From positions 1 to 64,000 of the forward strand of contig NZ_FXYY01000013.1 in NCBI RefSeq assembly GCF_900169165.1: a stretch of 64,000 nt of DNA, written 5' to 3'. Below are positions 1 through 64,000 of this stretch, piece after piece. Within the stretch, counting starts at the first letter, position 1; each line of letters begins with the position of its first letter. Origin of the DNA: Brevibacterium linens ATCC 9172. GTDB taxonomy: Bacteria > Actinomycetota > Actinomycetes > Actinomycetales > Brevibacteriaceae. The translations under genes and the position numbers were made by a program. The notes below the pieces were generated by a model that saw only the letters and a list, made by a program, of their open reading frames with translations, had not been told where the DNA came from and made no database searches.

Positions 1-68
1 GGGATCTGGTCGTACTGAACCAGGAAAGACCGGATCTCTGCCACGCTGTATCCAGTAGTGATGGTCAT
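1..68 (-). CDS. 5' fragment of an unidentified gene, possibly transposase orfA
   Basis: An ATG at 68 on the minus strand opens a frame that stays open to the window edge, so only about 22 codons are visible (start MTITTGYSVAEIRSF). A purine-rich GAGAGGAAC lies about 10 nt upstream and could be a ribosome site. The visible peptide (YSVAEIRSFLVQYD) recalls the N-terminus of helix-turn-helix transposase subunits in IS3-like elements, but 22 residues cannot establish a family. It begins just past the point where the neighbouring permease gene loses homology, on the same strand. An insertion-sequence gene is the favoured reading; an ordinary chromosomal gene fused by deletion is the alternative. 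Confidence 0.4.
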   Translation of the reverse strand, partial: MTITTGYSVAEIRSFLVQYDQI

Positions 69-119
69 GGTTAGTGTTCCTCTCAGTGTCAGACTGAGTG
101 ACTCACAACCAGCCTGACA
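69..119 (-). mobile_element. Probable terminus of an insertion sequence
   Basis: Reading the minus strand, permease homology ends near 122-125. The sequence then continues TGTCAGGCTGGTTGTGAGTC from 119 into the leader of the gene starting at 68. A TGT end directly at the break in a conserved gene, followed within about 50 nt by a new start codon, is the usual geometry of an IS end. The other end and any target duplication lie outside the window, so family and boundaries are unproven. A 12-mer from this end (GTTGTGAGTCAC) also occurs at 2361-2372 upstream of the binding-protein gene. Confidence 0.35.
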
Positions 120-772
120 GAGAGGGGGCCGGTCACTTTCGGTGGCGGAGTGATCCACGGGTCGAGCCGTCCGGCGCCGGGAACGACTCGAAGCTTGAAG
201 AAGAACACGAAGTAGGCGACGGTGGCGATCCAGAACGTCGGCGCCGAGATGCCGATGAGGCTGAGGGTGCGGATCGCGTGGTCGACGAGGCTGTTCTGTT
301 TGAGGGCGCTGAGCAGTCCGAGGAGCAGTCCGAGGATGACGGAGATGAGAATCGCTCCGATGCCGAGCTCGATCGAGGCGGGGAAGACCTGTCCGATCGA
401 GGTGAGCACCGGGGTTCGCGTCTGGTTGGAGACTCCCAGATCTCCTTGGAGCAGATTGCCAAGGTAGGTGAAGTATTGGATGAGGAGCGGCTGGTCGAGT
501 CCGAGCTTCTCCCGTGTCTGTGCGACGATCTCGGGATCTGCCGCGGCCCGGTCGCCGAGGATGGCGGCGACCGGGTCAGTGGGCACGAGGTTGGTGAGCA
601 GGAATGTCACCACGGTCACGCCCCAGATCAGAATGATCGAGATACCGATCCGAATGAGGATGAATCGGAGCAGCGGGTGGAGCTTCGGCGGTTTGACTCG
701 CTGAGCCGCGTCCGCCTCACCAGAAGCGGACGCGACATGTGCACGCTGTGGCGCAGCGGCGGCTTCCGCCAT
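89..772 (-). pseudogene. Truncated DppB-family ABC permease
   Basis: The product would be an inner-membrane permease of a peptide/nickel ABC importer, partner of the lipoprotein encoded just upstream. The start is the ATG at 772, 2 nt after the upstream stop, giving 227 aa. Family features are clear: an N-terminal transmembrane segment (FILIRIGISIILIWGVTVV), the QYFTYLGNLLQGDLG segment, PASIELGIGA, and the SAPTFWIATVAYFVF helix. Homology runs to RLDPWITPPPKVTG and then switches to SVRLVVSHSV and a stop. Family members are about 310-330 aa, and the missing third holds the EAA loop that contacts the ATPase plus the last helices. The protein is therefore expected to be non-functional. The second permease and the ATPases are not visible. 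Confidence 0.8.
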
Positions 773-774
773 CC

Positions 775-2337
775 TCACTCTGCCTTTGCGAAGTCGAACG
801 AGACGTCGGCGTTGGATACGAATTTCGTGATGCTCGAACCGACGGCGACGGTGCTGACCGGCTGGACGAGCGGGATCCACACCGCGGTGTCGGTGGTCGC
901 TTTGAACAGCTTCGCGTAGGCGGCATCTCGCGCATCACCCTTCGCTTTGGCCGCTTCGTCCGCAAGTTTCTCCAGCTTCGGGTCGTCATTCCAGTTCACG
1001 CGTTCGGCAACGCTGCCGCCGGGAATGAAGACGTTGTAGTTCGTCGGATCAGGGAAGTCCGCACCCCAGGTCCCGATGCCCATCGGCTGCTTGGCCGAGC
1101 GGAAGCCGTCGAGCTGAGTCGAGCTCGGTGCCGGTTTGAGATCGAGGTTGATATCGGCTTCCTTCAGCTGCGCCTGCAGTGTCTCGGCGAGTTGCGCGAG
1201 ATCGACACCGTTGACGGCTTGATCACTCGAGTAGTGGAAGGGGACCTTCTCTCCGTCGTAGCCGGCCTTCTTCAGCAGCTTCTTCGCCTTTGCGAGGTCG
1301 CGTTCCGGGGCTTCGTCCTTTGCGACGGCGCCGACGAACTCGTTGGGTACGAGGCTGGCCATTCGCTGCGATCCCTTCCCAGCGAGGTCGATGAGCTTGT
1401 CGTAGTCGATCGCCGCCATGACAGCTTTGCGGAAATTCGGGTCTGCTGCAGGTCCGCCGATCTTCTCATCCGTGTTGTTGAAGATGTAGAGGCTGCGAGT
1501 CGAGGGTAGACTGGAGATCTTGCCCATCGATTCATCGATCTGCTTCGCCTGATCAGAGTTGAGGTCGAAAGCGACCTGCGCCTGACCTGACTGGATATCG
1601 GTCAGCTGGGTCTCGGCAGAGACATTGCGCAGCACCACGCGCTTGTACTTCGGTTCGGGACCGTTGTAGTGCTCATTCGCTGTCAGCACGACCTGGCTGT
1701 CAGCGTCGTACTTCTCCACTTTGTACGGTCCGGAGCCCTGCGAGTTCTCATTGAGGAACTGTTCGGCGCCGTCGTTCTCATCAGTGGTTCCCTCGTTCTC
1801 CTTGACGACCTTCGAATTGACGATGCCGATCGAGGAGTTTGGGAGGATGTAGGGCAGTGCAGGGTTGGGTTCTGAGCTGGTGAGCGAGACCGTCTTGTCG
1901 TCGACCTTCTTGACCTTGACTCCGTCGAGGAAAAAAGAGGGATTGCCTTTGATGCCCTGAAGACGCTTGAAGGAGAAGACGATGTCATCGGCTGTGACGG
2001 GATCGCCGTTGGAGAATTTCGCGTCCTCGTCTTTGAGGGTGAGCGTCATCTCCTTATCGTCGTCGGACATTTCGAAGGAGCAGAGTCCGTCGGTCGGCTT
2101 GGTGAGGTCACCGTCCGCGAACTCGAGAGCAGTCTGGTAGACAGCATTATCGATCGTCGATCCGGTGAACTCGAACTGTCGATGTGGGTCGATCGTCTTG
2201 AGGTTGAAGGCAGTCTCAGCCACGAGCGTGTCGCCGGCACCGCCGGCTTGGTCGGAGCCGCTGCCGCAGGCAGCGAGCCCGGCGGTCAGTGCGAGGGTGG
2301 AGCAGATTGCGACGAGATTGCGGGACAGGCGCCTCAT
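775..2337 (-). CDS. Peptide/nickel ABC transporter substrate-binding lipoprotein
   Basis: Extracytoplasmic solute-binding protein of family SBP_bac_5 (DppA/OppA type), 520 aa. It begins with a basic n-region, a hydrophobic stretch and the lipobox LAAC at about residues 21-24, so it should be a lipid-anchored receptor. The family body follows (FNLKTIDPHRQFEF near the start; FRKAVMAAIDYDKLID mid-protein). A GGGAG ribosome site lies just upstream of the ATG at 2337. It is first in an operon with a permease gene that starts 2 nt after its stop but is truncated, so the receptor may now lack a working translocator. The ligand is not predictable; peptides are the family default. Confidence 0.88.
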   Translation of the reverse strand: MRRLSRNLVAICSTLALTAGLAACGSGSDQAGGAGDTLVAETAFNLKTIDPHRQFEFTGSTIDNAVYQTALEFADGDLTKPTDGLCSFEMSDDDKEMTLTLKDEDAKFSNGDPVTADDIVFSFKRLQGIKGNPSFFLDGVKVKKVDDKTVSLTSSEPNPALPYILPNSSIGIVNSKVVKENEGTTDENDGAEQFLNENSQGSGPYKVEKYDADSQVVLTANEHYNGPEPKYKRVVLRNVSAETQLTDIQSGQAQVAFDLNSDQAKQIDESMGKISSLPSTRSLYIFNNTDEKIGGPAADPNFRKAVMAAIDYDKLIDLAGKGSQRMASLVPNEFVGAVAKDEAPERDLAKAKKLLKKAGYDGEKVPFHYSSDQAVNGVDLAQLAETLQAQLKEADINLDLKPAPSSTQLDGFRSAKQPMGIGTWGADFPDPTNYNVFIPGGSVAERVNWNDDPKLEKLADEAAKAKGDARDAAYAKLFKATTDTAVWIPLVQPVSTVAVGSSITKFVSNADVSFDFAKAE

Positions 2338-2549
2338 ATGTGGTCTCCCTAACAGTAAGTGTTGTGAGTCACATTAGGGCTGAAAGGCCCGCCGTGCAAT
2401 TCAACCTGCCACAAAGCTGGCGGAATTCCATTGTGCATTTCCGCCAACGTCTCGACCGGCGAGATGAGGCTTCTGATCTGCGGCTTCTGTCGGCCGCCGC
2501 CGTCCTCATCATCCGCCCGCCGAGTACGCGCAGCGGAAGTCCGCGCGGG

Positions 2550-4031
2550 TCACCCGCGGCTGAGCACGGTCAGCCCGAGCGCCTCGTCGGTGTCGCTGTG
2601 GGAGCGGGCGACCGCCTCGGCGGTCCAGTCGGTGCGGTCGAGGTCGGGGACCGCCTCGGTGATCTGTGACTTCCAGCCGCCGTGCCACTGGGCGGGGAAG
2701 GCCCGCGCGAGCAGGTCGACCATGATCGGCACCGCCGTGGACGCTCCGGGGGAGGCCCCGAGGAGGCCTGCGATCGAACCGTCGGCGGACACGACGAGTT
2801 CGGTGCCCTGCTGCAGGACGCCGATCCTCTTCGGATCCGGTTTGACCAGCTGCGCTCTCTGCCCGGCCGACAGCAGGGTCCAATCGTTGCGCCGGGCCGA
2901 CGGGAAATAGCGACGCAGCTGCGCGAACTTCCGCGACGGGCTGGCCGCAAGCTCCTTGACGAGGAACGACACGAGGCTGAGGTTCTGCAGACCGGCTGCC
3001 GCAATGACGTGCAGGTTGCCCGGCCGGACGGTCGTGAAGAAATCCGAGAGGCGACCGTGCTTGAGCAGCTTCGTGCTGAAGGTCGCATACGGGCCGAACA
3101 GCAGATGCTCCCTGCCGTCGACGACTCTCCGATCCAGATGCGGCACCGACATCGGCGGGGCACCCACGTCGGCCTGACCGTAGACCTTCGCATCATGCCG
3201 GGCGACGACCGACGGCGTCGAACACCGGTAGAAGGCGGCACCGACCGGCAGAACCGCATAGCCGCGGACTTCGGGGATCTTCGCCTTCTGCAGGAGCCGC
3301 AGCGCGAAACCGCCCGCCCCGACGAACACGGTCTTCGCGCGCACGGCAAATGGTCCCGTCGGCGTCGAACCGCTGACCGTCCAGCCCGATGCGCGCGATT
3401 CGACCCCGGTCACTGCGTGACCCGTGTGCACCTCGGTGGACCCGATCCTCAGCAGCTGAGAGGTCAGCGCCCCGAAATCGACGTCGGTGCCGCGCGGATG
3501 CCGCGCCGCCGCCATGGGCTCGTCGCTGTCGACACGTCCCTCCATCGTCAGCGGAGCCCACTGGGCGATGGTGTCCGGGTCCTCCGTGTATTCCATCTCT
3601 GAGAACAGCGGATCGGCTTTGAGGGTGTCGACTCGGTGGCGCAGGTAGGCGACGTCTGTGTCGCCGAAGACGAGATTCATGTGCGGGGCCGAATGGACGA
3701 AGTCCGCCGGGTCGAGGAGCCCGAGTCGGACGAGATGGGCCCACCACTGCCGGGTGAGGTGGAACTGCCCGGCGATCTCGGCAGACTTCGCCGCGTCTGC
3801 CGGATCGGGCATGTAGTTGAGCTCGCAGTACCCCGAATGCCCGGTGCCGGCATTGTTCCACGGGTCGCTGCTCTCACCGGCGATGTCCTCGGCTTTCTCC
3901 AGGACGAGGATCCGCAGATCAGGATCGAGCAAGGTCAGGATTGAGCTCAGAGTAGCGGACATGATGCCCGCACCGATGAGGACGACATCGGCATCCGGCA
4001 GCTGGTTGGTGTGCTGGGGGTTCGCAGTCAT
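2550..4031 (-). CDS. mqo: Malate:quinone oxidoreductase
   Basis: Membrane-associated FAD enzyme that oxidises malate to oxaloacetate and passes electrons to the quinone pool (EC 1.1.5.4), replacing or supplementing NAD malate dehydrogenase in the TCA cycle. The 493-aa length is typical. The N-terminal FAD fold shows VVLIGAGIMSATL at about 15-28, followed by the family stretch SSDPWNNAGTGHSGYCELNY. A conserved C-terminal segment reads GLLGASPGASTAVPIM. The ATG at 4031 has GGTGAGA just upstream. It is monocistronic and divergent from a LysR regulator gene 64 bp away, which may control it. Mqo is characteristic of Corynebacterium, Brevibacterium and relatives. Confidence 0.95.
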   Translation of the reverse strand: MTANPQHTNQLPDADVVLIGAGIMSATLSSILTLLDPDLRILVLEKAEDIAGESSDPWNNAGTGHSGYCELNYMPDPADAAKSAEIAGQFHLTRQWWAHLVRLGLLDPADFVHSAPHMNLVFGDTDVAYLRHRVDTLKADPLFSEMEYTEDPDTIAQWAPLTMEGRVDSDEPMAAARHPRGTDVDFGALTSQLLRIGSTEVHTGHAVTGVESRASGWTVSGSTPTGPFAVRAKTVFVGAGGFALRLLQKAKIPEVRGYAVLPVGAAFYRCSTPSVVARHDAKVYGQADVGAPPMSVPHLDRRVVDGREHLLFGPYATFSTKLLKHGRLSDFFTTVRPGNLHVIAAAGLQNLSLVSFLVKELAASPSRKFAQLRRYFPSARRNDWTLLSAGQRAQLVKPDPKRIGVLQQGTELVVSADGSIAGLLGASPGASTAVPIMVDLLARAFPAQWHGGWKSQITEAVPDLDRTDWTAEAVARSHSDTDEALGLTVLSRG

Positions 4032-4083
4032 ATTCTCACCATGCGCCCGCAGGAATCATCCGTCCAATGAGCGATCGGAACTG

Positions 4084-4089
4084 TATGAT
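4084..4089 (+). promoter_or_regulatory. Leaderless -10 element of the LysR gene
   Basis: TATGAT ends exactly 6 nt before the ATG at 4096, and no Shine-Dalgarno sequence is present. This is the spacing expected when the transcript begins at the start codon. No convincing -35 is visible. Confidence 0.6.
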
Positions 4090-4095
4090 CCGGAT

Positions 4096-5007
4096 ATGGA
4101 ACGATCATCGGATTCCGGCACGGCTCCGCTGACGGCACTGCGGGAACTTGTCGAACTGGCTGATCAGGACGGGCATCTGACCGAGGCCGCTGCCGCCCTC
4201 GGCATACCCCAGTCCACGATGAGCCGACGCATCCATGCCCTCGAGAGCCACCTCGGCGTGCCGTTGACCGTCCCGCGCGGGCGCGCCATCGGTCTGACGA
4301 CGGCGGCACTGGATCTCGTGGCCGCGGTGCGTGCCCCGCTGACGGAGATCGATGCGGCGCTGGTCGATCTCGCCGAGGCGGCCGACCCCGAGCACGGAAC
4401 GATCCGGTTCGGCTTTCCGCTGACGATGGGTGCCGGTGAGGTACCCGATCTGCTCGCGGCGTTCAATCGTGCTCATCCCGGGATCCGACTCGATCTCAAA
4501 CAGGCCCACGGTGCCGAGCTCGTCGCTGATCTGCAGAGAGGCACCCTTGATCTGGCGATCATCATTCCGCCTCCGGCCGAGGTCAACCACGAGGTGCTCG
4601 CGCGGCAGACGATCATCGCGGCCCTGCCCGGTGTGCACCCGTTGGCAGGCGTTCGCAGCATCGCCCTGGAGAGGCTGGCCGACGAGGAGTTCATTGCCAC
4701 TCCTGCGAGCTACAATCTGCGGGCGCTGACCGACCGGTGGTGTCGGGCGAGCGGATTCGATCCGGAGGTGAAGATCGAGGTCACCGAATTCTCGACGATC
4801 CGCGAATTCGTCGGCCGCGGAATGGGTGTGGCGCTGATTCCGCCCGCGGTGCGTCCGGTCGACGGAATCACCGAGGTGGCCCTGGACGGGGCCGAATACG
4901 TGCGTGAGATCGCCCTGTGTTCGGCCGTGCGCCGGCCTGGCCGCGTCGTCGAGCGCCTGCGCGATTTCATCCGCGAGCACGCGGCCGCGTGGGCAATTGA
5001 GGGCTGA
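4096..5007 (+). CDS. LysR-family transcriptional regulator
   Basis: A 303-aa regulator with an N-terminal winged helix (TALRELVELADQDGHLTEAA, then GIPQSTMSRRIHALESHLG) and a C-terminal periplasmic-binding-like effector domain (HGTIRFGFPLTMGAGEVPDLL). The ATG at 4096 is chosen because TATGAT sits 6 nt upstream and the longer frame has no start with a ribosome site. LysR proteins usually control the divergent neighbour, here mqo, across a 64-bp gap. The effector could be a TCA-cycle acid, but that is inference. The gene converges with the iron-transport operon, leaving only 3 bp between stops. Confidence 0.88.
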   Translation: MERSSDSGTAPLTALRELVELADQDGHLTEAAAALGIPQSTMSRRIHALESHLGVPLTVPRGRAIGLTTAALDLVAAVRAPLTEIDAALVDLAEAADPEHGTIRFGFPLTMGAGEVPDLLAAFNRAHPGIRLDLKQAHGAELVADLQRGTLDLAIIIPPPAEVNHEVLARQTIIAALPGVHPLAGVRSIALERLADEEFIATPASYNLRALTDRWCRASGFDPEVKIEVTEFSTIREFVGRGMGVALIPPAVRPVDGITEVALDGAEYVREIALCSAVRRPGRVVERLRDFIREHAAAWAIEG

Positions 5008-5010
5008 TGC

Positions 5011-7146
5011 TCAGGCGCGGGTGCGTGCAAGCAGGTAGACGAAGTACGGGGCGCCGATGAGGGCGACGATGAGACCGGCCGGGATCTGCGCCGGAGCGAT
5101 GACCGTGCGCCCCACGGCGTCGGCGACGACGAGGCCCACGGATCCGAGCAGCATCGCCGTGGGCACGACCCGGATATGACGGGCGCCGACCAGAGCGCGG
5201 GCAGCGTGCGGGGCGACGAGACCGATGAATCCGACGACGCCGACAGCCGATACGCTCACCGCTGCGAGCACGGCAGCGGTGATGAGCACCGCCAGGCGCA
5301 CCGGTTCACGCGGAACTCCGACCAGCCGTGGGGTGTCATCATCAAGGGCGAGCAGGTCGAGCTCGCGCGTCCACACGAACGCCAACGGTACGGCGACGAG
5401 CAGGGTGAGGGCGACCGGTGCGATGTCGGCCCACGTCCGTCCGTACGTCGATCCGGACAGCCACGTGAAGAGGGCAGGCGTGTCCCAGGGATTCGCACGG
5501 ACGAGGAACAGTGTGGTCAGCGCGGTGAAACCGAACCACAGGCCGATGCCGATGAGGACGAGACGATCCGTATTCATCCCGCCCCGCCACGACAGCCCGT
5601 AGACGATGGCGAAGGCGACCAGGGCGCTGACGATGCCGACTGCGGAGACGAGACCGACCCCGGCGCCGGGGATAAGGGTGACGACGATGACGGCTCCCAG
5701 TCCGGCTCCACCGGTGATGCCGAGCAGGCCGGGCTCTGCCAGAGGGTTGCGTGCACTGGCTTGGACGAGGGTGCCGGAGAGTCCGAGCGCAGCACCGGCC
5801 GCCAGGGCAGCCGCGACCCGTGGCGCCCGGGAATCGAAGGCGAAGTCGATGACGGGTGCCGCCCGGTCCTGGAACCACAGCAGCATATCGCCGAGGAGGT
5901 AGAACCGTTCCCCGGTGAGCAGACCGATCACGGCGACGGCGACGAGAACGACGGTGCCGGTGACGATGACGAGGCCGGCCCGTCGAGGACCGACCACCGT
6001 CGAATTCGCCGCCGAGGTGGTCGCCGCCTTTGATGCAGTGCGCATCGACCGCGCCAGCAGGACGAGGACGAGCGCCCCGAGCACGGTCGTCGTCACACCC
6101 GACGGCAGGGTGATCGCCTCGGTGGCGCCGACGATGGCGCGCAGCAGGGCATCGGCGACGATGGCGATGATCGCGCCGATGAGACCGGCGGCCGGAAAGA
6201 GCACGGCATGACGGCCGAGGCCCGGTACCACGCGGGCCAACAGCCTGGTGATGACCGGAGCGCAGAGACCGACGAAGCCGATCGGCCCGGCCAGGGTCAC
6301 CGCAGTGGCGGTGAGCATGACGGCCAGCAGGATCCCGATGGCCCGGGTCGACCTGACCGGAACTCCGAGCACCGAGGCGGCATCATCGCCGAGACCGAGC
6401 AGATCCAGCCGCCTCGACAGCAGAATCGCGGCGCCGGCGATGACGGCGATGACCGGAATGCTGCGCAGGGCCGCAGTGCCGTCGAGCTGGTTGAGAGTGC
6501 CCGAGCCCCAGGAGAAGAGACTCGTCGTCTCTTCGGCGAAGAGGATGAGCAGAGTCGACGTCCCCGCCTGCAGCGCCATCGCCGTGGCCGTGCCCGCCAG
6601 CACGAGCCGAGTCGTCGAGGCACCTGCGCCTCCAGCCAGGCCGAGGACCAGGGCTGCGGCGAGCAGACCGCCGAGGAAGGCGACCCCGCCCGAGGCCCAG
6701 AGCGGAATCGCAATGCCGAAGGCGGTGACCACGGTGACGGCGAAGTACGCACCGCCGGTGACCGCCAGCGTGTCCGGCGAAGCCAAAGGGTTGCGTGCCA
6801 GCGACTGGAACAGGGCGCCGGCAACGCCCAAGGCGATGCCGACGAGGATGCCCGCCCCCACGCGCGGCAGCCGGGATCCCAGCAGGATGTCACGGGCACT
6901 GGGACCATCCTCGGCGGGGGAGAGGGTACCGGTCGCGGCCGTGAACAGCTCTGGGACACCGATCCCCGAGGTCCCCTGCGTGATATGCCATGCGGAGACG
7001 ATGAGGAGGACGGCGACGAGTCCGAGGAGAGCGGCGAAGGTCGACAGGACGCCGACGAGACCGCGACCGCGGACGGGAACCTCGGTCGGTTCCGGTGCCG
7101 CGCTCGTCTGCTGGGAGGCGCTCGGGCGGGTCAGGGGAGATGCCAC
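5011..7146 (-). CDS. Fused double iron-siderophore ABC permease (FhuB-like)
   Basis: A 711-aa membrane protein made of two tandem FecCD permease domains, about residues 30-350 and 390-710. Each half carries the family signature: LARNPLASPDTLAVTGGA in the first and SARNPLAEPGLLGITGGA in the second. Each half should contribute about ten transmembrane helices, so one polypeptide can form the whole channel that is usually a dimer of FecC and FecD type proteins. This matches E. coli FhuB architecture. It is the last gene of an operon, starting 3 nt after the binding-protein stop, and works with that lipoprotein and the ATPase to import ferric siderophores. The IdeR-type box at the head of the operon supports iron control. 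Confidence 0.92.
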   Translation of the reverse strand: MASPLTRPSASQQTSAAPEPTEVPVRGRGLVGVLSTFAALLGLVAVLLIVSAWHITQGTSGIGVPELFTAATGTLSPAEDGPSARDILLGSRLPRVGAGILVGIALGVAGALFQSLARNPLASPDTLAVTGGAYFAVTVVTAFGIAIPLWASGGVAFLGGLLAAALVLGLAGGAGASTTRLVLAGTATAMALQAGTSTLLILFAEETTSLFSWGSGTLNQLDGTAALRSIPVIAVIAGAAILLSRRLDLLGLGDDAASVLGVPVRSTRAIGILLAVMLTATAVTLAGPIGFVGLCAPVITRLLARVVPGLGRHAVLFPAAGLIGAIIAIVADALLRAIVGATEAITLPSGVTTTVLGALVLVLLARSMRTASKAATTSAANSTVVGPRRAGLVIVTGTVVLVAVAVIGLLTGERFYLLGDMLLWFQDRAAPVIDFAFDSRAPRVAAALAAGAALGLSGTLVQASARNPLAEPGLLGITGGAGLGAVIVVTLIPGAGVGLVSAVGIVSALVAFAIVYGLSWRGGMNTDRLVLIGIGLWFGFTALTTLFLVRANPWDTPALFTWLSGSTYGRTWADIAPVALTLLVAVPLAFVWTRELDLLALDDDTPRLVGVPREPVRLAVLITAAVLAAVSVSAVGVVGFIGLVAPHAARALVGARHIRVVPTAMLLGSVGLVVADAVGRTVIAPAQIPAGLIVALIGAPYFVYLLARTRA

Positions 7147-7149
7147 GGT

Positions 7150-8193
7150 CTACTTGGTCAGTGCGTCGACGTATGCGTCGAGGGCCTGTTCGGACGACTT
7201 GGGTCCGCCGAAGGTCCAGATCCCTGCGGGGAAGGCCGTGGTTCGGTCGTCCTTGACGGCGGGGATGTTCGCCCAGATGTCGTTCTTCTTCAGCAGCTCC
7301 ACATAGTCCTCGGACTCGGGGTCCTCGGTCCCGGTGTAGAAGAAGTTCGCGTCACCGACCTTCGAGATGCCTTCGATATCGGTCTGGCCGAGTCCGTACG
7401 CGGGGTCGACCTCACCGGTCCACGCGTTCTTCAAGCCCAACTCCTCACCGAGCTCGCCGATAAGCGATCCCTGACCGAAGGGGCGCAGCGCCACATTCGA
7501 ACCATTGACCCAGCCGTCGAAGTAGACGAATTCGGTGGTCGCTGGGTCCGCCTCGGCGATGGCCTTCTTCGATTCGTCGAGCTTCGCATCGAAGTCGCCC
7601 AAGACGGTTTCGGCGCGTTCGGTGCGACCGGTCGCCTCGGCGACGGTGGTGAACGTGTCCTTCATGTACTTGACGGGATCCTTGCCGTCGGCGCCGGCCA
7701 TCGCCATCACGGGGATTCCATGGTCCTCGAGCTGACCGACGATCTTGTCCTTGCGGTTCGTCGTTTCGATGATGACGAGATCCGGATCGGCCGACAGGAT
7801 CGACTCGACATTGGGTTCCTGGCGCGTGCCGACGTCGGTGGTGGAGTCGGGCAGCTTCTCTGCTGTGTCCCAGGTGGTGAAGCCCTTCGCGTCCGCGACG
7901 GCGGCGGGGTCGACGCAGAGGGAGAGGAGATCCTCGGTGTACTGCCATTCGAGCGAGACGACCTTTGCTGCCGGCTTGTCCAGTTCGATCTCGTGACCGG
8001 TGTCGTCGATGACCGTGACCGGATCCGCCGAGGTGGTGCTCGAGTCGTCCGCGCATGAGGCCGAGGTCTGTGACTTCGCATCGGCGGGAGCGTCGGTGTC
8101 GGTCGTCCCGCACCCAGTCAGGGCGAGTGCGCAGACCGCCGTCGCCGATGCGAAGGCGGCGAACGAGGTGCGCGACAGAGGAGTTGTGGTCAT
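7150..8193 (-). CDS. Iron-siderophore ABC transporter binding lipoprotein
   Basis: A 347-aa solute receptor of the periplasmic-binding family PF01497 (FepB/FhuD/FecB group). The signal peptide ends in a lipobox, ALTGC, at about residues 24-28. The Ser/Thr-rich linker gives way to the family start DPVTVIDDTGHEIELDKPAAKVVSLEW. Further family stretches are PNVESILSADPDLVIIE and the conserved C-terminal GIWTFGGPKSSEQALDAYV. The gene sits between the ATPase gene (105 bp upstream) and the fused permease (3 bp downstream). The siderophore bound cannot be inferred; no siderophore synthesis genes are nearby, so a xenosiderophore is possible. Confidence 0.9.
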   Translation of the reverse strand: MTTTPLSRTSFAAFASATAVCALALTGCGTTDTDAPADAKSQTSASCADDSSTTSADPVTVIDDTGHEIELDKPAAKVVSLEWQYTEDLLSLCVDPAAVADAKGFTTWDTAEKLPDSTTDVGTRQEPNVESILSADPDLVIIETTNRKDKIVGQLEDHGIPVMAMAGADGKDPVKYMKDTFTTVAEATGRTERAETVLGDFDAKLDESKKAIAEADPATTEFVYFDGWVNGSNVALRPFGQGSLIGELGEELGLKNAWTGEVDPAYGLGQTDIEGISKVGDANFFYTGTEDPESEDYVELLKKNDIWANIPAVKDDRTTAFPAGIWTFGGPKSSEQALDAYVDALTK

Positions 8194-8298
8194 GGTCTTC
8201 TTTCTGTGGGCCGATCAGCGATCGGGTCTGGGCTGGTGCGATATCGGAGTGTGTACGTCAGAGGACGGGGTGTGAACAGCGGCGAGGGTGATGGGCGC

Positions 8299-9123
8299 TC
8301 AGAGGGCTGCGGCCGGGCGGCGGGTCCGTCGGTGGAGAGCCTCGACCCGGACCAATCCGGTGTCGGCATCGATGCGTGTCGCGATGGGCAGTCCGTAGAC
8401 TTCGCTGAGCGTCTCGGCGGTGAAGACGTCCTCGCAGGTGCCGGCCGAGCGGATGCGGCCCTGCTCGAGCAGGACCACGTGGTCAGCGACGGTGGCGGCA
8501 TGGTCGAGATCATGGAGGACGACGCCGACGGCGATGTCGTGGTCAACGGCGAGTTCGCGCATGAGGTCGAGGATCTCTGCCTGGTAGCGAAGGTCAAGAT
8601 GGTTCGTCGGTTCGTCGAGCAGCAGCACACCGGTGTCCTGAGCCAAGCAGGTCGCCAACCATGCGCGTTGGAGTTCGCCGCCGGAGAGCTGGTCGACCGG
8701 GCGGTCGGCCATCGTCATGGTGCCGGTGAGCACGAGAGCGCGATCGATGGCAGCGCGATCGGCGTCGGTGAGCCCGGCGAAGCGCTTGCGGTGCGGGTGG
8801 CGGCCGAAGGTGACGATCTCACGGAGGCTCAGTCCCGACGGGTGCGGGCGTGACTGGGACAGCAGGGTGACGAACCGGGCGAATTCTCTGGCCGTGAGAG
8901 TGCTTGCCGGAGTGTCGGCATCAGCCTCGGTGATGACGACATCGCCCGAGGCGATCGGGTGCAGCCGGGCCAACGACCGCAGGACGGTCGACTTGCCCGA
9001 CCCGTTGGGTCCGAGTAGGGCGGTCACCCGTCCCGGGACGATCGTCAGGCTCACGTCGTGGACGACCTCGGTGCGGTCGTAGCCCAGGCTGAGGCCGGTG
9101 GCAGTCAGTGCAATCGCGTTCAC
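8299..9123 (-). CDS. Iron-siderophore ABC transporter ATP-binding protein
   Basis: A 274-aa cytoplasmic ATPase of the FecE/FepC/FhuC group. Visible motifs in order are Walker A GPNGSGKST (about 36-44), Q-loop LLSQSRPHPSGLSL, signature LSGGELQRAW, Walker B VLLLDEPTNHLD and the switch histidine in VVLHDLDH. It powers the fused permease encoded downstream. The start is the GTG at 9123; no Shine-Dalgarno lies before it, and an IdeR-like box ends 1 nt upstream, so the mRNA is probably leaderless. An operon with ATPase first, then receptor, then permease is a common actinobacterial order for ferric siderophore import. Confidence 0.92.
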   Translation of the reverse strand: MNAIALTATGLSLGYDRTEVVHDVSLTIVPGRVTALLGPNGSGKSTVLRSLARLHPIASGDVVITEADADTPASTLTAREFARFVTLLSQSRPHPSGLSLREIVTFGRHPHRKRFAGLTDADRAAIDRALVLTGTMTMADRPVDQLSGGELQRAWLATCLAQDTGVLLLDEPTNHLDLRYQAEILDLMRELAVDHDIAVGVVLHDLDHAATVADHVVLLEQGRIRSAGTCEDVFTAETLSEVYGLPIATRIDADTGLVRVEALHRRTRRPAAAL

Positions 9124-9124
9124 A

Positions 9125-9143
9125 AATGCTTAGCCTAACCTAA
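9125..9143 (-). promoter_or_regulatory. IdeR/DtxR-type iron box
   Basis: The plus strand reads AATGCTTAGCCTAACCTAA. It matches 15 of 19 positions of the DtxR/IdeR consensus TTAGGTTAGCCTAACCTAA, including all of the last 13. It abuts the GTG start of the ATPase gene and overlaps the likely -10 (TAGGCT, 8 nt before GTG). Fe2+-loaded IdeR would block the promoter, so the uptake operon should be induced by iron starvation. Confidence 0.82.
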
Positions 9144-9246
9144 GTTCTGATCTGAGGGCATATATGTGGTGCAGATCACTCACGTCAGTGGCTGCCGATA
9201 GGGTGAACCCGCGACCGTAGGATGGGAACGAGACTAGGAGGAGCAG

Positions 9247-10380
9247 ATGAGATTCATCGCCACGGGGGACTGGCAGCTGGGTATGACCGCGCACTACCTC
9301 AGTGAAGAGGCGCGCCCGAGATTCCACCGTGCCCGCCTCGACGCCGTCGCCCGCATCGGTGCGCTCGCCGCCGAGACGGACGCGGAGTTCGTCCTCGTCT
9401 GCGGAGACGTGTTCGAAACGAACCAGCTCGACCGAGCCATCATCGCCCGCACCTTCGAAGTCCTCAACGCGTTCACGGTCCCTGTCGTTTTGCTTCCCGG
9501 CAATCACGACCCCTTGGACGCCGCATCGATCTACGACTCTCAGGCCTTCTCCTCGCAAGTGCCCTCCCATGTGCACGTCCTGCGCAGCAGCGATCCGTTC
9601 ACCGTCGTCCCCGGGGTCGACATCGTCGGCGCCCCTTGGTTCTCCAAGCATCCCCAGGGGGATCTCGTCGCCGCAGCGACGAATGACCTCGCCGAGGTGG
9701 CCGACCGTGACATCCGCATCATCGCCGGCCACGGAGCCGTGAGCGTCCTCGACCCCGACCGGGAGTCGCTGGCCACCATCGACACCGACCATCTGCAGGC
9801 TCTGCTCCGTGAGGATCGCGTCCAGTTCGTCGCGCTCGGTGACCGGCACGCGACCTACGAAGTCGCCGACCGCATCTGGTACCCGGGAGCACCGGAGGTG
9901 ACCTCTCGACGTGAGACCGATCCGGGCAATGTGCTCGTCGTCGACATCGATGCCGACACCCACCGGGCCGAGGTCGAGAAGGTCCATGTCGGCACATGGG
10001 CTTTCACCGTCATCGAAGCCGACCTCAACTCCGCCGAGGATGTCGCCGAGTTCGAAGAGCGGATGAATGCCGTTCCCGACAAGGACCGCACAGCGGTGTG
10101 GCTGGTCCTGCGCGGCACTCTGCCGACGGCGGCGAAGGCCCGCCTCGACGAACAGCTCGACCACTTCTCCGACCTGTTCGCGCTCGTCTCACTCTGGGAG
10201 CGGCACATGGACCTGGCTGTCGTCGCCGCCGACGACGACTTCGCCGATCTCGGACTGAGCGGATACCTGCAGGAGACCCTCGACGAGCTCTCCGCACGAG
10301 CCACAGCAGACGACGACTCAGCAGTCACGGCCCAAGACGCACTCGGTCTGCTCTATCGATTCGCCAGGAGCGGTTCATGA
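9247..10380 (+). CDS. SbcD/Mre11-like DNA repair exonuclease subunit
   Basis: A 377-aa metallophosphoesterase with the nuclease motifs in order: GDWQLG (7-12), CGDVFE (about 53-58), PGNHD (about 80-84), AGHG (about 160) and LGDRHA (about 197). The first motif has Gln where classical SbcD has His (DxH), and the last reads GDRH rather than GHxH, as in an actinobacterial DNA-repair exonuclease subgroup. AGGAGGAG precedes the ATG at 9247. The stop overlaps the next start (ATGA at 10377-10380), so it is translationally coupled to the ATPase partner and should act with it in processing DNA ends. The B. subtilis YhaO/YhaN pair is an equally good comparison. Confidence 0.87.
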   Translation: MRFIATGDWQLGMTAHYLSEEARPRFHRARLDAVARIGALAAETDAEFVLVCGDVFETNQLDRAIIARTFEVLNAFTVPVVLLPGNHDPLDAASIYDSQAFSSQVPSHVHVLRSSDPFTVVPGVDIVGAPWFSKHPQGDLVAAATNDLAEVADRDIRIIAGHGAVSVLDPDRESLATIDTDHLQALLREDRVQFVALGDRHATYEVADRIWYPGAPEVTSRRETDPGNVLVVDIDADTHRAEVEKVHVGTWAFTVIEADLNSAEDVAEFEERMNAVPDKDRTAVWLVLRGTLPTAAKARLDEQLDHFSDLFALVSLWERHMDLAVVAADDDFADLGLSGYLQETLDELSARATADDDSAVTAQDALGLLYRFARSGS

Positions 10381-12980
10381 GACTCCATTCCATCCGCCTC
10401 ACCGACTACCGCGCCATCACCGACGCCACCGTCGACTTCAGTTCCGGGGTGACGATCGTCGAAGGTCCGAACGAGGTCGGGAAGTCCTCGATCCATCAGG
10501 CCATCGCCCAGCTGCGCGAGGACAAGGACAGCTCTCGCAAGGCCAGTGTCAAAGACACCCAACCGGTCGGCTCCGACGTCGGCCCGCAGGTCGAACTGCA
10601 CCTGAGCACCGGGGACTACGAACTCCGCTACAGCAAACGCTGGATCAAACAGCCCTTCACCGAGCTGAGCGTCCTCGCGCCCGTGCCCGAACAGCTCAGC
10701 GGCAGCGAAGCGCATGAGAGGTTCTTGGCGATCCTCGACGAAACCGTCGACGTCGACCTGCTCGACGCCCTCGACGTCGCTCAGGGCCGCAGCCTCGACC
10801 AGGCGTCCTTGGCTGAGATCAAGGCCCTGCACGGAGCTCTGGGCGATGCTGGGGAAGAGCCGGCCGACCACGATGTCTTCCTCGATCGGGTCGAATCCGA
10901 ATTTCTGAGGTTCTTCACGGCCAAAGGCAAGGAGACAGGTGAGCTGCGCAGACTCACCGAGGAACTCCCCGGCGCCGAAGCACAGTATCGCGAGCTGAAG
11001 GATCGCAGTGCCGATATGGAGTCGTTGGTCGACCGGCATGCTCGAGCAACCGAACGGTTGACGACCGGGCGCTCTCAACTGGAATCGGCCGTGATCGAGC
11101 GCGAAGACGCCGAACAGGCGGTGCAGTCCGTGTCCGGGCTCAAGACCGAACTCGACCGAGCTCTCGAACGCGCAGGCGTCGCACAGAGAGAACGCCAGCG
11201 TGCCGAGGAGGCGCTAGACCGTCGCCGGGCACTCATCACCGAGGTGACTGCTGCTGAACGAGCGGTCAAGACTGCCGACGATACGCTCGAGAAGGTCACG
11301 ACCGCACAGCGGGAAGAGGACTCGTCCCTTGCCGAGGCGCAGAAGAGCCTCGGGGCCAGACAGGCCGAACTCGCCACCGCTCAGGACGAGGCGAAGACTG
11401 CAGCCGCCGATCTCGCTCGGACTCGCGCTCGCAGTCAGGTCGACGCTCTGCGGAAGAGGCTGACCGACATCCGCGAGCAGGAGCGCAGAGGCGCCGAAGC
11501 GAGAGCGACGATCGGGTCGATCACTGTGACCGGGAAAGACGTGGAGAAACTCGCAGGACTGTTCACCGAGCTGCGCATTGCGCAGAACGCGAAGACCTCA
11601 GCTGCCGCCCAGATCATCGCCCGTCGCCTCGGCGACACCACAGTGTGCATCGACGGAACCGATGTGCCGAAGGACGTGGCCGAGGAATTCGCGGTCACCA
11701 CGGACCTGCAGATCCATATCGACTCCGTTGTCGACATCACCGTTCGCCCCGGACAGTCTCCGGCCGAACTCGACCGGGCACTCGAATCCGCACGGTCCCG
11801 TCTCGACGCCGAACTCGGCCGCCTCGGCGTGACCACCCTCGACGAAGCACGCGAACGCAGCGAAGTGCGCACCGACGCCGAGGCTGTGCTGGCCGAGGCC
11901 ACATCGACTCTTCGCGTGCTCATCGGAGACGACGACCGCGACGGACTCGATGCCGCACTGAGTCGAGCCGAACATGTGGCGGGGGACTCGGCTGATCCGA
12001 GCGGTTCCGTCGCGTCGATCGACGATCTCGAGGACAGGGTCGAATCGACGACGGCAGTCGTCGACGACGCGACTGCTCAGGTCGAGACGGCCAGGACCGC
12101 ACTCGACCGCATCCGTGCTGACCGGGATGAGGCACGTGTGGCGGCCGTGCGTGCGCAGTCGACGCGTGAGCAGGCCGCGACGACGCTGCAGAACCTCAGC
12201 ACCCGGCTCAGCACGGACAGGGAAGCGAACTCCGATGAGTCACTCGACGCAGCCCTGACTGCTGCTGCGGAGACGCTGACGCAAGTGGAAGACGAGGCCG
12301 CGGCCGCACGCTCGAAGTACGAGGCCGCCGACCCCGAGACCCTGGAGATGCGACTGCAGAACGCTCGCCAGCTCGTCGAGAGCAAGCAGAAGCAGCAGGA
12401 GAAGGACCGGCAAGAGGTCGACCAGCTCTCGGCACTCATCGACGATCGTGCCGCCGAAGGCATCTACGACAAGCTCAAAGCCGCAGAGCAATCCTTGGAA
12501 TCTCTGCGTTCGCGGCTCTCCCGTCTGCAGCGACAGGCGAACGCGATCCGACTGCTGCGCGAGACCGTGCTCACCCATAAGGAAGAGGCTCAGCGGAGGT
12601 ACGTCGCCCCGTTCAAGGAGGCGATCGAGAAGCTGGGGAGAGTGATCTTCGGGCAGGGGCTGTCGGTGGAGATCTCCGAGAATCTCGAAATCGTCTCTCG
12701 CACGCTCCACGGGCGCACCGTCGCCTTCGAGGCGCTCTCGGGCGGGACGAAGGAACAGCTGGCGCTCATCGGCCGCCTCGCCGTGGCCACGCTCGTCGAC
12801 AGTGACTCCGGTGCCCCGGTCATCCTCGACGATGCCTTCGGTTTCTCCGATGAGCAGCGTCTGGCTGCGCTCAACGTCATCCTCGGCAATGTCGGGCGCA
12901 AGTCCCAGGTCATCCTGCTCACCTGTCAGCCCGACCGCTTTGCCTCCATCGGCGGTGCCGAAACCGTCAGCCTGAACTGA
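10377..12980 (+). CDS. SbcC/Rad50-like coiled-coil ATPase
   Basis: An 867-aa SMC-like ATPase, shorter than typical SbcC (about 1000-1050 aa). The N-terminus carries Walker A in EGPNEVGKSSIHQAI (about 27-34). Long coiled coils run through about 190-370 and 480-740. The C-terminus has the ABC signature LSGGTKEQLALIGRLA and Walker B in APVILDDAFGFSDEQ. There is no CxxC zinc hook. Instead residues about 380-480 look globular (TVCIDGTDVPKDVAEEF and nearby), resembling YhaN-like proteins. The ATG at 10377 overlaps the nuclease stop by 4 nt. Together the pair should form an ATP-gated nuclease acting on DNA ends or hairpins. Confidence 0.87.
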   Translation: MRLHSIRLTDYRAITDATVDFSSGVTIVEGPNEVGKSSIHQAIAQLREDKDSSRKASVKDTQPVGSDVGPQVELHLSTGDYELRYSKRWIKQPFTELSVLAPVPEQLSGSEAHERFLAILDETVDVDLLDALDVAQGRSLDQASLAEIKALHGALGDAGEEPADHDVFLDRVESEFLRFFTAKGKETGELRRLTEELPGAEAQYRELKDRSADMESLVDRHARATERLTTGRSQLESAVIEREDAEQAVQSVSGLKTELDRALERAGVAQRERQRAEEALDRRRALITEVTAAERAVKTADDTLEKVTTAQREEDSSLAEAQKSLGARQAELATAQDEAKTAAADLARTRARSQVDALRKRLTDIREQERRGAEARATIGSITVTGKDVEKLAGLFTELRIAQNAKTSAAAQIIARRLGDTTVCIDGTDVPKDVAEEFAVTTDLQIHIDSVVDITVRPGQSPAELDRALESARSRLDAELGRLGVTTLDEARERSEVRTDAEAVLAEATSTLRVLIGDDDRDGLDAALSRAEHVAGDSADPSGSVASIDDLEDRVESTTAVVDDATAQVETARTALDRIRADRDEARVAAVRAQSTREQAATTLQNLSTRLSTDREANSDESLDAALTAAAETLTQVEDEAAAARSKYEAADPETLEMRLQNARQLVESKQKQQEKDRQEVDQLSALIDDRAAEGIYDKLKAAEQSLESLRSRLSRLQRQANAIRLLRETVLTHKEEAQRRYVAPFKEAIEKLGRVIFGQGLSVEISENLEIVSRTLHGRTVAFEALSGGTKEQLALIGRLAVATLVDSDSGAPVILDDAFGFSDEQRLAALNVILGNVGRKSQVILLTCQPDRFASIGGAETVSLN

Positions 12981-13021
12981 ACCTCAGCGTCCCGCTTCGG
13001 CGTCGTTAAGGCACCATGCAG

Positions 13022-13027
13022 TAGCCT
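13022..13027 (+). promoter_or_regulatory. Leaderless -10 element of the small Cys protein gene
   Basis: TAGCCT ends exactly 6 nt before the ATG at 13034. GAGG in the spacer could instead be a weak ribosome site for the same start if transcription begins further upstream. Confidence 0.5.
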
Positions 13028-13033
13028 GAGGTG

Positions 13034-13267
13034 ATGAGCGAGAAGACGTATGCCGATGAAGTCATCGTCCGCTGCTCCGGCGGCGGACACTACCGCACTC
13101 GTTGGATTCCTCTGGTTTCATTCAAATCGATCCGCTTCGGTGCCTACCGCTTCCAGCGTTGCCCGGTCCATGGCCGCTGGGAGATGGCAAGCATCGTCGA
13201 GGAAGCCGACCAGACTCCGGAAATCGTCAGCGAAGCAGACAACTACCCGGCATCACCCGTCCCCTGA
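13034..13267 (+). CDS. Small conserved-looking Cys protein
   Basis: A 77-aa soluble protein that I do not recognise by name. It has two cysteines in conserved-looking settings, VRCSGGGHYRTRW near residue 14 and FQRCPVHGRWE near residue 42, each followed by a His. The pattern suggests a small zinc-binding or ribbon-like fold, which is inference. The acidic C-terminal tail looks disordered. A GTG at 13031 is in frame, but the ATG at 13034 has TAGCCT 6 nt upstream. It follows the SbcCD-like pair by 53 bp and may be independently transcribed. Confidence 0.6.
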   Translation: MSEKTYADEVIVRCSGGGHYRTRWIPLVSFKSIRFGAYRFQRCPVHGRWEMASIVEEADQTPEIVSEADNYPASPVP

Positions 13268-13366
13268 CGGACGCTGACGCGACCCGACTGATCGAGTTGC
13301 GGACGATCCGTGTCGAATTCTGCTGAAAATCCGGCACGAATCGTCCGCGACTCGAGGCGGCTGCCT

Positions 13367-15085
13367 TCAGTCGGCGGGACCCGCCGCTGCTCGGGCCGCC
13401 TGGGCGGCTTCGACGGCATCGGCGCGGATGGTCCGCCGCAGGATCTTACCGGAACTCGTCTTCGGCAGCTGATCGATGAACGTCACCCGGTGCGGAGCCT
13501 TGTAGGAGGCGAGCCTCTGTCGGCAGAAGGCGATGATCTCCTCTGCGGTCGCCTCGCCGGCGGGCTGCAGCGTGACGAAGGCCGCCACATCCTCTCCCCG
13601 GTAGTCATCGGGGATGCCCACGACAGCGGCCTCCTGCACCGCCGGGTGAGTGTAGAGCACATCCTCGACCTCACGCGGCCACACCTTGAAGCCCGAGGCA
13701 TTGATCATGTCCTTCTTCCGGTCGACGATGAACAGCCACCCGTCCTCATTCATGAACCCCACATCGCCGGTGTGCAGCTCGCCGTTCGGGATCTGCTCGG
13801 CCGTTGCCTGCGGGTTGTTGAGGTAGCTGGAGACCACCTGAGGTCCGGAGATCGCAACTTCCCCGACGTCCCCGGGCCCCACCGGCTGACCGTCATCATC
13901 GAGGATGCGGATCATCACGTCTGCCTGCGGCAGACCGCAGGCGAGGTTCCCGCTGTCCGGGTCGACCGGGGCCTGGAATCCGTGCGGCACGGTGGCGACC
14001 TGAGCGCAGGTCTCCGACAGGCCGTAGCCCTGACCGACATAGATTTCGGCACGTTGTTCGAACTTATTCACCAGCCCCTCGGGTAGCGCTGCACCGCCGG
14101 ACATGAGCGATTTGAAGGAAGCGAACTTCTCGGCGCTGAAATCCGGGTGGGCCATCATCGCTGTGTAGATCGTGGCCGGGCCGGCCATGTATGCAGGCTT
14201 CTCCCGTTCGCACAGGGCGATGAGCGAACCGGGCTCGAAACGGTAGTTGAGGATGAGACGGGCGCCGCCGGCGACAGCGGCAAGGAATTGGCAGATGAAT
14301 CCGGTGATGTGGAACAGCGGCGCCAGTGAGACGTAGCCGTCGCCGGGGCCCAGTACCGGGTTGCGCAGGCAGTAGCGCGAATTGCTCGAGATATTCGCAT
14401 GTGTGGCTGCCGCTCCCTTCGACCGCCCCGAGGTGCCGGACGTGTAGGCGATGAGCCCGAGGTCCGAAGGGGCGGGGGAGTGCGGGGTGAAGTCGGCATC
14501 GAGATTGCTCTGCACCGCGTCTGCGAATGCAAAGCGTCCCTCGGCCGGCGGCAGCTCGTCGAACCGCGGAAGCGAGTCGAACATTGCGTAGATCGCTTCG
14601 GGGCCGGCCGTCTGGAAGCTTCGGTCGTCGCTGAGCACGACGAGTGGCACGTCTGCCGTATAGTCCTTGACCCGATCGAGATAGGCGGCCTGAGAGACGA
14701 TGAGTCCCTTGACTTCGGAGTCGGCGAAGATGTGCTCGAGCTCGCCGCGGTACATGGGGTTGAGGGGGACGACGGTGCCTCCGGCCTTCCAGATCCCGTA
14801 GGTGGCGATCACGAACGCGGGGGTGTTCTGGTCATAGATGCCGACACGGTCGCCGGGCTTGATCCCGTGGGCCGAGAGGAAGGCAGCGAAAGCCGTCGAC
14901 CAGCGGTCGAACTCCGCCCAGGTCAGGGTGAATCCGTAGTAGGTGATGCCCTCCTCGTCGCCACGGGCGTCGACTGTGGCGGCCAGGTCGGCCAAGGGCG
15001 TCGATTCCGGCAGCACATAGGGCTCCTGAGCGAGATCACCCAAGGTGGTGATCCATGGGCGATCCTCAAACCAATTGTTCGTCAT
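13367..15085 (-). CDS. Acyl-CoA ligase (AMP-forming; LvaE/FadD-like)
   Basis: A 572-aa ANL-family enzyme that activates a carboxylic acid to its CoA thioester through an acyl-AMP. The P-loop-like motif is LIAYTSGTSGRSKGAAATH (about 210-228). Further motifs are YGLSETCAQ, the hinge TGDVGFMNEDGWLFIVDRKKD, and the catalytic Lys near the C-terminus in PKTSSGKILRRT. The ATG at 15085 follows AAGGA at normal spacing. Downstream of the kinase, SDR and acyl-CoA dehydrogenase genes, it would supply the CoA ester substrate. This matches LvaE in the Pseudomonas putida levulinate operon, though a medium- or long-chain fatty acid substrate is also possible. Confidence 0.88.
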   Translation of the reverse strand: MTNNWFEDRPWITTLGDLAQEPYVLPESTPLADLAATVDARGDEEGITYYGFTLTWAEFDRWSTAFAAFLSAHGIKPGDRVGIYDQNTPAFVIATYGIWKAGGTVVPLNPMYRGELEHIFADSEVKGLIVSQAAYLDRVKDYTADVPLVVLSDDRSFQTAGPEAIYAMFDSLPRFDELPPAEGRFAFADAVQSNLDADFTPHSPAPSDLGLIAYTSGTSGRSKGAAATHANISSNSRYCLRNPVLGPGDGYVSLAPLFHITGFICQFLAAVAGGARLILNYRFEPGSLIALCEREKPAYMAGPATIYTAMMAHPDFSAEKFASFKSLMSGGAALPEGLVNKFEQRAEIYVGQGYGLSETCAQVATVPHGFQAPVDPDSGNLACGLPQADVMIRILDDDGQPVGPGDVGEVAISGPQVVSSYLNNPQATAEQIPNGELHTGDVGFMNEDGWLFIVDRKKDMINASGFKVWPREVEDVLYTHPAVQEAAVVGIPDDYRGEDVAAFVTLQPAGEATAEEIIAFCRQRLASYKAPHRVTFIDQLPKTSSGKILRRTIRADAVEAAQAARAAAGPAD

Positions 15086-15107
15086 TGAACATCCTTTCGC
15101 AGGCGGT

Positions 15108-15139
15108 ACCGGGCCCGTGCACACTGGTGCGGGCCCGGT
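15108..15139 (-). terminator. GC-rich hairpin between dehydrogenase and ligase genes
   Basis: ACCGGGCCCG pairs with CGGGCCCGGT, and the stem extends with one bulge to about 14 bp (arms 15108-15122 and 15127-15139). There is no T-run on either side. It lies after the acyl-CoA dehydrogenase stop and 23 nt before the ligase start, so it may attenuate rather than end transcription. Confidence 0.5.
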
Positions 15140-15170
15140 GGGTTATCACTGTATCGCGGAAGAGCCGACC

Positions 15171-16376
15171 TCAGCCGCGGTATTTCCTGATCTCATTGCG
15201 GGCGATGGAGCGTTTGTGCACTTCGTCCGGCCCATCGGCCAGACGCAGGGTGCGCATATGCGCCCACATCCGGGCCAGCGGGAAGTCCTCGGTGACTCCG
15301 CCGCCGCCATGGACCTGAACCGCCCGATCGATGACCTTCAGCGCCATCGTCGGTGCGACGACCTTGATCTCAGCGATCTCGTTCTTCGCCACTTTGTTGC
15401 CGTACTTGTCCATCATGTCCGCGGCGTGCAGGGTCAGCAGCCGAGCCTGATCGATCTCGATCCGGGACTCGGCGATCCAGTCTTGGATGTTCGCCCGATT
15501 CGACAGCTTCTCACCGAAAGTCACGCGAGATTCTGCGCGCTTGACCATGAGTTCGAGCGCCCGCTCGGCGGCTCCGATGGCACGCATGCAGTGGTGGATG
15601 CGTCCCGGACCCAGGCGCGCCTGACTGATGGCGAAGCCTTCGCCTTCACCCTTGAGAATGTCCTTGAACGGCACGAGCACGTTCTCGAAGATGATCTCGG
15701 CATGGCCCTCCCGGTCGGCGTAGCCGTACACGGGCAGGTTGCGCACAACGGTGACTCCGGCGGCATCGATCGGCACGACGAGCATCGACTGCTGACGGTG
15801 CACCTCGGCGGTGGGATCGGTCTTGCCCATGACGATGAGCACTCGGCAGTTCGGATGCATCGCGTTCGACGCAAACCACTTGCGGCCGTTGAGCACGAAC
15901 CCGTCGTCGGTGCGTTCCATGCTCATCTCGACGTTCGTCGCATCGGAGCTGGCCACGGCCGGCTCCGTCATCGCAAACGCCGAAGCGATCTCGCCTTCGA
16001 GCAGGGGCCGCAGGTACTTCTCCTTGTGCTCTTCCGTGCCGAAGACCGTGAAGACCTCCATATTGCCGGTGTCCGGCGCATTGCAGTTGATCGCTTCCGG
16101 GGCGATCTCCAGGCTGCGCCCGGTGATCTCGGCCAATGGAGCGTATTCGAGGTTCGTCAGCCCGGGCCCCCATTTCGGGTGCGGGTGGAAGAGGTTCCAC
16201 AGGCCCTGCCTCTTCGCTTCGGCTTTGAGGTCTTCGAGGATCTGCGGCTGTGTGTGGGGGCTGGCCGCCGCGGCCATCTGCTCGGCGTAGACCGGCTCGG
16301 CCGGGTAGACGAATTCGTCCATGAACGCGTTCAGACGCTGCTGATACTCACGTCCACGTTCGCTGATTTCCAACAC
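15171..16376 (-). CDS. Acyl-CoA dehydrogenase family protein (ACAD10/11- and LvaC-like)
   Basis: A 401-aa flavoprotein. The start is the GTG at 16376, with AAGGAG 6 nt upstream. Family motifs are AFAMTEPAVASSDATNVEM (FAD/substrate loop, about 135-153), NGRKWFASNA, and the C-terminal HGGGGVTEDFPLARMW and RLADGPDEVHKRSIAR. The last resembles ACAD10/11-type proteins. In mammals those proteins fuse an APH kinase to an ACAD domain; here the kinase and SDR are separate genes just upstream. In the Lva pathway the LvaC homologue removes phosphate from a 4-phosphoacyl-CoA to give an enoyl-CoA, and that role is favoured by context. Simple alpha,beta-dehydrogenation is the alternative. Confidence 0.88.
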   Translation of the reverse strand: MLEISERGREYQQRLNAFMDEFVYPAEPVYAEQMAAAASPHTQPQILEDLKAEAKRQGLWNLFHPHPKWGPGLTNLEYAPLAEITGRSLEIAPEAINCNAPDTGNMEVFTVFGTEEHKEKYLRPLLEGEIASAFAMTEPAVASSDATNVEMSMERTDDGFVLNGRKWFASNAMHPNCRVLIVMGKTDPTAEVHRQQSMLVVPIDAAGVTVVRNLPVYGYADREGHAEIIFENVLVPFKDILKGEGEGFAISQARLGPGRIHHCMRAIGAAERALELMVKRAESRVTFGEKLSNRANIQDWIAESRIEIDQARLLTLHAADMMDKYGNKVAKNEIAEIKVVAPTMALKVIDRAVQVHGGGGVTEDFPLARMWAHMRTLRLADGPDEVHKRSIARNEIRKYRG

Positions 16377-16459
16377 GTGGGCTCCTTGCTTCTCGGTGGG
16401 TCTCACACTGCTGTGAGGTCTGGTCTCAGGCGAGTCTCACCCGCTGGTGGGGCTCGGTG

Positions 16460-17254
16460 TCACTGTTCACTGAGTCGGGCTTGGTATCGGGACATTCCGC
16501 GCAGCCAGCGGTCGTAGTCGCTGCCTTTCATCCGGTACATCTCGAGCACTTCGGGGTGCGGCAGGATGAGGAACTGCTCGTTCTCAACGGCGTCGAGAAC
16601 GATGGCGGCCACCTCGGCGGGTTCCAGGACGGTCCCGGCTGAGGTCACGGCCTTCTGGGCGGCGCCGCCGGCGGGTCCGGCGTCGTCGAGCAGATTCGTG
16701 TTCACTCCCATCGGGCAGACCACCGAGGCGCGGATTCCGTCGTCGCGGTAGGTCATGGCCAGCCATTCGGCGAATCCGACCGAAGCGTGCTTGGTCACCG
16801 AGTAGGCGGCCGAACCGATCTGCGTGAGCAGGCCCGCCGCCGAGGCGGTGGCGACGAAATATCCGGACCCGGCTTCCTGCCAGCGAGGGACGAGCGCCTG
16901 AGCGGCCCGGATATGAGCGCGCATATTGACGTCGATGATCGAGTCCCAGTCCGCGTCGTCCTCACCGAGCATCGCCGGCCCGATGATCCCAGCATTGGCG
17001 AAGTACAGATCGATCCCGCCGAGGCAGTCGTCGGCGAAGTCGATGAGCGCACCGATTCCCTCGACCGAGGACACATCCCCGGTCCACGCGAATGCCGATG
17101 TGCCGAGTTCAGCGGCTGTGTCGTCGACCGTGGGGGAGAGGTCGGCGAGGACGACGGCGGCCCCGCGGTCGATGAGCTCAGCGGCCAGTGCTGCGCCGAT
17201 GCCGCCTGCGGCCCCCGTGACCACCGCGCGCTTGCCGGTCAGAGGCGAGGTCAT
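16460..17254 (-). CDS. SDR-family oxidoreductase (LvaD-like context)
   Basis: A 264-aa classical short-chain dehydrogenase. The Rossmann motif is TGAAGGIGAALA (residues 13-24). NAGIIGP follows at about 85-91, then catalytic Ser in ASAAGLLTQ and the YSVTK active-site Tyr/Lys at about 151-155. Its ATG overlaps the stop of the upstream phosphotransferase gene (ATGA, 17251-17254), so the two are translationally coupled. In a levulinate-type pathway the SDR reduces 4-oxoacyl-CoA to 4-hydroxyacyl-CoA before phosphorylation. The actual substrate is unproven. Confidence 0.88.
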   Translation of the reverse strand: MTSPLTGKRAVVTGAAGGIGAALAAELIDRGAAVVLADLSPTVDDTAAELGTSAFAWTGDVSSVEGIGALIDFADDCLGGIDLYFANAGIIGPAMLGEDDADWDSIIDVNMRAHIRAAQALVPRWQEAGSGYFVATASAAGLLTQIGSAAYSVTKHASVGFAEWLAMTYRDDGIRASVVCPMGVNTNLLDDAGPAGGAAQKAVTSAGTVLEPAEVAAIVLDAVENEQFLILPHPEVLEMYRMKGSDYDRWLRGMSRYQARLSEQ

Positions 17255-18273
17255 GATCTCTCCAGCAGGTCGAGTGCTTGGCGAGCGAGGTCTTCGACAC
17301 CGGCTCCGGCCTCGTCCGGGTCGAGATCGAGGTCACCCATCTTTCCTGTCGCCAGCCGTGTGTAGACGCCTTCACGGATGCAGGCGAGCTTCCACATCGC
17401 AAACGCCGAGTAGTAGCCGACATCGTGGACTTCGTGACCGCTGACTTCCTGGTAGCGGTCGATGAGTTCGTCTGTGGTCGGGAAGCCGTCATCGGTTCGG
17501 GGCACCCAGATGCTGGTGTACTGCTCGGGCACCGTGAGCATCGCGACGAAATAGCCGAGGTCGGTGAGCACCTCACCGATGGCCGTCAGCTCCCAGTCGA
17601 CGACGGCGTTGACCGCGCCGGAAGGACCGAAGATCAGATTGTTCGGTTTGAAGTCCCCGTGCGCGATTCCCACGGGCGAGCCCGCCGGGTCGGGCATGGC
17701 CTCGCGGAGGACGTCATGGACCTCATGGATGATCGGGGTCTCGCGCATCGCGATCTTCTCGACCTGCCCGATCCAGCGACGCAGCTGTCGGTCGATGAGT
17801 CCGCCCGGCCGGCGCAGGTCGGACAATCCGACAGCATCGACGTCGACGGAATGGATCGCCGCCAGTGCGTCGACCATGCCGAAGGCGCAGTCGCGGCGGT
17901 TATCAGCAGGGATGGACTCCCATTCGGTGGGTGTGTTGATCGGGAACCCGGGGCAGTGATCCATGAACACGAAGGGCACGTCGAGGACCTCGGGGTCATC
18001 GACGATGTCGAGGACGGTCGGCACCGGAACGCTGCTGTCGTTGAGAGCGGCCATGATCCGGCCTTCGCGGGCGACGTTGTGAGCACTGCCGCCTTCGTGG
18101 CCGAGGGGCGGGCGTCGCAGGACCCAGCGCGGGCTGCTGTCGACGAGGATGGTGAACGTGAGATTCGAGCGACCGACCGACATCACTTCGACGTCGAAGT
18201 CGCTGATCGCGAATCTCTGCTCGATCCATCTGCCGATGCTGTCCACATCGAACCCTGCCGGTGATTGTGTCAT
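17251..18273 (-). CDS. APH-family phosphotransferase (ACAD10/11 kinase- and LvaA-like)
   Basis: A 340-aa kinase of the aminoglycoside-phosphotransferase fold. Visible motifs are the N-lobe around WVLRRPP, the catalytic loop GIAHGDFKPNNLIF (about 216-229) and the metal-binding VVDWELTAIG, followed by DLGYFVAML. These are the ACAD10/ACAD11-type kinase motifs, not those of drug-resistance enzymes. GGAAGG precedes the ATG at 18273. It is first in an operon with SDR, ACAD and acyl-CoA ligase genes. LvaA phosphorylates the 4-hydroxyl of 4-hydroxyvaleryl-CoA with help from the small protein LvaB; no LvaB candidate is seen here. Confidence 0.87.
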   Translation of the reverse strand: MTQSPAGFDVDSIGRWIEQRFAISDFDVEVMSVGRSNLTFTILVDSSPRWVLRRPPLGHEGGSAHNVAREGRIMAALNDSSVPVPTVLDIVDDPEVLDVPFVFMDHCPGFPINTPTEWESIPADNRRDCAFGMVDALAAIHSVDVDAVGLSDLRRPGGLIDRQLRRWIGQVEKIAMRETPIIHEVHDVLREAMPDPAGSPVGIAHGDFKPNNLIFGPSGAVNAVVDWELTAIGEVLTDLGYFVAMLTVPEQYTSIWVPRTDDGFPTTDELIDRYQEVSGHEVHDVGYYSAFAMWKLACIREGVYTRLATGKMGDLDLDPDEAGAGVEDLARQALDLLERS

Positions 18274-18289
18274 CCTTGACCTTCCCGAG

Positions 18290-18303
18290 TGAACAATCGT
18301 TCA
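18290..18303. promoter_or_regulatory. Palindromic operator ahead of the kinase-SDR-ACAD-ligase operon
   Basis: TGAACAATCGTTCA is an inverted repeat (TGAAC/GTTCA) 16 bp upstream of the operon start, with a further GTTCAC half-site at 18309-18314. This is the usual size and place for a TetR-type repressor site in acyl-CoA catabolic operons. No cognate regulator gene lies in the immediate neighbourhood. Confidence 0.55.
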
Positions 18304-18449
18304 GTAGAGTTCACAGTATTCATCCCGGGCGGGGGAGTCAAGCCGTGAAAGTGATCACGGTCATAGCCGCGCGGTGTGATAGACGTGAGAAGACCGCCGC
18401 CACCGGAGCTCTAGCGTTCCGCGTGGGCCACAACGTTAGCGAGGAAACT

Positions 18450-19421
18450 ATGAAAGCCATTCGCGTCACTGCTCTGACCGGGCCCGATGATGTAGAGCAT
18501 CTCGACGTGGAGCGTCCGGTTCCGGGGCCGGGCCAAGTGCTCATCAAGGTCGCCTACGCCGGAGTGACCTTCCCCGAGCTGCTGCAGACGCGCGGGATGT
18601 ATCAGGTCAAGCATGACCTGCCATTCACCCTGGGTTCCGAAGCGTCCGGAACTGTCGCCGAGGCGGGGCCGGACTCCCGGTTCGCCGTCGGTGATCGGGT
18701 CGCGGCGATCACGGGCTCGGGCACTTTCGCCGAGTACCTTGTGGCCGCCGACGAGGCCACCGTGAAGGTGCCGGACACGGTCTCTCTGGCCGATGCCGCA
18801 GGTATGCCGATGAACGTGCTCACTGCTGACTTCGCGCTGCGTGTGCGCGCCGATGCCCGGCCGGGCCAGAGTCTCCTCGTCCACGGTGCTGCGGGTGGCC
18901 TCGGCTCGGCCACGGTGCAGCTGGGCTCGGCGATGGGACTCGACGTCGTCGCCGTCGTCTCGACCGAGGCGAAGGCCGACGCGGTTCGTGAGATCGGCGC
19001 GAGGCATGTCGTCTTCGCCGACGGTTTCAAAGACGCGACGAAGGAGACCTTCCCGGGCGGCGTCGATATCGTCTTCGACCCTGTCGGCGGCGACCGCTTC
19101 ACCGATTCGACGCGAGTGCTCGCACCCTTCGGCCGGCTGCTCGTCCTCGGTTTCACTGCCGGCGAGATTCCCTCGATCAAGGTCAACCGACTGCTGCTGA
19201 AGAACATCTCCGTCGATGGTGTCGCGTGGGGCGCGGCGACTGTCGGTCATCCGTCTCTCATCGACGAACAGTGGCAGGCCGTGGCCGAGTATGTGTCCGC
19301 CGGGCGTCTCAATCCGCGCAACCATGCGAGGTATCCGCTGGCGCAGGCGGCAGCAGCGATCAAGGAACTCGAATCCCGCTCCGTGATCGGCAAGGTGCTG
19401 CTCGAGATCGCGGGGGAGTGA
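18450..19421 (+). CDS. NADPH:quinone oxidoreductase, zinc-free MDR family
   Basis: A 323-aa medium-chain dehydrogenase/reductase of the QOR type. It has an N-terminal GroES-like domain (VKVPDTVSLADAAGMPMN) and a nucleotide-binding motif LVHGAAGGLGSATVQLG at about 143-159. No catalytic or structural zinc ligands are apparent. GAGGAAA at 18441-18447 sets the ATG at 18450, rejecting a longer upstream frame. It is divergent from the Lva-like operon with a 176-bp gap. Similar reductases accompany acyl-CoA catabolic clusters, where some act as enoyl reductases; a role in that pathway is only suggested by position. Confidence 0.85.
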   Translation: MKAIRVTALTGPDDVEHLDVERPVPGPGQVLIKVAYAGVTFPELLQTRGMYQVKHDLPFTLGSEASGTVAEAGPDSRFAVGDRVAAITGSGTFAEYLVAADEATVKVPDTVSLADAAGMPMNVLTADFALRVRADARPGQSLLVHGAAGGLGSATVQLGSAMGLDVVAVVSTEAKADAVREIGARHVVFADGFKDATKETFPGGVDIVFDPVGGDRFTDSTRVLAPFGRLLVLGFTAGEIPSIKVNRLLLKNISVDGVAWGAATVGHPSLIDEQWQAVAEYVSAGRLNPRNHARYPLAQAAAAIKELESRSVIGKVLLEIAGE

Positions 19422-19648
19422 GACCGGCGACGACCGTACTCAACCGGGAACGGCGCGGATGTCCCAGGGCAGACCACCGAGGCGGGTGAGTCGTCCCACA
19501 TTCGAGCGGAAATCCCTCGGCCGCCGGACCGTTTCGGTGCTCCGCCCCCTAGACTGGGCCGCTTCGATTCCAGACGGAACGAGCATCGATACCCAACAGC
19601 CCCGCAGCCGACGGCAGAGTCAGCGGGGCACGGAAGGCAGCGCCACCC

Positions 19649-21226
19649 ATGAGCCAGACCAGCACCACCACGGTAACCGCCGATCAGGCGGCTGAGCCGC
19701 CTCCTGCGACAGACGACCCCGGCCATATCGGCCCCCGCCGCCTCGACCGGCCCGTGGCCGGGGCGAGCGTGGGGATCCTCGCGAGCTTCGTCGCCCTCGC
19801 TCTCATCGTCCCTGATCGGATGTCGGGCTGGGTGGGGGCCGGGTTCGCCGCCTGCGCCGAGATCTTCGGCATGTACTGGCAGATCCTGCTGCTGGCCACA
19901 TTCCTCATCGCGCTCGTCCTCGTCTTCACTCCCTGGGCGAAGGCCAGATTGGGCAACCAGGCGCGACCGGACTTCAACCGCTTCTCCTGGATCGCGATGA
20001 TCATGATGACCCTGCTCGCCGCAGGGGGAGTGTTCTGGGCGGCCGCCGAACCGATGTACCACTACACCTCGAGACCACCGTATTTCTCCGACGGCGGCGG
20101 AGTCGACGCAGTGGCCGCGGCATTGGCCACAAGCTTCATCGACTGGGGCTTCCTCGCCTGGGCGATTCTCGGCTCGTTGGGTGCCATCGTCATGATGCGC
20201 GCTGCCGAGAAAGGCATGCCGCTTCGCCCCCGCAGCCTTCTGTATCCGATCATGGGCAGGCGTGCGGCCACCGGACCGATCGCTGCGATCGTCGACGTCG
20301 TGTGCGTGATCTCAGTCGCGGCGGGCACCATCGGCCCGGTCGGCTTCCTCGGCCTCCAGGTCTCCTACGGTCTCAATTCGCTGTTCGGGATCCCCGACGT
20401 CTATCCCGTCCAGCTCCTCGTCATCGCGACGCTCACCGCGGTCGCCGGAGTCAGTGTCTTCTCCGGAGTCAACCGCGGCATCCGATTCCTCAGCTCCGCG
20501 AACGTGTGGTTGGCGCTCGGCCTCATGGCCGCGGTGCTCGTGCTCGGATCGGCGTGGTTCGTCGTCAAGAGCTTCTTCGACGGATTCGCCCTCTACGTCA
20601 CCGACTTCTTCAGCATGACCCTCTACCGCGGGGACACCGAGTGGCTGTCCGGGTGGACCGTCTTCTTCTTCGGCTGGTTCCTCGGCTATGCGCCGCTGAT
20701 GGCGATCTTCGTCGCTCGGATCTCCAAGGGCCGCACGGTCCGCGATCTGCTCATCAGCACGACGGTGCTGCCTCCCGTGGCCACGACCTTCTGGTTCACA
20801 GTGCTCGGCGGCACAGGCATCTTCCTTGAGCAGAAGTCGGATGGGGCGATCTCGGAGCCGCTCATGGAGGGCGGACTGCCCGCGGCGGTCATGGCGATCA
20901 GCGGTCACCTGCCGCTGTCGCTGGTCATCAGCCTCGGCTTCCTCGTCCTGACGATGACGTTCGTCGCCACGACCACGGACTCGATGTCGTTTGCGATGTC
21001 CCAGTCGTGCATGACCTCCGGGGAACCCTCTCCGAGGCTGCGCGCCACCTGGGCTCTGCTCATCGGCATCACAGCGGCCGTGCTCATCAGCCTCGGCGAC
21101 GGGGGAGTGGAGGCTCTGCAGTCGGCGATCGTCATCACCGCTGTGCCGGTGGGCTTCGTGATGCTGCCGGCGCTCGTCGCCGCTCCTGTCTATGTCCGGC
21201 AGATGGCGCGCGAACAGCAGGTGTGA
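19649..21226 (+). CDS. BCCT-family transporter with an altered aromatic box
   Basis: A 525-aa secondary transporter with about 12 transmembrane helices. Family landmarks are FWAAAEPMYHYTSRPP (TM3-4 region), FSGVNRGIRFLS and the TM8 stretch GWTVFFFGWFLGYAPLMA followed by ARISKGRTVRDLL. Glycine-betaine and carnitine carriers have a Trp-rich TM8 (WW...SWSPF); here the second and third Trp positions are Phe and Tyr. The substrate may therefore not be a trimethylammonium compound. The C-terminus is short, without a long osmosensing tail. It appears monocistronic, 227 bp after the quinone reductase and convergent with the DeoR gene. Confidence 0.88.
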   Translation: MSQTSTTTVTADQAAEPPPATDDPGHIGPRRLDRPVAGASVGILASFVALALIVPDRMSGWVGAGFAACAEIFGMYWQILLLATFLIALVLVFTPWAKARLGNQARPDFNRFSWIAMIMMTLLAAGGVFWAAAEPMYHYTSRPPYFSDGGGVDAVAAALATSFIDWGFLAWAILGSLGAIVMMRAAEKGMPLRPRSLLYPIMGRRAATGPIAAIVDVVCVISVAAGTIGPVGFLGLQVSYGLNSLFGIPDVYPVQLLVIATLTAVAGVSVFSGVNRGIRFLSSANVWLALGLMAAVLVLGSAWFVVKSFFDGFALYVTDFFSMTLYRGDTEWLSGWTVFFFGWFLGYAPLMAIFVARISKGRTVRDLLISTTVLPPVATTFWFTVLGGTGIFLEQKSDGAISEPLMEGGLPAAVMAISGHLPLSLVISLGFLVLTMTFVATTTDSMSFAMSQSCMTSGEPSPRLRATWALLIGITAAVLISLGDGGVEALQSAIVITAVPVGFVMLPALVAAPVYVRQMAREQQV

Positions 21227-21254
21227 GAACGCTCGGATCGGCGGCTGCGGGGCG

Positions 21255-21980
21255 TCAGCCCTGCGCGTGCTCCCCGTGTTCGTCGATCCACGTCCAGCCG
21301 GGCGGCAGCGGCGCCCAGGCGACGACCTCGCGGCCTGCCTTCGAGCTGTCGGCGAGGACGATGACGGCGCCGGCCCGCTCGGCGATGAGTTCCTTCGTCC
21401 GGGCCTCGTCGAGGCTCGGTTCGCCCAGCCCCTGAGCGGTGTCGACCGCATCGGCGCCGAGGAAGGCGATGTCGACATGGATGCGGGCCAGTGCATGGTC
21501 CGACAGCGCCCCGGTCGTCCCGTGGGACAGGGTCGAGACCTCACCGCCGATCATGATGACGGTGGGTCCGGCAGGATGGGCAAGGGTCAGTGCGATCTCG
21601 AGGCCTCGGGTGACGACGGTGAGCTCGCTGCGGTCCCTGATCCTCTCGGCCAGACGCACAGCCGTCGATCCGGCATCGAGGAAGACGGTTCGCACTCGCG
21701 CATCGTCGAGGCGTGCGAGAGCGCGGGCGGCGATGGCGTCCTTCGCTTCGGCCTGCTGTTCCATCCGTTCGCCCAGCGGCGGTTCGACGTACCCTGCCGC
21801 AGCGGCTCCGCCGATGGTGCGGATGATCTCACCGTCTGCGGCCATATCGCGCAGGTCGCGGCGGATCGTCGACTCCGAGGTCTCGAGGGCCCCGGCCAGG
21901 CGGGGGATGCTCCACGATCCGGTCTTGAGCAGGCCGAGAATGGCTTCGCGGCGCCGCTGGGTCCCTGATCGGATCGCCAT
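21255..21980 (-). CDS. DeoR/GlpR-family transcriptional regulator
   Basis: A 241-aa repressor with an N-terminal DeoR helix-turn-helix (REAILGLLKTGSWSIPRLA, then TSESTIRRDLRDM) and a C-terminal sugar-phosphate-sensing domain (TVFLDAGSTAVRLAERI and VDIAFLGADAVD). The ATG at 21980 follows GAGGAGAGGAAG. Such regulators respond to phosphorylated sugars or sugar acids. The gene lies directly after a terminator hairpin at the end of the PdxA2-kinase-GntP operon on the same strand. It is the obvious candidate to bind the AGTATGAG direct repeats at that operon's promoter. Confidence 0.88.
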   Translation of the reverse strand: MAIRSGTQRRREAILGLLKTGSWSIPRLAGALETSESTIRRDLRDMAADGEIIRTIGGAAAAGYVEPPLGERMEQQAEAKDAIAARALARLDDARVRTVFLDAGSTAVRLAERIRDRSELTVVTRGLEIALTLAHPAGPTVIMIGGEVSTLSHGTTGALSDHALARIHVDIAFLGADAVDTAQGLGEPSLDEARTKELIAERAGAVIVLADSSKAGREVVAWAPLPPGWTWIDEHGEHAQG

Positions 21981-22005
21981 CTGTCTTCCTCTCCTCGGTC
22001 ACGGA

Positions 22006-22035
22006 GCCGACCGCGGCTCAGTCGCCGCGGTCGGC
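22006..22035 (-). terminator. Perfect 12-bp stem-loop after the PdxA2 gene
   Basis: GCCGACCGCGGC (22006-22017) pairs perfectly with GCCGCGGTCGGC (22024-22035) around the six-base loop TCAGTC. It lies 13 nt past the PdxA2 stop and 25 nt before the DeoR start. No U-tract follows. Confidence 0.7.
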
Positions 22036-22048
22036 CATATGACTCAGC

Positions 22049-23095
22049 CTACTTCGGCAGGTACTCCGCGCGGATGCCGTCGACGAACGGCGCGTAGCCG
22101 ATGGCCGCCCGGTAGGCCGAGCGCATGGTGCCCGCATCGGCGATGCCCTGACCGGCGATGTCGAAGGCCGTGCCGTGATCGACGGAGGTGCGCAGGATCG
22201 GCAGGCCCACGGTGACGGAGATCGTCCCGTCGAAGTCGAAGGTCTTCGACGCGATGTGTCCCTGGTCGTGGTACTGCGAGAGGATGCCGTCGAAGCGGCC
22301 GGTCAGCCCCTGATGGAAGACGGAATCGGCCGGGATCGGTCCGGCGACTTCGACGGCGCCGCCGGCATTGACCTTCTCGACGGCCGGACGGAGGATCTCG
22401 ATCTCCTCGTCGCCGAATGCGCCGTTCTCACCACCGTGCGGGTTGAGCGCGGCGACGGCCACCCTCGGCGAGGCGACGCCGTAGAGCTGCAGGGCGCGAT
22501 GGGCGCGCTCGATCGAGTCGATCTGGGTCTCGACGGTGAGGGCGTCGATGGCCTTGCGCAGGGACATGTGGCGGGTGGCGAAGAAGATCTGGAGTTTATG
22601 GTCGGGGACCTTCGTGTTCTCCACGACGAACATCGTGTCCTGCTTCGTCACTCCGGTCAGCTCACCGAGCATCTCGGTGTGCCCGAGGTGCTGCGATCCG
22701 GACTTCCACACGGCTTCCTTGTTGATGGGGCCGGTGACGATGCCGGCGACCTGCTGATCCATGGCGGCCTTGGTGGCGAGCTCGATCGCGGCCACCGAAG
22801 CCCTGCCGGCGCGAGCGTCGACGACGCCCCACTCGGGAAGGTCATCGCCGAGCACGCCGATGTCGAAGACGTCGATGACGCCTTCGCCTGCCGAAGGCGT
22901 CGACCAATCGGAGATGGCGCGCAGCTCGACGTCGAGTCCGAGGACGTCGACGGCACGTCTCATCACGGCCAGATCCGCGACGGCGATTCCGTGCTGATCG
23001 TCTCTGCCCGCGAACTCCGCGAGCACGGTGGCGGTGATCTCCGGTCCGATTCCGACGGGATCGCCCACGGTCACGGCGAGTGCTGGTGCTGTCAT
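22049..23095 (-). CDS. pdxA2: PdxA2-type 4-phospho-D-threonate/erythronate dehydrogenase
   Basis: A 348-aa enzyme of the PdxA family. Motifs are VTVGDPVGIGPEIT near the N-terminus, the metal/substrate His region GSQHLGHTEMLGELTG, ALNPHGGENGAFGDEE and YHDQGHIASK. PdxA itself makes a vitamin B6 precursor. Paralogues beside DUF1537 kinases (PdxA2) instead oxidatively decarboxylate 4-phospho-D-threonate or 4-phospho-D-erythronate to dihydroxyacetone phosphate. The kinase and GntP genes upstream and the DeoR regulator favour the catabolic role. GAGGAGA precedes the ATG at 23095; the longer frame upstream overlaps the intergenic gap and is rejected. Confidence 0.87.
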   Translation of the reverse strand: MTAPALAVTVGDPVGIGPEITATVLAEFAGRDDQHGIAVADLAVMRRAVDVLGLDVELRAISDWSTPSAGEGVIDVFDIGVLGDDLPEWGVVDARAGRASVAAIELATKAAMDQQVAGIVTGPINKEAVWKSGSQHLGHTEMLGELTGVTKQDTMFVVENTKVPDHKLQIFFATRHMSLRKAIDALTVETQIDSIERAHRALQLYGVASPRVAVAALNPHGGENGAFGDEEIEILRPAVEKVNAGGAVEVAGPIPADSVFHQGLTGRFDGILSQYHDQGHIASKTFDFDGTISVTVGLPILRTSVDHGTAFDIAGQGIADAGTMRSAYRAAIGYAPFVDGIRAEYLPK

Positions 23096-23160
23096 TGCTG
23101 TCTCCTCAGATGGTTCGGATTCTGTCGGCGGGTGGCGGTGCAAGGTTCGTCGTGCACGAT

Positions 23161-24570
23161 TCAGTCTCGTCTGACGCGGGCGGTGGTCGACAGGAACTCG
23201 AGACACTCGACGGCAGTGCCGGCGTTGCCGATGAGACCGCCCTTGGTGACGATCGGCAGTCCGTCGGCGCGCCCGCCGACGAGACGGCCGCCCACGGCCA
23301 GGGGCACGATCTCCTTGTCGATCTCCATCCCCATCGCGCCGAGCTCGCGCATCACCGTAGCGGTGACGTCTCCGCCGGTGGTATAGAGGCCGGAGATCGG
23401 GATGGTGGAGATGACTGTTGAGGCGATCAATGCCAATCGCCGTGTCGTCTGCTCGGATTCGGCATCTGTGAGTTCGCGCAGATCGCTGGATTCGAGGACG
23501 GTGGCGATGATGATCGCCCGCGCCGAGGCGGTCCGATCGATGAGCGTGAGTGTGTCCTCGACATCGGGCAGGCCCGCATCGTCGACGGGCACACGGAGGA
23601 CCGTGACTGTGGGGTCCTCGGCTACGGCCGCGAGCTGAGAGCGGGTGACCTCGGTGGCCGAGCCCGAGATGCCGAGCAGGAGGCCATCGGCACGAGCAGG
23701 CAGCCGTGACTGGGCCAGGGCGAGGCTGCCGGGTCCGGGATCGATGGTCACCCAGTCCAACAGCTCACCGTCGGCCAGACCTGCGCGGTTGCGGATCTCC
23801 GGAGTGGCCGCCTCGGCGAGGTCGTGGCTGATCTCAGCGATGACGGAACCGACGAGTTCGATATGGTCGGTGGTCAGGGCATCGGCGATGAGCACGTCGG
23901 CCCCTTCCCCGATGGCGTCGAGCACGGCGGTGGCCACGGCCTCACGGCCGGCCAGGACGGTCGCGATAGCGATGACGTGACAGTCGAGATCCGTGCCGGC
24001 GGCGAGGATCTCCTCGATGACGGAGGTGTGCATGGGGGAGCGGACATCGTAGGCGAGCTCGGTGTGTTCGAGCAGACGACCGCCCAGCAGCTGCCGCCCC
24101 TGCACGGTGGTTCTGCCGGCGGCAGGGAAGGCCGGCATGCACAGTCCCAGGACGCGGCACTGCGGACCGTCGGACGCGGTCAGCGCACGCCTGCGCGCCG
24201 AGATGGCGGCTGCTGCAGCTGGCCCGACGTTGCCGCGCAGAGTGGTGTCGATGCGGCAGGCCACGAGGTCGACGGCACCGGCGGACTCGATGAGTTCTGA
24301 GTAGACCATGCCAGCCTGCTGCGGCGGCAGGTGGCGGGAGTCGGTGTTGACGACGACCGCATCGAAGTCATCGAGCAGACCTCCGAGGTCGACGCTGCCG
24401 GCTGGGCTGGTGCCGGTGACGGTGATCGTTCGCAGTCCCGCCTCGGCGAACAGGGCTCCGCAGGCGTTGCCGCCGGTGAGGTCGTCGGCGACGATGAGGA
24501 TGCGCGGGCTCGCCTGCGCCGAGGGGGACGCTGCCGTCGTGCCGGCGTCCGGCATGTGGGAAGTGCTCAT
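23161..24570 (-). CDS. Four-carbon acid sugar kinase (DUF1537, DtnK-like)
   Basis: A 469-aa kinase that phosphorylates threonate/erythronate-type acids at C4. The N-terminal substrate domain begins ILIVADDLTGGNACGALFAE and continues with VVNTDSRHLPP. The C-terminal nucleotide domain ends with the signature GLYTTGGDVTATVMRELG and GLPIVTKGGLIGN. The ATG at 24570 overlaps the stop of the upstream permease gene (ATGA at 24567-24570), which decides this start over one 45 nt upstream. With PdxA2 downstream and no sugar-acid 2-dehydrogenase gene present, direct use of D-threonate or D-erythronate is the simplest pathway. Confidence 0.88.
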   Translation of the reverse strand: MSTSHMPDAGTTAASPSAQASPRILIVADDLTGGNACGALFAEAGLRTITVTGTSPAGSVDLGGLLDDFDAVVVNTDSRHLPPQQAGMVYSELIESAGAVDLVACRIDTTLRGNVGPAAAAAISARRRALTASDGPQCRVLGLCMPAFPAAGRTTVQGRQLLGGRLLEHTELAYDVRSPMHTSVIEEILAAGTDLDCHVIAIATVLAGREAVATAVLDAIGEGADVLIADALTTDHIELVGSVIAEISHDLAEAATPEIRNRAGLADGELLDWVTIDPGPGSLALAQSRLPARADGLLLGISGSATEVTRSQLAAVAEDPTVTVLRVPVDDAGLPDVEDTLTLIDRTASARAIIIATVLESSDLRELTDAESEQTTRRLALIASTVISTIPISGLYTTGGDVTATVMRELGAMGMEIDKEIVPLAVGGRLVGGRADGLPIVTKGGLIGNAGTAVECLEFLSTTARVRRD

Positions 24571-26063
24571 ACGATCAAGTCGAGCACGAACAGCAGCGGC
24601 AGGGAACAGATCCACACGGCAGTGGTGATTCCCGACCAGCCCTTGATGGCGTTGATGCCGTCGAGTCCGGCGAATCGGGTGACGACCCAGAAGTAGGAGT
24701 CGTTGAAGTAGGAGAAGACCATCGAACCGGCGGTGCAGGCCATGACGGCCACGAGCGGATCGAGTCCCAGCGGGGCGATGAGCGGCGCCGTCACCGAGGC
24801 GGCGGTGATCATCGCGACCGTACCCGATCCCTGAGCCAGGCGGACGAAGGAGGCGATGAGGAACGGGACGAGAAGCGCGGGCAGGCTGATCGAGGCGATC
24901 GCCTCGGCGAGGGCGTCACCGACACCCGATTCGCGCAGGACCAGTCCGAAGCTGCCGCCGGCGCCGGTGATGAGGAGGATGAGACCGGCCGAGGCGGCAC
25001 CGTCGGCAAGCCAGCTCTGCACCTGATTGCGTGGGGTCACACGGGGCAGCAGCGTGTAGACGGCGAGGATGAGGCCGATGATCAGGGCGACGACCGGGTT
25101 GCCGAAGAATGCCAGCGGAGCGACCCAGGCGGAGGGTTCGTACGCGTCGCCGGCGAGCTCTCCCTGTGCGCTCTTGTCGATTGCGGTGCCGACCGTGTTG
25201 GCCACGATGAGCAGCAGCGGGACGATGAGCGGCAGGAAGCCGAGGAAGGCGCCGGGCTTCTTGGCACGGCCCGCGGACCGGGCGGCGCCGGCCGCGTCCT
25301 GCGACGTCGCGGAGTCGGTGGAGCTGTCGCCGGAGTGCTCATGGTCGCCCGTGAGGGTGGATACCCTGGATGCTCCTTCGTCGGTGCCCTCCGCCGAGGC
25401 GGCCGAGACCTCGGAATAGACGTCGTGCCTGACCTTGCTGTTGAGCACGGGTTCGAGCTTCGGCCCGATCCAGCGCGCGTAGACGACGACCACGGGCAGG
25501 AGGATGACGGTGAAGACGATGCCGGCGAGGATGACCGATCCGATGTCGGCACCGAGGATGCCGGTGGCAGCCAAAGGGCCCGGCGTCGGCGGCACCATGT
25601 GATGAGTCAGGGTCATACCGCAGCCCAGAGCCAGCGCGAGGGTGACGTAGCCGCCCTTCTTCACGCGGGCGATCGAACGAGCCAGCGGATTCATGATCAC
25701 GTAGCCGGAGTCGCAGAAGACGGGGATGGACACGAGCGAGCCGACGGTTCCCATCGCCCACGGCTCACGGCCCTTGCCGAAGGCACGGAGGAAGGCGCGG
25801 GCGAGGGAGTCGGCGGCTCCGGAGACTTCGAGGATCTTGCCGATGCCGACGCCGAGGCCGATGACGATGCCGATGCTGGCCAGGGTGTCGCCGAAGCCGG
25901 TGGTGATCGAGTCGATGATCGAGAGCAGATCCTGACCGGCGACGATGCCGGTGACGACGGCCGCCAGAAGCAGGGCGATGAAGGCGTCGAGTCGGGTCGC
26001 GAGCACGATGACGACGATCGTCGCGATGCCGGCGGCCAACGCCAGTATGAGTTGCAGGTCCAT
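24567..26063 (-). CDS. GntP-family sugar-acid permease
   Basis: A 498-aa inner-membrane symporter of the gluconate:H+ family with about 12-14 helices. Recognisable stretches are GIVIGLGVGIGKILEVSGAA, IPVFCDSGYVIMNPL and LTHHMVPPTPGPLAATGILG. A hydrophilic Ser/Thr/Asp-rich loop of about 60 residues sits mid-protein (around 225-275), longer than in E. coli GntP. It is first in an operon with the DUF1537 kinase and PdxA2, so the likely cargo is a C4 sugar acid. The promoter with AGTATGAG repeats lies about 120 nt upstream. Confidence 0.9.
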   Translation of the reverse strand: MDLQLILALAAGIATIVVIVLATRLDAFIALLLAAVVTGIVAGQDLLSIIDSITTGFGDTLASIGIVIGLGVGIGKILEVSGAADSLARAFLRAFGKGREPWAMGTVGSLVSIPVFCDSGYVIMNPLARSIARVKKGGYVTLALALGCGMTLTHHMVPPTPGPLAATGILGADIGSVILAGIVFTVILLPVVVVYARWIGPKLEPVLNSKVRHDVYSEVSAASAEGTDEGASRVSTLTGDHEHSGDSSTDSATSQDAAGAARSAGRAKKPGAFLGFLPLIVPLLLIVANTVGTAIDKSAQGELAGDAYEPSAWVAPLAFFGNPVVALIIGLILAVYTLLPRVTPRNQVQSWLADGAASAGLILLITGAGGSFGLVLRESGVGDALAEAIASISLPALLVPFLIASFVRLAQGSGTVAMITAASVTAPLIAPLGLDPLVAVMACTAGSMVFSYFNDSYFWVVTRFAGLDGINAIKGWSGITTAVWICSLPLLFVLDLIV

Positions 26064-26177
26064 GGGGTCCTCCGCGGTGAGGCCGGCTCGCGGGCGAGCC
26101 AGGGTGTGTGGTTCTCATTGACTTCGACACGATCTGCGATGCCCGAGGGCAGTCGACGATCAGAAGCGAAGTTGAAC

Positions 26178-26217
26178 AGTATGAGCAAGTATGAGTCATA
26201 ACTGCACGTATATGCAA
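26178..26217 (-). promoter_or_regulatory. Promoter with DeoR-type direct repeats for the GntP operon
   Basis: AGTATGAG occurs twice (26178-26185 and 26188-26195), offset by exactly 10 bp, one helical turn. On the minus strand TTGCAT (26217-26212) and CATACT (26193-26188) form -35/-10 hexamers with an 18-bp spacer, so the repeats cover the -10. DeoR-family repressors commonly bind such spaced direct repeats. The leader to the permease start would be about 118 nt. Confidence 0.55.
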
Positions 26218-26281
26218 TGTCGAGCGCGGGTGCGTTCCTCCTGCGGGGCGGGTGCGTGAATGCGGGGCCAAGAGCGTGAAT

Positions 26282-26350
26282 GCAGAAATTCGAGGGAGCG
26301 GAATGTTGATTTCAGCGGACTGAATCGACATTCTGTTCCCTCGAAACTGC
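26282..26350. repeat. Long imperfect intergenic hairpin
   Basis: Arms 26282-26315 and 26320-26350 are complementary over about 30 bp with a few mismatches and small bulges around a 4-nt loop CGGA. The cores are TTCGAGGGAGCGGAATGTTG and TCGACATTCTGTTCCCTCGA. It lies 36 nt past the stop of the butanediol-type dehydrogenase gene. It could be a terminator without a U-tract or a dispersed palindromic element. Confidence 0.65.
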
Positions 26351-26386
26351 GGGGTGCGCGTGGAGAGGGTGTCGAGGAGGTTCCTG

Positions 26387-27448
26387 TCAGGCGCGGGGGT
26401 CGACGATGATCTTCACGTGCTGCTCGTTGTTGTTGATGAGCTCGTCGAACCCGCCCGAGATGAGCTCGTCCAGGCCGATGCGTGCGGTGATGAAGGCTGA
26501 GAGATCGATGGTGCCGCCGGCGGCCAGTCTGATCGTCTCCGGGTGGTCGCCGGAGTAGCCGATGGTTCCTCGCAGGTCGATCTCCTTGAGGACCAGCTTC
26601 GGCATATCGACCTCGGGCTTATGCCCCCAGATGGAGACGTTGACGATGACTCCGCCGGGACGGACGGCATCGAGGAGCATGTCCAGAACCGCGGGGACGG
26701 ACGAGCATTCGAATCCCACGTCGGCTCCACGTCCGCCCGTGCGCTCTCGGATGGTTTCGGCGACATCGAATTCTCGTGGATCGAGGACCTCGTCGGCAAC
26801 GCCTGTTGAGAGTGCCATCTGCTTGCGCGCCTCGGAGAGCTCGGAGATGTAGACGGTCAGTCCCTTGGCTTTGAGGACGGCGGCAGTGAGGAGGCCGATG
26901 GGTCCTGCGCCGCCGACGATGGCGGTCTGGCCGGATTCGGCGTCCGAGCGAACGACTGCGTGGTGGGCGACTGACAACGGTTCGATCAACGCAGCCTGAT
27001 CGAGTGGAATATCGCCGATCGGGTGCACCCAGCGACGCTGCACGACGATCTTCTCCGACAGTCCGCCACCACGGCCGCCGAGGCCGATGAAGTTCATGTC
27101 CTTCGACAGCTGATAGCTCTGGCCGGGGCCGGTGTCGACGTCTTCGGCAATGATGTAGGGCTCGACGACGACGTTCTGGCCGACGTTCAGGTCGGTGACG
27201 CCGTCGCCGAGGTGGGTGATCGTGCCGGAGAACTCGTGCCCCATGGTCACTGGGGCTGATTCGCCGGAGATCGGATGCGGGTGGCCCGCCGGCGGGACGA
27301 AGATCGGCCCCTCCAGATATTCGTGGAGATCGGTTCCGCAGATCCCGCACCAGGTGACGTCGATGGCGACTGTGCCTGGCCGCAATTCGGGTTCTGGGAT
27401 GTCTTCGATTCGGATGTCTTTGCGAGCGTGGAATCGTGCTGCCCTCAT
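26387..27448 (-). CDS. Zinc-dependent 2,3-butanediol dehydrogenase-like enzyme
   Basis: A 353-aa medium-chain Zn alcohol dehydrogenase. The catalytic-zinc Cys lies in TWCGICGTDLHEYL (about 37), then VTMGHEFSG and VVVEPYI. The Rossmann motif is AIVGGAGPIGLLTAAVLKA. The stretch HEYLEGPIFVPPAGHPHPISG is typical of butanediol/acetoin dehydrogenases (Bdh). The usual four-Cys structural zinc cluster is not seen. AAGGAC precedes the ATG at 27448; the longer frame upstream would run into the copper promoter. It probably interconverts acetoin and butanediol with NAD(H), but related polyols are possible. It is monocistronic and divergent from the copper ATPase gene. Confidence 0.85.
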   Translation of the reverse strand: MRAARFHARKDIRIEDIPEPELRPGTVAIDVTWCGICGTDLHEYLEGPIFVPPAGHPHPISGESAPVTMGHEFSGTITHLGDGVTDLNVGQNVVVEPYIIAEDVDTGPGQSYQLSKDMNFIGLGGRGGGLSEKIVVQRRWVHPIGDIPLDQAALIEPLSVAHHAVVRSDAESGQTAIVGGAGPIGLLTAAVLKAKGLTVYISELSEARKQMALSTGVADEVLDPREFDVAETIRERTGGRGADVGFECSSVPAVLDMLLDAVRPGGVIVNVSIWGHKPEVDMPKLVLKEIDLRGTIGYSGDHPETIRLAAGGTIDLSAFITARIGLDELISGGFDELINNNEQHVKIIVDPRA

Positions 27449-27558
27449 GATGAGTCCTTTCGTGGGGCGTATCCGTGCCATTCGGTGTTCTTCGACGCTA
27501 GAACGCTTGCGACGTGAGAGCCAGGGTTGCAGGCGATTGCATATGAGAGGCATCACCA

Positions 27559-27587
27559 TTGATTTATACCCCCTAGGGGTATAGATT
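27559..27587 (+). promoter_or_regulatory. Copper promoter with CsoR-type operator
   Basis: A -35 TTGATT (27559-27564) and -10 TAGATT (27582-27587) are 17 bp apart. The dyad TATACCCCCTAGGGGTATA (27565-27583; perfect 8-bp arms around CTA) fills the spacer. This is a typical CsoR operator. The -10 ends 6 nt before the ATG at 27594, so the transcript should be leaderless and repressed when CsoR is copper-free. Confidence 0.85.
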
Positions 27588-27593
27588 GTGGGT

Positions 27594-29777
27594 ATGGACA
27601 AGCCGCAGAATCATCGTCATTACGGAATGCAGTCTGCTGAGACAGGCCATTCCGCACACACTGAGACCATGGCCCACTCCGATCACGCTCGCCATGACCA
27701 CAGTGGTCATGGCGACCACTCCGGTCACGAGGCTCACTCCGGCCATTCGGGCCACGCGGGTCATGCCGGCCATGGCGATCACGTCGCGCAGTTCCGGAGG
27801 CTGTTCTGGATCATGCTCGTCATCGCCGTGCCCGTCGTCGCATTCAGTCCGATGTTCGGCCACCTCGTCGGATACGAGGTTCCCGACACCGGCATCCTCG
27901 GTGCGCTTCGCTGGCTCTCACCGATCCTCGGCACCGTCATGTACGTCTGGGGCGGAAAGCCGTTCCTGGCCGGCGGACTCGACGAGATCAAGGGGCGCAG
28001 TCCGGGCATGATGCTGCTCATTGCTTTGGCGATCACGGTCGCTTTCATCTCCTCCTGGGGGTCGTCGCTGGGCCTGCTCGACCCGCAGCTCGATTTCTGG
28101 TGGGAGCTGGCTCTGCTGGTCGTGATCATGCTCGCCGGCCACTGGATGGAGATGCGCTCACTGGCACTGACCACCTCGGCGCTCGACAGTCTCGCCGCGC
28201 TGCTGCCGGATGAGGCCGAGAAGATCATCGATGGGGAGGCGGTGAGCGTCGCTCCGTCCGACCTCGTCGTCGGGGACATCGTCCTCGTTCGACCCGGTGC
28301 CTCGGTGCCCGCCGACGGACGGATCATCGACGGTTCGGCCCATGTGGACGAATCCATGGTCACCGGAGAATCCGCGACGGTCCGACGCGGCGAAGGCGAC
28401 TCGGTTGTGGCCGGCACCGTCGCCGCCGATTCCGGGCTTCGAGTCGAGATCACCGCGATCGGTGACGACACAACGCTGGCCGGTATCCAGAAGCTGGTCT
28501 CCGACGCTCAGAGCTCGTCATCTCGAGCCCAGCGCATCGCTGATCGAGCCTCGGCATGGCTGTTCTGGTTCGCTCTCGGCGCTGCCGTGATCACAGCGGT
28601 CGTCTGGTCGCTCATCGGCATGCCGGACTCGGCGGTCGTGCGCACGATCACCGTGCTCGTCATCGCCTGTCCTCACGCCTTGGGGCTGGCCATTCCGCTG
28701 GTCGTGTCGATCGCCACCGAACGTGCCGCCCGTGCCGGCGTCCTCGTCAAGGACCGGCTCGCGCTCGAGACGATGCGCACGGTCGATTCCGTGCTCTTCG
28801 ACAAGACCGGCACTCTGACGAAGGGTCAGCCGACGGTCACCGCCATCGAAGTCGTCGAGGGTGCCGGGGCCACGCGGGCCGAGAGTGAAGTGCTCGGCCT
28901 GGCGGCTGCGGCCGAAGCCGACAGCGAGCACCCGTTGGCCGCAGCCATCGTCACGGCTGCGGCTGAATGGGGGGTCGACGTGCCGAGAGCCTCCGACTTT
29001 TCGTCGTCACCTGCGGTGGGGGTCAAGGCCGTCATCGCGGGCCAGACGGTCGAGGTCGGTGGTCCCAGACTGCTCGAGGCGCATGACGCGCCCGAGGCGA
29101 AGTCTGCGGAGGCCTGGCGAGCCGAAGGTGCCATCATCCTCCACGTGCTCGTCGACGGATCTGTCGTCGGTGCCCTGCGGTTGGCCGATGAGATCCGGCC
29201 GGAGTCTCGCGATGCCGTCGATGCTCTCCACGCCATCGGTGCACAGGTCGTGATGATCACCGGAGACGCCGAGGCGGTCGCGCAGTCTGTGGCCTCCGAG
29301 CTCGGCATCGACCGTGTCTTTGCCGGCGTTCATCCCGCCGACAAGGCGGCGAAGGTCTCCGAGCTGCAGGGGGAGGGGCGTCGTGTGGCGATGGTCGGTG
29401 ACGGTGTCAATGACGCTCCTGCGCTCGCGCAGGCCGATGTCGGCATCGCCATCGGGGCCGGAACCGATGTGGCCATCGGCTCTGCCGGAGTCATCCTCGC
29501 TTCCGACGATCCGCGGTCCGTGCTCTCGATCGTCGAACTCTCTCGGGCGACCTACCGGAAGATGAAGCAGAACCTGTGGTGGGCGGCCGGGTACAACCTG
29601 CTGTCGGTGCCGCTGGCGGCAGGAGTGCTCGCTCCTGTCGGATTCGTGCTGCCGATGAGTGTGGGTGCGATCCTGATGTCGATCTCGACGATCGTCGTCG
29701 CCCTCAATGCTCAGCTGCTGCGCCGACTCGACCTGCATCCGCAGGCGGTGGTTGGGCGAGTGCACTCCACGAGCTGA
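27594..29777 (+). CDS. copB: Copper-translocating P1B-type ATPase (CopB type)
   Basis: A 727-aa efflux pump. The N-terminus is a His-rich tail (about residues 1-62, repeated HxGH/GHSGH units) instead of CxxC metal-binding domains. The transmembrane metal site is CPH (Cys359 in [11 protein letters not shown]), the P1B-3 type, usually Cu2+/Cu+ and sometimes Ag+. ATPase motifs are VTGES, phosphorylated Asp403 in [11 protein letters not shown] in SEHPLAAAI, and [20 protein letters not shown]. The ATG at 27594 fits the leaderless promoter; an in-frame GTG at 27588 overlaps the -10. The CsoR operator directly upstream confirms copper control, though no csoR gene is in the window. Confidence 0.93.
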
Positions 29778-29793
29778 TCTCGGCGCAGACGAT

Positions 29794-29829
29794 TGAGGCG
29801 GGTGATGCCATTGAGCATCACCCGCCTCA
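29794..29829. terminator. Bidirectional stem-loop between copB and the VOC gene
   Basis: TGAGGCGGGTGATGC (29794-29808) pairs perfectly over 15 bp with GCATCACCCGCCTCA (29815-29829) around a 6-nt loop. It sits between two convergent genes and can end transcription from both sides. There is no U-tract. Confidence 0.8.
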
Positions 29830-29869
29830 GTGCGATCTGTCCGGTGGAGATGTTCGCACCGGCAGGTCG

Positions 29870-30829
29870 TCAGCGCGCCAGGGTCTCGTCGATGGAGCTG
29901 GTTCCGGTGGCCAGGGTGACCTGCGTGCCCCACGGGTCGACGACGCGCACGGAGCGTCCGTCATCGGCGAAGTCGAGGTTGTGCGTGCGCAGGCGAGCGA
30001 CGAGCGCGTCGAGGTCCTCGCGTCCGGGAACGGTGATCGCGACATCCCCGAGGCCGAGGCTGGCCGCGCGAGGGCCGGCGCCGCGGCTGTTCCATGTGTT
30101 CATGGCGACGTGGTGGTGGTATCCGCCCGCCGCCGCGAAGAGGACTCCGGGCATTGACGACAGCGACGGCTCGAAGCCGAGGGCATCGACGTAGAACTCG
30201 CGGGCCTGAGGGATGTTGCCGACCTGCAGGTGGACGTGGCCGACGATGCCGGGTTCGGCGGCAGTGTTCGCGAGGATGTCTTGATTCAGGTGGCGTTCGA
30301 GGAAGCGGTTCGGGTCAAGGTAGAGCGTGTCCATCTGGACCTCACCGTCGAGCGAGTGAGTCCATTCCGAACGGGCGCGGTCGACGTAGAGCTCGATGCC
30401 GTTGCCTTCGGGATCGGTGAAGTAGAACGCCTGGCTGACAAGGTGATCGCTGGAGCCGACGAAGGTGCTGTTGGTGTTCTGCGCGGCGTGGGCGACCGTG
30501 GCGGCCAGGGCTTCCTTGGTGTCGAACAGGAAGGCGGTGTGGAACAGGCCGGCCTGTTTGGCGTCGACGCCGGGCAGGCCCGGGGTGGCCACGAGCTTGA
30601 CCAGGGGAGTGGCGCCGCGGCCGAGCACACGGTGGACTTCGCCATCGCGGGCGGTCTCCTCGAGGGGTTCCATCGCCAGGGCGTTCGAGTAGTAGTTCGA
30701 CATCTTCTCGAGGTCGCCGACGCGCAGGGTCACCGCGTCCATTCCGGTGGCCGCGCTGAGTCGTTTCTCATCGACGGCGAGTGTCTGCGGGGCGGTGGAA
30801 GTTGGTGCCTGGATGGGGGTGGCGGTCAT
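29870..30829 (-). CDS. Two-domain VOC protein (extradiol dioxygenase/CatE-like)
   Basis: A 319-aa protein with two vicinal-oxygen-chelate modules, about 28-165 and 200-310. Metal-ligand-like positions appear in AGLFHTAFLF, GNGIELYVDR and VGHVHLQVGN. The family includes ring-cleaving extradiol dioxygenases such as B. subtilis CatE, as well as uncharacterised relatives; the YHHHVAMNTW stretch is shared with that group. AGGAG precedes the ATG at 30829. It stands alone with its own promoter and dyad, a layout typical of genes induced by quinones or catechols through MarR-type repressors. The true substrate is unknown. Confidence 0.8.
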   Translation of the reverse strand: MTATPIQAPTSTAPQTLAVDEKRLSAATGMDAVTLRVGDLEKMSNYYSNALAMEPLEETARDGEVHRVLGRGATPLVKLVATPGLPGVDAKQAGLFHTAFLFDTKEALAATVAHAAQNTNSTFVGSSDHLVSQAFYFTDPEGNGIELYVDRARSEWTHSLDGEVQMDTLYLDPNRFLERHLNQDILANTAAEPGIVGHVHLQVGNIPQAREFYVDALGFEPSLSSMPGVLFAAAGGYHHHVAMNTWNSRGAGPRAASLGLGDVAITVPGREDLDALVARLRTHNLDFADDGRSVRVVDPWGTQVTLATGTSSIDETLAR

Positions 30830-30862
30830 GCTGTTCTCCTGAGCGGATGGGCTGTTGGGTCC

Positions 30863-30892
30863 AGTCTAGATCAAGCTAGTTGAACATTCAAC
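30863..30892 (-). promoter_or_regulatory. Promoter with dyad for the VOC gene
   Basis: On the minus strand TTGAAT (30891-30886) and TAGACT (30868-30863) are separated by 17 bp. The dyad GTTGAACATTCAAC (30879-30892) covers the -35. Its size suits a MarR- or TetR-type repressor; no regulator gene is adjacent. Confidence 0.6.
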
Positions 30893-31001
30893 AAATAGGC
30901 TGATGACCCTATTCCCGATCCGCGCCGAAGGGAATCCGATCCCATTGAAGCCCCACGCTCTGAGTGACTGACTCGATGCGGCACCAGCGCACTCTCGTCG
31001 A

Positions 31002-31007
31002 TAGGCT
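31002..31007 (+). promoter_or_regulatory. Leaderless -10 element of the lipoprotein gene
   Basis: TAGGCT ends exactly 6 nt before the ATG at 31014, and no ribosome site is present. The -35 region is not recognisable. Confidence 0.55.
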
Positions 31008-31013
31008 GGTGCC

Positions 31014-31523
31014 ATGAGGTTCGATTCGAAGTCCGCCCCTGCTTTCGCCGGGCTCCTGACCGCCGCACTCATCGCCCTCAGTGGCTGCGGCTCCGATTCT
31101 GGCTCATCGTCGGAACCCGAAACGACTCCGACGGCGACTCTGGATGTCGTGGCGCAGGGCTTCGACTCCCTCGACGAGCTCGCGGATTATGTGGCGCAGT
31201 CCTTGGATGGTGTCGAGGTGAGTCTCGAGTCCGAGACGAACCCCGACTTCAACCAGGAGGCCGAACCCGAACGCCTCCATGTCGAGTTCGCCTCCGATGA
31301 GAACAGGGCCAAGGACTTGGAAGCCACGGCGTTCATCGTCCAGGCGACCTCACAGGCAGCCTTCGACTACGACATCCTCGTGGTCACGGGAGACGTCGCG
31401 GCGGGGGAATGGAGATACCTCTACGACCGTTCGACCGTCGAGGATCTCACCGCTGACGGTCGGATCGACGTTGCCGACATCTGGGACTCAGCCGAACAGA
31501 GCTTCGACACCATTCATCGCTGA
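31014..31523 (+). CDS. Putative lipoprotein of unknown function
   Basis: A 169-aa secreted protein. The first 25 residues form a signal peptide ending in the lipobox LSGC (about 22-25), followed by a Ser/Asp/Glu-rich linker. The remainder is acidic and soluble (EWRYLYDRSTVEDLTADGRI near the C-terminus) with no motif I recognise. The start at 31014 is supported by TAGGCT 6 nt upstream. It converges with the RraA-like gene, 12 bp between stops. Expected location is the outer face of the membrane. Confidence 0.7.
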   Translation: MRFDSKSAPAFAGLLTAALIALSGCGSDSGSSSEPETTPTATLDVVAQGFDSLDELADYVAQSLDGVEVSLESETNPDFNQEAEPERLHVEFASDENRAKDLEATAFIVQATSQAAFDYDILVVTGDVAAGEWRYLYDRSTVEDLTADGRIDVADIWDSAEQSFDTIHR

Positions 31524-31535
31524 GCCGCGGCTGCT

Positions 31536-32003
31536 CTATTTCTCGATGGCGACACCATCGGCGTCGGCGAAGACCATCGCTCCTGGGCGGATCGTCGCGC
31601 CGCCGATCTCCACGGTCACGTCGATCTCACCGGCACCGTCTTTCGCGCTCTTGCGCGGATTGCTGGCCAGAGCCTTGATTCCGAATTCCATCTCGGCCAG
31701 AGCTTCACGGTCGCGGACAGCGCCGTTGATGACGACTCCGTTCCAGCCGTTTCGGACCCCGGCCTCGGCGATCATGTCACCCATGAGGGCGGTGGCGATC
31801 GAACCGTCACCGTCGATGACGAGCACGGCGCCGTCGCCTGGCTGATTGAGGGTCTGCTTGACCAGTCCGTTGTCCTGGAAGCAGCGGATCGTGCGGGCCG
31901 GTCCGGAGAATGAGGTCTTGGCTCCGAAGTCGCCGAAGTTCAGAGCGATCGAATAGAGGTCGTCGCCGCGTTCGTCCCACAGGTCTGCTGTCGAAACTGT
32001 CAT
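31536..32003 (-). CDS. RraA-like protein (HMG/CHA aldolase or RNase E regulator fold)
   Basis: A 155-aa RraA-family protein, typical length. It begins TADLWDERGD and has the active-site region GDMIAEAGVRNGWNGVVING followed by the conserved AVRDREAL Arg-Asp pair. In E. coli RraA inhibits RNase E; many bacterial homologues are instead metal-dependent 4-hydroxy-4-methyl-2-oxoglutarate/oxaloacetate aldolase-decarboxylases that use the same Arg-Asp. The sequence cannot separate the two. AAAGGCAG precedes the ATG. It follows the desulfhydrase-like gene on the same strand by 38 bp and may share its transcript. Confidence 0.85.
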   Translation of the reverse strand: MTVSTADLWDERGDDLYSIALNFGDFGAKTSFSGPARTIRCFQDNGLVKQTLNQPGDGAVLVIDGDGSIATALMGDMIAEAGVRNGWNGVVINGAVRDREALAEMEFGIKALASNPRKSAKDGAGEIDVTVEIGGATIRPGAMVFADADGVAIEK

Positions 32004-32041
32004 CTGTCTGCCTTTCGTCGATGGTGGGTGGTGGGAGGTGC

Positions 32042-33064
32042 TCAGGTGAACGCCTGGGTGCGGGCGTAGAGTCCGGGGACTCCGCCGGAGTGGACGAAGA
32101 CGACCGTGTCCTCGGAAGGGAAGCGGCCGGATCTGATGAGGTCGATGAGACCGGCCGCAGCCTTGCCGGTGTAGACGGGGTCGAGGAGGATCCCCTCGGT
32201 GCGGGCGAAGAGGCGCACGGCCTCAGCCATCTCGGGTGTCGGCAGAGCGTAGCCGGTCCCGACATAGTCGCCGAGTCCCGTCGTGGCATCGCGGGGAACG
32301 TGCGGTAGGTCGAGGAATCTCGCCGTGGAATCGACGAGGTCGACGATCTTCGGTTCCTGCTCCGCTTGTGACCGGCTGACGTTGATGCCGATGATCGGGA
32401 CGGTGCTTCCTGCGCTGTGGAGTCCGACGATGAGCCCGGCCTGCATTCCGGCCGAGCCGCTGGGCGTGACGATCGTGGGGGAGTCCACTCCCTCCTCGGC
32501 GAACTGATCGAGCAGCTCGTGGGCACAGTCGACATAGCCGAGCGCGCCGATCGGATTCGACCCGCCCACGGGGATGATGTAGGGGATCCTGCCCTCGCCG
32601 CGCAGCTTCTCGGCCAGAATCTCGGCCTCGCCGAGGAGGTCAGCTCCGTGGCCGAGCACGGTGACCGAATCCGCGCCGAGGAGGTCGAAGAGCAGGAAAT
32701 TGCCCGTGTGCTCCGGAGGGTTCGCCCCTGCTGGGCCGAGTGCTGTGCCGTCGGGTCCGAGGTCCTCTTCGACGATGAGATGGCAGTCGAGGCCCTCGGC
32801 GCGTGCAGCGGATAAGGTCAGCCGACAGTGGTTGGACTGGACCCCGCCGACGGTGATGAGCGTGTCCGCTCCCTGGTTCAGTGCGTCGGCGATGAGGTAC
32901 TCGAGCTTGCGTGTTTTGTTCCCGCCCTGTGTCAGCCCCAGCCGGTCATCGCGTTTGATCCAGATCTGCGGTCCGCCGAGCTCGGCGGACAGTCGCCGCA
33001 GATGCTCGAGCGGTGTCGCGCCCGCGGTGTAGCGGCGACGGGGGATTTCGTTCAGGGCGACCAT
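32042..33064 (-). CDS. D-cysteine desulfhydrase/ACC deaminase-family PLP enzyme
   Basis: A 340-aa fold-type II PLP enzyme. The PLP lysine lies in TQGGNKTRKLEYL (about 47-59), followed by VGGVQSNHCRLTLSAA. Phosphate binding is in TPSGSAGMQAGLIVG. The family holds D-cysteine desulfhydrase (pyruvate, H2S and ammonia from D-cysteine) and ACC deaminase; lengths and the segment GANPPEHTGNFLLFDLLGA favour DcyD-like enzymes. The only ATG near the N-terminus is at 33064, with TAGACT 8 nt upstream and no good ribosome site, consistent with a leaderless start. A TTG at 33103 is the alternative. Confidence 0.85.
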   Translation of the reverse strand: MVALNEIPRRRYTAGATPLEHLRRLSAELGGPQIWIKRDDRLGLTQGGNKTRKLEYLIADALNQGADTLITVGGVQSNHCRLTLSAARAEGLDCHLIVEEDLGPDGTALGPAGANPPEHTGNFLLFDLLGADSVTVLGHGADLLGEAEILAEKLRGEGRIPYIIPVGGSNPIGALGYVDCAHELLDQFAEEGVDSPTIVTPSGSAGMQAGLIVGLHSAGSTVPIIGINVSRSQAEQEPKIVDLVDSTARFLDLPHVPRDATTGLGDYVGTGYALPTPEMAEAVRLFARTEGILLDPVYTGKAAAGLIDLIRSGRFPSEDTVVFVHSGGVPGLYARTQAFT

Positions 33065-33147
33065 GGTTCCCGAGTCTACCGAGCGGGTCGGCGAAGCTGG
33101 CAAGACACCGTTCAGGATTCGGGCAACGGCATGACAGCGGGTCGTCC

Positions 33148-33612
33148 TCAGCCGACGGACTCGACCTCACGAACAGCGTCGCCGCCCTTGCCCACGGGGG
33201 TGGTGTCTCTGACCGTCAGGGTCATGACCTCGTGGGTGTCCAGGTTCGTGTAGGACACCCAGGTGTACCCCTTGCCGGAGTCGGCTGAGGTCCGGTGCCA
33301 GCGTGTGGCGTGCCCGTCATTGTGTTCGGCGAGGGCAGCGACGACGTTGCGTGTGGCGAGGCGATCCATGACCGAGTCATCACCGATGCCGTAGGCGGTG
33401 ATCAGTTTGTCCGCGTACTTGACGGCACCCTTCGGGTGTCCCGAACTCTGGGGTGCCTGAGCGGCACTGGGCGCGGGTGCCTGAGCGGCACTGGGCGCGG
33501 GTGCTGAATCAACGGAGGCCGATGCCGGACCGACTGCGAGGCCCAGAGATGTGAGACCGGCTAGTGCAGCGACGCCCCACTTTGCGGCGTGAGTGCTGAT
33601 GAAGGCGGGCAT
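33148..33612 (-). CDS. Small secreted protein with an Ala/Pro repeat linker
   Basis: A 154-aa exported protein of unknown function. It has a Sec signal peptide (hydrophobic AALAGLTSLGLAVG, cleavage likely after ASA near residue 33). A linker contains two identical APSAAQAP units encoded by a perfect 24-bp tandem repeat. The 90-residue C-terminal domain begins GAVKYADKLITAYGIGDD and includes YTWVSYTNLDTHEVMTLTV; I do not recognise it. GAGGAG lies upstream of the ATG. There is no membrane anchor or cell-wall sorting signal, so release from the cell is expected. Confidence 0.7.
   Translation of the reverse strand: MPAFISTHAAKWGVAALAGLTSLGLAVGPASASVDSAPAPSAAQAPAPSAAQAPQSSGHPKGAVKYADKLITAYGIGDDSVMDRLATRNVVAALAEHNDGHATRWHRTSADSGKGYTWVSYTNLDTHEVMTLTVRDTTPVGKGGDAVREVESVG
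33455..33502 (-). repeat. Two perfect 24-bp tandem repeats in a coding linker
   Basis: Two identical 24-bp units, 33455-33478 and 33479-33502, each beginning GCCTGAGCGGCACTGG on the plus strand. They keep frame and encode the Ala/Pro linker of the secreted protein. The number of copies is likely to vary among strains. Confidence 0.85.
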
Positions 33613-33823
33613 GATGACTTCTCCTCTTCCGGGACAGGAACATTGCTGGAATCGAGTATCGTCATCCCAGGTGAGAGCCGATTCCCCGAGCCTGAACAGA
33701 AGCTGAGACGCGTCGTCGGAAATACGGAGGTTCTATTGCATTGCGATGACATCTCCGAGACATTCCGTCAGAAGGAGTCTTGTCCGAATCCGTGGATTCC
33801 GGACTGTGACAGATTCACAGCGG

Positions 33824-35131
33824 TTACGGAACCGAATCGTGACCGTCCTCTGTCCGATCCATCCAGTCCTTTCCATCGAGGATGCGAGCGACCATCATCG
33901 AACTCGCCTGGTCGCCAACCGCATTGACCGTGGTGGCCGGCGGATCGATGACGGTTCCGATGATCTGGACGATCGGCAGCGCCGTTGCTGGGAAGCCGTA
34001 GAGGGTGATGATCATGAGCTCGCCGATGAAGCCGCCAGAGGGGATTCCTGCCATGACCATTCCGGCCAGCAGCGCCACGGCGATGGCGATGAGGATGTTT
34101 TCCGGAGTGAAGAAGTCGCGCTGGAACACGGCAAAGAGGAAGGCGATCTTGAGGATCGCGGACAGGCTCGATCCTTCCATGTGGATCGTGGCGCCGATCG
34201 GCACGATCGTCTCCCGGATGTCCCGTGGGACTCCGATCTTCTCTCCGGCACGCAGGTTCGCTGGGATCGCCGCCACCGAGGACGACGTACCCAAGGAGAT
34301 CGCTGTGGGTTCGAGGATATTGCCCCAGAAGCGGGAGACGCCTCGGCGGCCGCCGGAGACGAAGGAGTAGAACGTGAAGGCGAGGATGAAGTAGGCGATC
34401 GCCACCGGATAGTAGACGAGGAAGGCGCGAACATAGTCCCCCACGAGCTGGGCGCCGAGGTCGCCGACGAGTGCGGCGAAGTAGGCGCCGAGGCCGATCG
34501 GGGCGTAGTACATGATGATTGAGGTGAACTTGAGGAACACCTCGGTGCCGGAATTGAGGAACTGGGCGAACGACTTGCCGGCGTCGCCGATCCTGCTGGT
34601 GGCGAAGCCGACGATGACGGCGAACACGATGAGGGCGAGCATGTGCTCGGCGGACAGGATCTTCGAGAAGTCGTCGACGACGACGGTTTGGACGAGCTGG
34701 TCACCGATGGGCCCGACGTCCTCGACGTTCTCCGGCTCCTGCATCTCCACTTCGACGCCGTCGGTGGCGTTGAAGATGCGCAGCGCGGCGACCATGACGA
34801 TGGAGGCGACGATGCCGGTGACGGCGAAGACTCCGAGCATACTGCCCATGATCTTGCCGAGTCGCGCCGCCGAGGACATTCCCGCGACCGCGGAGGCGAT
34901 GGAGAAGAACACGAGCGGCACGACGAGAGTGAACATCATATTGATGAACAGCGTGCCGAACGGCTTGATGACGGTGGCGCGTTCCCCGAAGACGAGGCCG
35001 ATGATCGCGCCGATGACCACCCCTGTGAGGATGAAGATCGGGAAGCGGTAGTTGCGCAGAATCCGGAGGAAGCCTGACGGCTCCGTCTTCGTCACGGAGG
35101 TCTGCGCAGGCGAGGCGTCGGGGGAGGGCAT
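33824..35131 (-). CDS. Dicarboxylate/amino acid:cation symporter (SLC1/DAACS family)
   Basis: A 435-aa membrane transporter related to GltP, DctA and GltPh. It starts with a cytosolic tail, then about eight helices with two re-entrant hairpins. HP1 carries LGTSSSVAAIPANL. The TM7 cation motif, NMDGT in most members, reads HMEGS here (GATIHMEGSSLS). The TM8 ligand region is NAVGDQASSMMVAR. The altered TM7 motif may change cation coupling or cargo. GAAAGG lies upstream of the ATG at 35131. It is monocistronic; likely cargo is an acidic or neutral amino acid or a C4-dicarboxylate. Confidence 0.9.
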   Translation of the reverse strand: MPSPDASPAQTSVTKTEPSGFLRILRNYRFPIFILTGVVIGAIIGLVFGERATVIKPFGTLFINMMFTLVVPLVFFSIASAVAGMSSAARLGKIMGSMLGVFAVTGIVASIVMVAALRIFNATDGVEVEMQEPENVEDVGPIGDQLVQTVVVDDFSKILSAEHMLALIVFAVIVGFATSRIGDAGKSFAQFLNSGTEVFLKFTSIIMYYAPIGLGAYFAALVGDLGAQLVGDYVRAFLVYYPVAIAYFILAFTFYSFVSGGRRGVSRFWGNILEPTAISLGTSSSVAAIPANLRAGEKIGVPRDIRETIVPIGATIHMEGSSLSAILKIAFLFAVFQRDFFTPENILIAIAVALLAGMVMAGIPSGGFIGELMIITLYGFPATALPIVQIIGTVIDPPATTVNAVGDQASSMMVARILDGKDWMDRTEDGHDSVP

Positions 35132-35276
35132 AGGCTCTGCCTTTCATATCAGCATCATTGTTCCGCCGACTGTGCGGCGTGGCGCCATGGCCCCGGCGAT
35201 CCTACCTGGGGCACAGCGACACCCGGCACATGGATGACCATGTACCGGGTTGTCGATGTTCGCTCGAGCCGACGAA

Positions 35277-35549
35277 TCAGCTCTCAGCTGACGAATCCTC
35301 GGCGCTCGAAGTGTCCGAGGATGGAGTCACGGCGGACTCGTCGATCGCCTCATGCGAGCCGTCCGGGAGGCGTCGGAGGGTCACACCTTCCGCTTCGGCG
35401 AGCTTCTCCAGGTCCTCTTCGGATACATCGTCGGCATATCCGGGAGTCGCACCATAGGCGACATCGGGTCCGCTGGCCCTCGCCCCGAGCTCGTCGAGCT
35501 TGTCGTTGATCTTGTCGACCTTCTTCTGTGAATCAGTCTGGTCGGTCAT
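35277..35549 (-). CDS. Small acidic protein, paralogue A of a PDGSH pair
   Basis: A 90-aa hydrophilic protein with no signal peptide or transmembrane segment. Residues about 38-72 carry a motif shared with the next upstream small gene: GY-x2-D-x-SEE-x-L, AE-x-EGV-x-L-x-R-x-PDGSH-x-A-x-DES. The tail is Ser/Glu-rich and probably disordered. GAGGTGA precedes the ATG at 35549. I cannot assign a function; size, charge and duplication resemble stress-induced or DNA/RNA-associated small proteins, but that is speculation. Confidence 0.6.
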   Translation of the reverse strand: MTDQTDSQKKVDKINDKLDELGARASGPDVAYGATPGYADDVSEEDLEKLAEAEGVTLRRLPDGSHEAIDESAVTPSSDTSSAEDSSAES

Positions 35550-35662
35550 CTGTCATCACCTCACTGCTGCGAAGACGCTGTACTCGTGACCATAGTCGTT
35601 TTCTTTGATTCGTCCAGGGGGTGCCTCGCTTGCAGACGCAGCGCCGGATACAGAGCCGATGT

Positions 35663-35890
35663 TCAGTCATCGTAGCTCGAGTGGGATTCGTCGACGGCGA
35701 GATGTGAGCCGTCGGGATTGCGGTAGAGCTTCACTCCTTCGTGCTCAGCCGTGGTTTGCAGCCGTTCTTCGGAGCTGTCTTCTCGATAGCCGACTTTCTG
35801 CCCCTGGCCGATATTGGCGCTCTTGAACGCCTTCGGGATCTGTCTGATCGTCTGGGCCAACTTCGACGATCGATTCGTTTCTGCGGTCAT
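35663..35890 (-). CDS. Small protein, paralogue B of a PDGSH pair
   Basis: A 75-aa protein. Its C-terminal half matches the downstream neighbour: GY-x2-D-x-SEE-x-L, AE-x-EGV-x-L-x-R-x-PDGSH-x-A-x-DES (about 37-70). Its N-terminal half is different and basic (SSKLAQTIRQIPKAFKSANI), so the pair has one basic and one acidic partner-like end. The ATG at 35890 follows AAGGATC; a GTG-type start 21 nt earlier is rejected. A TATAAT lies about 40 nt upstream. The two genes are 113 bp apart and may be co-transcribed. Confidence 0.6.
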   Translation of the reverse strand: MTAETNRSSKLAQTIRQIPKAFKSANIGQGQKVGYREDSSEERLQTTAEHEGVKLYRNPDGSHLAVDESHSSYDD

Positions 35891-35915
35891 GATCCTTCGC
35901 CCCATTCCCACGCAG

Positions 35916-35933
35916 ATTGTAGAGAGAATTATA
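35916..35933 (-). promoter_or_regulatory. Tandem -10 elements for small paralogue B
   Basis: On the minus strand a perfect TATAAT (35933-35928) and a TACAAT (35921-35916) lie 12 bp apart upstream of the ATG at 35890. The -35 regions are weak. A perfect -10 is unusual in this GC-rich window and suggests strong expression. Confidence 0.5.
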
Positions 35934-36029
35934 GCTCTCCCGGGGGCCGAAACCCAGAGGTGGGAAGCGTCTGGCAGACCTCACAGCTGGGCATCAGCCA
36001 AATCCTTGCACCGTGAGAGAGCGAATCAC

Positions 36030-36058
36030 TTTACTTAACGAATGATTAGCCATAGCTT
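36030..36058 (+). promoter_or_regulatory. Leaderless promoter of the acyl-CoA dehydrogenase gene
   Basis: TTTACT (36030-36035) and TAGCTT (36053-36058) are separated by 17 bp. The -10 ends exactly 6 nt before the GTG at 36065, with no ribosome site. Confidence 0.65.
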
Positions 36059-36064
36059 GGTCTC

Positions 36065-37921
36065 GTGACTGAACAGATTGAAGGCAATGGCGTCTTGACG
36101 ACTGCGACAGAATCCATCCTCTCCACCAAGGACATCGAGTTCCAACTCTATGACTGGCTCAAGGTCGACGAACTCTGCGAACGTCCTCGCTTCTCCGACC
36201 ATTCGCGTGAGGTCTTCGACTCCGTGCTCGAAGCCAGCGAGGAGCTCGCCAAGGAACGGTTCGCCACTCATGCACGCAAGTCCGACCTCAACGAGCCGAC
36301 CTTCGACGGCACCTCGGTGACGCTGATTCCTGAGATCAAGGCTGCGCTCGACCAGTTCGCCGGTATCGGCCTGCTTTCGGCGACGATGGATGAGAGCGTC
36401 GGCGGCATTCAGCTGCCGCAGGCGATCGCGAAGGCCTGCTTCGCCTGGTTCCAGGCGGCCAATATCGGCACCGCCAGCTACCCGATGCTGACCATGGCCA
36501 ACGCCAATCTGCTGCTCGAATATGGAACCGAGGAGCAGATCGAGAAGTACGTCCTGCCCGAGCTCGACGGTCGCTTCTTCGGCACCATGTGCCTGTCCGA
36601 GCCCGAGGTCGGCTCCTCGTTGGGCGACGTCACGACGAAGGCTGTACCGGATCCCGACAGCGGCGACGATGCCTTCCGCGTCCATGGCACGAAGATGTGG
36701 ATCTCGGGTGGCGATCACGAGCTCTCGGAGAATATCGTCCACCTCGTCCTGGCACGTGCCGACGGTGACCAGCCGGGTGTCAAAGGACTCAGCCTGTTCC
36801 TCGTCCCGAAGTACCTCGTCAATGACGACGGGAGCCTCGGTGAGCGCAATGATGTCGTCCTGTCCGGGCTCAACCACAAGATGGGATGGCGCGGAACGAC
36901 GAACACGCTGCTCAACTTCGGCGAGGGCGCACACACTCCGGCCGGTTCTGCCGGTGCCGTCGGCTACCTCGTGGGGGAGCGGGGCCAGGGACTGGCCTGC
37001 ATGTTCCACATGATGAACGAGGCCCGCATCGGTGTCGGTGCCGGTGCTGTCGGACTGGGCTACCACGGTTACCTCGATGCCCTCCGCTATGCCCGCGACC
37101 GCCGTCAGGGTCGTCCCGATGGTGCCAATGGATCCGAGGTTTCGCCGGTCCCGATCGCTGAGCACTCCGATGTCCGTCGCATGCTGTTGTCGTCGAAGAG
37201 CTACGTCGAGGGCGGGCTGGGACTCATCCTCTATGCCGCACGCCTGCTCGATGAGTCCGAAACCGCTGATTCCGAGGCGGACCGCGATCGTGCCGCACTG
37301 CTGCTGGATGTGCTCACCCCGATCGTCAAGAGCTGGCCGAGCGTGTGGTGTCTGAAGGCCAACGATCACGCCATCCAGGTTCTCGGCGGGGCCGGCTACA
37401 CCCGCGATCACGATGTCGAACAGCTCTACCGCGACAATCGGCTCAACCCGATCCATGAGGGCACGCACGGCATCCAGGCCAAGGATCTCCTCGGGCGCAA
37501 GGTCATCATGAAGGGCGGGGCGGGTCTGCAGGTGCTGTTGGAGCAGATGCGCGAGACCCTCGCCGAGGCGGCCGACCGCTCCGAATGGTCCGCTGAGACC
37601 GCGGCGCTGACGTCAGCCGTCGATCGGATCGAATCCGTCACCGCTGCAGTGTGGTCGAGCGGAGATCCCATGGTGGCCCTCGACAATGCGTGGACCTATT
37701 TGGAAGCAGTGGGCCACACAACCATGGCGTGGCTGTGGCTGCAACAGGGAATGGCGGCCGAAGCGACCGCGGGCGCACGTGGCGATTCGGCGTTCCTCAA
37801 TGGCAAGATCGCCGCGGCGCGGTATTTCTTCGCCCACGAGCTGCCGCAGACCGGACCGTGGTTCGATCTCGTTGAAAGCAGAGCGACGACGTTCGCGGGT
37901 CTCGACGATACCTGGCTGTGA
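36065..37921 (+). CDS. Large acyl-CoA dehydrogenase (DmdC/AcdB-like)
   Basis: A 618-aa flavoenzyme of the long ACAD class with an extra C-terminal domain. FAD/substrate motifs are GTMCLSEPEVGSSLGDVTTK (about 177-196) and GTKMWISGGDHEL. The catalytic Glu lies in NPIHEGTHGIQAKDLLGRK (about 470-488), after QVLGGAGYTRDHDVEQLYRD. This class includes fatty acyl-CoA and methylmercaptopropionyl-CoA dehydrogenases; substrate chain length is not readable. The GTG at 36065 is fixed by the leaderless promoter 6 nt upstream. It is monocistronic and converges with the PAP2 gene, 6 bp between stops. Confidence 0.9.
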   Translation: MTEQIEGNGVLTTATESILSTKDIEFQLYDWLKVDELCERPRFSDHSREVFDSVLEASEELAKERFATHARKSDLNEPTFDGTSVTLIPEIKAALDQFAGIGLLSATMDESVGGIQLPQAIAKACFAWFQAANIGTASYPMLTMANANLLLEYGTEEQIEKYVLPELDGRFFGTMCLSEPEVGSSLGDVTTKAVPDPDSGDDAFRVHGTKMWISGGDHELSENIVHLVLARADGDQPGVKGLSLFLVPKYLVNDDGSLGERNDVVLSGLNHKMGWRGTTNTLLNFGEGAHTPAGSAGAVGYLVGERGQGLACMFHMMNEARIGVGAGAVGLGYHGYLDALRYARDRRQGRPDGANGSEVSPVPIAEHSDVRRMLLSSKSYVEGGLGLILYAARLLDESETADSEADRDRAALLLDVLTPIVKSWPSVWCLKANDHAIQVLGGAGYTRDHDVEQLYRDNRLNPIHEGTHGIQAKDLLGRKVIMKGGAGLQVLLEQMRETLAEAADRSEWSAETAALTSAVDRIESVTAAVWSSGDPMVALDNAWTYLEAVGHTTMAWLWLQQGMAAEATAGARGDSAFLNGKIAAARYFFAHELPQTGPWFDLVESRATTFAGLDDTWL

Positions 37922-37927
37922 CAGCCT

Positions 37928-38662
37928 TCAGGAGTTGAGAACGGGAATTCGCCTGTCGGCGATGACGAGCAGTCGCAGGAAGACTCCGCCGATCAGCAGA
38001 CCCCCGATGAGGTCGGTGGCCCAGTGCCAGCCGAGGATGAAGGACACGACCACTGAGTTCACGCTGACCGCAGCGACCCCCCACCACAGCAGGCGTACGG
38101 TCCTGGTGGTGACGTTGCTGTAAGTGGCGATGAGGTAGGCGACAGCACCGTAGATGAGTACGGCTTCGGCTGCGTGCCCGGATGGGTAGCTGATCCCACG
38201 GCCGCCGATCTCGATCAGACCGCCGTGGAAGAACCGCGGATCGTGCAGGGTCGTCGCCGGTCGAGCGAAGAGGACCTTGAGCGAACCGACGCCGAGATAG
38301 AAGGCGGCTTCGACGGCGATCGCGAAGACGATCGGTCGCCACGACCGGCGTCTGCGTGCCAGAACGATCGCGGTGATCGCCAGAACGGGAAGACAGACGG
38401 CCTGGCCTGCGATGGGATCGAGGATGTGCTGAAAGAACCAGACGAGGTCGGGCTCGAAGAGATAGAGCCATCGTCGATTGAGCTTGTAGTCCCAGACTCG
38501 CAGTGGACCGGCCGCAGCGATTGTGACGACGACGAAGGCGATTGCCAAGACCCAGAATGAGGTTGCCCAGGACAGCAACCCCTGTGCTCGTACCGTCCAC
38601 TGACTGCGATCTGAGGGGCTGCTGATCGTCTTCTCGGATTCGACATAGTGTTCAGCAACCAT
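37928..38662 (-). CDS. Divergent PAP2-superfamily membrane protein
   Basis: A 244-aa polytopic protein with about six transmembrane helices. The central phosphatase motif YPSGHAAEA is intact and the third-motif His/Asp are present (LGWHWATD). However, the first motif reads KVLFARPAT where KxxxxxxRP is expected, and the Arg of SRxxxxxHxxxD is Ser. These arginines bind the phosphate in lipid phosphatases, so catalysis may be altered or lost. TAAAAT (38676-38671) is 8 nt before the ATG at 38662, and no ribosome site is seen. A lipid or undecaprenyl pyrophosphate phosphatase is the default role. Confidence 0.78.
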   Translation of the reverse strand: MVAEHYVESEKTISSPSDRSQWTVRAQGLLSWATSFWVLAIAFVVVTIAAAGPLRVWDYKLNRRWLYLFEPDLVWFFQHILDPIAGQAVCLPVLAITAIVLARRRRSWRPIVFAIAVEAAFYLGVGSLKVLFARPATTLHDPRFFHGGLIEIGGRGISYPSGHAAEAVLIYGAVAYLIATYSNVTTRTVRLLWWGVAAVSVNSVVVSFILGWHWATDLIGGLLIGGVFLRLLVIADRRIPVLNS

Positions 38663-38770
38663 CAAGGTCGATTTTAGACGGGGTGGACAATCACTTCTGC
38701 TGTGGGGGATAAAGAAACGGTGAATTCTTGCGAGGATTCCCGAAGGAAACTACCAGTCGCATTGTTGAGG

Positions 38771-39436
38771 TCAGTGCCTGCGGGCACGAACCACCATCGT
38801 GGCGATGCGCACGCGGTTGTTCGTGTCCAGCTTGACGTTGATTCGGTTGAGGTGAGTCTTGACCGTGGCCAGACTCATGAATGTCTCCTCGGCGATCTCC
38901 GGATTCGACAGACCTTCGGCCACGAGCTCGGCGACCTGGCGCTCGCGGTCGGTGAGCTCCGACAGCAGGGCCACGGCCTCCTGCTGCAGACGATGATCGG
39001 AGCTCGACCTGACCTTGGCGATGACCTGCCGCATGGACTGCGGGGCGAGAATGGGCTCACCGGCGTGGACCTTGCGGACTGCGGCGGCGAGTTCCACAGG
39101 GCCGATGTCTTTGAGCAGGTATCCGGCGGCCCCCGCTTCGAGCGCGTTGAAGAGGTGCTCGTCACTGCTCATGCTCGTCAGGGACACCACTTTCGGCGGT
39201 CGTACGCTGTTGAGCAGACGCTGGGTGGCTTCGATCCCGCCGATTCCCGGCATCCGTATGTCCATGAGCACGACATCGGGATAGTGCAGAGACGCCTTCT
39301 CGATGGACTCTTCCCCGCTCAGCGCCGAGGCGACGACGTCGATGCCGTCGGCGGCCTGGAGGATTCCCCGGATCCCGGTGATGACCATGGGATCGTCATC
39401 GACGACCATGACTCGGATCGGGGCGGCTTGGTTCAT
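38771..39436 (-). CDS. NarL/LuxR-family response regulator
   Basis: A 221-aa regulator. The receiver domain has the acidic pair VVDDD near the N-terminus, the phospho-acceptor Asp59 in VLMDIRMPG and a conserved Lys in YLLKDIG. The C-terminal LuxR helix-turn-helix is LTDRERQVAELVAEGLSNPE through TVKTHLNRI. The start is the ATG at 39436, with TATTGT 7 nt upstream. The adjacent histidine kinase gene, 68 bp upstream on the same strand, is its partner. The target genes are not evident. Confidence 0.92.
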   Translation of the reverse strand: MNQAAPIRVMVVDDDPMVITGIRGILQAADGIDVVASALSGEESIEKASLHYPDVVLMDIRMPGIGGIEATQRLLNSVRPPKVVSLTSMSSDEHLFNALEAGAAGYLLKDIGPVELAAAVRKVHAGEPILAPQSMRQVIAKVRSSSDHRLQQEAVALLSELTDRERQVAELVAEGLSNPEIAEETFMSLATVKTHLNRINVKLDTNNRVRIATMVVRARRH

Positions 39437-39443
39437 GATCGTC

Positions 39444-39449
39444 ACAATA
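39444..39449 (-). promoter_or_regulatory. Possible leaderless -10 of the response regulator gene
   Basis: TATTGT on the minus strand ends 7 nt before the ATG at 39436. It would allow the regulator to be transcribed separately from the kinase. Confidence 0.4.
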
Positions 39450-39504
39450 CCCGAGGCCCATGACACGGACCGGCGCGGCGCGGAAGTCCCTGTTCCGCAT
39501 CGCC

Positions 39505-40926
39505 TCAGGTCTGGGGTGAGAGGGATCGAAAGCACACCTGGACACGGAACTCATTGCCGAACACCCCGATCGACGCTTCGCCGCCGAACATCTCGGTGCG
39601 CTCGCGGATGCCGACCAGACCGGATCCCGATCCGGTCGATCCCAACTGAGCGTCCTGCGGACCCGGGCGGTGACCGGCCGGTCCCGGTCCGTGATCGGGC
39701 GCGCCGGCACCGGCTCCTCGCGCCGGTCCCGGCGCATATCGTGGGCGCGGCGGAACATCGACTGGGCCTGGAGCGCTGGGGAGCGGATTGCTCACTGAGA
39801 TCCGGATGCCGCGGGCCGCCGAGACTGCGATGTCCACCGTCACCGGCAGATTCGGCGCATGTTTCATCGCGTTCGTCAGTGCCTCCTGGACGATTCGATA
39901 GGCCGCACGGTCGAGCGCGGGCGGGCACGAGTCCACGTCCTGGATGACGATGAGTGGACGGATGACCGTGCCGGTGGACGCCACGGAGGAGATGAGTTCG
40001 GGAATCGCAGCCATCGTTGCGCGGCTCGGAGGGGACGAGTTCTCATGGCCCGGCCGCGGATCAGCCAGATCGCCGTTCCTCACGCCACCCACCAGATGAC
40101 GCAGATCCTCCAGTGACGCGCGGGCCTCCTCCCGCAGAGCTGACGCCGTCGAAGCGACCTCGGGGTCGGTCTGTGCTCCGACCTCAAGGGCGCCGGTGTG
40201 CAGCGAGATCACCGATAGGCGGTGGGAGAGCGTGTCGTGAAGTTCGCGTGCCAAGAGCTCTCGTTCGGACTGCCGCGCGATCTCGGCCGTGAGCGACTCA
40301 TTGCGCTGTGCTTGCCGTTCGGCGATCGACTCGACCGCTCTCATCCTCCGCGTCCGACGCAGAAGCGCGCCGACCCCCAGCGCCGTACACAATCCGATGA
40401 CGCCGGCTGCGATCGTGATGATTCTGATCGCCAGGTGCGAATCCTCCGGAGGGATGGTCGCCTCGAGTCCCGTGACCTGTGCCGGGTCGGGCAGGAAAAA
40501 GATGCTGAACGGATTGTGCTCCGGCGGTGCCAGACACATCCTCACCGTGGAGAACGCCATCAGTCCGGTGCTCACCGCCGAGGCGATGATCGCCTGCCGC
40601 CGGGGTGCTCGGATGACGAGGTGGAAGACCGCAATGAGGAGCATCAGCGCATCGCCCCACCCCGCTGTGAGCAGTGCTCCGGCGACGAAAGGCACCCAGG
40701 GCCATCTGTGTCGGAGGAAGACGAGTCCCCACACGAGGAACAGCAGCAGGACGGCCACGAGCCCCGTGTCATTGAGTTCCCCGTCGGAGAAAGCCCAGGC
40801 GTTCGCGGTCAGCGCCATCGACGAGGTGAAGAACCCGAAGAGATAGGCGATGACACCGATGAGGATGCTGCCGGCGATGCGCACACCGCGCGGGATCCTG
40901 CGGCGAGGGACGGTTTGTTCTGACAC
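39505..40926 (-). CDS. NarX/DesK-type sensor histidine kinase
   Basis: A 473-aa membrane kinase. The N-terminal half has about five transmembrane helices with short loops and no large extracellular sensor. The HisKA_3 H-box is RELHDTLSHRLSVI (His230), the N-box IVQEALTNAMKHA (about 345-357) and the G-box GSGLVGIRERTEMFGG (about 434-449). A Pro/Gly/Ala-rich insertion of about 50 residues (381-432) separates the N- and G-boxes, which is unusual. The GTG at 40926 has TACGAT 6 nt upstream and no ribosome site. It pairs with the response regulator downstream; the stimulus is unknown. Confidence 0.9.
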   Translation of the reverse strand: MSEQTVPRRRIPRGVRIAGSILIGVIAYLFGFFTSSMALTANAWAFSDGELNDTGLVAVLLLFLVWGLVFLRHRWPWVPFVAGALLTAGWGDALMLLIAVFHLVIRAPRRQAIIASAVSTGLMAFSTVRMCLAPPEHNPFSIFFLPDPAQVTGLEATIPPEDSHLAIRIITIAAGVIGLCTALGVGALLRRTRRMRAVESIAERQAQRNESLTAEIARQSERELLARELHDTLSHRLSVISLHTGALEVGAQTDPEVASTASALREEARASLEDLRHLVGGVRNGDLADPRPGHENSSPPSRATMAAIPELISSVASTGTVIRPLIVIQDVDSCPPALDRAAYRIVQEALTNAMKHAPNLPVTVDIAVSAARGIRISVSNPLPSAPGPVDVPPRPRYAPGPARGAGAGAPDHGPGPAGHRPGPQDAQLGSTGSGSGLVGIRERTEMFGGEASIGVFGNEFRVQVCFRSLSPQT

Positions 40927-40932
40927 AAGAGA

Positions 40933-40938
40933 ATCGTA
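40933..40938 (-). promoter_or_regulatory. Leaderless -10 of the histidine kinase gene
   Basis: TACGAT on the minus strand ends exactly 6 nt before the GTG at 40926, and no Shine-Dalgarno is present. Confidence 0.55.
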
Positions 40939-41085
40939 ACCGCGGGGGCTGACACGCGTAGTCCACCTTCAGGCTGGAGGAGGTCAACCGATCGGCTGGC
41001 AGGATCCAGCCCGAGTGTGGACGCGCCGAAGCGCGGACGGGACGAAGCTGGAGCAGTCAGCCAGATCCAGCTTCGAAGGAGCGTC

Positions 41086-41901
41086 ATGTCCCATCCCCAG
41101 AATCCCCAGAACACCCCGCAGCAGCCGCAGTCTCCACAGCCCCAGCATCAGTGGTCCCCGCAGCACCAGCCCCCTCACAACGCCCAGCACCAGACCTCGC
41201 CGCAGAACTTTGGCCCCCAGCAGTGGGGACCGGCACAGAACGCACCGGCCTACGGGACCGGCGGCTACCCGCAGCAGCCCTACGGCCAGAAGCCGCCGAA
41301 ACAGAAGAAACCGCTGCTCAAACGCTGGTGGTTCTGGCTGCTCGTCGTCATCGTCGTCATCGCCATTGCCAGCGCGCTCGGCGGCGGGGGAGAGGACACC
41401 GGCACCTCGGAGAGCGGCTCGTCCGACGCCCAGCAGTCGGGGGAGTCTGCGGAGAATGAGGCCGCTGAGAAGGAAGCCGCGGACAAGCCTGCCGAGGACG
41501 CTTCGTACGGTATCGGAGACACCGTGGCTGCCGATGACTGGGAGATCACCGTCGCCAAGGTCGACGATGGTGTCTCGCAGGTCGGTGACGAATTCCTCAA
41601 CGCCCAGGCACAGGGACAGTTCGTCCAGGTCGAACTGTCGGTGAAGAACACCGGATCGGATCCGAGCTTCTTCTTCGAAGACGACATCAAACTCGGTGAT
41701 GATTCCGGCAACACCTACTCTGCGGATTCAGAAGCCGGCATCTATGCGGCCGAGGACAACATCCTCTTCCTCGAAGAGATCAATCCCGGAAACACCGCTG
41801 AGGGCGTCCTCGTCTTCGATGTGCCCGAAGACGTCGACCCGACCACACTGACCTTCGCCGGCGGACTGTTCTCCGACCCGGTGGAGATCTCCCTGAAGTG
41901 A
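41086..41901 (+). CDS. Membrane-anchored DUF4352-like protein
   Basis: A 271-aa protein in three parts. The cytosolic N-terminus is about 80 residues rich in Pro, Gln and His (PQNPQNTPQQPQSPQPQ). One transmembrane helix follows (WWFWLLVVIVVIAIASALGG, about 84-103), then an acidic Ser/Glu/Ala linker. The extracellular C-terminal domain (about 145-271) has the immunoglobulin-like DUF4352 pattern (WEITVAKVDDG, then FVQVELSVKNTGSDPSFF). GAAGGAG fixes the ATG at 41086. Such proteins are common in actinobacteria and mostly uncharacterised. Confidence 0.82.
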   Translation: MSHPQNPQNTPQQPQSPQPQHQWSPQHQPPHNAQHQTSPQNFGPQQWGPAQNAPAYGTGGYPQQPYGQKPPKQKKPLLKRWWFWLLVVIVVIAIASALGGGGEDTGTSESGSSDAQQSGESAENEAAEKEAADKPAEDASYGIGDTVAADDWEITVAKVDDGVSQVGDEFLNAQAQGQFVQVELSVKNTGSDPSFFFEDDIKLGDDSGNTYSADSEAGIYAAEDNILFLEEINPGNTAEGVLVFDVPEDVDPTTLTFAGGLFSDPVEISLK

Positions 41902-41903
41902 CC

Positions 41904-42692
41904 TCACCGATCCAGCTGTGCCGCCCGGGCGATGACCGACCGGGCGGCACGGACCGTCTGTCCGAGGAACCCGCGCCCGAACAGACGAATGTGAGCGAGC
42001 AGCGCGAAGAAGCTGTGCGCCGGCAGGTCCTCCTGCCAGCCGTCCGGCATCGGGTGGGCGCGTTCGTAGCCGGAGAAGATCTCCTCGAGGAACGGGGTGC
42101 CGAAGAGCGCGAGCAGGGCGAGGTCTTCCAGTCGGTGACCGCCGTGTGCGGCCGGATCGATGAGAGTCACCCCGGTCGGTGTCCACATGAGGTTGCCCGC
42201 CCACAGGTCCCCATGGATGCGCGCCGGTGCCTCCTCGCCCTCACCACAGATCCCGGCAAAGGCACCCGACGCGATGGTATCGATCGCCGAGGCGATCATG
42301 GCCCGATCCTCACCCTCGAGATCCCCGGCAACCGCTGTGACCAAAGGGCGCAGGCGCTGCTCGGCCCAATAGCCGGTGAAATCGCCGACGGACTCGGCGG
42401 GCACCTCAAAGGGATGATCGAGGGGGCCGAAGAATGCCTGCGGGGCCGGTGACCATCCGAACCCGGGAGCACCGGCATCGTGGAGCCGAGCGAGGTCGCG
42501 ACCGAAGGCGGCGGCCGCCTCGGCGTCGGGACCGGTTTCTTCGAGACGGCGCAGCCGCAGAAAATCCGGCCCATGTTCGAGCACTTCGACGACCGGGACC
42601 ACACCCGGTTCGGCCAACCATTTCAGCCCCGCGGCCTCGGCGGCGAAGAAGCCGTCCGGGGCGGACTTCCGCAGTTTGAGGAAATCAGTCAT
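41904..42692 (-). CDS. Fructosamine kinase-like protein
   Basis: A 262-aa kinase-fold protein of the fructosamine/ketosamine-3-kinase family. Catalytic motifs are RIHGDLWAGNLMWTPTG (about 169-185) and LIDPAAHGGHRLEDLALLALF. It likely phosphorylates ketosamines on glycated amines, a deglycation repair step; bacterial members also act on free ribulosamines. The ATG at 42692 has TACCCT 6 nt upstream, which selects it over an in-frame GTG at 42698. It converges with the DUF4352-like gene, 2 bp between stops. Confidence 0.85.
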   Translation of the reverse strand: MTDFLKLRKSAPDGFFAAEAAGLKWLAEPGVVPVVEVLEHGPDFLRLRRLEETGPDAEAAAAFGRDLARLHDAGAPGFGWSPAPQAFFGPLDHPFEVPAESVGDFTGYWAEQRLRPLVTAVAGDLEGEDRAMIASAIDTIASGAFAGICGEGEEAPARIHGDLWAGNLMWTPTGVTLIDPAAHGGHRLEDLALLALFGTPFLEEIFSGYERAHPMPDGWQEDLPAHSFFALLAHIRLFGRGFLGQTVRAARSVIARAAQLDR

Positions 42693-42698
42693 GGGCAC

Positions 42699-42704
42699 AG
42701 GGTA
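42699..42704 (-). promoter_or_regulatory. Leaderless -10 of the fructosamine kinase-like gene
   Basis: TACCCT on the minus strand ends exactly 6 nt before the ATG at 42692, and there is no ribosome site. Confidence 0.5.
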
Positions 42705-42968
42705 GTCGGGGAAGCCATCGACCGTGTGATCTCGGATCAGCGCCCATGTTCGGCGAGGAGACCGGCCGCAGTCGCAACGAGGTCGTATCGTCGACGGTGA
42801 GCAGACCTGCCTCGATCTCGGCGGCGATGGTCTGAGTTGTCCGCGGAGTCAGCTTTCTTCACCTGAGCGAGATGACCCGGACTGTCCCCGACCCCTGCCG
42901 AGGTCATAAGGTGAACCCAGACTCTGCCCGACGCAGAGGCGGAACCGGAGAGACAAGGGAGCCCAGAC

Positions 42969-43979
42969 GTGACGACGACCGGAGATCTGAGCGCCGCCGG
43001 GGAACAGAACGACCATTCGTGCTGCGCCCCGGCGGTCAGCCGTGCCGAGGCGGCGGGCAGTCATCCTTCGAGCCCCGTTGCTCGTCCTGCTGTGCGCTCG
43101 GAATCGATGCCTGCGTTGAGCTTCGACTTCGTGACTTCCGGCGGCACCTTCGACATGGGCGATCCCTTCGGCGACGGGCACCCCTCCGACGGTGAGGGAC
43201 CGCGTCACCGCGTGAGCCTCACCGAATTCGAGATCGCGACGACAAGCGTGACGAACGATGATTTCGCCCGGTTCGTCGCTGACACCGGGTATGTCACCAC
43301 GGCTGAGCACCTGGGCACCTCGGCGGTGTTCACAATGCTCCTGGAATCCAATCCCGGAGCACGAGCTCACGTCCTCGGGCAGGCGCCGGGTGTGCCTTGG
43401 TGGGTGGAAGTCTCAGGGGCGAACTGGGCCGCGCCCGAAGGGCCCGGATCCACCATCGACAGTCGGGGCGACCATCCCGTCGCCCACATCAGCTGGGATG
43501 ATGCCCGCGCCTTCTGCGCATGGTCCGGAACACGGCTGCCGAGCGAGGCCGAGTGGGAACTCGCCGCTCGCGGCGGACTCAAGGGCCGCCGTTATCCGTG
43601 GGGCAACCGGCTGCTGATCGACGGGGAATGGAACTGCAATATCTGGCAGGGCGAATTCCCGCGCACGAACACCCTCGACGACGGGTTCGTCGGCACCGCG
43701 CCGGCCCGACAGTTCACCCCCAACGGTCTGGGCCTGTACAACACCGTCGGCAATGTATGGGAATGGTGCGCCGACTGGTTCGCTCGCGACTACTACCAGC
43801 ATTCCCCGCACTCCGATCCCCGCGGTCCCGACACCGGAGAGAAGCGGATCATGCGCGGAGGATCGTTCCTGTGCCACGACTCCTACTGCAACCGCTATCG
43901 GGTGGCAGCCCGCTCCTCGAACACACCGGATTCCTCGGCGTCGAATATCGGATTCCGGGTCGTCAGAGAGGCACACTGA
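42969..43979 (+). CDS. Formylglycine-generating enzyme
   Basis: A 336-aa SUMF1-type oxidase that converts a Cys in CxPxR motifs to formylglycine, normally activating type I sulfatases or phosphonate hydrolases. The catalytic copper-binding cysteines are present as Cys302 and Cys307 in RGGSFLCHDSYCNRYRVAAR. The fold signatures ISWDDARAFCAWSGTRLPSE and YNTVGNVWEWCADWF are intact. The N-terminus has HSCCAPAV, seen in actinobacterial FGEs. GGGAG lies 6 nt before the GTG at 42969. No sulfatase or CxPxR client gene is next to it, so its substrate is encoded elsewhere. Confidence 0.93.
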   Translation: MTTTGDLSAAGEQNDHSCCAPAVSRAEAAGSHPSSPVARPAVRSESMPALSFDFVTSGGTFDMGDPFGDGHPSDGEGPRHRVSLTEFEIATTSVTNDDFARFVADTGYVTTAEHLGTSAVFTMLLESNPGARAHVLGQAPGVPWWVEVSGANWAAPEGPGSTIDSRGDHPVAHISWDDARAFCAWSGTRLPSEAEWELAARGGLKGRRYPWGNRLLIDGEWNCNIWQGEFPRTNTLDDGFVGTAPARQFTPNGLGLYNTVGNVWEWCADWFARDYYQHSPHSDPRGPDTGEKRIMRGGSFLCHDSYCNRYRVAARSSNTPDSSASNIGFRVVREAH

Positions 43980-43988
43980 GCGCTGTAG

Positions 43989-44921
43989 TCAACCTCGGAG
44001 TCCCTCTCCGAGGCGGCTCATCAGGCGCTCCGTCTCGACCGACAAGGTCTCGAGCGCAAAAGCCACCGTCTCACGGGCATCTGCTCCGGTCCGAGTCACG
44101 GCCGTGATGTGCCGTGACGGGGCATTGTCGCCGCTGATGGGGATCCGCCGCACCGGGTGAAGATCCTGCGACCGCGACATCCGTGAGGCCACACATACTC
44201 CGAAGCCGCCGTGGACGAGTGCGGTTCCCGTGTTCCAATCATCGGCGAAATGCCCGATGCGGGGCGCGAACCCGGCCGCCGCGCAACTGGCCATGACGAG
44301 TTGGTGGTATCCGGTGCCGGGTCTGCCCAGAATCCATGTCTCGTCGACGGTCTCGGCGATCGTGACCGATGCGCGGTCTGCCAACTGGTGGTCGAGGGGA
44401 ACCATGAGATCGAGCGGATCGTCGATGAGGAAGTGGTGACTGAACCGATCATCAACGCCTGCGGGGATGTCGGGGGCCGCGACAATGATGCCGATATCGG
44501 CATCTCCGGAGAGCAGATAGTCGAAGGATTCGCTGGGTTCGGCTTCGATCGTCTGGGTCTGCATATGCGGGAACTGCTTGTTGAGAGCCCGCATCGTCGG
44601 CGGCAGCAGCAGACTGGCGGCGGTGGAGAAACCGCACAGACCCAACGAGCCGGACACAGTTTCGGAGAACCGACCGAGATCGGCCAGCGCCAACTCCCAC
44701 TCCGCTGACATGACATCGACATGTCGCAGCAGCGCCTCGGCCGCCGGAGTGAGCCTGACATTGCGTCCATGCTGTTCGAGCAGAGTGACCGCGAGCTCCG
44801 CGGCGAGCTGCTTGACCTGATGGGACACCGTCGACGGCGAGTAGCGCAATGAGTGTGCTGCGGCCGTGACTGTGCCGTGTCGTTGGATCATGCTCAACAT
44901 GGTGAGCCGACTGTCGATCAT
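43989..44921 (-). CDS. LysR-family transcriptional regulator
   Basis: A 310-aa regulator. Its N-terminal helix-turn-helix spans MLSMIQRHGTVTAAAHSLRY and SPSTVSHQVKQLAAELAVTLL. The effector domain begins GSLGLCGFSTAASLLLPPTM. AGGA lies upstream of the ATG at 44921. It is divergent from an MFS transporter gene, and a CTATCG/CGATAG dyad lies between them, so control of the MFS and CoA-transferase genes is likely. The inducer is unknown. Confidence 0.88.
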   Translation of the reverse strand: MIDSRLTMLSMIQRHGTVTAAAHSLRYSPSTVSHQVKQLAAELAVTLLEQHGRNVRLTPAAEALLRHVDVMSAEWELALADLGRFSETVSGSLGLCGFSTAASLLLPPTMRALNKQFPHMQTQTIEAEPSESFDYLLSGDADIGIIVAAPDIPAGVDDRFSHHFLIDDPLDLMVPLDHQLADRASVTIAETVDETWILGRPGTGYHQLVMASCAAAGFAPRIGHFADDWNTGTALVHGGFGVCVASRMSRSQDLHPVRRIPISGDNAPSRHITAVTRTGADARETVAFALETLSVETERLMSRLGEGLRG

Positions 44922-44927
44922 GTGATC

Positions 44928-44961
44928 CTATCGAATGGTTACGTATAAGTTCTTACGATAG
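44928..44961. promoter_or_regulatory. Dyad in the LysR-MFS intergenic region
   Basis: CTATCG (44928-44933) and CGATAG (44956-44961) form an inverted repeat spanning 34 bp, 7 bp from the LysR start. This is a plausible autoregulatory and activating LysR site. Confidence 0.45.
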
Positions 44962-45099
44962 ACAACAATACTCGCGTGGCTCCATCATGGAACCGACAGG
45001 GCGCGACGAAGTGGTCTCCACGATCCGCAGATCCGACTTGGGGACGCACCTGCAGCTCCTGTGACCACAGATGCCGAGGCGAAGAGATGGAGGTTCCGA

Positions 45100-46449
45100 T
45101 TGGCTGAGAACGCACGTATCAGAGGGACGAGGCGACAGCTGTGGTTCGGTGCGCTGGTCCTGCTCATCCTCTCTGCGGCCGCGAATATGGCCAGCCCTCT
45201 GTATCCGCTGCTGCAAGAAGCGCACGGTATGTCGGAATCTCTGATGACGTCGCTCTACGCTACGGATGTCTTCAGCTGTCTGCCGTCTCTGCTGCTGTTC
45301 GGATCGGCGGCGGATACCTTCGGTCGCAAGCCGGTGCTGCTGGCCGCGATCGGTCTGGTCGGGTTCGGCACGGCGATCTTCGGGATCGACACGGCGGGAA
45401 TCGCCGGCCTGTTCATCGGCAGGGCACTGGTCGGCATCGGACTCGGGCTCGGCACAGGTGCCGGAATCGCTCTGATGGTCGAGGCCTCACCGGCACGAAG
45501 AGTCTGGTTGGGATCGACTCTGGCGACGGTCTCGTTCGTCCTGGGGTCGGGACTCGGCCCGATACTCGCCGGTGTCGTCTCCTCGCTGTCGACCGCGCCG
45601 CTCTTTCTGCCGTTCCTCGTCATGGTGGTCCTCATCGTCAGCGTCATGGTCCTCATCGCGATGATGCCGCTGCAGCGGCCGATCACACGCCAGCGATGGA
45701 GGCCGACGTGGCCGTCCGTGCCGGGAGCCATGCGCACAAGCTTCAACATCGCCGCACTGACCGGCTTCATCGGCTGGACGGCTCTTGGTCTCTTCCTTGC
45801 TCTGCTGCCGTCGATGGCGCAATCGATCATCCCGAAATCGGGCACCCTGACCTCCGGACTCATCGTCGGCTCGGTTCTGGTCGTCTCGGCCGCGAGCCAG
45901 CTGATAGCGCCGAAGCTCCAGCCTCGCGCGGCGCAGACCCTGGGGCTGACGCTCATGGGACTCGGAGCGGCTCTTCTGCTGTCATCGAATCTGCCGGAGA
46001 TCAGCCCTTCGGCGGTGAAGATCATCATGGTGTTCGCAGCCGTGGCCACGGGCGTCGGTCACGGGCTGAGCTACTGGGGAGCCAACCGGGAGATCGACGT
46101 GCTCACTCCGCCGAAGAACCGTGCCGGCATATCCGCGGCACTCTATCTCGCCTTCTACGCCGGCGCCGGTGCGCCGGCTGTCATCGTCGGGGTGCTGGCG
46201 CTGAGTATGCCTCTGGTCATCGGCACGATGATCTTCACCTTGGCTCTGCTGCTGGCGACGATCGTCGCGATTCCAGTGCCGAGCCTGTCTCAGACGGCGA
46301 TTCGACAGTCGAAGGCTGAGCCTGTGATCCGACGCAGCGAATCCGAGTCGGCATTCGGCTTCGTCGAGGTCGGGCGCGTCGACGACGGCCGCGGTGCGTC
46401 CGACGGCGACAGCAGGACCGACTCGGCCGCGGACTCGGCCGCCCGATAG
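45100..46449 (+). CDS. MFS transporter
   Basis: A major facilitator superfamily carrier with about 12 helices, 449 aa from the TTG at 45100. That start has GGAGG 6 nt upstream; a GTG at 45061 would add 13 residues but has no ribosome site. Family motifs are GSAADTFGRKPVLLAAIG (motif A, loop 2-3) and GRALVGIGLGLGTGAGIALMVE. The C-terminal 40 residues are hydrophilic and probably disordered. It resembles drug/metabolite exporters. It is followed 10 bp later by a CoA-transferase gene and faces a LysR gene. Cargo is unknown. Confidence 0.85.
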   Translation: MAENARIRGTRRQLWFGALVLLILSAAANMASPLYPLLQEAHGMSESLMTSLYATDVFSCLPSLLLFGSAADTFGRKPVLLAAIGLVGFGTAIFGIDTAGIAGLFIGRALVGIGLGLGTGAGIALMVEASPARRVWLGSTLATVSFVLGSGLGPILAGVVSSLSTAPLFLPFLVMVVLIVSVMVLIAMMPLQRPITRQRWRPTWPSVPGAMRTSFNIAALTGFIGWTALGLFLALLPSMAQSIIPKSGTLTSGLIVGSVLVVSAASQLIAPKLQPRAAQTLGLTLMGLGAALLLSSNLPEISPSAVKIIMVFAAVATGVGHGLSYWGANREIDVLTPPKNRAGISAALYLAFYAGAGAPAVIVGVLALSMPLVIGTMIFTLALLLATIVAIPVPSLSQTAIRQSKAEPVIRRSESESAFGFVEVGRVDDGRGASDGDSRTDSAADSAAR

Positions 46450-46452
46450 ACT
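46447..46452 (+). promoter_or_regulatory. Possible leaderless -10 of the CoA-transferase gene
   Basis: TAGACT overlaps the MFS stop codon and ends 7 nt before the ATG at 46460, which lacks a ribosome site. An internal promoter is possible. Confidence 0.4.
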
Positions 46453-46459
46453 GCCAGCC

Positions 46460-47965
46460 ATGTCGAGAATCACCTGCCCCGAGCTGAGTACCAAGACCGT
46501 CACCGCCGAGGAGGCGGCCCGCCATATCGACAATGGCCAACGTGTGGCCATGAGCGGATTCACCGGTTCGGGCTACCCGAAGGCAGTGCCGGGGGCAGTG
46601 GCCGCACGCGCTCAGGCCGCACAGGAGAAGGGCGCAGACTTCCGCGTCGAACTGTGGACGGGAGCGTCGACGGCACCGGAACTCGACGGAGTGCTGGCCG
46701 AAGCGAACGCGGTGAGCAAGCGTCTGCCGTTCCAATCCGATCCGGCGATGCGGGCCTCGATCAACTCTGGCGACACCGCTTACGTCGATACTCACCTCAG
46801 CCATGCGGCGCAGCAGGCGTGGTTCGGCTTCTACGGCAACCTCGACGTCGCCGTCGTCGAAGTCGCGGCGATCCTGCCCAACGGTCTGCTGGTGCCCGGC
46901 AGCTCCGTCGGGAACTCGAAGACGTGGCTCGACCTGGCCGATAAGGTCATCCTCGAAGTCAACGATTGGCACCCGCGTGGGTACGAAGGCTTCCACGACG
47001 TCTACTACGGAACCCGGCGCCCGCCCGAGCGGCTGCCGATCCAGCTGCTCGAGCCGATGCAGCGCATCGGTGACCCCTATCTGCGTGTCGACCCGGCGAA
47101 GGTCGTCGCCGTGGTGGAGACGAACGCGCCGGACCGGAACCTGCCGTTCAAACCCGCCGACGAGGATTCGAAGGCGATTGCGAGCCACCTCGTTGATTTC
47201 CTTCGTCATGAGATCGCAGCCGATCGACTGCCACCGGAGCTGCTGCCGCTGCAGTCAGGCGTCGGCAATGTCGCCAACGCGGTGATGGGCAATCTCGCTG
47301 ACAGCGAGTTCGAGGGACTGAGCGCCTATACGGAAGTCATCCAGGACGGAATGCTCGACCTCATCGACAGCGGAAAGCTCGCCTCGGTGTCGGCGACGGC
47401 GTTCTCACTCTCGGCCGAACGGGCGGCGGATTTCAACGACCGGATCGAGTCGTACAAGGGCCGGATCCTGCTGCGCACTCAGGAGATGTCGAACCATCCC
47501 GAAGCGATCCGCCGCCTCGGCGTCATTGCGATCAACGGGATGGTCGAAGCCGATATCTACGGCAACGTGAACTCCACGCACGTGACCGGATCGTCGATCA
47601 TCAACGGCATCGGCGGCTCCGGTGACTTCGCCCGCAACGCCTACCTCAACTTCTTCGTGTCGAGTTCGCAGGCCAAAGTGGGAGCGATCTCGGCGATCGT
47701 GCCGTTCGCCAGCCATATCGACCACACCGAACACGACACTCAGATCTTGGTCACCGAACAGGGCCTGGCCGATCTGCGCGGACTGCCGCCGGTGGCCAGG
47801 GCACGGAAGATCATCGACAACTGCGCCCACCCGGACTACCGGGACCGTCTCACCGATTACCTCGAGCGGGCGCTCGCGGCGAACCCGACCGGTCGACACA
47901 CCCCGCATATCCTCGCCGAGGCTCTGTCCTGGCACGAGAACTTCCTCACGACCGGTCATATGTGA
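46460..47965 (+). CDS. Acetyl-CoA hydrolase/succinate CoA-transferase family enzyme
   Basis: A 501-aa family I CoA-transferase (Cat1/ScpC/Ach1 type). It opens with ISCPEL-like ITCPELSTKTVTAEEAARHI, has GSSVGNSKTWLDLADKVILEVN in the N-domain, and VTGSSIINGIGGSGDFARNA plus VTEQGLADLRGLPPVARA in the C-domain. The catalytic glutamate is probably the one in VTEQGLADL. Such enzymes move CoA between acetate, succinate or propionate, recycling acyl-CoAs in acetate overflow or use. It lies 10 bp after the MFS gene and may be co-transcribed. A strong stem-loop follows the stop. Confidence 0.88.
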   Translation: MSRITCPELSTKTVTAEEAARHIDNGQRVAMSGFTGSGYPKAVPGAVAARAQAAQEKGADFRVELWTGASTAPELDGVLAEANAVSKRLPFQSDPAMRASINSGDTAYVDTHLSHAAQQAWFGFYGNLDVAVVEVAAILPNGLLVPGSSVGNSKTWLDLADKVILEVNDWHPRGYEGFHDVYYGTRRPPERLPIQLLEPMQRIGDPYLRVDPAKVVAVVETNAPDRNLPFKPADEDSKAIASHLVDFLRHEIAADRLPPELLPLQSGVGNVANAVMGNLADSEFEGLSAYTEVIQDGMLDLIDSGKLASVSATAFSLSAERAADFNDRIESYKGRILLRTQEMSNHPEAIRRLGVIAINGMVEADIYGNVNSTHVTGSSIINGIGGSGDFARNAYLNFFVSSSQAKVGAISAIVPFASHIDHTEHDTQILVTEQGLADLRGLPPVARARKIIDNCAHPDYRDRLTDYLERALAANPTGRHTPHILAEALSWHENFLTTGHM

Positions 47966-47971
47966 TCAGCT

Positions 47972-47991
47972 GCGGGGCCGTACGGCCCCGC
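47972..47991. terminator. Perfect 20-bp palindrome between convergent genes
   Basis: GCGGGGCCGTACGGCCCCGC is a perfect palindrome 7 bp past the CoA-transferase stop and 4 bp before the MatC-like stop. It can serve both convergent transcripts. No U-tract is present. Confidence 0.65.
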
Positions 47992-47995
47992 CGGT

Positions 47996-49261
47996 TCAGC
48001 TGCCGATGATGGTCGGTGCTGCCGCGACCACCCAGGCGAGTCCTGGCCCGATGAGGCACATGAGACCGGCGTAGCCGATCATCTGCCTGTAGTAGCGGTC
48101 GCGGATAGTCGTGTGAACGTTCGCCAGGAGCATGGCGCCGTTGGTGGAGAACGGACTGATGTCGACGATGGTCGCAGCGATCGCCAGAGCCGCAACGAAT
48201 CCGCCGACATCGACGTCTCCCGATTCGAGGAACGGCACCGCCAGAGCGATGACGACACCGATGATCGCCAGAGACGACGCCAGCGCAGAGATCAGGCCGG
48301 ACATGTAGAACAGCAGCAGCGCTGCCAGCAGGGGGACGCCGATCGCTGAGATTCCGGCCGACACCCATTCGACCGTTCCGGCCTCCTGCAGCACGGCGAT
48401 GTAGGTGAGCACACCGCAGATGAGGATGACGATCGACCACGAGACCTTCGACATCGCGGCTTTGCCTGCGGCGGGGTCGATGGCGGCGAGGACCACCGAG
48501 ATCGTGATGGTCACCAGGCCCACATCCCAGCTGAAGATGATCACTGAGAGCGCCATGGCGACGAGCCCGATGAGGGTCGGGATCTGAGAGCGTGTGAGCC
48601 TGATAGCGGTTCCGTCGTTGCCGACGGACTCGGTTTGGGTGAGTGCGTCGTCGGCTTCGGCGCGCAATCCGGGCCTGCGATGGAGGACGAAGTAGACGAC
48701 GACAGCGAAGGCGGCGTTGAACACGAACGGAGCGAGGAACAAGGTCAGCGGCGTCGGTGTGAGACCGTTCGTGGTCAGATAGTCATTGATGAAGATGCCG
48801 TAGACGCTGATCGGGGAGAACGCGCCGGCCAATGCTCCGTGCACGACGAGCAGACCGACCATGAACTGATTGATCCGGTGCCGGCGTGCGACTGTCAGCG
48901 CCAGCGGGGCGATGATGGCCACCGCAAAGAGCGCTCCCAGCGAGATGAGGACAGCCGTCAGTGCGAAGAAGATCCACGGCATGAGTCCGACGCGCCCGCC
49001 GACGAGCTTCACGCACCAATGGACGATCACTTCGATGGCGCCGTTGTTCTGGGCGAATCCGAAGAGGTAGGTCAGGCCGACAAGGGTGAGGAAGAGATCA
49101 ACGGGAAATCCTGCAAGGAACTCGTCGGGTGCCTGGTGGAGGACGAGGCCGCCGACCCCGGCGGCCGCGAGGAAGCCGAGGAGTCCCATATTGATGTCTC
49201 GCCAGGTTCCGATGACGAACATCAGTCCGAGGACGACGACGCAGATCAGTTCTGCACTCAT
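47996..49261 (-). CDS. MatC-like dicarboxylate carrier (SLC13/ion-transporter superfamily)
   Basis: A 421-aa membrane protein with about 12 helices. The N-terminal domain (MSAELICVVVLGLMFVIGTW through LVGLTYLFGFAQNNGAIEVI) matches the MatC N-terminal type found in malonate/dicarboxylate carriers. The C-half contains ATIVDISPFSTNGAMLLANV, typical of the superfamily's second substrate hairpin. The ATG at 49261 follows AAGGAG about 12 nt upstream; the longer frame is not supported. Malonate or another dicarboxylate is the likely cargo. Confidence 0.8.
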   Translation of the reverse strand: MSAELICVVVLGLMFVIGTWRDINMGLLGFLAAAGVGGLVLHQAPDEFLAGFPVDLFLTLVGLTYLFGFAQNNGAIEVIVHWCVKLVGGRVGLMPWIFFALTAVLISLGALFAVAIIAPLALTVARRHRINQFMVGLLVVHGALAGAFSPISVYGIFINDYLTTNGLTPTPLTLFLAPFVFNAAFAVVVYFVLHRRPGLRAEADDALTQTESVGNDGTAIRLTRSQIPTLIGLVAMALSVIIFSWDVGLVTITISVVLAAIDPAAGKAAMSKVSWSIVILICGVLTYIAVLQEAGTVEWVSAGISAIGVPLLAALLLFYMSGLISALASSLAIIGVVIALAVPFLESGDVDVGGFVAALAIAATIVDISPFSTNGAMLLANVHTTIRDRYYRQMIGYAGLMCLIGPGLAWVVAAAPTIIGS

Positions 49262-49572
49262 GGGTTCAGCTTCTCCTTCGAACGTCAGCCGCGGAATGTC
49301 CGGCGGCACACGGGCATGCGACTCAAATTCATGCATGTCACCTGGTGCGATCAGGTCCATTCGGCATATGAACTCACAGTGACGTTCAGCGGAAGAATTC
49401 ACGCGCCGATTCGCCGCTTCGTACAACTGAGGTCAGAATTCGTCCATCGCGGATAGTGCGGACGATCACAGACTCGTTAGTGTGTCATTCAGCTTCATCG
49501 GGCCGCACGCGAATCATTTGGACTCAACGCGGCATCCTCTGTTTCTCAGTCTGCGAAAGGTCGCCGTCGATC
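49262..49572. other. Divergent intergenic region, MatC-like versus SnoaL-like genes
   Basis: This 311-bp gap must hold two divergent promoters. The only structure I see is ACCTG-N7-CAGGT (49340-49356), a possible operator about 80 bp upstream of the carrier gene. No credible coding frame or hairpin terminator is evident. Confidence 0.45.
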
Positions 49573-50052
49573 ATGAACGAATCCACACCGGAGCCCAGCG
49601 CATCAGATGTGCTCACGGCCGCCTCGGCGATCGTCGATGCCTTCGCTGCCACGGACACTCAGTCGTATTTCTCCCGATTCGCCGAGGACGCCTCGTTCGT
49701 CTTCCACCCCGAAGCGCGACGCCTGAACACTCGTGCGGAATATGAAAGGGAGTGGGCTTCGTGGTTGGCCGACGGTTGGTCAGTGGCCGCCTGCGCCTCG
49801 TCGGATCAGCTCGTGCAGACTTTCCCCGGCGGAGCCGTCTTCTCCCACACCGTCGATACGACCGTGAACACCGCAGACGGGCGGGAATCGTACCGGGAAC
49901 GCGAATCGATCGTCTTCCGCCGCCTCGGTGACGGTGAACTCATCGCCATCCACGAACACCTCTCCACGGTCCCGGACCCTGCCGACGGCTCGTCGGCGCT
50001 TGGCCCCAGTGCCGACGAGAGCACACCCGACACCGAGGAGGTCCCGCAGTGA
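49573..50052 (+). CDS. SnoaL-like (DUF4440/NTF2-fold) small protein
   Basis: A 159-aa soluble protein with an NTF2-like fold pattern: helix IVDAFAATDTQSYFSRFAED, strand SFVFHPEARRL, then RESYRERESIVFRRLGDGELIAIHEHLS. Such folds bind small molecules or act as hydrolases/isomerases. Its stop overlaps the GTG start of the NCS1 permease (50049-50052), so translation is coupled and its role is probably tied to that cargo. No strong ribosome site precedes the ATG at 49573. Residues after 135 look disordered. Confidence 0.75.
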   Translation: MNESTPEPSASDVLTAASAIVDAFAATDTQSYFSRFAEDASFVFHPEARRLNTRAEYEREWASWLADGWSVAACASSDQLVQTFPGGAVFSHTVDTTVNTADGRESYRERESIVFRRLGDGELIAIHEHLSTVPDPADGSSALGPSADESTPDTEEVPQ

Positions 50053-51422
50053 GCTGGTACCGCCGTTTGGAACAGCGATTGGAATCCGGGCACGATTCCG
50101 GAGCCATCCGCGGGACCCTGAGCGGGGGACGGATGTTCATGATCTGGCTGGCCGCGAACCTCGTCGTCACGACCCTGCTGACCGGAACTTTGTTCGTTCC
50201 CGGCATCGACTTCACCACAGCGGTCATCGTCATCATTCTCGGGACGGTCATCGGCACCATCGTGCTCACGCTCATCGGCAACATCGGCACCCGTACGGGC
50301 TTGGCGACCATGGCCATCACCCGCGGTGCCTTCGGCGCCAAGGGCAGCTTCCTGCCGGTCGCCGCCAACGTCATCATCCTCATGGGCTGGAGCTGGGTGC
50401 AGGCCATGTTGGCGGGAATCAGCGTCAACTATGTGGTCGCCCAGACGACGGGGTTCTCCAATCCGATCCTCTTCTCGGTGCTCTGCCAGGCGCTCGTCGT
50501 CGGGTTGGCGATTCTCGGCCATGAAGGCATCGAGAAGGCCGAACCCTGGTTCGCTCTCCTCATCCTGCTGGTCATGGCTTATATCTTCGTCATCGCCTTC
50601 ACCGGACACTCACCGAGCGAATACGCAGGGATCGAGAGCCTGCCGGAACTCGGCTTCACTCCGGTTCTCGCACTCGATATCGTCATCTCCACAGCCATCT
50701 CCTGGACCGTGCTCTCCGGTGACCTCAACCGATTGGCCCGCACCCAGACAGCCGGAATCGTCGGATCGGGGCTGGGCTACCTGAGCTCGACCGTGCTGGC
50801 GATGCTGCTCGGTCTCACGGCGTTCAGCTTCATCCTGCTCGACGGGGGAGACCCGGCCGAGTTCGACCCGACGGCGTTGGCCGCCGAGTTCGGGTGGGCG
50901 CTGGCCATCGTCATCTTCCTGTCCGTCATGGCCACGAACACGATGGTCGTCTACGGAATGGTCAATTCCGTCGTCGGCGCGCAGAGCAAGACGAAGCTGA
51001 GATTCCTGCCGACGGCCCTCATCCTCGGCGCGATCTCGATCATCGGGTCGACGTGGCTGGCCCTGCTCGACCAGTACACCGACTTCCTGGTGATGATCGG
51101 TGCCTTCTTCGTCCCCGTCTTCGCGATCCTCATCGCCGACTACTACATCATCAAACGCGGTGCCTACTCACCCGACATCCTCAAGGACTCCGGCGGCGTC
51201 TACGCCTACACTCGCGGAGTCAACTGGGTGGCAGTCGGCGTATGGGTCCTCGGCGCTCTTGCCTCCTATGTGCTCACCTACGCCTATCCGCGCCCGATCG
51301 GAGCGACGATCCCGTCCTTCGCCGTCTCCTTCGTGCTCTATCTCGTGCTGTCCTGGGGCAGCCGAGAGAAGTTCGCGAGAACGGAACACGCGCACCTGGC
51401 CGACGGGATCCGCGGAGACTGA
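50049..51422 (+). CDS. NCS1-family purine/cytosine permease
   Basis: A 457-aa nucleobase:cation symporter-1 type carrier with about 12 helices. Family stretches are TRTGLATMAITRGAFGAKGSF (TM1-3 region), NVIILMGWSWVQAMLAGISV, SWTVLSGDLNRLARTQTAG and DYYIIKRGAYSPDIL near TM9-10. It resembles CodB-like transporters for cytosine, purines or related N-heterocycles. The GTG at 50049 overlaps the SnoaL-like stop by 4 nt. No nucleobase deaminase is nearby, so the cargo may be a different cyclic amide or imine. Confidence 0.88.
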   Translation: MSWYRRLEQRLESGHDSGAIRGTLSGGRMFMIWLAANLVVTTLLTGTLFVPGIDFTTAVIVIILGTVIGTIVLTLIGNIGTRTGLATMAITRGAFGAKGSFLPVAANVIILMGWSWVQAMLAGISVNYVVAQTTGFSNPILFSVLCQALVVGLAILGHEGIEKAEPWFALLILLVMAYIFVIAFTGHSPSEYAGIESLPELGFTPVLALDIVISTAISWTVLSGDLNRLARTQTAGIVGSGLGYLSSTVLAMLLGLTAFSFILLDGGDPAEFDPTALAAEFGWALAIVIFLSVMATNTMVVYGMVNSVVGAQSKTKLRFLPTALILGAISIIGSTWLALLDQYTDFLVMIGAFFVPVFAILIADYYIIKRGAYSPDILKDSGGVYAYTRGVNWVAVGVWVLGALASYVLTYAYPRPIGATIPSFAVSFVLYLVLSWGSREKFARTEHAHLADGIRGD

Positions 51423-51533
51423 GCGGGTGTGCCCGGTCCCGGCCTGGCCGACCACCATGTGCCGTTCCCAGGTGATGACGCAGTTCAGGCGCTATGATCG
51501 CAACGGTCGGCCGGAATCGCAGAAGGGAACCGG

Positions 51534-52850
51534 GTGTCTGTGATGGTCACAAAAGTCTTCGACAGGTTCATGCCGCCGAACCGTCGACTCAACCCCGAGG
51601 CGCTGGCTTGGGTCGCGGTGATCGTTCTGGCCATCGTCATGCTGGCCGTGGAGTCGTCGATCGCCGTGTCCGTCAACGATGTCCCCGTCGCACTGGCTTT
51701 CATCGTCACCATCGTCCATGTCGGATCCATGCTGCTGTCCATGCTGCGTCCGCTCTTCGGCACGCTCATGTCGATCGCCGCCTGCACGGTGCTGCCGCTG
51801 CTGGGGCCCCACGTGTCCGGGGTGCCGTGGCCGTGGATGGTCCCGATGATGATCACTCAGATTGTCATCATCCTCATCATCGGACTCCGGGCCCACTGGG
51901 GAGTGGCCCTGGGCGCACTGCTCGGCAGCATCGCAGGCTCGGCAGCCGCGGTGCTCATCACTCATCTGCTCGTCGCAGACACCCGCACCGATGGCGCCAT
52001 CGTCAACATCCTCATCTACTCCTGCATCGCCGGCGGCGTCTATCTCGCCGCGGTCATCATCCAACAATGGCAGCTCATCCGCTCCCAGCTGGTCCAGGAG
52101 AAGGAGAACACGGCGGAGGAGCACTCCAAACGAGTGACCATCGAGGAGAAGGCGCGCATCGCCCGGGAACTCCACGACATCGTCGCCCACAGCATGTCGA
52201 TCATCAACATCCAGGCCTCCAGCGCGCCTTTCCGTCATGCCGGTATCGACCCGGAGGTGGCCAAAGAGTTCGACGTCATCTCCACCTCGGCCCGCACCGC
52301 GCTGACGGAGATGCGCGGTCTGCTCAGTGTCCTGCGCAATGATGAGGGCAAAGGCGAACTGGCCCCGCAGCCGAAGTTCTCCGAGATCGATCCGCTCGTC
52401 GACAAAGCCCGACAGGCGGGAGTGCAGGTCAGCGTCGAACGCAGCGGCGAACCCATCGACGACCTCATGCGCGACAGCACCGGACTCGTCGGCTACCGCA
52501 TCATCCAAGAGGCCCTGAGCAATGCCGTCCGCCACGCCCGCAACTCCACCATCGCCATCCGCATCCGCGGCGGCAGTTCCGCCGTCTGGATCAGCGTCAC
52601 CAACGACCACGGCGACGGCCCCGGCGACGCCGCGAAACACGACAAACACGACCGGCAGGGACTGATCGGCATGCGCGAACGCGCCGCCTCCGTCGGCGGG
52701 GAGATCCGCACCGGAGCCACTGCCGACGGAGGCTTCGAAGTCGAAGCAGTGCTGCCGCTGGCGCCGCGCGAACCTCTCACCGACGGCAGCGAATCGACCA
52801 CCGGCACTCCGGGTACGGACACTTCGGGCACGGACAAGGAGATCCCATGA
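51534..52850 (+). CDS. Six-TM sensor histidine kinase (DesK-like context)
   Basis: A 438-aa kinase. The N-terminal half has six closely spaced helices with almost no extracellular loops (residues about 24-178), so it may sense the membrane itself. The HisKA_3 H-box is RELHDIVAHSMSIINIQ (His214), the N-box IIQEALSNAVRHA and the G-box GLIGMRERAASVGG. AGAAGGGA fixes the GTG at 51534. It overlaps the response regulator gene by 4 nt, and a fatty acid desaturase gene follows 104 bp after that. This matches B. subtilis DesK-DesR-des, in which DesK is a membrane thermosensor; the shared role is inference. Confidence 0.9.
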   Translation: MSVMVTKVFDRFMPPNRRLNPEALAWVAVIVLAIVMLAVESSIAVSVNDVPVALAFIVTIVHVGSMLLSMLRPLFGTLMSIAACTVLPLLGPHVSGVPWPWMVPMMITQIVIILIIGLRAHWGVALGALLGSIAGSAAAVLITHLLVADTRTDGAIVNILIYSCIAGGVYLAAVIIQQWQLIRSQLVQEKENTAEEHSKRVTIEEKARIARELHDIVAHSMSIINIQASSAPFRHAGIDPEVAKEFDVISTSARTALTEMRGLLSVLRNDEGKGELAPQPKFSEIDPLVDKARQAGVQVSVERSGEPIDDLMRDSTGLVGYRIIQEALSNAVRHARNSTIAIRIRGGSSAVWISVTNDHGDGPGDAAKHDKHDRQGLIGMRERAASVGGEIRTGATADGGFEVEAVLPLAPREPLTDGSESTTGTPGTDTSGTDKEIP

Positions 52851-53497
52851 TCAGGGCCGTCATCGCCGATGACCAGGCGATGGTGCGCGCCGGTTTCGCC
52901 GCACTGTTGAGCGCCCATCCGGATATCGACGTCATCGGACAGGCCGAGGACGGCGCACACTGCGTCGAGCTCGTCGCCGACCTCGCCCCCGATATCGTCC
53001 TCATGGACGTCCGGATGCCGCTGATGGACGGAATCGAAGCGACCCGCACGATCGTCGCGGCGAAGGCCGCGACCCGGATCATCATGCTCACCACCTTCGA
53101 CATCGACGATTACGTCTTCGACGCCATCCGTGCCGGGGCCAGCGGATTCCTCCTCAAAGACGCTCCACCCGGTGAACTCGCCGAGGCGGTCCGCATCGTC
53201 GCCGGAGGCGAAGCGCTGCTGGCACCGAGCGTGACCAAGCGAGTCATCGAGCACTTCGCTACCGGTGGGAAGACGGCCAACCGCACAGCGCTGCCCGAAC
53301 TCACGGACCGGGAACGCGAGATCCTTATCCAAGTCGCACGCGGAGCTTCGAACACAGAGATCGCGTCGAGCCTGCACATCGCGGTGCAGACCGTGAAGAC
53401 CCATGTCTCCCGGATCCTGTACAAACTCGATGCCCGCGACCGCGCCCAAGCAGTTATCGCCGCCTACGAATCCGGTCTCGTCATTCCCAACAGCTGA
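52847..53497 (+). CDS. NarL/LuxR-family response regulator (DesR-like context)
   Basis: A 216-aa regulator. The receiver domain has IADDQ near the N-terminus, phospho-acceptor Asp54 in VLMDVRMPLM and the Lys of FLLKDAPP. The LuxR-type DNA-binding domain is LTDREREILIQVARGASNTE through TVKTHVSRILYKL. The ATG overlaps the kinase stop (ATGA). A 24-bp palindrome lies 24 bp past its stop and about 57 bp before the desaturase start, where an activator of that gene would bind. Confidence 0.93.
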   Translation: MIRAVIADDQAMVRAGFAALLSAHPDIDVIGQAEDGAHCVELVADLAPDIVLMDVRMPLMDGIEATRTIVAAKAATRIIMLTTFDIDDYVFDAIRAGASGFLLKDAPPGELAEAVRIVAGGEALLAPSVTKRVIEHFATGGKTANRTALPELTDREREILIQVARGASNTEIASSLHIAVQTVKTHVSRILYKLDARDRAQAVIAAYESGLVIPNS

Positions 53498-53521
53498 GTC
53501 CGAGCGCTCGTCTTCGTCTCG

Positions 53522-53545
53522 CACCCCCTACCCGAGTAGGGGGTG
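53522..53545. promoter_or_regulatory. Palindrome between response regulator and desaturase genes
   Basis: CACCCCCTAC (53522-53531) and GTAGGGGGTG (53536-53545) are perfect 10-bp arms around CCGA. It could be the terminator of the two-component operon or, given the NarL-type regulator and the desaturase promoter just downstream, the regulator's binding site. A half-like AGGGGTGA recurs at 53559-53566. Confidence 0.6.
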
Positions 53546-53588
53546 AAGAACGGCTCCCAGGGGTGACGAAAAGCCACGCCCGGATCCA

Positions 53589-53594
53589 TACGGT
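53589..53594 (+). promoter_or_regulatory. Possible leaderless -10 of the desaturase gene
   Basis: TACGGT ends 7 nt before the ATG at 53602, which lacks a ribosome site. The palindrome at 53522-53545 would lie at about -79 to -56 from such a start, a suitable activator position. Confidence 0.45.
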
Positions 53595-53601
53595 AGTCAT
53601 T

Positions 53602-54777
53602 ATGAACCCGTCTGACCTCATGACTTCCGAACCGACCGCTCCTGCCTCGACCCCGTTGGCGACTCCCGCCCCAGATCGGGCGTCGCGGGCCGAAGTGCTC
53701 GAACGCCGCCGAGCCAAGAGGGGAACGACCGAACAGGAATTCACCAGCGACTTCTCCGCGCTGATGGCCCTGGTCAAAGAGGCCGGTCTGCTGGCCAGAC
53801 GCCCCGGTTGGAACACTCTGCGCTTCGTCCTCCTCGGCCTCGGCTACGTCGTGTCCTTTGCCATGCTCTTCCTCATCGGAGAGTCCTGGTGGCAGCTGGC
53901 GACTGCAGTGGTCTTCGGTGCTCTGTTCACTCAGACCGCCTACGTCGCCCACGATGCGGCGCACCGCCAGATCTTCACCAACGGCAAAGTGGGGGAGTGG
54001 GTGTCGACGATCATCGGCAACCTCTTCATCGGGCTGAGCTACGGCTGGTGGCTGAAGAAGCACAATGCCCTCCACCACGCCAACCCGAACAAGGCCGGAG
54101 TCGATGGCGACATCGCTCCCGGCGCCCTCGTCTTCACCCCCGATGACGCACGTGAGCGCACAGGTCTGGCCAAATGGTTCGCCGCCCGTCAAGGTTGGTT
54201 CTTCCTGCCGCTGCTGACCCTGGCCGGTCTGCAGCTCCACGTCGAATCCGTCAAAGCCATCGTCCGCGGACAGTCCTCGGTCAAGCGCCGCTGGATCGAA
54301 GGCATCTTCATCGGCATTCGCCTCATCGGATTTCCGGCCCTGGCCATCTGGGCTGCCGGCCCCCTCATCGGCAGCGTGTTCTTCCTCGTGCAGCTCGCCG
54401 TCTTCGGAATCCACATGGGCGGATCCTTCGCCCCGAACCACAAAGGCCAGCCGATCGTGCCCAAAGATGTGAAGATCGACTTCCTCCGCCGGCAGACGCT
54501 CATGTCACGCAATATCTCCGGCGGCCGCTTCATGGGCTTCCTCATGGGTGGTCTGAACTACCAGATCGAACACCACCTGTTCCCGAGCATGCCCAGCGTC
54601 AATCTCCATAAAGTCCAGCCGATGGTCCGCGAATACTGTCGCCAGAAGGACATCACCTACACGGAGACGACTCTGCTCGAGTCCTACAAGATCATCATCG
54701 CCTACCTCAACCGCGTCGGCCTCGGCGAAGCCGATCCCTTCGACTGCCCCATCACAGCGCAGTTCCGGTCGCGCTGA
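53602..54777 (+). CDS. Membrane fatty acid desaturase
   Basis: A 391-aa acyl-lipid desaturase that introduces a double bond using a di-iron centre. All three histidine boxes are present: HDAAH (about 118-122), HNALHH (about 155-160) and QIEHHLFPSMP (about 319-329). Hydrophobic helices flank each pair. The last box has QIEHH, common in front-end/acyl-lipid desaturases and actinobacterial delta-9-like enzymes. The start may be the ATG at 53602 or the next ATG at 53620. Its position behind a six-TM kinase and NarL regulator suggests cold- or fluidity-dependent expression. Confidence 0.92.
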   Translation: MNPSDLMTSEPTAPASTPLATPAPDRASRAEVLERRRAKRGTTEQEFTSDFSALMALVKEAGLLARRPGWNTLRFVLLGLGYVVSFAMLFLIGESWWQLATAVVFGALFTQTAYVAHDAAHRQIFTNGKVGEWVSTIIGNLFIGLSYGWWLKKHNALHHANPNKAGVDGDIAPGALVFTPDDARERTGLAKWFAARQGWFFLPLLTLAGLQLHVESVKAIVRGQSSVKRRWIEGIFIGIRLIGFPALAIWAAGPLIGSVFFLVQLAVFGIHMGGSFAPNHKGQPIVPKDVKIDFLRRQTLMSRNISGGRFMGFLMGGLNYQIEHHLFPSMPSVNLHKVQPMVREYCRQKDITYTETTLLESYKIIIAYLNRVGLGEADPFDCPITAQFRSR

Positions 54778-54823
54778 GACACCGACGTCCGGTCCGTGCG
54801 CACTGGCAGACAGGCGGGAGAGC

Positions 54824-55651
54824 TCAGGTGAGGTGATCGTGATCGCCGGAGACCCACTCGGCGTAGCGCTGAGCCGAGTTCTGCACCGCAGCAAATGCCT
54901 CGCTTCCGATCATCTGGCCGAAGTTGCCGTACATGCGGTCGAAATCGAGATCGGACACCGAGGCGGCGATCCGCCTGACAACAGCAGCTGACAAGGGCAG
55001 ATAGTTCGGGAAGCTGCGCATGAAGCTCACCCAACCAGAGCGCGGCACCGGGCCGATGGAATCACCGCTGAGCATGACTCCGGTGCCGTCGGAGCCCGTC
55101 CACATCGCCACCGCACTGCCCGGGAAATGACCGCCGACGCGCCGGAGCCTCACTCCCGGAACCGGCTCCGTCTCGTGGAAATAGGGGCAGATGGCCGGCC
55201 CGGTCCGCTGCACCCATTCGAGGTCGGCCCGGCACACGAAGACGGGGGCATCGTCGAACGCGGCGCTCCATTCCAACTGGGCGCCGAACATATGCGGGTG
55301 GCTGGCGGCGATGGCGGCAACTCCGCCGAGCTCGCGGACCGCCGCGACCGCCTCGGCGTCGATATAAGCGGGGACGTCGAAGAGCAGATTGCCGGAATCG
55401 GTGCAGGCGAGATAGCAGGTCTGCCCGATCCCGAGCTTCGGTTCGACGCGGATGGCGAAGAGGCCGGGTTCGCGCTGCGCAGTGCTGATGTGATGTCCCT
55501 CGGACTCGAGCTCTGCCCGAGTCGTCCACTGCTGGCCGGAGGCCGGAACCCATTGCCGGTCGTCGGTACAGATCGGACACTGCGCGGGCGGAGGCGTCGT
55601 CGTCTCCACCCCGCAGGTGCGGCAGATCGTCACATCGCTCGGTGCCACCAT
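54824..55651 (-). CDS. MBL-fold protein with N-terminal zinc ribbon and degenerate metal site
   Basis: A 275-aa protein. The N-terminus has a two-pair Cys ribbon (CRTCG and CPICTDDRQWVP, about 9-32). The metallo-beta-lactamase-like domain follows. The canonical HxHxDH reads HPHMFG here (ASHPHMFGAQLEW), losing the Asp and last His. The later ligands look retained: GGHFPGSAVAMW and MLSGDSIGPV. One metal site is therefore probably lost or rebuilt. AGAGGG precedes the ATG at 55651; the upstream extension is rejected. Hydrolase activity is possible but uncertain. Confidence 0.8.
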   Translation of the reverse strand: MVAPSDVTICRTCGVETTTPPPAQCPICTDDRQWVPASGQQWTTRAELESEGHHISTAQREPGLFAIRVEPKLGIGQTCYLACTDSGNLLFDVPAYIDAEAVAAVRELGGVAAIAASHPHMFGAQLEWSAAFDDAPVFVCRADLEWVQRTGPAICPYFHETEPVPGVRLRRVGGHFPGSAVAMWTGSDGTGVMLSGDSIGPVPRSGWVSFMRSFPNYLPLSAAVVRRIAASVSDLDFDRMYGNFGQMIGSEAFAAVQNSAQRYAEWVSGDHDHLT

Positions 55652-55755
55652 GTCACCCTCTCGGTCCCACATGTGAAACCACAGACTCCCACCGAGCTTA
55701 GTCCTCCGATCAAGTGAAGACCAGGATCGATGGGATCCAGCACCTGCACGGCTCG

Positions 55756-56892
55756 TCAGTGGGCGGCGGTATGCGCCTTCCTGTGAGCGATGACGTGGCC
55801 GACGAGGATGAGTGCGATGCCGACGGCAAGCCATGCGCTGAGCACCCACCACTGGAGCGCCATGGGCGCGTCGGGGAAGTAGGAGAGGTCGCGCAGCAGG
55901 GTGCCTGCGGCACCGGGGACGAAGAACTGGCCGATATCACCCCAGGAACCGGCGAGGAATTCCTTCGGCTGATTGAGTGAGGCGATCGGGTTGCCGATGA
56001 TCATGGTGAGCACCGCACCGACAGCGATGCCGGCAGGACCGATGACGGAGACGAAGCCGTTGATGAGGCCGACCGCGGTCGCGATCGACAGTCCGATCGC
56101 CAGCGCGTTGATCCCGAAGTTGCCCTGCAGGATCCCGAACCAGGTCTGCATGATGAGTGCCAGAGCGAGTCCTCCGACGACGCCGTAGACGATAGTGCCG
56201 ACCAGACGCATCCGCCGTGAGCGGATGCCCATGCAGGTGAGCACACCGCCGACGATCCCGCCGAGCGTCAACGGCAGACCCGCGATGGCCAGTCCCACAC
56301 CGGAGGGGTCGTCATCGGACAGCGGTGCGACGTCGGTGATCGTCACCTGGGGAATGTCCTTCGCCGAGGCGGCCGGATCGGACCCGGCTCCTGCCGGGTT
56401 GCGCTGTGGCGGAGCTTGGCCGGCGGCAGCGGCTTCGAGGGCCTTCTGCATCTGCTCCTACATCTTCTTCGTGCCTTCTTGGAAGCCCGAGATCGCCTGT
56501 TCATCGATGCTGTGCTGCATCTGGGCGCCGATCGAACTGAGCTGCTGAGCGACTGCCGGGGAGGCGGCCTTGGCGATGAGGATCTCCGGGTCGTCCTCGG
56601 GGACGAAGGCTCCGTAGACTTCACGTTCTTCGATCATCCGCACCGCCTCGGCGCGGGAGTCGATCTGTTTGAGGTAGAGCATGCCGTCGGTAGCGTTGTC
56701 AGCGATCTGGTCGATCTGCTCTTCGTCCCCGACCGCGGCGATCGGCAGGTCCTTGGGGTCCGTGGTCACAGTCGGCCAGCTGAAGGCGAGGAGGACGAGG
56801 CTGACGACAGCGGCGGCGAGGACGGCGACGAGGATCGCCCGCCTGAACTGCAGGGGAGCGGCTTGCGCCGCATTCCCCGGTGTCTTGCTCAC
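55756..56892 (-). pseudogene. Membrane protein gene interrupted by an in-frame TAG
   Basis: One 379-codon frame runs from the GTG at 56892 to 55756 but contains a single amber codon at 56460-56458. Upstream lies a 144-codon part with one N-terminal helix (AILVAVLAAAVVSLVLLAFSW) and an extracellular domain ending GFQEGTKKM. Downstream the same frame resumes EQMQKALEAAAAGQAP and carries five to six helices (GLAIAGLPLTLGGIVGGVLTC onward). This N-helix, outside domain, membrane bundle order matches DUF3533/YhgE-Pip/ABC-2-like exporters. A CAG-to-TAG change would explain the break. The TetR gene next to it probably controls it. Confidence 0.78.
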
Positions 56893-56957
56893 GGCCTAGC
56901 GATCGGCCTGGTCTTCTCTTTGAGTATCTGTGTCGGCATCTCTGTCCAATCATCGAA

Positions 56958-57014
56958 AACGAATACTCGTTCATTATGAAACCATCGGCTAGGATATATC
57001 AAGAATGGCCATTC
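56958..57014. promoter_or_regulatory. Candidate TetR operators in the divergent region
   Basis: Two dyads lie between the broken membrane gene and the TetR gene: AACGAATACTCGTT (56958-56971; arms AACGA/TCGTT) and the perfect GAATGGCCATTC (57003-57014), both next to ATTCGTT-like half-sites. The second is 16 bp from the TetR start. Confidence 0.55.
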
Positions 57015-57030
57015 GTTTTTAGGGGGAGAA

Positions 57031-57633
57031 GTGCCGAAGGTCACCGAGGAGCACAAGGCCGCGATGCGTACCAGGATCCAGGATGCGGCTCTGACATGCT
57101 TTGCCCGCAAAGGATTCGCCGGTGCGTCGATGGCCGATATCGTCAAGGAGGCGGGGCTGTCGGCCGGAGCCGTCTATGTCTACTATGCGTCGAAGGCCGA
57201 CCTGATGATCGACGTCGCCCGCCGGGTGATGGGGCCGCGCATGGCGGTGCTCGATGCAGCCACATCCGGTGGTGAGGTGACGGCTCCTGCGGAGGTGTTC
57301 GTCGAGATCATCGATTCACTGCTCATCGACAACCCGTTCTCACCGGTGATGGTTCAGGTGTGGGGTGAGTCCTCCTACGACATGGAGTTCGCGAATTTCG
57401 CCAGGGGTACCTTCGAAACGCTCATCGCAGAGTTCACCGACTACCTCGCTCTCTACCTGCAGGACCAACGGGGAGTGGATGCAGAGACCGCGCGGGCTCG
57501 GGCCGCGGTTCTGGTGCCCGGCCTGCTGGCCATGATCCAGGGCGCAGTCGTCCAGTCGACCGTCTTCGGCGAACCCTCCAGAGTGCGAGTCCGTGCCGGA
57601 ATCGAAGCCGTGCTCTCCAGCATCGAGTTCTGA
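57031..57633 (+). CDS. TetR-family transcriptional regulator
   Basis: A 200-aa repressor. The N-terminal helix-turn-helix is RIQDAALTCFARKGFAGASM followed by DIVKEAGLSAGAVYVYYASK (about 15-58). The C-terminal ligand domain is helical with no recognisable signature. AGGGGGAGAA precedes the GTG at 57031. It is divergent from the interrupted membrane protein gene, and two dyads lie in the shared region, so it probably represses itself and that gene. The inducer is likely the compound exported. Confidence 0.9.
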   Translation: MPKVTEEHKAAMRTRIQDAALTCFARKGFAGASMADIVKEAGLSAGAVYVYYASKADLMIDVARRVMGPRMAVLDAATSGGEVTAPAEVFVEIIDSLLIDNPFSPVMVQVWGESSYDMEFANFARGTFETLIAEFTDYLALYLQDQRGVDAETARARAAVLVPGLLAMIQGAVVQSTVFGEPSRVRVRAGIEAVLSSIEF

Positions 57634-57664
57634 GTCAGCGTCGACTTCTTCGTTCCTCCGCTGC

Positions 57665-58411
57665 TCAGACGGAGTCGCCGTCGTCATCGACCGAATGGAC
57701 GCGGTCTTCGCGCATGCTCACCGTTTCGACTCCGTTCAGCTCCATGAGCGGGGCCACAAGCAGGTGCAGGGGTCGTTTTCCGTCGAATCTCACGTCGACC
57801 TGGACCATCCGCGTCCCGTCGGCGGACTCGAACCGCCGCGAATCGACGATGGTGTTCTTGAATCCCATTTGGCCGGCGAGGGCGAGGATCTCGCGGAGGA
57901 CTCCCGCTCCGTCGCGGTAGGACACCCGCAGCAGTTTGCGGTGGTCGCTGTTGGGGATCTTGCGGATCAGGGGAGCGATGACGAAGAGCGTGAACAGGTG
58001 GAGGGCAGTGAGCATCGTCGCCAAGAGCAGCATCCCGGCGCCGCAGGCCATACCGACGGCGGCCGTGACCCAGATCGTCGCGGCAGTGGTGAGACCGCGG
58101 ACCATGTTGCGTCCCTTGAAGATCACTCCGGCGCCGAGGAAGCCGATGCCGGAGACGATCTGCGCGGAGATCCGTGAAGGATCGAGCCGGACGTCGTTGT
58201 CGAGCACGCCTTCGAACCCATAGGCGGAGGTCAGCGTGAAGGCGCAGGTGCCGATGCCGACGAGCACGTGGGTGCGGTAGCCGGCAGCCTTCTGCCTGAA
58301 CTGTCGTTCGAAGCCGATGAATGAGCACAGGACGAAGCTGGCCAGCAGCAGACCGGCCTGGAGCAGTCCTGCGCTGCCCAGGATGTTCTCAAACGACGAG
58401 GAGTTGACCAT
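57665..58411 (-). CDS. MgtC/SapB-family membrane protein
   Basis: A 248-aa protein with four to five N-terminal helices and a cytosolic C-terminal domain. Family hallmarks are CSFIGFERQFRQKAAGYRTH and SGIGFLGAGVIFKGRNMVRG followed by LTTAATIWVTAAVGMACGAG. The C-terminal part (about 155-248) has the ACT-like pattern of MgtC proteins. MgtC promotes survival in low magnesium and modulates membrane ATPase activity in pathogens; SapB-type homologues are widespread. The start is the ATG at 58411, with an in-frame GTG at 58417 as an alternative. Confidence 0.88.
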   Translation of the reverse strand: MVNSSSFENILGSAGLLQAGLLLASFVLCSFIGFERQFRQKAAGYRTHVLVGIGTCAFTLTSAYGFEGVLDNDVRLDPSRISAQIVSGIGFLGAGVIFKGRNMVRGLTTAATIWVTAAVGMACGAGMLLLATMLTALHLFTLFVIAPLIRKIPNSDHRKLLRVSYRDGAGVLREILALAGQMGFKNTIVDSRRFESADGTRMVQVDVRFDGKRPLHLLVAPLMELNGVETVSMREDRVHSVDDDGDSV

Positions 58412-58445
58412 AGTCACTTCACCATAGCCCCACCCAACCCCCTAG

Positions 58446-58507
58446 TTGCTACCTGACGGCGGCCCAGCAACCTCGCGCGAGGTTGCTGGGCCGCCGTCAG
58501 GTAGCAA
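58446..58507. repeat. Perfect 62-bp palindrome
   Basis: Arms 58446-58476 and 58477-58507 are perfectly complementary over 31 bp with no spacer (ends TTGCTACCTGAC and GTCAGGTAGCAA, centre CTCGCGCGAG). It lies 16 bp past the FrnE-like stop and 35 bp before the MgtC start. It may be a terminator; its length and perfection are unusual. Confidence 0.9.
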
Positions 58508-58523
58508 TAAGGGAGGGGGGCTT

Positions 58524-59258
58524 TTAGTGGCAGCCGTCCGGGCCGCAGACTGCGCCCTCGGTGAGTTCATCTGCCTTGTCTTTGTCGGCTGACTGCGGAG
58601 GGCCGGCGAGCACCGTGAGCTTCTGGCCCTCAACCCATGCCGTCTCGAGGGCCTGGGTGAAGACGTCGGCCGACTGCGCCCCGGAGATGCCGTACTTGCG
58701 GTCGATGACGAAGAACGGGACGCCGTTGGCGCCGAGCGAGCGTGCCTCGCTGATATCGGACCGCACCTCCTCGGAGTACTCATCGGTTGCGAGGACGCGA
58801 CGGACTTCGTCGGAATCGAGGCCGATCTCACGCCCCACCTCGGCGAGATAATCGATGTCACCGATGTCGCGCCCCTTCTCGAAGTGCCCCGACAGCAGCG
58901 CTTCCTTGGCCTGTGACATGAGCCCGTGAGTCTTGGCGAAGTGGAGGAAGCGATGGGCGGTGAAGCTGTTGGCCACGACGATCGAATCGAAGTCGTAGTT
59001 CAGACCGACTGCGGCGGCCTGCTGCGTGACATGGTCGAACATCTGCCGCACCTGAGCGGCGGGCATGCCCTTCATCTGGCTGAGGTATTCGGTCTCGGTG
59101 CCGTCAAAGTGATCGGGCAGGCTCGGGTCCAGCTGGAAGCTGCGCCACTGGACGTCGACATCGTCCTTGTGGGCAAACGTACCGAGGGCATCCTCGAAGC
59201 GACGTTTTCCGATATAGCACCAGGGGCAGGCGATGTCCGACCAGATCTCAATCTTCAT
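58524..59258 (-). CDS. FrnE-like DsbA-family oxidoreductase
   Basis: A 244-aa cytosolic thioredoxin-fold protein. The CPWC active site is at residues 11-14 (IWSDIACPWCYIGKRRFE). The helical insertion and the cis-Pro loop NGVPFFVIDRKYGISGAQ are typical of FrnE/2-hydroxychromene isomerase-like DsbA proteins. No signal peptide is present. The C-terminus has an extra Cys pair (CGPDGCH), which may be redox-active or bind metal, as in Deinococcus FrnE. The start is the ATG at 59258; the long upstream frame overlaps the radical SAM gene and is rejected. Confidence 0.88.
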   Translation of the reverse strand: MKIEIWSDIACPWCYIGKRRFEDALGTFAHKDDVDVQWRSFQLDPSLPDHFDGTETEYLSQMKGMPAAQVRQMFDHVTQQAAAVGLNYDFDSIVVANSFTAHRFLHFAKTHGLMSQAKEALLSGHFEKGRDIGDIDYLAEVGREIGLDSDEVRRVLATDEYSEEVRSDISEARSLGANGVPFFVIDRKYGISGAQSADVFTQALETAWVEGQKLTVLAGPPQSADKDKADELTEGAVCGPDGCH

Positions 59259-59301
59259 ATCAATGCCAACCGGGCCCGACGCGCGGATATTCCGGTCCGA
59301 T

Positions 59302-60378
59302 TCAGAACAGTGCCTGCTGCGCTGGGGCGGCGAACTGCTGGGCCGGTGCCGTCTGCAGGCTTGGCTGCCGCGGGGTTCGGTTCGATTCCCTGCGTCCGCG
59401 CATCCGGGAAGTCGCCGGATAGTCGTCATCGCTGCGGCCTCGCAATCCGAAGCGGTCGATGAGCGGGTTGATGCGCTCACCGAGCCACCGTCGATACTCC
59501 TTCGACGCGTAGGAGGACCGGGCATACATCGTGCGGTAGCGGGGGAGGAGCTCGGGGTGTTCGCGTTCGAGCCACTCGAAGAACCACTCGCGGGCGCCGG
59601 GGCGCAGGTGCAGCGCTCCGTAGACGACTCGTGCGGCACCCGCGTCCTTGATCGCTCGGAGTGCGGATTCGAGGTGGTCGCGGGAGTCGGTGAGCTTCGG
59701 CATGATCGGCATCATGAAGACGGTGACGTCGAACCCGAGCTCGGCGGCCGCGCGTACGGTGGCCAGTCGGGCCTTCGTCGTCGGCGTGCCGGGCTCGATG
59801 CTCTGCTGCAGGGCGTCGTCGTGGACGGCGATCGACGTGCTGATTTCCACCGGAGCGTCTTCGGCGACGCGGGCCAGCAGCGGCAGATCGCGGCGCAGCA
59901 GCGTGCCCTTGGTCAGAATCGACATCGGTGTCGACTGCTCGGCCAGGGCAGTGATGATTCCCGGCATCAGGCAGTAGCGGCCTTCGGCCCGCTGATAGGG
60001 GTCGGTGTTCGTGCCCAGGGCGACATGGTCACGCGCCCACTTCGGGCGTATCAGTTCGGCGGCGAGGACTTCGGCGACATTGACCTTGACGACGACCTGG
60101 CGATCGAAGTCGGTCCCGGAGTCGAGATCGAGGTAGCGGTGGGTGTTCCTTGCGAAGCAGTACACGCAGGCTTGCGAGCAGCCGCGGTAGGGGTTGACCG
60201 TCCAGGAAAACGGCATCGAACTGGACCGCGGGACGTTGTTGAGAGCGGACTTCGCCAGTACCTCGTGGAAGGTGATTCCTGAGAATTCCGGCGTCTGCAC
60301 CGACCGGATCAGTCCCTTCGTTCCGAAGAGGACCGGGGAGCCCGAGCCGGTGTCGTCACTCGTTTCGTTCCACCGCAT
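59302..60378 (-). CDS. Rv2578c-like radical SAM protein
   Basis: A 358-aa radical SAM enzyme. The cluster-binding Cys67, Cys71 and Cys74 are in NPYRGCSQACVYCFARNTH, the Cx3Cx2C form. Further family stretches are LGTNTDPYQRAEGRYCLMPG and ISTSIAVHDDALQQSIEPGTP. The group is related to spore photoproduct lyase-like DNA repair proteins and includes M. tuberculosis Rv2578c. The ATG at 60378 follows a perfect SOS box by 6 bp and lacks a ribosome site. LexA control fits a DNA damage role, but the reaction is unknown. The C-terminal 40 residues are Arg/Gln-rich and probably disordered. Confidence 0.9.
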   Translation of the reverse strand: MRWNETSDDTGSGSPVLFGTKGLIRSVQTPEFSGITFHEVLAKSALNNVPRSSSMPFSWTVNPYRGCSQACVYCFARNTHRYLDLDSGTDFDRQVVVKVNVAEVLAAELIRPKWARDHVALGTNTDPYQRAEGRYCLMPGIITALAEQSTPMSILTKGTLLRRDLPLLARVAEDAPVEISTSIAVHDDALQQSIEPGTPTTKARLATVRAAAELGFDVTVFMMPIMPKLTDSRDHLESALRAIKDAGAARVVYGALHLRPGAREWFFEWLEREHPELLPRYRTMYARSSYASKEYRRWLGERINPLIDRFGLRGRSDDDYPATSRMRGRRESNRTPRQPSLQTAPAQQFAAPAQQALF

Positions 60379-60384
60379 GACTTC

Positions 60385-60404
60385 ATTCGAACATGAGTTC
60401 GAAT
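60385..60404 (-). promoter_or_regulatory. LexA SOS box
   Basis: ATTCGAACATGAGTTCGAAT has perfect 8-bp arms and matches the actinobacterial/Bacillus-type SOS box TCGAAC-N4-GTTCGA. It ends 6 bp upstream of the radical SAM start codon. The TCGAAT at its gene-proximal end could double as the -10 of a leaderless transcript, which LexA would then occlude. Confidence 0.88.
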
Positions 60405-60439
60405 CGGAGTCAAGGGTGGGGCGCCGTGATCAGCCAGGC

Positions 60440-60970
60440 TCAGGAGACGCGCAGACCCTTGAACTCGCTGCGGTGGAAGACCAGCGCCTCGGGTCCGTCG
60501 TCGTTGCGGGTGCCGAGGATCTCGAGCAGGGCCACGGTATGATCGCCGGCTGCGACCTCCTCGTAGAGCCGGGTCCAGAGGAATGCGGAGCTGCCGGGAA
60601 TCGTCAGCCCGCCTCCGGCCGTGACCTCGGGGCTGACGCCGGTGAAGCGTCGACTGCGGTCCTTCGACGCCAGCTGCCGGGCCAGGTGCTCCTGGTCGGA
60701 GCCGAGGAGGGAGATCCCGAGCTCAGGTGCCCGGCGCAGGGTGGGCCAGGTGGTCGACGAGTTCTGGACCGCGACGCTGACCAACGGCGGGTCGAGGGAG
60801 ACGCCGACGGTGAGCGTGGAGGCGACGAGGCCGAGGGGTGCCGCATCGACCTCGGCCCCGATGAAGGCAACGCCCTGAGGGAAGTGGGAGAAGGTCTCGC
60901 GGAGGGTCTCAGGTGTTGCGGGGGTCACCGGTGCCGGTGATTGTGTGGTGGGGTCTGCCAAGAGCGTCAT
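60440..60970 (-). CDS. NAD(P)H:flavin reductase family protein
   Basis: A 176-aa FMN-binding split-barrel reductase that would supply reduced flavin to a monooxygenase. Family stretches are FSHFPQGVAFIGAE near the N-terminus, GLVASTLTVGVSLDPPLVSVAVQ (about 48-70) and LGISLLGSDQEHLARQLAS. The C-terminus has AGDHTVALLEILG. The ATG at 60970 follows GGTGAAGG. The same frame stays open far upstream, antisense to the transporter gene, but that extension is rejected. It is divergent from an MHS transporter and an LLM monooxygenase gene, which makes a two-component monooxygenase system likely. Confidence 0.88.
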   Translation of the reverse strand: MTLLADPTTQSPAPVTPATPETLRETFSHFPQGVAFIGAEVDAAPLGLVASTLTVGVSLDPPLVSVAVQNSSTTWPTLRRAPELGISLLGSDQEHLARQLASKDRSRRFTGVSPEVTAGGGLTIPGSSAFLWTRLYEEVAAGDHTVALLEILGTRNDDGPEALVFHRSEFKGLRVS

Positions 60971-61085
60971 TCCTTCACCTCTGTCTTCGTGTGGTCGTCG
61001 GAGTCTCGGGCGCCTGCTGATCTGTTGAGCAGACAAGGTCGACGAGGTCGTCTGCGAGTGCCTATGAAGTCGATCATTGCAAATC

Positions 61086-61131
61086 GGAACCGTTTCCATC
61101 GTGGCCAAGGTCATACGAAGACGACTTATGA
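61086..61131. promoter_or_regulatory. Possible operators between flavin reductase and transporter genes
   Basis: GGAACCGTTTCC (61086-61097) resembles LacI-family sites. At 61111-61131, TCATACG and CTTATGA form arms with 6 of 7 matches around a 7-nt spacer. Either could co-regulate the divergent genes. No regulator gene is visible. Confidence 0.4.
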
Positions 61132-61264
61132 CCACATATGAAGCTGAGCGTCGGGACGTGACACTAAAGTGCAGGTGCCTGCGAGGTCCGGGCATAGATT
61201 GCTCAGCGAAACACGGACTCGCCTGGCAGCGAGCCGACCGAACCCCGCCGCAGAGGAGCATCAC

Positions 61265-62596
61265 ATGACGCAGACGTCGGTCACCGCACCGAGAACCCAG
61301 GACCCACCGCAGCGGCTCTTGTCGGGGAAGAAGCGGGTGCTGGCTTCGGCCTTCGCCGGAACGACGATCGAGTGGTACGACTTCTACCTCTACGGCACCG
61401 CCGCGGCCCTGATCTTCAATGTCCAGTTCTTCCCCAGCCACAGTGAGCTGGGCAGCAGTCTCGCCGCCTTCGCCAGCCTCGCCGTCGGCTTCTTCGCCCG
61501 ACCACTGGGCGGCATCATCGCCGGCCATCTCGGCGACCGGGTGGGCAGAAAGGCTCTTCTCGTCGTCTCCCTGCTGTCCATGGGAATCGCGTCGACGCTC
61601 ATCGGACTCGTCCCGAACTTCAGTGCGATCGGCTGGTGGGCAGCTGCTGCCCTCGTCGTCCTGCGCATCGTGCAGGGACTCTCGGCCGGAGCGGAATGGG
61701 GCGGCTCGGCACTGCTCTCGGTCGAACACGCACCGGCGAGCAAGCGCGGACTGTTCGGCTCCTTCACCCAGATCGGCTCGGCTGCGGGAATGCTCTTGGC
61801 CACCGGCGCCTTCTTCGCCGTCCAGAGCCTGCTCACCGACGAACAGTTCGAAGCCTTCGGCTGGCGCATCCCCTTCCTCGCCTCCGCTCTGCTCGTCGCG
61901 CTGGGACTCTGGATCCGCCTCGGCGTCTCCGATGCTCCGGAATTCCAGGAGCTCAAAGCCTCCGGCGATGTCGCCAAGGCGCCGCTGCGCGACGTGCTGA
62001 CCAAACACCCACGGGTCCTCCTCGCCACCATCGGACTCCGCCTGGCGCAGAACAGCGTCTTCTACCTCATCACCGTCTACATGCTCAGCTACCTGTCGGA
62101 GAACCGCGGCGACTCGACCTCGGGTGTCACGGCCGTCATGATCGCCTCGGCGATCGGACTGTTCACCGGGCCTCTCTGGGGGTGGGTCTCGGACAAGGTC
62201 GGTCGCAAACGCGTGAGCATCGGCGGCATCATCGGCGTCGCCGTCTTCGGCTGGATCTTCCTCGCCTTCCTCGACTCGGGCCCCTTGGCATTCCTGCCCA
62301 TCATCGTCATCCTCGGCATGAACCTCGCCCACGATGCGATCTACGGCCCGCAGGCCGCGTGGTTCGCCGAACAGTTCCCCATCGAGGTCCGCTACTCGGG
62401 CGTGAATATGGGCTACCAGCTGGGCACCGTCATCGGCGGCGGAATCATGCCGATGGTTGCAGCCCTGCTCTACGTCGCCGGAGGGCACTCGCCCTGGCTC
62501 ATCTGCGGTTACCTCACCCTGCTGTGCGTCCTCTCGCTCATCGCCGCCATCGGCGCAAAGGACCCTGCCCGAGAGCTCGCACGCACCGCGGACTGA
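61265..62596 (+). CDS. MHS-family (MFS) transporter
   Basis: A 443-aa metabolite:H+ symporter with 12 helices. Family landmarks are SAFAGTTIEWYDFYLYGTAA (TM1), LGDRVGRKALLVVSLLSMG (motif A) and VQGLSAGAEWGGSALLSVEHA. The second motif A is SDKVGRKRVSIGG, and PQAAWFAEQFPIEVRYSG is the MHS C-half signature. GAGGAG precedes the ATG at 61265. It is followed 59 bp later by an LLM monooxygenase gene and faces a flavin reductase gene. It probably imports the organic acid or sulfur/nitrogen compound that the monooxygenase attacks. Confidence 0.9.
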   Translation: MTQTSVTAPRTQDPPQRLLSGKKRVLASAFAGTTIEWYDFYLYGTAAALIFNVQFFPSHSELGSSLAAFASLAVGFFARPLGGIIAGHLGDRVGRKALLVVSLLSMGIASTLIGLVPNFSAIGWWAAAALVVLRIVQGLSAGAEWGGSALLSVEHAPASKRGLFGSFTQIGSAAGMLLATGAFFAVQSLLTDEQFEAFGWRIPFLASALLVALGLWIRLGVSDAPEFQELKASGDVAKAPLRDVLTKHPRVLLATIGLRLAQNSVFYLITVYMLSYLSENRGDSTSGVTAVMIASAIGLFTGPLWGWVSDKVGRKRVSIGGIIGVAVFGWIFLAFLDSGPLAFLPIIVILGMNLAHDAIYGPQAAWFAEQFPIEVRYSGVNMGYQLGTVIGGGIMPMVAALLYVAGGHSPWLICGYLTLLCVLSLIAAIGAKDPARELARTAD

Positions 62597-62655
62597 ACGC
62601 GCCCGCCGCTTCGTCGGCCCCACGCTCATCGCACCACCACGATTAGGAGACACCC

Positions 62656-64000
62656 ATGACGAAACCGATCCTGCTCAACGCCTTCGACATGATGACCCCG
62701 GTCCATCAGTCGCCCGGACTGTGGCGCCACCCGGAATCACGGGTCGACGAGTTCACTCAGCTGTCCTTCTGGACCGACCTGGCCAAGACCCTCGAAGACG
62801 GAGGATTCTCCTCGCTCTTCCTCGCCGACATCCTCGGCGTCTACGACGTGTACGGCGGCAACGCCGACGTCACGAACCGCGGGGGAGTGCAGCTCCCGCT
62901 GCTCGACCCCCTCGTCGCAGTCCCGGCCATGGCCGCGGCCACGAAGACGCTGGGATTCGGCGTGACCGCCTCGGTGACCTACGAGAAGCCCTACCTGCTC
63001 GCCCGCACCCTGACCACCCTCGACCACTTCACCAACGGTCGAGTCGCCTGGAACATCGTCACCAGCTATGTCGACTCCGCCGCCCGCAACCTCGGGCTCA
63101 AGGGCCAGATCCCGCACGATGAGCGCTACGACCGGGCCGACGAGTTCATGGAGGTCATGTACAAGCTGTTCGAGGGCTCGATCACCCCGGACGCGCTCAA
63201 AGCCGATGCCGACGCCAACGTCTTCGTCGACCCGAATGAGGTGCGCGACATCGACCACGATGGCAAGTTCTTCACCGTTCCCGGTCAGGCGCTCGCCGTC
63301 CCCGGACCGCAGGGCACCCCACTGCTCTTCCAGGCCGGCGCATCCAAGCGCGGACAGGAATTCGCCCTCGACCACGCCGAGGCGATCTTCTTCTCCGGGC
63401 CGACACCGGAGATCCTGCGCAGCTGGGTCGACAAGGTCCGCGACGGACTCGAAGAGCGCGGACGCGCCCGCGACGCTGTGAAGATCTTCGCGCTGGCCAC
63501 CGTCATCGTCGACAACACGGACGACGCCGCCGAGGCGCGACTTGCCGACTATCGTCGCTACGTCGACACCGAATCCGCACTCTCCCTGTTCGGCGGATGG
63601 ACCGGCGTCGACCTGTCCGGGGCCTCACCCGATGACACTCTCGAATACGTGTCGACCAACGCCAACCAGTCCGCACTCGCCTCCTTCACCACCATGGCCG
63701 GGGGCAAGCCGTGGACGATCCGGGACCTCGCGGAGTTCGTCGCCCTCGGCGGACGCGGGCCGGTCATCACCGGATCGCCGGAGACCATCGTCGTCGAATT
63801 CCAGCGGTGGATGGATGAAGCAGATATCGACGGATTCAACATCGCCGCGGCCGTGCGCCCGGCCGATGCCGAACGCTTCACGAAGTACGTCTCGCCGGAG
63901 CTGCGCCGCCGCGGACTCCTGCCCGAACCGGTCGCCGGTGCCACCGTGCGCGAACAGCTCACCGGAGGCGGACCCCGTCTGGCCGAGGACCACACGGGTG
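62656..64000 (+). CDS. LLM-class flavin-dependent monooxygenase (NtaA/SnaA/DszA family), 3' partial
   Basis: The visible 448 codons encode a bacterial-luciferase-like monooxygenase that uses reduced FMN and O2. Family stretches are NAFDMMTPVHQSPGLWRHPE, SLFLADILGVYDVYGGN, TTLDHFTNGRVAWNIVTSY and GTPLLFQAGASKRGQEFA, all typical of the NtaA/SnaA/DszA subgroup. Members act on nitrilotriacetate, EDTA, dibenzothiophene sulfone or alkyl sulfones. Reduced flavin would come from the divergent reductase and substrate from the MHS carrier 59 bp upstream. TAGGAG precedes the ATG at 62656. The frame is open at the window end; full family length is about 440-480 aa, so little is missing. Confidence 0.9.
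   Translation, partial: MTKPILLNAFDMMTPVHQSPGLWRHPESRVDEFTQLSFWTDLAKTLEDGGFSSLFLADILGVYDVYGGNADVTNRGGVQLPLLDPLVAVPAMAAATKTLGFGVTASVTYEKPYLLARTLTTLDHFTNGRVAWNIVTSYVDSAARNLGLKGQIPHDERYDRADEFMEVMYKLFEGSITPDALKADADANVFVDPNEVRDIDHDGKFFTVPGQALAVPGPQGTPLLFQAGASKRGQEFALDHAEAIFFSGPTPEILRSWVDKVRDGLEERGRARDAVKIFALATVIVDNTDDAAEARLADYRRYVDTESALSLFGGWTGVDLSGASPDDTLEYVSTNANQSALASFTTMAGGKPWTIRDLAEFVALGGRGPVITGSPETIVVEFQRWMDEADIDGFNIAAAVRPADAERFTKYVSPELRRRGLLPEPVAGATVREQLTGGGPRLAEDHTG

Follow-up and report, generated by a model that had tools for sequence, protein, structure and literature searches.

The genome of Brevibacterium linens ATCC 9172 encodes two small adjacent proteins, here termed P1 and P2, whose family has a further member fused to a general stress protein, which suggests that the family assists the stress response as a small accessory unit. 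We give an even chance to the reading that P1 and P2 represent free-standing versions of a lineage-specific, cysteine-free accessory module of Brevibacterium stress proteins. This module would operate in cis where it is fused and in trans in the form of P1 and P2. The readings weighed below overlap, so that the probabilities attached to them need not add up to certainty. The genes and signals located in the window, i.e. the whole stretch of 64,000 nucleotides that was analysed, are listed in the table.

Table. Features of the P1/P2 locus, in positions of the window
Feature	Position	Strand	Basis
P1, 90-aa acidic member	35277..35549 (stop included)	-	ORF, dN/dS, P1 clade
P2, 75-aa member with basic N-terminus	35663..35890 (stop included)	-	ORF, dN/dS, P2 clade
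P1 core GY...PDGSH...DES, residues 37-72	35334..35441	-	sequence, alignment, model
P2 core GY...PDGSH...DES, residues 34-69	35684..35791	-	sequence, alignment
GAGGTG, Shine-Dalgarno-like, just upstream of P1	35557..35562	-	read from sequence
GGGGCGAAGG, Shine-Dalgarno-like, just upstream of P2	35894..35903	-	read from sequence
TATAAT, probable -10 box of P2	35928..35933	-	hexamer kept across P2 loci

Both open reading frames were found where the original prediction had placed them. They are arranged head to tail with P2 upstream of P1, the stop codon of P2 being separated from the start codon of P1 by 113 bases. An alternative in-frame GTG at position 35911 would extend P2 to 82 aa instead of the 75 aa obtained from the ATG. 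The proposed common core was recovered as well (39% identity between P1 and P2 across 72 aligned columns, E=1e-14 for that single comparison), and so were the differing ends: the tail of P1 is acidic (net -4) and the N-terminus of P2 is basic (net +5), the short tail of P2 being acidic too (net -2).

Comparison of the window with orthologous loci yielded dN/dS ratios of 0.226, 0.241 and 0.225 in three comparisons for P1, with zero synonymous changes in a fourth one (L034), and of 0.16-0.42 in eight comparisons for P2. Both genes are under purifying selection and, judged by these ratios, appear to be real coding genes, which also points to their translation. The neighbouring genes of P1 and P2 do not look like stress genes: by sequence, one is predicted to encode a DctA-type symporter and the other an acyl-CoA dehydrogenase.

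A search with P1, which also finds P2, detected one more copy, the third of this genome (G000:C60:41568-41843), and many further family copies in 59 genomes of relatives. The family was described by two profiles, A1 with 27 rows and A2 with 31 rows including divergent members, and by an alignment of 42 rows (A3); P1 and P2 are the first two rows in both A1 and A3. Its core reads GY...G[VD]-x-L-x-R-x-x-DG[ST]H and is present in both proteins. Across the 42 rows of A3, nine positions of the core do not vary (G37, A51, G55, L58, D63, G64, S65, H66 and A68); in the divergent rows of A2 the invariant positions are G55, D63 and G64 only.

Profile A2 matched 31 of 35 Brevibacterium genomes, whereas the 361 genomes sampled from the rest of the order gave a single weak match (E=0.008). 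Outside Brevibacterium there were furthermore six A2 matches in the class sample of 394 genomes (E 0.005-0.0096), one A1 match in the phylum sample of 396 genomes (E=0.0064) and three A1 matches in the order sample (E 0.002-0.009). Since these searches of order, class and phylum scored no more than 13 first-look candidates in each genome, a stray family member could be missed. A scan of contigs with one peptide pattern returned 73 stretches, 47 of which were confirmed; they correspond to 46 loci, all of them in Brevibacterium. Within the genomes sampled the PDGSH family thus seems confined so far to this genus.

According to searches against Pfam, NCBIfam, PHROGs and PADLOC neither P1 nor P2 has a significant match, and the claim that no described family carries the motif stands for these libraries, in which the core was not assigned to any characterised domain. 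For both proteins zero Pfam families were obtained at E up to 10 and no PADLOC match at E up to 0.1, and profile A1 retrieved zero matches among the PDB sequences at E up to 10. The PHROG search returned phrog_38738 for P1 only (E=0.17), and a stray weak match of P2 to a YiaD model (E=0.089) scored 12.5 bits with a cut-off of 175. Eight Pfam families were each hit by one of the 27 members of A1, the best being DUF6174 (E=0.0018); L048 and L061 gave matches below the cut-off, and in four further relatives Pfam detected nothing at E up to 1. Among the literature matches listed, no title or abstract opening describes a PDGSH family. A likeness in shape to DUF2188 was considered and dismissed, as the Pfam scan of P1 and P2 gave no match. 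An origin as a mobile or phage gene was not supported: a tblastn search with P2 as query against phages and plasmids gave no hits at E up to 0.01, and the neighbouring genes recur across loci. The members at L048, L051, L057, L061 and L072 have ends with a FPASxPP- or PPSEPPD-like motif, unlike P1 and P2.

In a tree of 83 distinct domain sequences P1 falls into a clade of 14 rows and P2 into a clade of 17 rows, each set apart from the remaining sequences by a branch with strong support (99/97 and 99/99, respectively); the tree is otherwise limited by few columns and some long branches. Since the two form separate, well-supported clades across species, P1 and P2 are old paralogues, and a recent tandem duplication was rejected. 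The original prediction of a pair of paralogues was therefore right as to paralogy and too narrow as to the pair, as P1 and P2 represent two clades of a larger family whose best clue to function lies elsewhere in the genome. Tandem module genes occur in divergent species, too (L146, L147, L249).

This clue is provided by the third copy, which makes up the N-terminal portion of a longer protein; at its C-terminal end this protein has the domain PF16242 (Pyrid_ox_like, COG3871; 112.4 bits, cut-off 28.8, E=1.7e-32) of the general stress protein 26 (GSP26/YdaG). Proteins of the GSP26 type are established as stress proteins, but little is understood of what they do biochemically, and to our knowledge no partner of a GSP26 protein has been described. 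Searched against the PDB, an orthologous fusion (L076) had six matches, five of them named general stress protein, with 2i02 as the best hit (E=4.5e-18). The module differs from these PDB relatives in being an extra N-terminal part outside the matched residues 102-272 of the fusion. P1 and P2 in turn contain none of the PF16242 domain, which was absent from both above the curated cut-off in the Pfam scan, and are thus without the barrel.

The link between the module and GSP26 extends across the genus. PF16242 was detected in 40 of 57 Brevibacterium genomes with 46 matches in all, 28 of which share an open reading frame with the module. In a further seven cases the PF16242 gene immediately follows a separate module gene of the same orientation, with a distance between the domain ends of 69-139 bases in five cases and 707 in two, and one match is divergently oriented beside a tandem module pair (G1126). 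The remaining 10 matches are unlinked to the module within about 1.5-3 kb; they include a fragment interrupted by two stops (G022) and a divergent match that is weak (G002).

Taken strictly, the fused and the adjacent arrangements would fit a dedicated regulatory or stabilising subunit of GSP26, with the fusion as the covalent form of an obligatory complex. This narrower form of our explanation is also consistent with four genomes without the module (G004, G009, G026, G105), which are PF16242-negative as well; however, these genomes are small (2.3-2.6 Mb), so that the joint loss may be a coincidence. Moreover, PF16242 is missing in seven of the 31 module-bearing genomes (G005, G010, G016, G018, G028, G032, G076), for which reason GSP26 cannot be the only partner. 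Among the 78 module copies in the loci examined, 23 are fused and six precede GSP26, but 49, including P1 and P2, have no PF16242 link. The linker between module and PF16242 domain furthermore varies from 15 to 165 aa (L033, L049, L059 and other fusions), and the structural model of the fusion (14 rows, mean pLDDT 52.3) is too poor to indicate a contact between module and barrel. Taking these points together, a strictly GSP26-dedicated subunit seems rather unlikely.

One of the copies without GSP26 (L072) is located beside genes predicted by Pfam to encode an SDR, a ChaB-Rho_N and a PPK2 protein. The same SDR, ChaB and PPK2 neighbours were assigned by BLAST cluster to the copy at L051, and a PPK2 gene accompanies the copies at L048 and L057. 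The neighbours of the L072 and L051 copies are presumably stress genes.

On the tree the fused copies require two changes, of which the well-supported branches force only one. The tree thus falls short of proving repeated fusion and splitting, and a single fusion event may suffice.

A stress setting is supported by work on Priestia megaterium, in which the PF16242 protein YdaG/GSP26 is reported to be needed for growth at pH 4.5 (PMC11222612); this support does not extend to the module.

A more specific version of the accessory role, which we put forward tentatively as possible though not probable, regards the module as a genus-specific plug-in of flavin/F420-type general stress proteins that is fused to GSP26 in most species having it and encoded just before it in others. 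The orphan proteins P1 and P2 would then be competing or targeting subunits acting in trans.

The structure prediction called for in the original prediction was run for P1 and was weak overall: the AlphaFold model (42 rows) reached a mean pLDDT of 62.4, the core faring better with block means of 69-78 for residues 41-70. It places helices at residues 3-25 and 44-53 and strands at residues 57-60 and 66-69. The module is accordingly predicted with low confidence to consist of an N-terminal helix, a GY linker, a second helix and a two-stranded hairpin with PDGSH in the turn. A Foldseek comparison of the P1 model with the PDB gave chance-level matches only (best E=0.62).

The low confidence of the model outside the core of P1 would also fit mostly disordered, hydrophilin-like protectants, in which the core serves as a tag for localisation, solubility or turnover instead of a binding module. 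P1 and P2 are indeed strongly hydrophilic (GRAVY -0.87 and -1.13, respectively) and contain no Cys or Trp, and the long linkers of the fusions are of low complexity, being rich in Ala, Gly and Pro with repeated APGMGAAVG-like units. However, the nine invariant core columns of A3 are more than such a protein should need, and the ends specific to each clade are kept in P1 and P2. We therefore consider protectants of this kind somewhat improbable.

The upstream region of P2 contains the perfect TATAAT to which the original prediction had drawn attention. It occurs once in the 64-kb window, where 0.66 occurrences are expected and at least one was present in 43 of 100 shuffles, so that its supposed rarity in GC-rich DNA is not significant and would be weak evidence alone. 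What did hold is the conservation of the element: it stands 37 bases before the ATG of P2, and TATAAT is found 37 or 38 bases ahead of the start codon in 16 of 17 P2 loci, the exception (L039) reading TATCAT. A promoter scan at P2 detected no -35/-10 pair reaching the sigma-70 threshold and no consensus -35, and the promoter elements seen point to no particular sigma factor.

An own conserved promoter element of P2, together with a basic N-terminus that would be amphipathic if helical, could be expected of a regulator, for instance a small nucleic-acid-binding or anti-sigma-type protein, and P1 and P2 would in that case have nothing but their ancestry in common with the GSP26-attached domain. 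Yet no regulator family was significantly matched by either protein. P1 moreover has a strongly acidic pI of 4.05, and its model has no structural neighbour according to Foldseek. A regulatory function of this type is hence quite unlikely.

Two further intergenic sequences were observed. Between P2 and the divergent acyl-CoA-dehydrogenase-like gene the plus strand contains TTTACTTAACGAATGATTAGC (window positions 36030-36050), which is kept in eight of the 12 P2 loci, out of 17, that entered the upstream alignment; it may represent a candidate operator of the acyl-CoA-dehydrogenase-like gene. Furthermore, many fusions and some separate copies are preceded by TGTTGC-N16-TGAGAATG with fixed spacing (e.g. 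G000:C60:41985-42014, minus strand). A shared promoter regulon based on this element was rejected, as the only exact-type match in the own genome is that of the fusion itself; with up to two mismatches there were 15 matches compared with six for the reversed control, which is not convincing.

Profile A2 also weakly picked up a fourth, distant branch of the family (A5, ...GPAQVDNTRPGGYYEDE...TDANGHSYVV), with one copy each in 38 of the 57 Brevibacterium genomes. A comparison of its profile with that of the PDGSH family (A2) gave a probability of 92.5 and an E-value of 4.8e-7, although its hairpin is of the NGHSY type and not of the PDGSH type. The copy of the own genome (G000:C52:145211-145480; L199:3006-3311, minus strand) encodes a protein of about 100 aa with the sequence GPAQVDNTRPGGYFEDE...TDANGHSYVV. 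An open reading frame that resembles methionine sulfoxide reductase by its sequence is located near this copy. GSP26 was absent from the 18 scanned loci L182-L199, which mostly span 3 kb and include some repeats or loci of another branch.

Another family of the order contains small GPA...DG proteins (G041, G059, G118, G075, G145) that are likewise short and combine a helix, GPA and a DG-type hairpin. They differ from the PDGSH proteins in lacking the PDGSH core and in having no A2 match at E up to 1. Between them and the fourth branch there are weak matches in both directions (E=0.0048, and E 0.001-0.005 in four Brevibacterium genomes), and two proteins of G041 have no Pfam match above the curated cut-off. 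The GPA...DG genes are arranged in tandem in G041 and G059. Such tandem small genes with a GPA/DG hairpin lie at L198 (413-646 and 799-1008) and at L203; those at L198 are followed by an open reading frame with an aspartate-kinase-like sequence. The PDGSH module may therefore belong, as its Brevibacterium branch, to a broader group of small actinobacterial proteins that has not yet been described.

If P1 and P2 are free-standing versions of a stress-protein module, the PDGSH hairpin would presumably form a docking surface, and the variable ends (acidic at the tail in P1, basic at the N-terminus in P2) could set the localisation or the choice of partner. The module might thereby position or regulate a split-barrel protein of the GSP26 type. 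In the fusion it would act in cis on its own GSP26, and P1 and P2 would act in trans, their target being either GSP26 or a different stress partner that they share.

With 35 of the 46 PF16242 matches in a single genus either fused to it or directly preceded by its gene, the module offers a handle on the binding or the site of GSP26. It furthermore represents a case of lineage-restricted small proteins becoming attached to conserved stress proteins.
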